Source: Chloromonas sp. AAM2 | Lineage: Eukaryota; Chlorophyta; Chlorophyceae; Chlamydomonadales; Chlamydomonadaceae | DNA length: 40,120 nucleotides | NCBI GenBank assembly: GCA_004335635.1 | Contig: QAXH01001371.1 | Location: forward strand, 1-40,120 | Direction of reading: 5' to 3' | In this document: positions 1 through 40,120 of the stretch, piece after piece | Position numbering within the stretch: the first letter of the stretch is position 1 | How the letters are laid out: every line of letters begins with the position of its first letter | Notes under the pieces: model-generated | Seen by the model: the letters and a program-made list of their open reading frames with translations, nothing else | The model's database searches: none | Told to the model about the DNA's origin: nothing | Program-made: the position numbers and the translations under genes

Positions 1-3000
1 CCTGCCTCAGCGCCGGTCCTCGCAGGGCGCTTGTCACGCAGCAGCTGGCTCGTGTCAGCACCTCAGCCGCTGCCCCTGCCGCCGCGGCCGCACTGCGCCA
101 GTAGGCCGGGGACAAGACGGGCGAGGCTCCCGCTGCGGCCCCGCTGTACCTCCGGGACAGTATGTCGGCGTACAAGGTGAAGCTGTCGTCCAGGCCCACG
201 AAAGTGTAGCCAGATGCGGCCTTGTCAACGGCATGGGCTGAACAGGCAAGGTGCAGAGGAAATGCACAAGCAGTCAATCCCAAGGGCTGAAGCATCGTTG
301 CAGTGCTCAAGCCTACTACCGACATGGCATGCATGCCGATGCTCCGTTTCCGAACCTCGCTCTTGTGCCTGCCAGTGACTGCCGCCCCTGCCGCCCTGCC
401 TTGTGTCCCTTGCTCACCTGCCTCCGCCTTCTTGAAGCACTCCACTGCCGCCCTGCCTTGTGTCCCTTGCTAACCTGCCTCCGCCTTCTTGAAGCACTCC
501 ACTGCCGCCCTGCCTTGTGTCCCTTGCTCACCTGCCTCCGCCTTCTTGAAGCACTCCACTGCCGCCCTGCCTTGTGTGCCTTGCTAACCTGCCTCCGCCT
601 TCTTGAAGCACTCCACTGCCGCCCTGCCTTGTGTCCCTTGCTCACCTGCCTCCGCCTTCTTGAAGCACTCCACTGCTGCAGTGACCAGGTCCAGGGCGGG
701 AGGGGCAGCGCCCGCTGCCGCTGCAGCCACGTCAATCACGGCCTTCTGCAGGGCAATGCCCTCCGTACGCCCCTGCAAGCGACACACGGGTCCACCAAGG
801 ACGAAAAGATCTATAGCTTAAACATGAGCACAGTAACGCAGCAACCTGCTGGTTGCCCTGTGCCCCTTGCCTCACCTCGCAGTGCTGTAGCAGGGCAGAG
901 ACCAGCTCCATTACACGCGGCAGGGAGGGGGCCAGCAGCCAGCGGTTGCGCAGCTGCGGGTCGGTGGGCGGCTTGAGGGCGGAGATAATCGAGGGCATGG
1001 TGGAGCCGTCGCCCAGCAGCGCTGCACATGACGCACAAGCGCTTGTAAGCAGAGGCAGCCGGTGTGACTCAACAGCATGATCACCTTGTCTCGGCCAGCA
1101 GTAGCACATACAGCTGATGCAGTGCAATGACAGAAAACCGGGCATGGCATGGAGTTCTGGTCTCAGGGAAGAGGGGAAAGTGCCTTGTCCTGCGCTCTGG
1201 CACCCTGCCCACCTGTTGCCTTGTCCAGTGTGAGGCCCTGCACCACCACATTCAGTGATAGCTTGTCAAGGGAGCTGGCAAGGTCGTCTGCAGCACCGTT
1301 GGTGAGAGCACCGGCTGCCGGCTGTGTGGGTGGGAGCTTGGCCGCGGGCGCGGGGGATGTGCCGCTGAGGGGCCGGGTGGAGATGGTGGGCGGGGCGGCC
1401 TGGCCGGCGCGGGTGGGGCCAGGGGCGCTCTCAGGCTTGCGCTCTGCAACACCCGAACGAGGACAGCAAGCGCTGATGAGGGGGTTTGCCCGTACATCTG
1501 ACAGAAAAGAAGTGGGTTGGTGCGCTCAGGCTTACTGCAAGGTGACGTGTGGGTAGCTGTGTCTGACACAGCGCACACGTACACCGCACGGCATTGTGCT
1601 GCACTCACCCATGCCCGGCAGCCTGCGTGTGGGGTCGCGGCGCGTGACCTGCGGGGTGGAGGCGGTGTGGGCGGGCGGGGTGCCAGGGCCCGCCACAGCG
1701 AGCACAGCGCCTGCCATAGCGCCGCCCTCACCCTGAAAACAGCAACCAACAGACTGAGAGACGTCAAGCTCATCATGGTCAACTTGTGTTGCTGTGAACC
1801 ACCCCTTTCTCGACCTTGCGCCTGCCAGAAATGATGGCCTTATTGCAGCCAACGTAATCCACTACCCAAGAACCTGCCATCTGAGTCGTCCGTGTTCCCG
1901 CTGTGCGTGTCCCTGCTGGCCCTCTCACCCTCCATGCGCGGCTGCTGTCGGCCACCTCGATGGCGTCCGCCAGCGCCCGTTCCCGCCTCAACCGCTCCTC
2001 GCCCGTCTCCCGCACAAAGGGGTGCTCGAGCAGCTCGGGCCAGCCCAGCCGGTCGTTGGGCTTCTTGTTCAGCAGGCCCTGCGAGGGATGCACAGCAAGC
2101 GGGGTATGGCCGCTGGGCAGCATGACTCGGGCACTGCTGTTTGCTTGCATCCCGCACCTCAGCCCATGCAAGGGTACCGTACACTCAGCATGGTGTTGGA
2201 TGCCATGATCACCTCAGGCCGAAGGGCAACCTCAACTGCTCTAACGAACCATATACACCACGTGTACGTGATATGCCAAGGCTGACTTGCAACGTTCTGT
2301 GGCTGGAGCGCCATATGCTCTGTGGCAAGTCACCTTAAGAAAGGACTTGAAGTCGGGTGAGATGTTGTTTGGGAACTTGACGGGGTCCTTGACTATGTGC
2401 TGGATGAGCGAGTAGATGGAGTTGGTGTAGAAGGGGGGCTGGCCCACGTGCAGCTCGTATAGGATCACACCCAGAGACCACAGGTCAACCTATAGGGAAG
2501 GAGACCACAGGCAGCTCGTATAGGATCACACCCAGAGACCACAGGTCAACCTATAGGGAAGGAGACCACAGGCAGCTCGTATAGGATCACACCCAGAGAC
2601 CACAGGTCAACCTATAGGGAAGGAGACCACAGGCAGCCAGTGCAGGATTGAGTTCACAAGGTGTGCGGATAGACCGCATGGTTACCACGGGTTGTCTGAT
2701 GCGCGGCAGGATCACCGCGTGCGCATACGCATATCGCAGCACATGCTGAGTCATCCCACAGCCTGCGGGGACTGTCAAATGTGAAGCTGCCTGCCCCGTC
2801 CTAGCTGCATGTCCCCGTGCGCACCGTGTGGTTGTAGGGCTGTTCCTGCACCAGCTCAGGCGCCATGTACAGGGGCGTGCCCTTAATGCTGGTCAGCACC
2901 TGCACAACGACAACGACACATGCCTTGCAACTGGCCTGGCTGCACGGCTGCTGGGTGATAACGCTGAGCAGCCAACAATGTCAGCTCAGTCAACTGGAAC

Positions 3001-4186
3001 AGTCTGAGAGGTGCAGTAAGAAGCAACATGCCATGCAGAGTCAGTAGCACAGGCACTGCCCACTGTGCTTGGGCGCACTTTGCAACCTACCATGGTGTTG
3101 CAGCTCATTGCGCGTGCAAAGCCGAAGTCGCACAGTTTGACAGTCCCGTTGGACCCAATCAGGATGTTCTGTGGCTTCATGTCCCTGCATGACAGCAAAG
3201 GATGGCCAGGGTCAATGCCATGGCCACAAAGGCCAGCGCAGGTGTTGACCTGGGCTGACGACTGCACTGTCGGGCCACTCCATGCCATGCCCAGACTGCA
3301 TGGTCCTGTTGCGAGCTGGACGTCCGCACCTGTGAATGATGCGGTTGGAGTGGAGGTAGTGCAGCGCGCGCACCAGCTGCTTGGCAATGCTCTGCAGGAG
3401 GGCATGCAAAGAACAGATATGGGCCCATGCACCATGCCTATCATCATGCAATGCAGAACCAGCTCTGCTGTGGCTGCTGCTCTGCTTGCTGCCGCGCCTG
3501 TTCGCCTCCCTCTGGTGTTGGCATCTGCATTGTTAGATGGAGCACAGGCCGCACCATCAGCCCCAGGGCACGAGGCGGGGCCAAGGGGTCACACGCACCT
3601 GAACCACATCCTCCGGCAGCGACTGGTCGTCCTCTAAAATCTCAAACAGCTCGCCTTGGGCAAACTCTGTATGTGCATGGCGCACACTGACTTCCTCAAC
3701 CACTAGCATGCTGCAGCTATGTCAGCTGTGCGGACAGTGAGTGACTGGAGGAAGATGCACAAGGTGTCTATTGAGCTGCTGAACCGTCCACCGCGCCGGC
3801 TGTTCAGGTGTCCAGCTGTCAGCGCATGTGCCTGGCTGTCTGAGAGAACCCCCACCTGTCACCACGCAAAAGTCTGTCTTGGTTTCAAATGCATCCAGCA
3901 TTTGAATGATATGCTCATGCCTAAGCTGCCTCAGAATCTCGATCTCTTGGCGCAGGTTCTTGATGTCTTTTTCGCTTTTGCCATGCTTCATGATGAATTT
4001 CATTGCTGTGATCTGGCCCGTGCACTTCCTGCGCCCCTTGTACACCTGCGCATGTCATCATATGCGTCCAGTCATGAGTCTGGCATGTTGTTTTGGTGGT
4101 CTGGCAGCACCAAAGGCCTGCATGCAAGAACAGACCTTGCCAAAAGACCCTTCCCCCACAAGGTCGATGATGTGGTAGTTCTCCAT
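1..4186 (-). CDS. FUSED-type Ser/Thr protein kinase (STK36/TIO family), C-terminus off window
   Basis: Exons on the minus strand: 4186-4136, 4045-3856, 3666-3599, 3391-3330, 3184-3091, 2899-2825, 2489-2334, 2078-1929, 1732-1609, 1443-1213, 1021-876, 772-646, 237-<1. All junctions are GT-AG and in phase, giving at least 570 residues. The N-terminus starts [17 protein letters not shown]. The kinase domain (about residues 4-257) is complete: glycine loop G11-G16, ATP lysine K33, helix-C E51, catalytic HRD with D125, DFG 143-145, and GTPLYMAPE ending at E170. The [18 protein letters not shown] segment is typical of FUSED kinases. After about residue 290 the chain is Ala/Pro/Thr-rich and then helical; the family usually has a long ARM-like C-terminal part, which is mostly outside. 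Known family roles are hedgehog signalling and cilia in animals, and phragmoplast/cytokinesis in plants. An active kinase is expected. Two tandem repeats duplicate splice junctions (390-674, 2450-2637). Confidence 0.9.
390..674 (-). repeat. 57-bp tandem repeat, five copies, carrying a splice donor
   Basis: There are five head-to-tail copies: 390-446, 447-503, 504-560, 561-617 and 618-674. Read on the minus strand, each copy holds the last codons of FUSED exon 12 (VECFKKAEA) followed by a splice donor. Copies alternate GTGAGC, GTTAGC, GTGAGC, GTTAGC, GTGAGC, so the array is a 114-bp dimer repeated. The GTTAGC copies put a TAG stop in the reading frame, so the array cannot be one long coding exon. 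The donor nearest exon 12 (ending at 646) joins in phase to the exon starting at 237. Confidence 0.95.
2450..2637 (-). repeat. 61-bp tandem repeat, about three copies, carrying a splice acceptor
   Basis: About three direct copies of a 61-bp unit lie here. On the minus strand each has the pyrimidine-rich CTTCCCTATAG acceptor and the first codons of FUSED exon 7 ([13 protein letters not shown]). Only the copy nearest the rest of the exon (acceptor at 2490) gives an open frame: 61 is not a multiple of three, and reading on from either upstream acceptor meets TGA at the next copy. The array is therefore intronic apart from its last copy. Confidence 0.95.
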
Positions 4187-4920
4187 GTTGCACGTTGCCT
4201 GCTTTGCGCTGCTCCTTCACTCGGTTGCTTCACATCACGCTAGGCACACAACATTGGCTGTTTTGCCATTCAAACTGTCTTGAGCATTTGTGTGCAAGAG
4301 CAAGGCCGCGTGCGTTCTTTGGCACAGATTGCGTTGCAAAGGCTACCGAAGCGGAAGCGAACTGCTCAAAAATTGAGCAGTTGACAGTTGGGTCACTTTT
4401 CAGAGGGAGCTGGCCTTTCACCGACAACACACTAGAGACGCTGGCATAGTTCACGTGAAAAGTGCCTCACTTATGGGTTTCATAGCCGGCCGTATCATAC
4501 CAGCCGGCCCTAACCGAGCCCTAACCGCTACCCATGTCGCAGGCCAGGGGGCCATGCCAAAGGCAAACTTGACTGACAAGGTATGCAAGCACATCCCCTT
4601 CTGCATCCGGCTTTGGATCGCTGCTTGCGTGACCTGCGGCCTGGCGCCGCAGGTGATGCCGGGCCGGCACCCTCTGATACTTCCCCAGCCAATAACAAAC
4701 CACCCACAAGGCCAATCTGGGAAATGAAGATGATTTTGGACAGATCTTAACGAGCTTCAACCAGCCACAGCTTCATATGCCCTTAATTCGTTGTTAAAAA
4801 ACTACTAACCGTCGGAAACGGAATCTTCTCAAGAAAGAAGCTCCAGCCTCTTTGGAAGCCCCGCCGGTGAGCCGCCCTCCTTCACCCAACTGCTTGGCAT
4901 TCCTTCTCGCACGGCGTGTC
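4187..4920. promoter_or_regulatory. Shared upstream region between divergent genes
   Basis: This 734-bp interval separates the FUSED start codon (minus, 4186) from the earliest likely start of the plus-strand gene (4921). It must hold both promoters and 5' leaders. I saw no convincing TATA box. A short self-complementary stretch (CTCAAAAATTGAGC near 4363) stands out, but its role is unknown. Confidence 0.5.
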
Positions 4921-7388
4921 ATGTCGCCATCAAGCCGAACCATGGTAGCTGGTTTGGTCGCGTTGTTGCAGCATGGTGGCCGGCCACTACCAGATCGTGT
5001 CCTTGGCACATCCGCCATGCATGCAACATGCATAAACATGTGCAGTTCGACATCAAAAGCAGATGCAAGCAACACACCACCGCCAACGGCATGGGATGCA
5101 GCCAGGCAAACTACACCGGCAGCTGGCAGGTTGTCACCTTTCAGCATGCAGCCGGCCCCCAGCCGAATCGTGCTCAAACACGCTACGGCTTGCACAATTG
5201 CTCGGCAGCCTACCAGCAACGCTCATTTATCTTGTCCAACATCACCTTCACATCCTAACACACAGCTCAACATCCCCTGCTCTCAGCCTCACAGCTCGCT
5301 GCTGCCCTTTGCTGCCAACGCATCCAGCCACCCCCAGCTCCCACAGCAGCTGGCACTGCAGTTGCGCAGCAACCACACCGAACGGCGGCCCCAGAGGCCT
5401 GCACGCTCCAGGCATGGGTGGGCACGGGACAGCGAGGAGCGAGATCGTGTGATTGGTCTGCTGGGGGACCTGGCCCAGCTAGAGGCGTACTGGAACCAGT
5501 GGGGTGGCTCAAGCAATGAGTTTAAAGTCTCCACTGGCGCCAGCAGCAGTCAGGGCACAGGGGGCAGTGAGCAGGATGACAGGTGAGCGGCGGCAACCAA
5601 GGCCCTGACGCACTGATGCCTCCCAGTGCTTAAAGGGCACATGAGGGCACATCAGGCATACAATGTTCCAACCCGTACGAGCAGCAATGGGCACTTGTAA
5701 ACTACGTGCATAGCACTGCCTGCACGTTTGTGTTCCTTGAGCACGGGTTCCGTGGCATGCCACCCATAAGCAGCAATGCATGGCGCACATCAAAGGTCAC
5801 CCTGTGTGTGCCTGCAGCAGCCTTTTCAGCGCTCGCCCATGCCGCTTGACACATCTCAACCTCGCAAAGTTTCTGTCACGGGCTGCATGGATAGCGCCCC
5901 CTGGCGTACTACACCCACACCCACAGCCAGGCAGTCAGGCAGCAGACGACGTAAGAACACTGGCGCATACATCTGTCACCGCATTCACGGCCACAGATGA
6001 TCTGTCTGCCTGCCTGCCACTGCGCAAGGTTCAGCTGACAGCGTCGCAATGCCGTGCTTGCAGCTGAGCCCAGCACCGCAACACGACTTGTATTCTTAGT
6101 GATCTGTGGGGCGGACAGCGCACACCGCCGTGCACCGCCACACCCCGGGATTTGTGCCACATGCAGGGTTTTGAGCTGGATGTGGAGCGGCTGAGGTGGC
6201 TGTGTGACCAGGCGTGTAGCAAGATGCGCACACGCGGCAAGATGTAGGTGCACACGCCCCAGGCAGGCAGGCGCAGCGTATGCGTAGCGCAGCCACACTC
6301 AGCCAAACAGCATGCAACACATGAACCACGTGGCCATACATCCGCCTGAGCCAGGCACATGGGATGCACCTTCCCATGGAGTTAACCGAGGGTGTGAATG
6401 GACACTATTTGAGCTGACTCTCGTGTGCTGCCTTGGTCGCCGCCTTTCAGGTGTGCCCCTGCGCCTGCTGGCCTGACGCTATGGGCCCTGGCGCGATTGG
6501 GGCACCAGGACATGGAGCTCACGCGCATGCTGGTGCATGTGGCCACACGCCGCATGGAGGAGGCATACACACGCGACCTGAGGGTCATCGGACAGGTGGG
6601 CATGCAGGCCGGAGCAGGGGCGTACATGCAGGTCCCCGGAGTTGCTCATCCCGTTGTACCAAGTCTTGGCATTTCTCGAGCACGAGTAGAACCGGGTCTA
6701 CACTTCGAGGACGCAGTGCCACCTGCACCGGCTTCAGGATAGCAGCATGTGACCTGCTTATGCTGTTTGTGCTAATCCCTAGTCCTGCCAGCTCAGGATC
6801 CCGCCATGTCACCTGTTGCCAGTATACTTAAACTGGACCTGGTGCATGCGCGTGTGTATGTGCGTCTCATCCTGGTGCCAACTAATGCCTGATCATCTTT
6901 ACCATGCCTCCCATCTCGCTTTTGGTCCTTTGCAGTCCTTGCAATCCCTTAACTACCGTGAGGGTGCTGAATGGTGGACCGCTGCATGGGCACATCTACA
7001 GCGCATGCTGCCCACAGGCCTCGTGCACCGCGCGCATGTGGACAGGTGTGGTTTGGTAGGGGGGCAATGGCTGGACGACCACGCACGGTGCCTTAGCGAG
7101 TGCTGTCAATCATGCTCGTGGGATCAGTGGCCAGTGCGTGGCTGCCACTGCTTTTGAAGTGCTTGTTGGTTGTGTAGTATATTGTTTTGTTTGATCCAGT
7201 TGAACAGAAAATCGCTTGTCCAGCCTGCCTTGTGTCGTCGTGATGGCACGTGCAGGCTAGCTGAGGCTGGAATCGCTCTGGGACACCCGGCACCCGCCAC
7301 TGTGCAGCGATGGGTTCAAAAGCAACAGACACTCAAGGCCGTCAGGAGTAAGGCGCATCAATTGCGCTTGGCAGCGACTCGGCAGTGA
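4921..7388 (+). CDS. Unrecognised protein with OPR/FAST-like helical segment, probably organelle-targeted
   Basis: Model: 4921-5582, 5818-5950, 6167-6243, 6451-6595, 6936-7045, 7208-7388. Phases match throughout and give 435 residues. A start at 5146 (360 residues, MQPAPSRIVLKHATACTIAR) is equally possible and looks more like a plastid or mitochondrial presequence: basic, Ser/Thr/Ala-rich and without acid residues. The middle holds leucine-rich helices such as LTHLNLAKFLSRAAW and GLTLWALARLGHQDMELTRM. The WALA-LG pattern is seen in octotricopeptide (OPR) and FAST-kinase-like RNA-binding proteins of green algae, but only one or two repeats are visible and no RAP domain is seen. The assignment is an inference from pattern, not a firm family match. 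A TGTAA lies 218 bases after the stop. The last exon (acceptor GAACAG) is the least certain. Confidence 0.55.
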
Positions 7389-7605
7389 CTGACATGACAG
7401 ACGTCACAAATTGTTGCACAGGCATGTGTATGCACGTGGCTGCGCTGTACTGCGTGAAGAGCTTGTCAATGCTTTAATCTTTGGGGACAAAAGTGCAGCT
7501 TGTGTCATTTCTTGCTGACAGATGAACTGGCCAGCCTGGACATGTTTATGATGCGCACATGCCTGGGTCTTGTCAGTGTTCATCATGCCTCACTACTATT
7601 ACTGC

Positions 7606-7610
7606 TGTAA
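7606..7610 (+). terminator. TGTAA polyadenylation signal
   Basis: TGTAA, the usual chlorophyte poly(A) signal, lies 218 bases after the stop of the 4921-7388 gene. It supports the end of that gene model. Confidence 0.55.
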
Positions 7611-8057
7611 CGGTCTGAGGTCAATCTTCAGGAAAAGTGTGTCAGGGCTGTGTGTCAGGACATGATGAGAGCTGCACATCAGCACGTCCCAGGCAAATGA
7701 AGGGGATTGCAGCCCGACCCAGGTGGTCACTCCTTGTTTCACTATACAAGCTTCTGCAGTGCAGCTTGACGAGCCTTGTTTTGCGTCACGCCATGAGGGG
7801 GCTGAGCAGCAGCTCCTGCTCGCAGACCCGCAGTGCCAGGGCTGCACGCACCGCTCCTCCGTGCTCGCCCCTGCAGGCACAAAGCACCAAGGCCCAGCCA
7901 CACGTCAGGAAACGCGTACTGGACATATTGGCTGTGTATGCCGACCCGTATCACTGTCAAGACGAGCATAGGCAGGCAGCCACAGAGCTCTGAACAGACA
8001 GTGTACCCTGGTAGGCGAGTGGCATTTCAGCACTTGCAACAATACGGCAGCGCAGAA
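7611..8057. other. Convergent intergenic spacer
   Basis: This spacer lies between two converging genes. It contains no exon-like stretch with matching splice sites that I could support on either strand. Open frames here are not better than those found by chance in GC-rich DNA. Confidence 0.5.
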
Positions 8058-8062
8058 TTACA
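8058..8062 (-). terminator. TGTAA polyadenylation signal (minus strand)
   Basis: TTACA on the plus strand reads TGTAA on the minus strand, 152 bases past the stop codon of the SETD6-like gene. This is a normal distance for a green-algal 3' UTR. Confidence 0.55.
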
Positions 8063-8213
8063 AAGCTGCACCCAGTCAAACCTGCAACGCTGCGCATCAT
8101 TCATTCCTCCAGATTGGCATAGCAGTATCTCACAGGCGGAAAAGCACAGCAGCACAGTCAGGGCGTCACATAGACAGCTTGGAGCCCAACCCAACTTGAC
8201 TCCCTGGTTCAAC

Positions 8214-11200
8214 TCACTCCAAGGATGACGCCTCCTGTAGGGCATGCCGGTCCGCAAACAAGGTGCACAAAGCCGCTTCCAATCGCCGCTGCAACCGCTG
8301 CAAGTGCTCTGCATGACGAGACTGCTGTGCACCATCGTTGGATCCGATGGCCCCGCTTGCTTTTGCACGTCGGCCCTTCTTGCCCGTACCGCCCTCCTTG
8401 CCCGTACCACCTGTGGAGCATGCTTCTGCCGCTGCATGCTCCAAGGCTTCCTGGGACCCGTTCCCAGGGCTGTAACGCTCCAGGCGGGCTAGCAAGACCT
8501 CTTGCAGCACATGGTGCATGGTGCCTTGCCACATGTAATGGCCACCCGTCCCAGCTAAACTGTAGTTTGGTGCTGCACTGCAACAACATAACGGACACAC
8601 CAGCGCCCATACAGTGCCAGTACCCTTGCCATTGGCTGTCCCAGCCTGCATGCTGCTGACATGGTGGTGGTGCCAGGTACACAACCAGTTGCACTGGCTG
8701 GGCAGGCAGCCACCAACCCAACCAACCCCACCAGCTGCTGTCACTGCCTCTCCAGCCCCTGCCACAGCACCATTAGGCTGCAAGTTGGACCCTTGGCTGC
8801 TTGCATGCGCTGTGCGATTGGCGCCAAGATGTGAAGCGGGCACAGGCACTGCATGGCTGAATCGTTCCTCCACGGCCTGGCGGGTCAACACAGCGAGTGC
8901 GCCCCATGTGCTCTCCACCTGCGCATCCCCCTCCTCACAGTTGACAGTGACAGCTGCACCAGCAGTCGCCGTGTCCTCATCTTGGCGCTTGCGTTTGGCT
9001 GGCTGTGCTGCCATAGCAGCACCAGCAGTAGGGTCGCTCTGTTCCTGTGCTTCCTGCAAAATGGCGTCCACGCCTGCGCCTGCTTTAAGCCATCGGCTGA
9101 CTGCTGTGTGAGGCGCGCAGAGGGCAGTGAGAAGCAGCCACATGGACGTGTTGACGGTGCGGGTGGGCAGCACGCACAGGGGGTCACACTCCTCCGCCTC
9201 CTCTGCCTCCTGCTTGCGACCCCCTTCGTCCCCCTCCTCACCGCCACTGCCGGTGTCCGGGCCTCCTTCCTCCCCTTCCTCACTGCTTCCGCCCTCCACC
9301 TCTCCTTGGCCGCTGCTGCCGCTGTCCTCATGGCCGCTGGATTCAGAGTCGTCATCCGAGTCTTCACCGTCCTCGGTGCCTTCCCCTGGGCTAAGTCTTG
9401 AGCCCGGCAGGAGGGAGCTGCGATCACATGCAAGCAACAACACTGCTTGGGGCGACTGCAGGCGACCAACCAAGCCATGCTTGGTTGGCACAGCCAAGCG
9501 CTGCAAATGAAGCCCAAGGCATTCGTAGCCTACACCATCAGATTATCGGTGCTGGCACAGGATCAAGGAGGCCAGACAAGTTGCACCTTTTCCCGACCCG
9601 CTGTCACGCCCCCACCACACCCTATGCGACTACCCTTCACACGCCTGGCCCTGCCCAGAGTTCCTGAAGCACGCCCCGCACTTCCTGCTCCATCCCCCGT
9701 GCTTCGCACCTGCTGGCCTGCACCCACTCCACCCGCCGTGACATCTCCCTCTCCACCCGCTCCTCCACCTGCCCTGCGGACAGGGGAGCGGCGCACGCCT
9801 TCTTGGCGCCACGCTTGCCCCTGCCCTTGGCCGGAGGTGTGGCCGCCACAAACTGTGACGTGCCCCCCTCCGGCCCACTGCTCAGGTGCAGGCTGTGCAG
9901 CCGCTGTGCCGCCGCCACCACCTCCCCAGGGTCCAGCTGCACCTCAGTGAACGGGTTCAACCTGCAGGAGCATAAAGAATGATCATGCTCCTCAAGACAG
10001 CTTTGGTGACCTGGATCGCCAGCGTGCGCGCCTGTCCTGTCCACCTCATGTGCCTGACCACTCAGGATGGTGGCACTGCTCGCCTTCTGACATGACACGC
10101 CCTCAGTGGACACCACCTGCTGGTGTGTCTGTGCAGGCGCCAGACCCTGTGGACCAAACCTGCGCATCTCAATCTCACCACTTGTGCCCAGTTGCCATTG
10201 CCCCCACCTGTGCAGCGCAAAGCCGTACCGATGCACCAGCTCTGCGTCCCCATGCTCCCCATACGTGTTGAACACCTCGCACCCGCTGGGCAGGTCCCGG
10301 GCAGCCACCACCTCCAACATTTCAACGCCATCTGCAAGGGAGAGAGAGCGAGACGGTCGGGATAGGATGCAGTCTGACGGACAAGGCAACACCTGGTGTC
10401 GCTGACGCAGCTTGCATGCTGGGACGCATGGTGGCAGTACATCAGCAGTGAGCAGAGGAGATGTCATCCATGTGCAGGGATGCAGGCTGTCAACTTCGCT
10501 CTGTTCGTGCACATTATATCTCTGAAGCCAGCTGTGCACCCACATGCAGTGCTGCTGAGGCAAGTGAAGCTGCAAATGTGTGGCGCTACCTTTGCCTCAG
10601 AACCTGCACCTGAAGTGTTTTCTCGTGCTTGGTGGGCTAGCAGTGCTTTGCACCACTCCCTACACCTTGTTGCCCTTGCATCCACAACAATTAACAAGCT
10701 AACAGGTGTCAAGAGACCTGCAGCACTCTTGCAGCAGCGCCAGGTGTTTTGCTGCTTGGCTGCAACACCATGTTCGCATGGCTGGACCCTCACCTTGTGT
10801 TTCCGCGTCCATGATGGCGATTTGCATCCTGAGGTCAATGCCATGGTGTGTGTAGGCCTCAGTTCCCCCAACAGGTACAGCCGCCCCCGCCACAACCGCA
10901 GAAGCAGCTTGATCCTCGGTTGCCGCGCTCGGGGCTCGCTTCTTGCAGCATGTTCTGTCTGCCTTGCAGCCCGCCTGGTCCCCATCTGCTGCCATGGTCG
11001 CAGGTGCCTGAAGGGGGAGGGCTTGGCTGCAGTCGCACGGCTGGGTGGGGGCCGTGCAGCTGCTATGCTGTTTGGCCTTCTTGGCAGCAGGTTCAGATAC
11101 GGGCGGCTCCTGGGCCTTCTGTGCGCGCGTTTGCCATGCCATGTCCTCTTGGTTCCGTCCGTTGGTCATCTGCTCATTGTGCTTCTGGACCCTGGCATTG

Positions 11201-13376
11201 AGCGGCTTGACTTCCTCCTCCTCCTCCTCCTCCTCTTCACTCCCATCCACCACTTCAAAGTCAGGGCCAATCACGACAATCGATGCCTTGTGATTGAACA
11301 CGTCTGCAAAGGGGACCTGAACACGTGCCAGCAGGGAGGCAGGGTATGAGAGTCACTGCCAACTGCATGGTGCCTGGTTGTGTCAGTTACCCACGCGCCA
11401 TGGCACCAGCACATTCTTCCCTTAAAGGTTTCAACCATATGTTATGCGTGTGAAGCCCTTACCAGCGCATCGCCAAGGTTGTCATCCACTCGGAATGCAC
11501 GTGAGGAGACCCAGCTGGCAGCTGCAGAGAAGCTGGTGAAGTCCCAGCCGCTCCTGTGATGGGCACAGGGCAGGGCATGAGACCGCAGTGCCAAAGGGTT
11601 GGCTACCAGTGAGAGCTTACAAGAAGCACTTGAAACTTAGCCAGTAAGCCGAGCGATCTGCGAGGCCACTGCAAAACCATTGTAACTTCGTGGCAACAAA
11701 GTAGATGAGGTCGCAAGAGGCGTAGTCATGTGGGTTACGATTGTCTTCTCGTTTGTGGCAAGAGGCCCTCCGGCAACAGTTGGGCCTTACACCATCAAGT
11801 AAGCGGCCTGAACGAGTAATGGTTTCGAGCGTGGCACTGCAGCAGCTCATGCGCCTGGACATGCCCGAGCTGACGACTTCAGGCAGTGTGTCACACAGGT
11901 AATTGGCTTACACATTGTGTTACACAGGTGAATGGCTTACACATTGTGTTACACAGGTGAATGGCTTACACATTGTGTTACACAGGAAAACACAGGTGTG
12001 TTACACAGGCTTGCACATGGTTTACACAAGAAAATGCATAGAACCGCAGGCCTTACTTGGGTATCCGGTCTGGGTACTTGGCCGCCAGCGGCGCTACGTG
12101 CTCGTCCCAGTCCGACTGGACGTTCAACCTGAGGCCGGGCAGCGTGCGGCCAGGCATTGTGCACCCTCAAGCCTGTGCACCTCAGAGGGTCACGGTGACG
12201 CCAGCAACAGCCTGTCCAGGGTCTCAGGAGAGTGCGGGTCGCTGAGTATGCCCGGCTTTGTGAGGCGCACGGTAAATCTCAAGGCATGGCACTGCAGGCT
12301 GTGAACAGGGCGGGCTGGTGTCTATGCCTGTGTTTGCTTGTGTACGGGATGCGTTTGTTTGCGTTGCGTGAAGTCGGCCCTTTGTGCCTGCAATCGCACA
12401 TCCACCCTCGCACCTGTCCCCTTGCACTTTGCCCTCGAGCTCAGTGCCCTTCAGAAGCTTGAGTTCCTCATCTGTCCAGAACACGGGCAGGTAGACCCTA
12501 GGGGGGAGGCTGTCCAGGTAGCCGCACCTGCAACACAGACGAACGTGTGCCAGCGAGAGGCGCCTCACGACTGCTGGACCTATACCCAGCAAAAAATGTG
12601 AGTCAAACCATCAGGAAAGATTGCTCATGATTGCATGAACAGCCATGGAAAGACAGTCAGGTGAGCCCGATGGGTAGAGCTGGCCTGCTGCAAGCTGCTG
12701 TGGACACGGCATACCCGCCCTTGAGAGACATGATTTGTTGAGCAAAGCGCGGCCCGCCTGGATGGAATCTCCACCACCACCTCAAGCACACCTGCTCAAC
12801 CAACCACTACGTGCGCACAACGTGTGCATGGGGCTCACCAGGGGCTCTTGTCTCCTAAGGCTCGCTCGTACATGACTGCCATGACCAGCGCTAACCCGCC
12901 CCGCATGCGCTCCGCCTCGAGCACATCCGCCAGGCCTGTGGTGACCACTGAGACAAGGGAAAGGGCAGGGCAGCTGAGTGTGGGTGTGATGCGGGCAGTG
13001 TGGGACATTTTCATGGCTGGGGTGGCAGCTGTGATGGTCGTCAACAGTGCCAAGTGCCACAAAACCCATGCGAATGCGCTGTGTGCACGTGTGCAGCAGA
13101 GTGTGAGTTGAGGTCTGCACACGTGTGCGTTGAATCACGTCGAATGAAAGGTCATGGCTGGATAGCCGAGGCCCAAGCATGCACGTCAAGCTGCCTACCG
13201 GAAAGTATGGAGGGCTTGGGTATGTGGCACAGGACATGTCCCTTGGAAACGTCTTTGACAGCCTTGACTCCCCAGCCGTGACTGCTGCCGCCGTCAACAA
13301 TGCGGACTGCATCCCAGCAGATGCCCATGCCCTCCATCCATGCCTCGAACGCCGCTACGGATTTGCTGCTAGCCAT
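8214..13376 (-). CDS. SETD6-like SET-domain protein-lysine methyltransferase
   Basis: Exons: 13376-13199, 12947-12839, 12527-12414, 12128-12057, 11553-11463, 11316-10794, 10331-10208, 9961-9643, 9500-8214. All are in phase, giving 938 residues. The split SET domain shows the SAM-binding turn HGWG (33-36), ADVFNH (192-197), VFNTYGE (382-388) and YGF (398-400). This order, and blocks such as YLPVFWTDEELKLLKGTELE, match SETD6/Rubisco-LSMT-type enzymes, which methylate lysines on nuclear or plastid proteins. Two features are unusual. About 145 residues are inserted between ADVFNH and the FNTYG part; they contain nine consecutive Glu and a basic AAKKAK patch. The C-terminal region is long and acidic (EDGEDSDDDSESSGHEDS). 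An RLSMT-like substrate-binding helix region is likely near the end. The last exon may hide an in-frame intron. No clear transit peptide is seen, so nucleus or cytosol is more likely. Confidence 0.87.
11893..12009. repeat. 29-bp tandem repeat in a SETD6-like intron
   Basis: Three 29-bp copies (11893-11921, 11922-11950, 11951-11979) share the core TGGCTTACACATTGTGTTAC and are followed by degenerate pieces to about 12009. They lie in the intron between exons 4 and 5 of the SETD6-like gene, just before (on the coding strand, after) the donor at 12056. Confidence 0.9.
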
Positions 13377-14070
13377 CTTGGTTGCTGTGCTGCGCTGCGG
13401 CTGTGTTATGCCGCCATAGTGTGCACAGCAGCACACATGCGCTGGGGTCTGAAATCAAAAAGTTCTTGCCTGCAGCCCAGTTCAGGTGCAGAAGTGCGTA
13501 TGTATCACACGGCACGCGTTGCAGGCATACTAGCAAAGCTGTTGGTTGTTGAGACGTGGGTGTGGTGGGTGGGTGCTGTGGAAATGGATGCCGTGTGTGC
13601 AGTGGTTCGGACTCAACAGGAACATACCTGGTGAGATTGAAAGGGCCAGGAACAAGCACAAGCAAGGCAGGTCCCAAGCTGACAGACTAGCCAGGCCTTG
13701 ATGGCGGCGGTCACAAGGGTCCAGTAACTTCAGTTGGAAACCATCAGTTGACTGTTTGGGGTTTCTTCTGGAAGGTTTGTCGGCGTAACAACCAGGAAAC
13801 TGGCTGCGTGGAAGGTATGGGAAGGTTTGGATTGCTTTCACCCGGCGTTACGTCCGCACAATGATGATGACAATCGGCTCAATCGCATTGGCGAGCTAGA
13901 CGACAAGCCAGGTGAGCAATTGAAGACGTTCTTCTTGCAGTTTGCGAACAAGCCATCCAGCATTTGTCCACGTGAATGTCAGCCACCCAGCTTCCACCCC
14001 CGGGCACTTTACTTCCCTTTGCCAACTCGTCTGCTGCAGGCAATCCACAGCCACTGGCTCCATTATCTAC
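13377..14070. promoter_or_regulatory. Shared upstream region between divergent genes
   Basis: This 694-bp interval lies between the SETD6-like start (minus, 13376) and the RRM protein start (plus, 14071). It should contain both promoters and leaders. No clear TATA box or coding exon was found. CTTCTTGCAG at 13931-13940 could be a 5' UTR intron acceptor. Confidence 0.45.
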
Positions 14071-17000
14071 ATGGCTGCCAAGGCAGCAACAAGCTCAGCC
14101 TTCTCTGAAGCCGCATCCAGCAAGCACACGCACCACACGTGCCAACATGCAATCAGCCTATGCCATCACCAGCTGCGAGCCCTGCGCTTCTACAGGCCGA
14201 ACAGTCAGCCAGGCTGGGCAGCTGAAGGCAACAGACGTGCAGCTGTGACCGTTGCAAGTGCTGTGTCCAGTGGGCCCCTGCCCCACCCCATATCAGAGAT
14301 TCAAGGAGTGCATGTGGGAAGCAGTGAGGCTCCACCAGCTGATGCAGGACGCCAACGGCGAGTCAAGCGCACAACCAAGACCTTTCCAGAACGCTCAATT
14401 GGTAAAGGTGTCCAGAAATCATCAACATCATCTGCGGTTAAAGGGCTAGCAGCACCACCAGCACCGGCTTCAACATCATCAGTAGCACCAACATCTTCAT
14501 CAGCCACAGCACAGAATGCAGGGGCTGTCGAACCTTCTCCTAGCGGCACAGCAGAACCAGCTCCAGTGGCTGTTGGTCAACCTGCTGTTAAGAGGCGTGG
14601 CAGGCCTGCTATCAATCAACAACACAATTCCCCACTCGCAGTCTCTGATTCAGCGCCAAGTACGCCTTCTTCCATTTCACCACAAGTCAGACAGACAGCA
14701 CAGGACACAGGACCAGTTATTGTGCCGGGTAGCCAAGCAGCTCCAGAAGATGCAGCGGGGATGGCAGATGCAGCCCCACAGACCACTGCCAGGCGCGGGC
14801 GGCGTAAGAAGGCCCCAGATGCACTTACCACTGACTCACAACTCACCACTGCTGCTGCCCAGCCTGACGTCACCAGCACGATGCCTTCAATTGAGGGTTT
14901 GCAGGAACACCAGAGCAGCAGCAGCGCACAAGGTATTCCAACCCGTACGTCTGCCACAGCAGCAACAAGTAAACAGCCACGTGTATCAAGCACTGCCAGT
15001 GACGTACATGATGCAGGAGTAAGCCTTGCTAGCGCCAGGGCAGGGCTTGAGGTGCGGGCAGCTGTTGAGCGACAGGACACCTCCAGTGCCGAGAAGACTG
15101 GAAAACACGAGCTGTGGTCTCAGTTAGGGTCTGTGCAGACCTGGTCAGAGGGCTCTGAACAGCAGGGTACGGCAGCAGCTGCTTCTTCGCAGGCCCCTGC
15201 CGCTCCAGCCGCTGGCAGTCAGGGCTGGGAAGAAGCCGCCCCTTCCTCCTCAGTGCGTGCGCAAGACAGGCCGCCAACACCCAGAGGCACAGGCGTGGGC
15301 ACCGGCAGGCGGAGATCAGCTAACACCATGGCAGTGCAAGATGACGAGTGGCAGTTAGGGTTCGACTTCCTGCCTGTGGAGCTGCTCAGTCAGCAGCAGG
15401 GCGGCACCCTGCAGGGCGCCATGCCAGCCCTGCTCCATGTGACTGCATCAGATCAGCGGACGCTGGAGCCAAGAGCCGCTTCAAACACCACTGGTCAAGA
15501 TGTGCCTTACCAGTCAGCCTCAAATGCACAGCTCGCTGGCCGGCCCGCACCGGGTACACCCTTACAGCAGAGGCGAGCAGCACATTCCGCAGTCTCGGCC
15601 ACGCCCCCACCACAACAAAGAGTAAACTCCAGGAGCACAGGCACAGTTGACCCGGCACAGCCTGCAGCTCGCAGGCCTGTGGGTGTGGTGGGCCTCATGC
15701 AGGCGGGAACAGCGACCCCGCCACCTGCCGCGCCCGCATCGTCCCGTTGGATGTCGAGCTGGGCGTCTAGTGCTGATGAAGGGACTAGTGCTGGTGTTGG
15801 TGCGCTTGGGGACGGACTGACGGCCCGCCAGGTGCCTGCAAGCAACCAGGACTCTTCCGGCCAGCGGCCGAGGAACAGTATAGGGAGGGCAGCAACTGCA
15901 GCCGGTGAGCAGCTGCCGCCGGGCACAATTGCAGTACCAGGGCCAGACAGCAGTGTGCAGCCATCTCAAGTACTGCTGGAGACGCCGGCTGCACAGCACA
16001 TGCAGTTAGCCAGAAATCAGGACGTCGGCCCGTCAGCTCGCTGGGGTGGCTATGATGACGATCTGGTGGAGGGGGGACACAAGGCTGAGCAGCGGGCTGA
16101 CTACGGCAACCATCGCACATTTCACGACCCGGCAGCTTCCCGTCAGGTGTTGCCTGTGGACCAGTGGTGGCAGCTTCCGCCCCAGCAGGCGCTGCAGGTG
16201 GCGCCAGCAGCTGTTTCCCAGGGCATGGCACAGGACGGTTCACTCAGCCCCCTCCGAGGTATGGCATGTGCACACAGGGAGACAGTGCATGGAGTAAGGC
16301 CTTTCACTAACTTATCACTGCGCGTTATTTAATGCATCACATAGGTCACCTGGGAGAGGAGTGCTGCAGGTCTGATGCATCCTTACCATCTTCTTGCTGA
16401 CCAACACTGATTTGAGTGTTTGACCAGCTGGCCATTTCTCTGGCCATGGCTGTGGCCTGCAGACGGCGGTGCCTCCTTCCAGGCCGACGGGGCCGCGTCC
16501 AACACGCTGTTTGTCAAGGGCCTGCCTGCCGCCGCGCCCGAGGGCCTCACACGCGCAGCGCTGCTCGCAGCTTTCGCGCGCTGCGGTCGCATCACACAGG
16601 TGGATCGCAGGCTAACAGGCTATAGGCACTGCATGCTTAACACGCCATGTCCCATGCACAAGGGGCATGTGCCGAGGCACTAATGGTCGCGTCAATGCGC
16701 CGGTGTGTAGGATCCGCTGTTGTTCTTCTGTCCCTTAGCATGTGGGTACCATCAAATGTAATTGCATTCATCTTGTCAGCAAGCTTACCTTGGGATCCTA
16801 GCATCCTGCTGTATGATTGTATTTGCATGCCCAGGTGCGGCTCCCCAGCCTGCGCTTGCCTGGGGGCCAGCGGGAGCTGAAAGGGATCGCCTTCCTCGTG
16901 TTTGACACAGCTCAGGCAAAGGTGGGCCGACAAGCACCCTGTGCGCTGACCTCAAGGCCATACTCAGAACCCTGAACAAGGACAGAAAAGGTTTCGGTTC

Positions 17001-18007
17001 CATTACAGGGTAAACATCTGCTTGGCAAGCTTGCAATGGCCATGGTGGCAACTCAGGCCCTGTGGTGGGAACGGCGGCGGCTCAAGTACACACTTCGTCC
17101 ATGAGTGCTCAGGGTAGGCCAGCTAGCATGTCAAGTTTACGAGCAACTGTGTTAAGTGTCCCTGCTGACCCTGTGTGTGCGTGTGTGTCTGCAGGATCGC
17201 GCCTTGCAGCTGCAGGTGGCGGGGCCGGTGGCTGTGCTGGGCCGCTGGCTGCACCTTGACTCACAGCCGGACAGGAACCCCACAGCCGGCCCACCACCGG
17301 ACAACGCCAACGCACGCGCCGTCACGCCCAGGGGCAGGGATGCACGGCGGTCACCTGAGCAGGGCAGCGGGACAAGGGGCGACAGGAGCACGACACCGCA
17401 GGGCCGGGACGAGGGCGGTGCCGGCAGGGCTGTCACGGGGCTTCAGCAGGGCAGATACCCGGAGGCTAGTCAGTTGGGAGAGGAGGATAGTGCAGAGCAT
17501 GTGCTGAGCAACTGGCCCAGCATGGATGAGGGTGATGGGCAGGAGGAGGGGGAGGAGGAGAGAGGTTTTGAAGGGTTGGGGCGGTCAGCTGGTGCAATGA
17601 CGGGAACTACAGAAGCCAGAAGCAAACAGCGACAGGTGGTTGGGCAAGCACCTAGGGCATCCAGGAGTCAGAAGGGTCCAGGCCGCAGCTCCCAGGCCAA
17701 CTCTGCTTCATCAGAAAGGAGTGAGCTCTACGGTGCACCTCAGACACCCCGAGGTCGCACGTTCCCGGCCAAACCTACACACCAACAGAGCCAGCCTGAT
17801 CAAGCAGGTACTGCATCTGACCCTGCCTCTCCTACCGCCAAGCGTGAACCCTCTAGGCAGCAGAGTTCGAGAAGCGGCCAGTCAGAATTTGCGCCTAGAG
17901 AGCATAGTGACAAGCCAGCTGAGCCGCCGGATGTGCCAGCGCCACAGACCCAGACAGCGCCTGCCGGCCTGGCAGCAGGCAGGCGTCGCGGGCGCTACCT
18001 GGGATGA
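14071..18007 (+). CDS. Large disordered protein with one RRM and AT-hook-like motifs
   Basis: Exons 14071-16258, 16463-16599, 16835-16921 and 17195-18007 are in phase and give 1074 residues. The ATG at 14071 is the first in the long open frame. A single RNA-recognition motif spans about residues 742-830, split over three exons: RNP2 is TLFVKGLP, RNP1 is KGIAFLVF, and then come AGPVAVLGRWLHLD strand and helix elements. RNP1 lacks the usual aromatic at position 3 (Ile instead). The other 90% is low-complexity Ala/Ser/Pro/Gln/Gly, with KRRGRPAI near residue 174 and ARRGRRKK near 242, which resemble AT-hooks. The first 65 residues are basic and Ser/Ala-rich with VTVASA near the end, so plastid targeting is possible, though AT-hooks would suggest the nucleus. 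RNA binding is well supported; the pathway is unknown. The C-terminus (RRRGRYLG) could change if another intron is present. Confidence 0.75.
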
Positions 18008-18960
18008 CCTGCCTTGGAATTGTGACACGGTAGCCCAGAGGTAGCCCTGTGACGCCATGCTGTCTGCACCTCGTGTGCCACACTGGCCATGCCTGTGCCA
18101 AACTGTTGCACTTGTACTCAGACTCGACAACCTTAAAAGTGGTGCCCTCAGGGCACACACAAACAACATTGGTCAGTTTTGATGCTATATATCCAGCTGT
18201 CCTTCCCCATGTATCAGGAGGACGACAGTGAGGTGTAGGGTGCACTGTCTTGAGTACCAAAGGCCCATATTACAACCTAATAGAATCGATCAGAATCTTC
18301 TAGTAGAGAGATCCGAGCCCAAAATGGCCCAGAATGCAGTGCACCTTAGTGAGGTGCTGAGTGTGGAGTATACAACTGAGTATATGGTACTTGCGTCGAG
18401 CACCTGAACGCTGTCGCGTTGGCACATGCGGTTTGTGATGCCCATGCATTACACAAGCCTGTCAAAAAGGAGTTCGCGATTCACCCTGTATGTGATTGAC
18501 ACACACACACGTGTGTATGTGCTGAGACACACCGGTTCCAGTGCCAGTCCCAGGAATTGTCCCAGAACTGGCAAACTTCTGAAGTTGTCATTGTTATGAC
18601 ACACTTGAATGTCTGCCGCTGTGGCGAGGCTATACATGCAACATATGCCAGTACCACAGGTCTACCTATGCCTGCGACCGGAATTTATTCATCATACGCA
18701 TGCCTATGCCTATGCCTGTGCGCAAGGCAACGAAAGTGTACAAAAGGATACTGGGCCTGGTCTGCTAATGAGGACTGCAACAACAACTGCAGTTGAGGTC
18801 AAATTTAAGTCTCCTTGCCCTGTCAAGTTTGCCCTGTCAAGCTGTGTAAGTTTCACGGACTTTTCATGTGACTGCAACTGCACGGCGGTCACAAGACTCA
18901 AGTGTTTGATATAGGGCACCAGACCAGACAGCCTCAGAACGTCTGACACCCAAGCAATGT
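18008..18960. other. Convergent intergenic region with a transposon end
   Basis: This region lies between the stops of the RRM gene (plus) and the helical-repeat gene (minus). It is less GC-rich than its surroundings. It contains one copy of the transposon-end motif (18555-18578) and a TGTAA at 18845-18849, which is the only plus-strand poly(A) signal I found for the RRM gene. No supported coding exon. Confidence 0.5.
18555..18578 (+). mobile_element. Solitary end of the inverted-repeat element family
   Basis: The sequence contains GTCCCAGAACTGGCAAACTT, identical to the right end of the element at 31243-32255. The similarity extends upstream through TTCCAGTG and CAGGAATT (about 18536-18580). 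No matching left end was found within the preceding kilobase, so this is a solo or decayed end. Confidence 0.75.
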
Positions 18961-21900
18961 TCATGAGGATGACTTGCAGCGTGGCTTGCGCTCCAGTCGC
19001 CGCAGCAGCATCGGCAGCTCTGACTGCTCACAACTCGCATCTGTGCTTGCCTCGTCAACACTAGCAGCAGCTGTTGTTCCACTCTCAGGACCCACACCAT
19101 GCATGGCTGCCAAGTGCCTCACCAGCCCCGCTGCACTCTGTGCCCGTTCCGCCCCGACTGCAGTGCGTGTGGCTCTCACAGTGCGCATCAGCAGGCTGCT
19201 CAGCCAAGGCACGCCGGGCCACACACGCCACGTGACAAGCACCTGCATGCAAGTCAGGCCACTCACTTGAGCACACCCCCGAAGATTGATTCATCATGCG
19301 GTACGCGCCACAGAACCAACCCGTTTCCCAATCCCGGACAGCAAGGCAGGGCTGAAGACTGCATGTGCAAGCATACCACAGCAGTGCCCGTCATGCATAG
19401 TCGTGCGAGTCCATCAACCATGCCCTTGAGCGTGTGCATTCAAAGGGGTGTGTCTGTCAAGCCAAAGACAGTAACCCTGAACCCAAACACTCTTCCGCTT
19501 TCCCCCAAAAACCTCTTCACACAGGCGCAAACATACACCCCCATCCCCCCATCCCCTCACCTGCAGCGCTGCCACCTCCTGGTCCGGTGACAGGCGGTGG
19601 TGGTGCGGGCGCAGGGCAGACACCCACTCGCACGCCAGCTGCCGGCCCGGGTCACTCAGGCCCAGCCGGATGAGCTGTACAGCCATCACCACCAGCTGAG
19701 CCCCGGTGCAGCGGGACAGCACGGCCTGAGAGGGGCATGGGGCAGCAGGGACCAGCACATGTTAGCAGCACTGGTGGACTGCACAGGCTGTGGTGCAGCA
19801 CTGGCGGACTGCACGGCTGTGATGTAACTCTGCCATGGCAGCTAGTACCACTGTTTCGCATGCCCTTCAGCTTCAAACTGATACACTAGCAACATAGGCT
19901 TGACTGCAGGCTGCCACTAAATGCTCAGGCGAACCACTGACAATCACGGCATGGCTGCTTGACATGGGCGATATCGTGCAGCTTGCATTCACGCCACACA
20001 CCTCATTGCTCAGAAACGCACCTGAAATGAAGCGGTGCACGTGCGCAGGGTGGAGGGCGGTAGCTGCGCCTCAGCACCCTGGCAGGACTCCAGCAGTTGG
20101 AGCAGCTGTGACTGCGGCAGCAGCGGCATCACGGCCTGGTCCACAGCTCCATGTGCGGGCTGGGAGACATGCAGTGGTGGCTGCAGGGACGGCCTGCGAG
20201 GCAGCTCTGCTCCTGGGCTGGCCAGTGATGCGCTTGGGGGCAGCGGCACATCACGGATGCCGACTCCATTAAACCTAGGGCCGGCTGGAATGGCATTGGA
20301 GGGTGTGGCCAGCATAGAAGCCAAATGTGGCTGAATGAAGGCCATTGCTTCCTGCTGCTGTGGTGTGTGTCGACTGGCTGCCTGCACTGGTCGGAGCGGC
20401 CGTTCCAAGGTTGCTGCTTCCTGGCAAGGCAGTAGCCCTTGGTGCGCTTCCCGCTCGTGACCGAGCCCTGCCACATGCCATCCCTCCACGCCGTCCTGTA
20501 CAGGCATGACATTGACCCCTGGTGCGCATGGAGCTGTGTGCATGGTTGTCCTTCCCCATGTATGGTTCCGTCGTTTGCCTTTGGGTATGATGGCTGCTGC
20601 ATCCACCAGGCAAGCGAGCAGGGGCTGAGGCACGTGTAGGCCCATGCGGCTGAGACCTGTCACCAGGGCAGCCAGATCCTTGGGCGACAGTCGCGCAGCG
20701 CGCTCAGACAGCTTCTGGTGCTGGCACTGCTGCTGCTGCTGGTGGTGGTGTTGGCAGTTGCGGGACTGTTGCTGGGCCCACAAGGTGGAAAGCACAGTGT
20801 GTAGCCAGGCGCGTGAAGGGTATAGCACATCGGGCATACTGCCATTGCCATCAGAGGGGATGGATTTGTCGCTATCATGGGTGGCTGCATAGTCATGCCT
20901 GATGGCAAGGTGACCCGCAGCCCAGCAACACAGCCCCAACTCGACAGCGGAGAAGTCACATGCTATCCAGGGTCGCGCGTGCGTGTGCTGGTGTGGCGCT
21001 GCTGCTGTTGTGTGCTGGCTCATGCGCTCCACCCCGCCTGCCGCTGCTGCTGTTGCTGACAGCATGGTGGCTTCCAACTGCTCCCACCACAACTCGGGTG
21101 GCAGAAGCATTGCTCCCTGCAATCCATCCCCAACGTTATGCCGCAGGGCCTCAGAGGATTGTGCAGGCGCTTTGGTTGGTCCTGGTGTCCGGCGGTTGCG
21201 GCGCGGGGATGTGCTGTGCGGTGTGGGGTTGAACAACGGTGCAGGGTGCGGCAGTGACAGCTTGGCTAGTGCCCACAGCAGGCGTGTGAGCTGCTGGCTG
21301 GTGAGGCTGGGCAGGACATGTAGGGAGGACAAGTACAGCCAACGCATGACGTGATCCCGAGTGGGCTGATCTGGGTCCAGCGGGTGCTCCAAGTATGGGC
21401 CGCCAATGACAGCCATGGACCAGGCAGCGGTCACTAGCTGAGCAGGGAGCAGTAGGCTGCTGCGTGGTGCAGGCGCGATGCCTGCGTCTGATGTGTCACT
21501 TGTGGTGCGTGGTGCAAAGCGGGGAGCAGGAGCGGCGCAGTCAACGCCCCCGCTGAGGAGTGAAGGTAGCAGTGCGGCTAGAGCAGCGGGCGCAATGCAG
21601 CTGCCACCTGCCACCCGCACTGCACGCGCTAACGCATGCAGGACTGTCACTGCCTGGTGCGGTAGGAACACATGGTCTGATGGCAAGTCTTTCCGGTGCT
21701 GGTGTGATTGCTGCCTGCGCTGTCTGTGTTGCTGCTGCCGCTGGTGTCGCTGCATGATCCAGTCGCATATCAGATGGCAGATTTGCCTGACTGTAGCCTT
21801 AAGCGCACCATGAGAGAAATCTGTAGTGTTCAGAGGAGCCGGGAGCCATGCGGGGTGACCCTCACCCTGTTGTATGCTGCTGCTGCCCATTGCCATCATG

Positions 21901-22882
21901 ACCCGCATGTCGTCCATGTGTGTCACATGCTCCCTGAGCAGCGCCTCCAGGCGAGCCGCTGTGGCCAGAATTAAGCCCAGCTGACGCGCTGCCTGTGTGT
22001 GGTGTGTGTGTACGTGCTGACATGCGTCACACAGTGCGGACAGGCTGTCTGCGGTTCGCATGCGACTGATGCATTTCTGGGTTTCTGCTGTCACCGAGGC
22101 CACATAAGCATACGCCTGCTGCTGCCGTTGATGCTGTTGATGCCAGCTGTGCCCGTTTGGCTGCCAGTCCTGCTGTTGCTGCTCGTCCGTTGGCAGCTGC
22201 AAGTGCCTCAGTTGCAAGGGCCTCTGCTCCTGTTGGTCCTGTTCCTGCTGCTGCTGTGTGTCTGGTTGTGGGCTGGAGAGATGTATAGAAGGCACAGCAT
22301 GCTGCCGCCGCCGTCCTCTGTTGTTTAGGCGTGCCCGGGGCTCTGGGTGTGCTGATGTGCCCATGCCTTGGAAGGCATAAGGAGGCATAATGAGGTTGGC
22401 ATCTGTGCTGTGTTCAACTTGGTGCTGACAGTGCCCATTGGCTGTGGCTGCTGCTGCTGCGTCCACAGCTGAAACTCCATTAACAAGCAACGTAGAATTG
22501 CTGATTTGCAGGCCAGCTATCCTATGAGTTGCGTGCTCGTGGAGGACAGCTAGGGTTAAGCTTTTGCCCTGCAGAAGACAAACATGTGCGTTCAGGTGGC
22601 GTGTATAATGGGCATGGCTTAAGTTTGGAAGTCATGGTCTGGAGCTACGGCACGCACCATCGCGGGGTCATCGCTGCTTGGCTGTCTGTGCAGGCGGCGA
22701 AGGCTGGTCTCATTGGCTGAGGAAGCCTCTACGGCCGCAGCGGCAAGCAAAGGCTGCTGTTGTGAAATCTGCCTATGCAAGCCATGGCTGACTGCGTCAT
22801 TCCTTCTGTGTGTTCTGGCTGGCTTGAGGCTGGGGGCTGGTAGGCATGGGGACCCAATCGAGATGAGAGCATCGCGAAGCAT
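18961..22882 (-). CDS. Gln/His-rich helical-repeat protein, OPR/FAST-like, probably organellar
   Basis: Exons 22882-22658, 22568-20022, 19725-19561 and 19242-18961 are all phase 0 and give 1072 residues. The N-terminus is basic, His/Arg/Ser-rich and nearly free of acids until about residue 40, as expected of an organelle presequence. Several leucine-rich helical pairs occur: SQQLTRLLWALAKLSLPHP (about 500-518), LSPKDLAALVTGLSRMGLHV (about 699-718), AQLVTAAWSMAVIG, SQLLQLLESCQGAEAQLPP and AQLVVMAVQLIRLGLSDP. The LLWALAKL type of repeat is typical of green-algal octotricopeptide-repeat or FAST-like RNA-maturation factors. No RAP domain was seen at the end. Long poly-Gln and Gln/His tracts (for example near residues 175-240) separate the helical parts and are common in algal proteins. 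A role in organelle RNA processing or translation is an inference. Confidence 0.72.
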
Positions 22883-23182
22883 GGGAGCTTCTGATTGTAC
22901 CCATCCAATCCTCAAGCCAGAGCGGCAGCGAGGTAGGACGGTCTTCTATGCAAAGTTTTTAGCAGCACCACTTCTGCATCAGGCATGGCTGCTGGATAAA
23001 GTCTCATGGCGCGCCACGTTAGCAGAGGGAAATTTCAGGATAAGTTTGTCAAACCGTTAACAGAAAAGAAGCGTTTCTTGGCCGCATTGGCGAAGGAAGC
23101 GCTTGGCGCTGTGCGTGCATAGCACATTGGCATCTCCACATCCAATTGGTGTCCTCACTGCTGCGCAGCTCAATCGGTCAAG
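22883..23182. promoter_or_regulatory. Short divergent promoter region
   Basis: Only 300 bp separate the start codon of the helical-repeat protein (minus, 22882) from that of the plastid rhodanese (plus, 23183). Both products look organelle-targeted, so a shared, co-regulated promoter is plausible but not shown. No TATA box is evident. Confidence 0.5.
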
Positions 23183-26100
23183 ATGCAGAGTTCTGTGGCT
23201 CAGCTGGGTTGCACGACTCAGCTGAGAACCAGGCTTCCCAAAGCTTCAAGGAGCAGGGTGGCCTCATGCGGCGTTCGTAAGCCTCTATCAGTGGTGTGCA
23301 AAGCTGAGCAGGACGTGCCTCAGACCTCCATTGGCTTCAAAGTAAGATTTGTATGAGAGATCCTTATGCGTGCAGCCGATACACGATAACTGCCCAGAAT
23401 GTCAATCCCTTCCACCAGGCCTCTACCTCTCTGTTATGCACCCAACTCTTCATCCAGCAGCCGTGCATGGAAAATATGATGCGTCTTAGCTCCCTACCAT
23501 ACTGCATTGTACAACAATGTACACAAGGTACAGGCTGCACACTTTTGCGATAGAAATTGTCAAAATGTCGTGCCCGCCTGTTGCCTCCTGCAGTGGGACG
23601 GGTCCAACCTGCGCTGGGTGCGTGATGATCGGTACGCGGGCATCAGCAAGAACACCATGATCCAGCCCAAGACGGGCGTCGCATACACGGCAAGTGTCTG
23701 GGTTTGACAGGCAGTGCGGGTCATGGGCATTGTCTGCGAATAAGTGGATAGGGGCCGTGCTGGCAGCACGGAAGGGTGCATGACAAGTGTTCATTCGTAC
23801 ACCTGGTCTTGCATGACACCTGCCCATGCTCAACATCCTGTTACGAAAATTTTGGTGCGGCACAGATCTGGCCTGTTTGCCACGCCTCGCTGATGGATGC
23901 GGGCATCAAGGGCGTCACGGCGGAGGAAGCAGCCAACATGCAGAACAAGGTGAAGCAGCAGGCAGTCAAAGGAGAGCGTGACTCGTGCCCTGGAGAGACT
24001 CGACACAGCATGACACGTTATGTTGTCATGAGCCACGACTGAAGCACGAGTAACCAGCCAGGCCTCCCAGGACTAGTCATGGTCAGCTGTGAGGGTCTGT
24101 GTGCCTGGCCTTATGTTTGCTGAACCATCAAAAACAATGTTTGTGCTTGTGTTCTGTGCAATTTCAGGGCTGGACGATTGTTGACGTGCGCATCGAGGGT
24201 GACTTTGCCAAGCAGCACTGCGAGGGGGCTGTCAACCTGCCGCTGTTCCAGTTCGTGCAGGTAGGGAAGGGACTGCTGGTTCAACGACCCAGGTCATCTA
24301 GGATTCACAGGGGATTGGGACAGGAGGAAAAGCCTGACTGCTGGGATGTTTTCGAATGCTGTTCCGAATCCTTCCATATCCTTGGGGGATATTGGGGGAA
24401 CGGCTGCAGGAGGAAATGAAAGAAAGCCTTACCGGTTGGGTATTGCTGGCACCTGACGACAGGAGCTGTTGGGTGTGTGGCAGCAGAAAGGGGTCGCCCG
24501 CCGGGCCACGTCTGCCTCTCTGGCATGTCAGGCAACGGCCCAGGTGGTATTGATACAATGCGTCGTGGGTGCCGTGTCGGTGACAGGCAGGCCATGGAAC
24601 AGCGTTCGATCCCCAGCCAGTGTACTTTCTATCCACTTTACAGATCTGTGACTTTTAAAGACGTGGGTTAGACCATGATGAGCCTCATGATGGTGATGAT
24701 TACTTTCAAGCCCTTGTTGGTATGTGCATGCCACTTTATCGCTCCTGCGTGTGCATGCCACTTTACCGGTTTTTGAAGATGTGTCCCTTGCTACAAACCA
24801 AGAGCTTCCTTGTGCGTTTGCTTTGCTGTGTTCCAGGGCAATGAGCTGTGGGACAACATCAAGAAGTACGCCATGATGGGTGGGTCAAGCGCCAGGGCAG
24901 GCCAGGGCAGGGCAGGGCAGGGCAGGGCCAATGCCTGTCAGGGAGTCGGAGGCGCATATGCATGGGAGCGGCTGGCTTTGCATGCCGGTGCCAGCAGGGC
25001 CCCAGCAGCACACCATGACGCTGGTTTTGGCCATACCGCCCATGATTAAGGCCGGTCACCGCTGCATATACGGAGCTCGTGCAAGATATCAACTGTTTGG
25101 TGAGGGTGAACACCACACTGCACGGTGCTGTGCTATTGTATTCCTGAGATTAGCCATGACATATTGCCCAACAGCCATTGCATTGGTCACCTCGCTTACC
25201 TTGGGTCTTGTTGCCTACTGCTGTCGCAGGCTTCGCAATGAAGGCTACAGGTACGAAGGAGGCAGGGCTCTGCAGCTGTGGTGCCCTGTGCTGTGGGTCG
25301 TGCCATGCCTGATGCACACTTCCTGCTGCGCTGCAACCCACNNNNNNACCCACGGACTTTGCGTCATCAAGACTGTGCGCCCCTGCCGCCCCTGTGTGCA
25401 GCTGCTGATGCCTTGGCTGCCTATCCCCCTGCCGGCCTCACCTCACCGCAGCTACCCCTGCCTGTGCCTGTGTGCCTGCAGAGCGCGACCCCAACTACCG
25501 TGAGAAGGCCCTTCAGGTGCTCAAGAAGGGACAGAAGATCATCGTGTGCTGCGCAATCGGTGAGTGGTGGAGGTCCACTCGGGCGGAACACTCCTCTGAT
25601 TTGGCTCTAGGGCCAAGGTGGAGGCCATGCAGGCACAGGGCTTCAGACACAATCATGCCCTGCCTTTCTCTGGCTACTGTAGCAAGGCCATGATAGCACA
25701 CCATGTGCGTCTCGTTAGCCTCTTTAGTCGCAGCTTCAGTTGCTGACAGCTCCGCGTGTGACCTGACCATGCCATAGCCAGGGACAGAGTGTGCCATATC
25801 ACACGCGCAGGAGGCACCCTGGACACCAAGCTGCGCCTCCGGCCCGACAAGTGTGAGTGCGGATGAGGGGGAACTGTTCCAATGCAATGCCCCTTACCGA
25901 CTTGCTATCCTTCATATACCTTGTGGGTGGCCCTGCTGCATATTGTCTGCCCTGAGGTGCAATGTGTTGCTTATCCTTGAGATGCGTACAGTTGTGCGTG
26001 TGTAAGGTTGTGCATGTGCGTATGCTTGTGTTGCAGACAAGGACGGCATCAATGACCAGGACCGCGCGTTTGGCCGCGAGAGCCGCTCCCTCAAGGCATG

Positions 26101-26545
26101 CTACGAGCTGCTGCAGGTACGAACGCTGCTGACACCTTCAGGGGTACATGTAGGCGGGCTAGCCCTCCTAAACACCCCACGTGCACCCGCTGGCCTTGCT
26201 TGGATTGCTGGGCAGCGTTCAGTGCTTATATCCGATGCCCCGCCCGCCTGCAAGTAACGCCCAGTTTTTCTTGCCAGCCCAGAGCATGGGGCACTCGTCA
26301 TACCTGCCAGCGAATGGTGTCGCGCATGTCGCACAGGATTTGGAACGTTTCGTCCTGCATGAATCAACAGCACACTTTGTAACTTCGTGAAATGGTGCTA
26401 GACAGTCGCCACCCCAAAACATCACGTGATGCGTGTCTCGTGCATTTTTATGCAGGTGGGATGGAACAAGAGCAACATGGTGTTCATGGAAGGGGGGTTC
26501 CAGCAGTGGAAGCACCAGGGACTGTCGGTGGCAGAGCTGGATTGA
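23183..26545 (+). CDS. Chloroplast rhodanese-like domain protein
   Basis: Exons 23183-23341, 23594-23689, 23866-23949, 24168-24260, 24837-24879, 25230-25250, 25482-25559, 25811-25852, 26037-26116 and 26456-26545 are in phase and give 261 residues. The start MQSSVAQLGCTTQLRTRLPK, followed by a Ser/Arg/Val-rich stretch to VVCKAEQ, is a textbook plastid transit peptide. The rhodanese fold shows WTIVDVRIEGDFAKQHCEGA (about 115-134), KIIVCCAIGGT (184-194) and a final MEGGFQQWKHQGL. C189 is the likely persulfide cysteine of the CxxGxT loop. The layout resembles plant plastid sulfurtransferases of the STR11 type. Sulfur transfer is the family reaction; substrate and partner are unknown. Oddities: intron 2 begins with GC, exon 6 is 21 nt, and intron 7 splits the active-site loop. 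Intron 6 holds six Ns. A TGTAA lies 387 bases after the stop. Confidence 0.88.
24891..24928. repeat. Short GGGCA tandem repeat in rhodanese intron 5
   Basis: Consecutive copies of AGGGC/GGGCA with one interruption lie just after the exon 5 donor. It is a simple-sequence repeat with no coding role. Confidence 0.85.
25342..25347. other. Assembly gap (six Ns)
   Basis: Six unknown bases lie in the intron between the 21-nt exon 6 and exon 7 of the rhodanese gene. They do not affect the predicted protein, but they show that this is a draft assembly. Confidence 0.95.
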
Positions 26546-26880
26546 GACGCGTGATGATGGCCAGTGCAGGAGTGTGATGCGAGAGTGTACATGGAACGCA
26601 AGCCCAACAAGTAGCCGGGCTGATGAAGAGTGTGTGGGATTCTGATGTTGGAAGGCAAAAAAGAGCCTCGATATTGTGAGAGGTTTGCAGCGTTGTATGT
26701 TCCCTGATTCATTTTCCCAAATTGCTTGGTGCAAGATTTTGCGGTACTCGGTGTGCTGAGAGACGAGTCTATGGCGCGGTGCTTTCGGCGCTGCTGTGGC
26801 AGTTTGTAGATTGAATAACATATGAGCGCACATTACTTTGTAGTTTTGTTCTGGAGTGGCCTTGGCTGCTGTTGTAGTGG

Positions 26881-26939
26881 CAAGTAGTTGATAATTGCGT
26901 TGGACGTGCTTCATGGTGTGCACTCCCTCCTTGTAACTG
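26881..26939 (-). repeat. Segment copied into the gene 7 intron element
   Basis: On the minus strand this reads AAGGAGGGAGTGCACACCAT and continues through AAGCACGTCCAACGCAA. The same sequence occurs on the plus strand near 31349-31405 with about two to three differences in 57 positions. It is therefore an inverted dispersed duplicate. Confidence 0.85.
26932..26936 (+). terminator. TGTAA polyadenylation signal
   Basis: TGTAA lies 387 bases after the rhodanese stop codon and is the best candidate 3' end signal. It falls inside the 57-bp segment that is duplicated in the element at 31243-32255. Confidence 0.5.
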
Positions 26940-27290
26940 TCAATCCAAGCCTCATAAACAACCATCATCACAAGAGCCTACTTGTCTGCTGTCAACTTTG
27001 CCAGCCTCCTGCCCGCCAGTGCCGTGGTGAGCGCACACGCGCAGCACTGGTGCCGGGGGCACGGCAGGTTGGGGCAGCAGTCACACACGTGAGTGCTGCG
27101 ACTCCATTGCTGGGAACAGCCACGGGATACGCAACATGGCATCTGGCTGTGTGAGTGGCTGTGTGGGTGCGGTTGTGATTCGTGGAGCCTGTATCCAAGC
27201 CTCTCTGGGCGTGCCGGCCTCTCTGGCCTTGCCGCCGCATCAGCACAAGGACAAGGTGCCATCGGGCAGCACCAATTGTTGTCTGTGACT

Positions 27291-27317
27291 GTGGACATGT
27301 GGACATGTGGACATGTG
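27291..27317. repeat. 8-bp tandem repeat (GTGGACAT)
   Basis: There are about 3.4 exact copies of GTGGACAT in intergenic DNA. Simple repeat; no function seen. Confidence 0.85.
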
Positions 27318-28465
27318 AAGTCGTCTGTGACTTGTGCGGTAGGGCTCCCATTTCGTCTGCGCATGTCCAATTCAGTTGTGTACCGAAGTGCAGTCTCGCG
27401 ACATCCTGTGTTGCTGTAGCTGTAGCCGCTGCTGTAATGAGTGCTGGCCTCTGCTATCAAAAGCAGTGTGAGGCAGCCTGAGCCTGAAACCTGTGTGTCA
27501 GGCGCCCTAGCGAAGGTGGAGACACGTCCAGCACCCCCTTCTCATCGCAGTTCGTGCCGCAAGAGCAAATTGCTGCACTGATTGCTGCACTGATTTGGCC
27601 TGCGCCCTTTGGTCGATTTCTGAGGCCATTGTGCATAAAGATCAAACCCAGACCAAGGTTCATGACTTTGAACAGCGCACGTGCGGCCCGTGGCAATCAA
27701 GCCGTCAGCCCAGAACAGCCGCCCGCCATCGGACAGTCAAACCTATCCCCTTCACGATTGCTAACCATGCGACATTTCTCGGTAGTCGGGAAATAAAGCG
27801 GCAATAGACAGTTATTCAAACGAACGATCGTTTGATTGGCCGAGGTTGGCGAAATTCTCGTTGTGCCCTGAGACTTGGCTAGAACACTGAGGCCCGCGTG
27901 CTCGAAGCGCATTATGTACCGCCCAGCCGATTCGTCATGGCCAGTGACACCTGCGAAGCCTGGCGCACCAAGCGCACGCTCTGCTCCAGAACCATTGTCA
28001 GTACCTATGTTTGTAGCCATGTTCGCACGTACCGATCGGTGCATCGGCCGGTCCGATTTGTTTGCCCCAAGGAGCCGTGGCAGGTGCAGGAGCGTCTGAC
28101 CGAGGCAACACGAGCTGAAGAGCAGGTCCAAGGAAAACGTCCTTACGAAGCTCGGTTGTTGTGTGGGTCTGCAGTCTCTTGATTGTGCTCGCTCGACCTA
28201 GACTCCGCCTTCCAGGGCTGAGGGCTTGCGGTGATTGTGCGACCGAGTACAATTCATGTAGGCTCGGGTTCGCACGGACTGAAGGTCCACACATAACCAG
28301 GCAGAAGCATTCACCAAGAACGGAGAATGGAACAATGTCACATGTAACACCAGAGTCACCTTGTCTGGCAAGTCACACACCAGAGTCACCTTTTTTACCC
28401 AGTTCCTTTGTGTTTCACTTGCTTGTGTGCGTTGTGGTTGAATGTAGTTAATTGTGCGAACCGGG

Positions 28466-28581
28466 CTGCCTTGGAAAGTGTCTGCAGACCATCTCTGCCC
28501 CTGTGAAATGCAGCGTCCTTCACGACTTACTCGAGTGTTGGGCAGGTTGCTCTCCCTGTCTGGATACTGATCAGCTTTGCT
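28466..28581 (+). repeat. 116-bp dispersed repeat, copy 1
   Basis: It aligns without gaps to 35415-35530 in the same orientation, with about 10 mismatches in 116. The shared core includes CTCGAGTGTTGGGCAGGTTG and CTGGATACTGATC. The two copies flank gene 7, about 6.9 kb apart. Confidence 0.9.
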
Positions 28582-28656
28582 GGTTTCACTGACGGGGTTT
28601 GCTAACAAATATCATCTACAGGTCGACGGCAGGCGGGGGGGAGGGGTTGCGCCAAG

Positions 28657-28708
28657 AATGTCAATCACAGGTTGAATGTCAATCACAGGTTGAATGTCAA
28701 TCACAGCG
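28657..28708. repeat. 18-bp tandem repeat
   Basis: There are almost three direct copies of AATGTCAATCACAGGTTG in the gene-poor region upstream of gene 7. Confidence 0.9.
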
Positions 28709-29163
28709 CCAAGTGTGGGCAAGACACGGCGTATTTAGTTCAAGCCATCCGTGTCAAGGCCATCCGTGTAGCGGAGTGGGCAGAACTGGCCAGCGCACCT
28801 CTGATGTTCAAGTTCGAGATAATCGACGGAAGGCGTAGGCAATTCAATGCTGCAAAACCAGCTGCGGCGCATCCACGCAATCAGAATTCACGGGCAAGTG
28901 AAACTCAGTAGCTACTTTGTAGCAACCGTTGATGCAGCTCAGATCGTCGGATGGTCCGACCCATTGACCACAAAAAACGAACCAATCTCACCATCTCACC
29001 CGGACGGGCGATCGACCAATGCATCAAGTACGGCATAAGCCAGCCTGGTCGCTTCGCGTCCCACCTCTACATCTCTTGCTTGGCATCATTGCGGCTCAGC
29101 CGCTTTCCTCGCCTTGTCAGCCTCTCCTCGCTGGAGAACCACGAGTAATCACAGGTGGTGTGG

Positions 29164-32100
29164 ATGCGACCAGCTAGCCGCAGCGCATTCAACAGCAGGC
29201 GGTTCATGCTGCTGGCGTGCCTCGTCGTGCTGTTGCTTCATGGTGGCACGGCGTCCAGAGCCTTGGACGTGACCATACCTTCCCGCGCCTCAAGAGCAAA
29301 CTGGCGCAGTCATACATCCACGCTCGACTACAGTCGCGGGGTCATGTCTGTAATCCAGCGCTTCAAAGGTCTTCGTGTCACCGTTCTGAACGACATTCCT
29401 GGCCACATTGAGGTGAGTCCCAAGTAGCTGGCGTTTGATGCGATGCGATGCATCTGAAAGCCAGCCCTCAAGATTTTGTTCGCTGCTAGTTTAAGAGGGT
29501 CGCTGAGGACGGCACGCTTGTTGCTTGCCATATGTATCACATCGTCCAAAAGCCAGGAAGGTGGGGTGGAGCTGTCCAAATCCAGGGCGTGGCCTGCTCA
29601 GGCTCGTGAAGTTGCATTGGGATTAGCAGGTTTACCAGAACGCCTTGACAAGCTGTCAGTGAAAGGCTCTCTTTTCATCTTTACGCAAACCTTACAAATG
29701 CCAGCCTGATGATGGCGGCAACAGCTGCATCAGTACTCAGCCACATTCGGACATCAGAGGCCCGCAGCCGTGACTTGGACTTACGCAGAGAGGCCTGGGA
29801 TGGCTTGATACTGATGTGCAGCTGAATGCGTAGGCCGGGCCTACTGAGGCTCACAGAAATGCAGGGCACTAATTTCAGGACAGCTTTGCTAAGACTGGCC
29901 TGTGATTGCTGGTGTTGAATTAGGCTGTTTTGTATGGTAATGTTCTGGCACACAGCAGGTGTTGGTGAAGGTGGGAAAACATCTTACATCAGAGAGCCCG
30001 CAGACCTCGTGAGAACAGCAGTGGGTAGGCTCTGTCTGTCGAGTTACATTCTTATTGGCCAAGAAGATGTAGGGTGAAACCAATTCCCCCTCACAGGTTT
30101 GATTTTTGGGGCTGACCAACAGCTTCTGACACTCATTAATCATTTCTTGTGCTGCGTGGCAGGTGCTGGCCGGCGTCCTGCACATGCTGAAGACGGAAGA
30201 GATCTACCCCACCATCCTGTACACGGGTGGGTGGCCAACCGCAGCTCATCTTGTCACTGGCATGAAGCAACAAGCATCAACACGCAACGTGAGTCAGCAC
30301 TATGCCATTGTCTTGGACTGTCAATTGATTGGCACAGCAATTGCATTTGGCTCTCATTTGCATGCAGGCCCAGTTGCATTGCCCTTTGACATGGGGCTGC
30401 TATCCTGGCTGGGGCGACCGCTGGAGGACATATCCGCTGCACGTGCGGCAGCCACAGCGCCCAAGAATGGGTCATTTTCCTACCATGTGGCCGAAGTTGG
30501 GACCTTCCATTTCCTGGACGGTGGTAAGGCAGCCAGAGGCAAAAGTGAGGTTTGCACGAGCAAAACAAAATCATGGGCACTCCATCTTCCATAATTATTG
30601 CACGCCAGTTCCACCACCAACCATCGGCCCGAGCAACCCACAGCGTAGGTATCAACGATTGTGTCCTGCTTGTTGCCCCATGTGCCCAGGAGCCCAGCTG
30701 TCTCTTCCGCTCGGCCACAAGGCAGACCTACTAATATGCGTGTCCCCCGAGTTGGCGCGCCATGAGTGCGAGTGAGTGATCACAGGCGCCGCATGACACG
30801 CCCGAGCGGCTGGTACATTCCAGCAGAACTCCCACGACTAACAAGCAGACTTGCAAGCAGAGCAAATCGGAGATGCTGAACCATGCATGTGCAGTAACAG
30901 TTGTCACGAGGTTGTGAAAGTGATGGTTGGGTATGTTTTGATGGTTGTCGAACACGTCCCAGCAGCATCGCTCAGAGATGCTTGCAAACACAGATGGGCT
31001 GGTACGGGAGACTCCTTCCTATAAGGCGCGCATGTGGGCTGTCTACTGATTAGCAAGGCCCCCGTGTGCTGCAAGTGGGAATGACTGATTGATGGCTGCA
31101 GTAAGGTGCTCAACCGTCTACGGCCCTCTCTGCTGGTGACGTTCGTGCACCGAGCCAGTGCCATCAACAGGCAGTTGCCCAAGCTCTATCCAAGGTATGT
31201 GTCCATGGAATGCCAAGCCTTGAGGAGGTGGTCATCAGCATCAAAAAAAAGAAGTTTGCCAGTTCTGGGACAATTCCTGTCAATACCACTGGAATGTGTC
31301 ATCATGATTCTCAAGGTTTGTCACCTGCAAAAGTCAACAATGTCCTTACAAGGAGGGAGTGCACACCATGAAGCACGTCCAACGCAAATAACAACTACTT
31401 GCGCAAATTGCAAAAATTTCTCCTAGTAAGGGGGAATCTGACCGTGTCAGCAAGGGGTGGTGAGGCCCTCTTCTTCTTACTCTCGCTCTGACAAGCGTTC
31501 TAGTCCTCTAGTATGAATGTCCTTACTCTTTGATATTTGATTGCTTTTTCTAGTGGCCAATTAAAACCAAGTAGTGCACAAGCTGAAAGGTAGCCAACAC
31601 AAAATTTTGCCTGTCCTTGTGTTCAACCGTCATTTAATACTGAGTGACACATCCGGTTGTGGGCTGTGGACATCCATGCATCACGACTGATATACTGATG
31701 GACCTGCGAATCAAATGCGAGCTCACGCGCATTGCATCGGAGGCGCCGCTCATGCCTAGCTGCGTACCGCTCATGCGGTTGACCGCCTCACCTATATGTT
31801 TGATAGTGGTCAAAGCTTGCGATGTATCGCACTGAAAGGCGAGTGGCGAACGAGGAGGTACCTCTAAATGTCGGCAAAAATGTTTCGTGGATTACGTAAA
31901 CCTCGCCCCGATTCTCGCCCCGCTACTCACCCCGTGTAGGATAAGCACACACCTATGACACAGTGTGCAAATCACACTTTACAACTACAACACACATCAC
32001 CAACACATATAAGTGATCACTCGCTCGCACTCATGGCGCGCCAACTCGGGGGACACGCATATTAGTAGGTCTGCCTTGTGGTCGAGCGGAAGAGACAGCT

Positions 32101-34827
32101 GGGCTCCTGGGCACATGGGGCAACAAGCAGGACACAATCGTTGATACCTACGCTGTGGGTTGCTCGGGCCGATGGTTGGTGGTGGAAATGGCGTGCAATA
32201 TATTCCAGTGGTATTGACAGGAATTGTCCCAGAACTGGCAAACTTCTTTTTTTTTGGTGGTCGACCTGTGTATCTCAGCATGCCAGTCTGTGCAACGTTC
32301 TGTCTGTTGCTATACCCGTCAGCATCGCCAAGCTTTGCCCGCAGTGCTCTTGCTGATCTGCGCACAGGCAGTCTCTTGTGGCTCTGAGTCCCCACGTGGC
32401 AAAGGCGTGCCAGGACCACTTACGCGTGGAAACGGCTTGGACTTTGCCAGTTGCGCCGTATGACAATCCAAGTCAGCCGCCATGTACCAACAGACGTTGT
32501 CTGAATGGCTTTGTACTGCAGGTGAGCACCACTCGAGGACCAAATGATTCGTTATGAAACGGTGTTAAATGTTAGATCAGGAGGTTCAGACTAACCAAAC
32601 GGCTGATACGCAGTTGTGTATTAACAGCCGGATTGATTGAATACGGGAGTGAACACATGTCCGGAGAGGCATGGCTGGAGAGTGTGGCACACACCGTCAG
32701 GTTAAGCGCGTTGACCTCACATCTGGAGTGGTGGTAATCTTTCCGTCATCTGTTGTAGAGAAGGCGCTTGCATCCTAAGACGTGCAACCAACCTGGCTTC
32801 CCTGGTGTAAATACATATATATATACCAACCAGCTGATTATTTATGGCTCTGTTTGTTTTTTTTGCTTGGTATCAAACAACACCTCCAAACCCTTTGCCT
32901 CGTTGCCTTGCCACAGGGTCATATTCGTGGATGGAACACCAAGAAAGCCATGGTGAGGAGAGGGGAGCAGGAAGCCCCACGCAAACAGCAGGCCAACATC
33001 CTTGGTCATGATGATTAGTACCGCCATGACTGATTGCCCCTCGGCCTGACAACACAGCTCCCTTACAAGGCCAAAATACTGTAATGCTATCTGGAACGTA
33101 TGAGCGTGGCCCTGTATCATTTGCCCGTAATCCCTGCCTGCTGATGACTGACAGGGCTTCACTCGCGACTATGCACATCTGTGGAGACGTCTTCTAGAGC
33201 TTATGCATCAGGAAAACAGTGAGTTGCCCACACACCATTAAAAAAACGTTTGCCAGTTCTGGGTCAATTTCATGTGTGGTAGTGTAGCTGGTTGTAATGC
33301 GTCATCTGGCACTGAATGGTGGTGATGGCTCATGTTGGTAGGCGGTGTGGCGACTGCCAATACTGGGACATGGGTCTGGATCAATTCTGAAACATCGTCC
33401 TTGACAAACACACAATGAAGGACTCCATGACAACACAGGTCCAACATGCTGAAGCACACAGCCAACAAACAGCAACACATGCTGATAAGCAGCCAACACA
33501 CAGGGTCAGTCATCCTCATGCAGGACATGATCGCATGTCGCCCTGTTGACTGAGGCTTTTTCTTGCGCAGCCTCTCTCGCACTTCTCTTGGCAGGTCTTA
33601 AAAGCCCTTGCGGTACAACCGGGAGTCACACAAGAATTGTCCCAGAACTGGCAAACTTGTTTTTTGCAGGCCGCGTGTATGTATTTTTGTCTGAGTGTCT
33701 TACCCATGGCGTACTGGAAACGGTCCTCACGTCTCGCACTCTCGCCCCACTGTGAAGTTCGATGCTGTCCCGGTAGCATTGGCGCGCTGCAAGTTACCAG
33801 TGCTGGACCTTGCGTTACGACCGACCTTGGCTTGGCCGCCGCAGGCACAACTCCACGAGTGCACATCACCGTCTTGGGCAACGGACTCACACGGAAGCTG
33901 GCTGTGCCCAAGGCGCTGGAGGGAAATGTAGTCCACAAGGCAGGGCTGCCGTACCCTGTGAGTGGCGGGGGCAGGCACTGGGCAAATCACATGGGCCAAG
34001 GAAGCACTGGCGCAGGCAAGCACGGGACAGGCCAGCGAGAGGCTGGCACAGGAGCCAAGGAAGGCAATCATGCGCAGAATGTCTCGTACTTTCCACATAA
34101 AGATCCGGACCTACAGTTGAAGTCAATGTCAAGGTCGGAGTTGGAGGGTGGCCGTTCCCACCTTGGCTTTGTGGCCGTGCCAGTGCCTGCCACACGCTGT
34201 CGCCTCAGTTGGATCGCGCGTTATTTCGCCTGCAGGAGTTCTGGGGCTACATGCAACGCTGTCTGGCCATCGTGCCCTCTTTTGGAAACCCAGATTACTA
34301 CAAGAGCCGCTTGTCTTCCACAATCCTTGCCAGCCTCATAACCGGCACTCCGCTCATCGCGACCAGGCGACTCCTCGACACGTACTCGTTCTTGACCGAA
34401 GAGGCCGTGTTCTTGCAGAAAGAGGGAGAAGATGAGGTGAGTATACAGCCAGGTTCAAACTACGCAAGGCAAAGCTCAAAGCAGTCATGCCTCTGATCTT
34501 AGCCAACGGTCCTGGCAAAGCCTGCAAAGTAATAGCAATCCCTTAGACTGCACATGCTCTGCGCTCGTTCAGGCTGCTGCAATGGTGCGCATCCTGTCCA
34601 TGTCCGAGGAAGAGATCATGGCGCGGCGGGAGGCGACTCTCGTTGTGCGCGATCAACTTGCTGAGCGCAACATGTGGATGCTGTCGACTTGGCTGGAGAC
34701 TGCAAGTCTTGGGCCGCCGGAGTGGCCAAACCACCCAGCGCCGCAGCTGACATCCGAGACGCCACAGATCGAACCGTACCAGGATCAGTATGGCGCCGAT
34801 GAAATCGTGGATGAACCGCAGGTTTGA
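29164..34827 (+). CDS. Membrane-anchored or secreted glycosyltransferase-like protein, function unknown
   Basis: Exons: 29164-29412, 30163-30226, 30368-30523, 30690-30771, 31102-31194, 32917-32952, 33155-33218, 33845-33957, 34209-34436, 34573-34827; about 446 residues. The N-terminus is basic and then hydrophobic (FMLLACLVVLLLHGG, 14-28), fitting a signal peptide or type II Golgi anchor. The lumenal part shows Rossmann-like strands and helices: HKADLLICVSPELARHEC in exon 4, SLLVTFVHRASAINR in exon 5, RVIFVDGTPRKP in exon 6. Near the C-terminus, GNPDYYKSRLSSTILASLIT, TGTPLIATRRLLDTYSF and EEAVFLQ look like the donor-site half of a GT-B glycosyltransferase, as in some algal family-1-like proteins. 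That assignment is tentative. All junctions fit in phase except exon 6 to 7, where one base seems to be missing. Introns 5 and 7 each contain an inverted-repeat element. No nearby TGTAA was found. Confidence 0.7.
30596..30783 (+). repeat. Exon 4 source segment of an inverted duplication (188 bp)
   Basis: This segment holds intron 3 sequence, the whole of exon 4 (30690-30771) and the first bases of intron 4. It is repeated in reverse orientation at 32013-32200 with three mismatches by eye: G to T before the exon, G to A inside exon 4 (GHK becomes DHK), and T to C that turns the splice donor GT into GC. Confidence 0.95.
31243..32255. mobile_element. 1.0-kb Pack-type element with 53-bp terminal inverted repeats, in intron 5
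   Basis: The left end is eight A residues plus a 45-bp core (31251-31295); the right end is the exact reverse complement of that core (32202-32246) followed by nine T residues. The end core begins GAAGTTTGCCAGTTCTGGGA. The inside carries two pieces copied from elsewhere in the window: about 57 bp matching the sequence 3' of the rhodanese gene (near 31349-31405), and 188 bp matching exon 4 and flanking intron of the host gene, inverted (32013-32200). No transposase frame is seen, so it would be non-autonomous. No clear target-site duplication was found; the A/T runs blur the borders. The superfamily is unknown. The element lies entirely within intron 5 (31195-32916) of the glycosyltransferase-like gene. 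Confidence 0.82.
32013..32200 (-). pseudogene. Inverted copy of exon 4 of the host gene inside the intron element
   Basis: This is a 188-bp reverse-orientation copy of 30596-30783, 185 of 188 identical by eye. It contains the full exon 4 frame, including the change GHK to DHK. The donor is GC instead of GT. It is on the strand opposite to the host gene, so it cannot be spliced into the host mRNA. In the primary transcript it could pair with exon 4. Confidence 0.9.
33240..33665. mobile_element. 426-bp inverted-repeat element in intron 7
   Basis: The left end has seven A residues and then GTTTGCCAGTTCTGGG (33248 onward). The right end (33635-33658) is the reverse complement over 22 bp with one mismatch and is followed by TTGTTTTTT. 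These are the same terminal sequences as in the larger element at 31243-32255. The interior has no recognised coding sequence. It lies wholly within intron 7 (33219-33844) of the same gene. It would be a MITE-like, non-autonomous member of the family. No target-site duplication was evident. Confidence 0.75.
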
Positions 34828-35414
34828 ATGTGTTGATGTTGGGACAAGCCAGAATCAGGGCAAATGAGCATTACACTGATACTGCAGGCTGGGAGTGTGA
34901 GTACGAAGGACTTTCTTTTGCTGAGTGCTGTTCGCCAAACTGCCAAAATATCAGCAAAGCCCGCAAATTGTGCGGTGGAGGCACAATCGGCCATGCCCAC
35001 AGGGCCAGCAGTTGCTGTAGTGGAGCTGGATACATAGATTGGCCAGCCGGACATGAACAGGACATGAAGCGCACATGATGCATGTACACATATAACCCAA
35101 GACACGTAGAACAATGAGCAAATCCTTGAAAGCCAGTCCAGACGTCAAGTCCATGCGCCTCAAATTTCCTGTAGCACAAGTCTCCGGATCAATGGCAGGC
35201 TATCACGTGCTGTCCAAGATTGCTGTCCCCTGTGATGAATGAGCTCCTGATGAAAGAGCACAGGCAGTGTTGCATGCCTCTCCTCCTTGGTTTCAGTTAT
35301 CTTTACCCTTACACTCCTTCTTTGACAGGTTTTTTTAAAGATGATTGCTCAAGAGTTATCCTGAATCTCGCTGCCCTTGCAACGGCACAAGCCACGTGCA
35401 CAATGGTGACTGAC

Positions 35415-35530
35415 CTGCCTTGGAAAGTGTCTGCAGACTATCCCTGCTCCTGTGAGATGCAGTGTCCTTTAGGACTGACTCGAGTGTTGGGCAGGTTGCT
35501 CTCCCAGTCTGGATACTGATCGGCTTTGCT
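35415..35530 (+). repeat. 116-bp dispersed repeat, copy 2
   Basis: Gapless match, about 91% by eye, to 28466-28581 in the same orientation. It ends at CGGCTTTGCT. No terminal repeats of its own were seen. Confidence 0.9.
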
Positions 35531-35655
35531 ACATGCTACGCATTCTCGTAGCTCTTTTTCACGCAGCTGCATGGGTGCACGTGCCACTGCCGGCATCCTA
35601 CACCAATGGGCACCTCTTCAGAAGCCATTGCTTGAGAATATCAGGATATAGCTAT

Positions 35656-35719
35656 CCAGATATAAGCTGTAAGGGCATGCCACTTACAATGCCAGCAATG
35701 TCTGAGCATGCAAGACATT
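35656..35719 (+). repeat. 64-bp dispersed repeat, copy 1
   Basis: It starts CCAGATATAAGCTGTAAGGG and matches 39061-39124 in the same orientation with about five differences. Both copies are intergenic. Confidence 0.88.
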
Positions 35720-36821
35720 ATGATGAAAGCGGTGGTTTGCATGGCTCCATGTGCTACTGCTTGTATGAACATGAGGCTGCAGCGTAGAGTTATGCATAGC
35801 AACAGATATATGGCCATGCCATTGGCAAGTGATCACCTTCAGGCCAAGGGTGGTCGAGGTCGTTGATACAACGGCACATGGCAAGCCATGCGGGTTTTTT
35901 TCAAGGCCCTCGTGGGTCTAATGAGGCTTGCGGACTGGATAGCACCCCGAGGGGGGGCCAGCACCATTACTACCGCCGTGTGCCATAATCCCCTTCACTT
36001 GTAGGTTGGACGGGTAGGAGTTTGTTCTTGTAGCTGAAGAGTGCGAAGACAGGGTAGTGAAGACTCGGCCAGGTGCTTGCCGCGCATGTCCTCTCATCGT
36101 GCAGCTAATGAGTCCTGTGAATGGGGTGATGCCTTGCGGTTTGTAGCGCACGACACACCTTTGATGACAAGCCTGTTGCCAGTCAGGACACCGGTCTGCC
36201 TATTGAATCGAAAACATGTAACCAGTTGCTTTCGCAGCCTGGCAGCAGCATCACATGGTCAGTATTCAGTGCAAAGTCAAACTCCAAGGTTCGTATATGT
36301 GTCCTTCTAGACGAGTTCGTGGTCAAACTCTCCCTTCATGTACATTACCCCTTGCAAAAACAAAGACCCGGAAAAACCTTTTTTTGGCATGGCATGTTTA
36401 ACGGGTTGTTCTTACCACCTCAGCTCCTGTGGCCAGTGCTACAGCTTGCAATGTCACCTGCACCCAAGTGCAAGTCTGGACACATATAAATGGACCAAGC
36501 ATACCGTGTGTGTTTTCTATAAGCATGATTCTCCAGGGACCATGGCTTGATGAGCCACCTAGCTGACTGCCGCCCAGGTGTCGCCTGCACTGAAGTGAAG
36601 GTCTGGTGCGCGTAATCGCATGGTATAGACGCAAGACATGACCAAACTACATTACAGCCTCTCGCGACGATGGCCGGAGCCACGTAGTTTGTCTCACTCC
36701 AACAAGTGTGATCGGGGACGGATCTGGCCCTTAGTGTAAATCGCGCCCATGAACGCCAAGCAAGTAGCTTTGCTGGCTTAGCTGAAAGAGCAGTCGTCCT
36801 TCCGGACCACCCCGGAGCACC

Positions 36822-39001
36822 ATGGCTTTTTCAATGAATGTCAAGCCTTCTCTGCGCCCGTCAGCCAAGCAGGCTGGCTCACGCCGTGCTTTTTCAGCCG
36901 TGCGTGCCACTCGCGCATCCCGCCAGTCCGTGCGCGTAGCTGCCACAGCGGCATCTGAGAACTTGGGCTTTGAGACCATGAGGGCCGGAGTCAAGGTGGC
37001 AGCGGAGGAGAATGCGCTCACTCCTCGCTTGTGAGTCTCTCTGACAGCAACAGCAGTATGCCATGCTACTACGAGCTCTTGACAGCAAATTGAAAAGGGC
37101 AGGTCTACGACAGAATCTGACTTTTTGCTCACGCAGCTACACCACTGACTTCGACGAGATGGAGCGTCTGTTCAGCCTGGAGATGAACCCCAACCTGGAG
37201 ATGGAGGAGTTTGACGCAATGCTTGCTGAGTTCAAGCAGGACTACAACCAGCGCCACTTCGTTCGCAATGAGACGTTCAAGGGGGCCGCTGACAAGATCC
37301 AGGGTGAAACACGCAAGATTTTCATTGAGTTTTTGGAGCGCTCTTGCACAGCCGAGTTCTCTGGTTTTCTTTTGTACAAGGTGAGCGTTGCAGCGACTAA
37401 GACGTGCTTTTGTGCACAAGCAGAAGCACAAACCTTCGCGACACCTTCTCCACAGGCTTCCAACTCACCACCCTGTGCACATCCCGCACATGTCACACGA
37501 ACAGGAGCTTGGACGTCGCCTGAAGAACATCAACCCTGCTGTGGCTGAGATTTTCACCCTGATGTCTCGTGATGAGGCTCGCCATGCGGGTTTCCTCAAC
37601 AAGGCCATGTCAGACTTTAACCTGGCGCTGGACCTGGGCTTCTTGACCAAGAACAGGAAGTACACCTTCTTCAAGCCCAAGTTTATCTTGTGAGTGTCTC
37701 GAGCACTGAGCATGTACGCTGTCTGCCACTGCTATGACCATGGGGGACGATTTGATGGCAAATGGCACGAACACCATGTATGAAGTGCGTGGCCGACACA
37801 TCATGGGCTATATTCGTCGATGCAAAGGGTCTCTGATCCGTCGATATTGCCTGTGCTGTTGCGGGGTTTGACCTCTAAATGTTGCCTGCCGCATGCAGCT
37901 ATGCAACATACCTGTCCGAGAAGATTGGTTACTGGCGTTACATCAGCATCTACCGCCACCTGCAGCGGAACCCTGACTCCCAGTTGTACCCCCTGTTTGA
38001 ATACTTCGAGAACTGGTGCCAGGACGAGAACAGGTGGGCAGGGGGCCTGTGGTATGCAGAGAATGAGTCACCTGAGCATAGGTCTGTCGGCCAGTGCAGG
38101 TAAGTCCAGGTGCTGCAGAGGGCAGCACGTAGCATGTGCACTGACCTAGTTGTGCACAGATAGGAGTGCACAGAGCAGCATGCATGAGCTGGGTTTGGCC
38201 TTGCCCTACAGCGCTGCATTGCAAGAGCGTTGCCTTGACCCAGTTAATTGTTTCTGCGATGCTCAGGCACGGTGACTTCTTCACAGCTGTGCTCAAGTCC
38301 CAGCCCCAGTTCATCAACGACTTCAAGGGCCGCCTGTGGAGCCGCTTCTTCTGCCTGTCAGTCTACATCACAATGTACTTGAACGACCACCAGCGGACAT
38401 CCTTCTACGAGTCCGTTGGGCTCAACACCAAGCAGTTCAATCAGCATGTCATCATTGAGACTAACAAGTCAACTGCGCGTATCTTCCCTGAGGTAGGCAG
38501 AGCCGTGCTGTGAGCGCATTGGAGCCAAGTATCACATTCATCAACACATGGTGTCAGGCGTTTGTTTTGGAGTATGCCGGGCGGGTGACCTTCATGTGTC
38601 AGTCAACTTGTGCCATGTGTGAGTGCCAGTGCCAGTGTCAGAGACACATGTGTCATGTGTCAGTCAAGGTGAGTTGAATCGCGGTTGGGTGCCATTCCAC
38701 CTCCGCTTTGCCTGACCTGTGGCCACTGACTCACGTCCTTGAATGTACGTCCTGGGTTGGCCTGCAGGTGCCAGACCACGAGAACCCAGAGTTCTTCAAG
38801 AAGCTTGACTTCATGGTAGAGATGAACGAAAAGGTGGTGGCCATTGGCAAGCTCAACGTTCCCAAGCCCGTCAAGCTGTTCCTCCAGGCACCCTTCATTG
38901 AGCGGATGATCGCGGAGACTGCTCAGCTATTCTTCATGACACCACTGCGCACTGGCTCAGTTGACCTTGAGCCAGAGCTCAAGACACAAGCTGTCTACTG
39001 A
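36822..39001 (+). CDS. CHL27: Mg-protoporphyrin IX monomethyl ester oxidative cyclase, chloroplast
   Basis: Exons 36822-37030, 37137-37380, 37505-37689, 37899-38033, 38267-38492 and 38768-39001 are in phase and give 410 residues, close to the algal CRD1/CTH1 length. It is the membrane-associated di-iron subunit (AcsF/CHL27/CRD1) of the aerobic cyclase, which forms the fifth ring of chlorophyll (Mg-protoporphyrin monomethyl ester to protochlorophyllide) using oxygen. The first 45 or so residues are a plastid transit peptide rich in Arg, Ser and Ala ([20 protein letters not shown]). The di-iron ligand region is intact: [11 protein letters not shown] (about 134-144), DEARH (174-178) and DENRH (255-259), the two ExxH motifs. 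[13 protein letters not shown] and [10 protein letters not shown] are diagnostic. The start has a good context, CACCATGG. A TGTAA follows 47 bases after the stop. It could be either CRD1 or its paralogue CTH1; the window cannot tell which. Confidence 0.97.
38540..38680. repeat. Imperfect short repeats in CHL27 intron 5
   Basis: The intron before the last CHL27 exon holds several copies of CATGTGTCAGTCAA and of GTGCCAGTGCCAGTG-like units. It is degenerate simple sequence. Confidence 0.7.
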
Positions 39002-39047
39002 GACATCAGCCTTACCAGCCAACCAGACTTATCATGTGTGAGCAGTG

Positions 39048-39052
39048 TGTAA
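39048..39052 (+). terminator. TGTAA polyadenylation signal of CHL27
   Basis: TGTAA lies 47 bases past the CHL27 stop codon. The 64-bp dispersed repeat begins only nine bases later. Confidence 0.7.
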
Positions 39053-39060
39053 TTGCCCGG

Positions 39061-39124
39061 CCAGATATAAGCTATAAGGGCATGCCACTTGCAGTGCCAG
39101 CAATGTCTGAACATGCAAGATATT
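39061..39124 (+). repeat. 64-bp dispersed repeat, copy 2
   Basis: It matches 35656-35719 with about five differences and sits directly downstream of the CHL27 poly(A) signal. The two copies therefore flank CHL27. Confidence 0.88.
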
Positions 39125-39557
39125 ACTACATCTGGCTAGAGAGCGGCGTAGTCTGATGTGTCAGCCTCAATCAATACCTTGACCACTCCTAGCAGCTGGC
39201 ATTCATGTTGAGAACGTGTTGGTGTGAACAGACTAGTCTGCAATGGCCGTGCTTGCTGGCCGTTTGGCACGTTGGCTCTGCTTCGTGGTTGCTGACCTGT
39301 TGTGTACAAGGAAATGTGGTGTGGGGTGTGTTTCTTGGTCAGTATTGGCAGTGATTCCGGACAGTTCTGTTACAACTTACCCTGTGTGCAATTGCATGCA
39401 GTGAGATGCTCAAGTACCAAACACGCCCCTGTGCTTCCTGGTGACTTTTTTTGTAAGCCACCAGCCTGACCTGATGACCCAGCCACTGTTTCATGTAACT
39501 GACAAATGGTAAGGTATAGTTGACGCTTGCTCTTTGAGTGTACAAAGGTAAATAAAT

Positions 39558-39579
39558 GTTTGCCAGTTCTGGGACAGTT
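39558..39579 (-). mobile_element. Solitary left-type end of the inverted-repeat element family
   Basis: GTTTGCCAGTTCTGGGACAG occurs here in the left-end orientation, matching the ends of the elements at 31243 and 33240. No partner right end is visible before the window stops, so the element may continue beyond it or be a solo end. Confidence 0.7.
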
Positions 39580-39734
39580 TTCCAAGCAACCACTGGTTTC
39601 AGTGCTGGACACAAGAACTTTATCACAACTGACAAACATCTTCTTTAGTGTGGAGAAAAAAACGTGAAGCTTGCCTAGCGTAATGCAGGGAGGTGCTGAT
39701 GCAAGCGCTTCCCGATGTATGATAGAGGGATCAA

Positions 39735-39833
39735 GAGTCACACCAGGAGCACACCAGAGTCACACCAGAATCACACCAGAGTCACACCAGAATCACACCA
39801 GAGTCACACCAGAATCACACCAGCGTCACACCA
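39735..39833. repeat. 11-bp minisatellite, nine copies
   Basis: There are nine consecutive 11-bp units of GARTCACACCA, with GAGTCACACCA and GAATCACACCA alternating through the middle. Related ACACCAGAGTCACC sequences occur at 28347 and 28377. No gene is associated. Confidence 0.93.
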
Positions 39834-39980
39834 GGCACACTGCAGGTGACAGCGACTGAAGAGGTCAACTGAAAAAGCAAGGAGGGGGAAGATTGGCAAG
39901 AACATCATCATTACATGGCTTTTCATGGTTCAACCCACGGTACTGCAGCTAGACATAATATCTCTCCAAGAATTACGCGC

Positions 39981-40118
39981 CTAACAATCCTTAAACCAAG
40001 AAACTGACCTTGCGCTGAAGGTCATGTCGACACCTGCCTGCCATATGCGTGTGCTGAGCTCTGTGTCCTGTTGCACTGAACCTTGATGAATGCTGCCCAG
40101 ATAGCGAAACTCATTGAC
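39981..40118 (-). pseudogene. Reverse-transcriptase (non-LTR retrotransposon) C-terminal fragment
   Basis: On the minus strand an open frame runs in from the right edge and stops at 39981. It encodes 45 residues beginning VNEFRYLGSIHQGS and continuing DTELSTRIWQAG. The pattern F-x-YLGS-I ... D-E-L-x-x-RI-x-x-A is the conserved segment after the catalytic core in LINE-type reverse transcriptases. The frame closes soon after, so the element is truncated, or its remainder lies on the other side of an intron or break. Only the edge is visible. Confidence 0.65.
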
Positions 40119-40120
40119 AT

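Follow-up and report, generated by a model that had tools for sequence, protein, structure and literature searches.

An abundant inverted-repeat family in Chloromonas sp. AAM2 and a likely repair insertion that can mimic gene capture

MULEs leave a fixed target-site duplication of 8–11 bp, and Helitrons have a Rep/helicase protein and a CTRR end and lack inverted ends. Templated insertions made by polymerase-theta-type end joining are usually shorter than 188 nt, the length of the insertion discussed below. Spy transposons of the PHIS superfamily are described as preferring AAATTT and leaving no duplication (PMC4482050), and the available part of PMC12730594 names no family with the insertion signature reported here. 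The locus of interest lies within a window of 40,120 nt (the whole stretch of DNA that was analysed, G000:C360:1–40120) from the green alga Chloromonas sp. AAM2, and was originally predicted to be a Pack-type transposon that had captured pieces of host genes. We read it as a member of a new family of inverted-repeat elements that insert in an unusual way, and its 188-bp piece as a likely locally templated repair insertion.

Anatomy of the window element

Comparison of the window with itself confirmed the two perfect 53-bp terminal inverted repeats of the original prediction, which are 100% complementary and 906 nt apart. The element, its flanks and the source of its 188-bp piece are arranged as follows.

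30596–30783, plus strand: donor of the 188-bp copy; a candidate exon, unique apart from 32013–32200 among the scored matches
31227–31233, plus strand: left-hand GGTGGTC of a 7-bp direct repeat that may be a target duplication, separated from the A tract by 9 nt
31243–31295, plus strand: left arm; A8GAAG, then the 22-nt core (31254–31275), then subterminal sequence of end family F1
31346–31469, plus strand: dispersed-repeat piece, 124 nt, which includes the 57-bp piece ascribed to the side of the rhodanese gene
31687–31905, plus strand: internal segment, repetitive; 83–86% to L003, L004 and L005 (L005 in part) and 78% to L131
31921–32008, minus strand: sequence continuing the F1 right arm inward, beyond the 188-bp copy that divides it from the arm end
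32013–32200, minus strand: inverted copy of 30596–30783, 185 of 188 nt identical (98%), inside the right arm, with TATAT on each side
32202–32254, minus strand: right arm, with its core at 32222–32243, matching the left arm perfectly in inverted orientation
32256–32262, plus strand: GGTGGTC, right copy of the 7-bp direct repeat, flush with the T tract

The segment 31921–32008 matches the inner F1 arm of L004 (C2124:11128–11236) at 72% and aligns with five F1 copies; because it is inner F1 arm sequence, the right arm must be broken after its position 53, where the 188-bp copy stands between the arm end and the rest of the arm. The counterpart of 31687–31905 in the longer members L004 and L131 lies in line with a family end. 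Family DNA matches approximately 307 of the 906 interior nt, and approximately 290 nt make up the remainder beyond the family, dispersed-repeat and 188-bp pieces. Both arms depart from the end family at the same position (~53; 31295 and 32202), and it is the right arm only that the 188-bp copy interrupts. An Rfam search of 30400–33900 gave no match up to E 1.

Two interior pieces had been taken as host-gene fragments, and both claims stood in part. The inverted copy of an exon is present (188 nt at 98%), but it interrupts the right arm rather than lying mid-element, and its source is a candidate exon of gene 7, two open-frame readings of which have no Pfam match above the cut-off; the element would accordingly lie in a putative intron. 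The three mismatches in 188 nt make an assembly duplicate hardly likely. The donor is found beyond the left arm, at a distance of 460–647 nt from it, and 1,229 nt separate donor and copy. The copy has the minus-strand junctions GGAA-TATAT-TGCACG...GATCAC-T-TATAT-GTGTTGG and the donor edge reads AATTAT-TGCACG, with three nucleotides (TAT) common to the donor edge and the start of the copy. A nearby donor, microhomology and a short junction repeat, by which locally templated repair is recognised, are all found at the 188-bp copy. Among the scored genome matches there was neither a third copy of this piece nor a second element containing it.

The 57-nt piece (31346–31402) does have an inverted match of 96% beside the rhodanese gene, at 26880–26936, but since 31346–31469 belongs to a dispersed repeat the match is no evidence of a donor, and the two sites do not form a donor-acceptor pair. 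Of the 58 genome matches to the query (40 of 2,066 candidates scored), 36 cover approximately query positions 98–231 at 95–98% and represent this repeat. The repeat, as seen at 26880–26936 and 31346–31469, begins TTACAAGGAGGGAGTGCACACC and may encode YKEGVHTMKHVQRK.

Elsewhere in the window, 39734–39843 is a tandem 11-nt repeat in which AGAGTCACACC and AGAATCACACC alternate, and further direct repeats pair 28466–28581 with 35415–35530 (91%) and 35656–35720 with 39061–39125 (92%). A cyclase of chlorophyll biosynthesis (CHL27/CRD1 type) is encoded by an open frame at 37063, with 461 relatives at E up to 0.001, several of them named magnesium-protoporphyrin IX monomethyl ester cyclase; the best algal-named match is from Picocystis salinarum (81%, with 74% of the query covered), which makes a green-algal origin of the DNA likely.

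The end family across the assembly

The core, GTTTGCCAGTTCTGGGACAATT, has six matches in the window at up to three mismatches, compared with 0.01 expected from shuffles. Family features outside the element described above are the following.

18555–18576, minus strand: family end (core match) with no partner nearby
33248–33656: second family element in the window, 409 nt from core to core
39558–39637: 80-nt family element, its right core degenerate (6 mismatches)

Over the assembly (74,379,869 bases in 2,324 contigs), the 22-nt core has 5,069 matches at up to two mismatches, 2,543 on one strand and 2,526 on the other, versus 0 for the reversed control. The end is therefore not confined to this locus, an outcome that would have refuted the original prediction; the element belongs to a large inverted-repeat family, and at approximately 68 ends per Mb the family is a prominent repeat of this genome. 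A profile was made of 127 ends that had been selected for up to three core mismatches, so that the conservation of the core itself is by choice. In these ends A accounts for 68–89% at positions −10 to −4 and G for 69% at −3, and C precedes the tract in 72. Because A is high from −10 to −4 and is down to 26% by −13, the A tract is itself part of the repeated end, which comprises an A-rich tract, GAW and the 22-nt core.

Paired inverted ends, sought as the original prediction proposed, occur elsewhere in the genome: the 61 pairs of neighbouring ends within 2 kb comprise 36 in +− order (inverted, tracts outside), 12 in −+, nine in ++ and four in −−, in a non-random sample drawn from match lists (the first 30 places of the core search, and 30 of 66 of another list) and from similarity searches, ten pairs being chosen because a match list already showed them paired. 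The +− pairs in this sample measure 65–1,320 nt from core to core. No +− partner was present in the DNA examined for 57 of 129 distinct ends, many loci stopping within 1.5 kb of the end. The virus contigs searched gave 0 matches, and the prokaryote contigs searched contained one 19-nt match, which is about chance level by estimate. The string GCCAGTTCTGGGACA occurs in none of the papers searched, and topic searches yielded no recognised description of the family.

End families, sorted by eye, can be recognised just inside the core and pair freely with one another. Copies leave their end family at varying distances from the core, as seen in F1 and in the L018 family. Inner stretches of one and the same end family are missing from some copies. 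Five of 41 pairs were covered to at least 90% by another single element, none of them reciprocally, and none of the four elements searched whole had a near-identical full-length second copy, some of which assembly gaps may hide. The near-full matches of L017 are at 74–79% only. With regard to simple MITE amplification, eleven matches to L090 of 98–100% start in or near the left end and all end 102–140 nt into the query; a reading of these as one-off chimeras was dropped because one of them, L100, runs into N at this point, so that the common stop may be an assembly limit. N runs were seen in or beside the family copies L100, L032, L130 and L004, and the assembly may therefore contain fewer of the most similar copies than the genome does.

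Two coding remnants were identified, both of which read toward a core and have no Pfam match above the cut-off. One, ‘RVFPGQ...NKRLQA’, occurs in copies of the L018 family, and the stretch containing it gave 23 matches from 22 candidates, its own copy included. The other, ‘MSNEA...ITDF’ (65 residues), has at least 150 matches, most of them free of stops, from a search in which 150 of 313 candidates were scored; it also matches one database protein of 66 amino acids at 79%. The profile matches included no transposase or nuclease tied to family ends: RVT_1 has 41 matches in the genome and DDE_Tnp_4 (PF13359) has one, none tied to an end, and the MULE profile PF10551 has 0 in six frames of the assembly, a search in which an intron-broken domain could be missed. 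Beyond the element at L126, positions 3047–3910 contain a faintly transposase-like open frame of 288 residues, with weak DUF4371 and RVT_3 scores below the cut-off.

Insertion sites

Alignment of borders, proposed as a check of the original prediction, gave no target-site duplication of fixed length in 36 pairs: there was no clear flank identity at any of 38 offsets (largest z 2.2). The constant-length duplication expected of a TIR DNA transposon or MITE is thus not evident in these pairs. Direct repeats displaced from the tract by 0–27 nt were found instead. With every offset up to 36 nt from the tract allowed, 12 of 41 pairs reached a score of 7, versus a mean of 3.0 in a control in which the right flanks were dealt out anew (p 5e-5); the other 29 pairs have no direct repeat reaching this score. 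The clearest repeats are those of L047 (14 bp, perfect, touching the tract at one end of the element and 7 nt away from it at the other), L098 (18 bp, three mismatches), L035 and L101. At the tract edge, the largest counts among the 41 pairs were seven for 2 nt (2.6 expected), three for 3 nt (0.6 expected) and one for 4 or 5 nt. A fixed duplication of 2–5 bp at the tract edge is unconvincing, since the best of 36 offset combinations was chosen; a slight chance remains for one of 2–3 bp whose offset is not fixed.

Insertion into a host repeat could be followed directly at L027, where the site reads AAATACTGCGA, with CCACCAAATACCACCAATACTACC before the element and GGTAGTACCACTGCGACCTTTATGGT after it. 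The host repeat runs uninterrupted across the site in nine other copies (all nine that were read, of 11 listed), typically as CCACCAAATACTGCGAACTTTACGGT, and L027 is therefore an added two-ended unit. It is accompanied by approximately 5–13 extra nt on each side, and the duplication is 2 to 6 bp, depending on the reading. A 7-nt inverted match links the stretches outside its tracts, and a 2-bp duplication is one possible reading of the site. At L040 the right flank is a repeat, the upstream part of which, in two other fetched copies (L070 and L071), is unlike the left flank; this insertion may be unclean. Taken together, the absence of a fixed duplication, the displaced and variable repeats and the mixed end families form an insertion signature that fits no superfamily tested.

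Origin of the 188-bp copy and relation to known systems

We consider it somewhat more probable than otherwise (approximately 0.55) that the window element is a member of the abundant inverted-repeat family to which the 188-bp piece was added in place by template-switching break repair. Family elements would transpose in the form of DNA units with two ends, at each of which a protein would bind the core; the target would be cut with a variable stagger and a few filler bases would be added on joining, with direct repeats of variable length and no fixed duplication as the result. The geometry and junctions suggest that a family member arrived first and that a break in its right arm followed as a separate event. 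A 3′ end finishing in TAT could then have paired with TAT at the donor edge, 1.2 kb away on the other strand, and, after some 188 nt had been copied, the end would have rejoined the arm, leaving TATAT on both sides. This account is supported by the abundant ends with their clean control, the end profile, the excess of +− pairs and the two-ended insertion at L027, together with the mixed interior, the local inverted copy with its TATAT flanks and the displaced repeats above control. Counting against it are the lack of an enzyme tied to the ends, the 57 partnerless ends, the 29 pairs below score 7, the four elements without a near-identical full-length second copy and the flanks of L040; moreover, the departure of both arms at ~53 is unexplained if the right arm alone was broken. 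A single in-place event and capture followed by a short hop are hard to tell apart with certainty.

Acquisition of the host piece by the transposon itself, through gap repair or a template switch during transposition, after which the piece was carried along, appears unlikely. Perfect arms do surround DNA that has one other assembly match, at 98% identity, among those scored, but the donor adjoins the element, the copy lies within an arm and no second element among the scored matches holds the piece. A near-identical nearby match of at least 50 bp was found in one of 36 testable pairs, the window element itself; these were the pairs, of 41, with an interior long enough, flanks reached at least 600 nt on both sides in 21 and fell below 300 nt on either in 11, and distant donors were sought for few elements. 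Lesser matches in this test were 17 near-identical nt in L034 and 86 nt at 81% in L089. The predicted Pack-type capture is not supported, one fragment being a dispersed repeat, other interior sequence being family DNA, and the single-copy piece being local, in-arm and bounded by repair-like junctions. The duplication test, the MULE profile without a match and the donor geometry are the grounds for not filing the element as a Pack-MULE. More generally, a repair patch within an abundant inverted-repeat element can mimic gene capture, which calls for caution in Pack-type annotation.

The varying distances at which copies leave their end family, the promiscuous pairing of end families (sorted by eye), the partnerless ends, the variable direct repeats and the two coding remnants reading toward a core would also be expected if the ends were 3′ ends of RNAs, with reverse transcription starting from the conserved tail at either side of a break and giving two cDNAs head to head, an insertion that would resemble an inverted-repeat transposon in appearance only. 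We regard this route as distinctly unlikely: the sense 3′ end bears T8 rather than poly(A), none of the 41 RVT_1 matches is tied to an end, some copies skip internally within the same family instead of being simply truncated, and in L027 a unit with two ends sits in a host repeat. It is more doubtful still that there exists a whole class of pseudo-transposons in which two different RNAs are reverse-transcribed head to head from a conserved tail at breaks, each insertion thus being a unique chimera with inverted ‘ends’; if this were true, about 5,000 of these ends would lie behind the present form of the alga’s introns and intergenic DNA. Least probable of these alternatives is an ordinary DNA transposon superfamily with a short fixed duplication hidden from view, its true termini lying some nucleotides outside the A tract. 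The frequent C before the tract, the 7-nt inverted match and possible 2-bp duplication at L027, and the 2 nt common to seven of 41 pairs (2.6 expected, at the best of 36 offsets) are in its favour, but the 36 pairs have no clear enrichment at a fixed offset and the perfect 14-bp repeat of L047 abuts the tract at one end of the element while 7 nt lie between them at the other.

With respect to known systems, the inverted ends of the family speak against a Helitron. Non-LTR elements make variable-length duplications by target priming; in this family an excess of direct repeats is seen in 12 of 41 pairs, with 29 below the score. TIR MITEs are similar in being numerous and short, with conserved inverted ends as their best-shared part; here, however, end families mix, interiors vary from copy to copy and direct repeats are variable and displaced. 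The family resembles Spy in having no fixed target duplication and in its A-rich left and T-rich right flanks, but Spy inserts within AAATTT (PMC4482050), whereas the A8GAW tract belongs to the repeated end. DDE_Tnp_4 has one match in this genome. Pack-MULEs and other Pack-TYPE elements share with the window element inverted ends that enclose DNA found elsewhere in the host; they differ from it in that the window family has neither a fixed duplication nor a MULE domain match in the assembly, and in that the single-copy piece is local and inside an arm, the other identified interior being repetitive or family DNA. Although 188 nt is long for an insertion of the polymerase-theta type, the 188-bp copy is similar to such end-joining insertions with respect to its inverted orientation, its source ~1 kb away, the microhomology at its start and the short direct repeat at its junctions.
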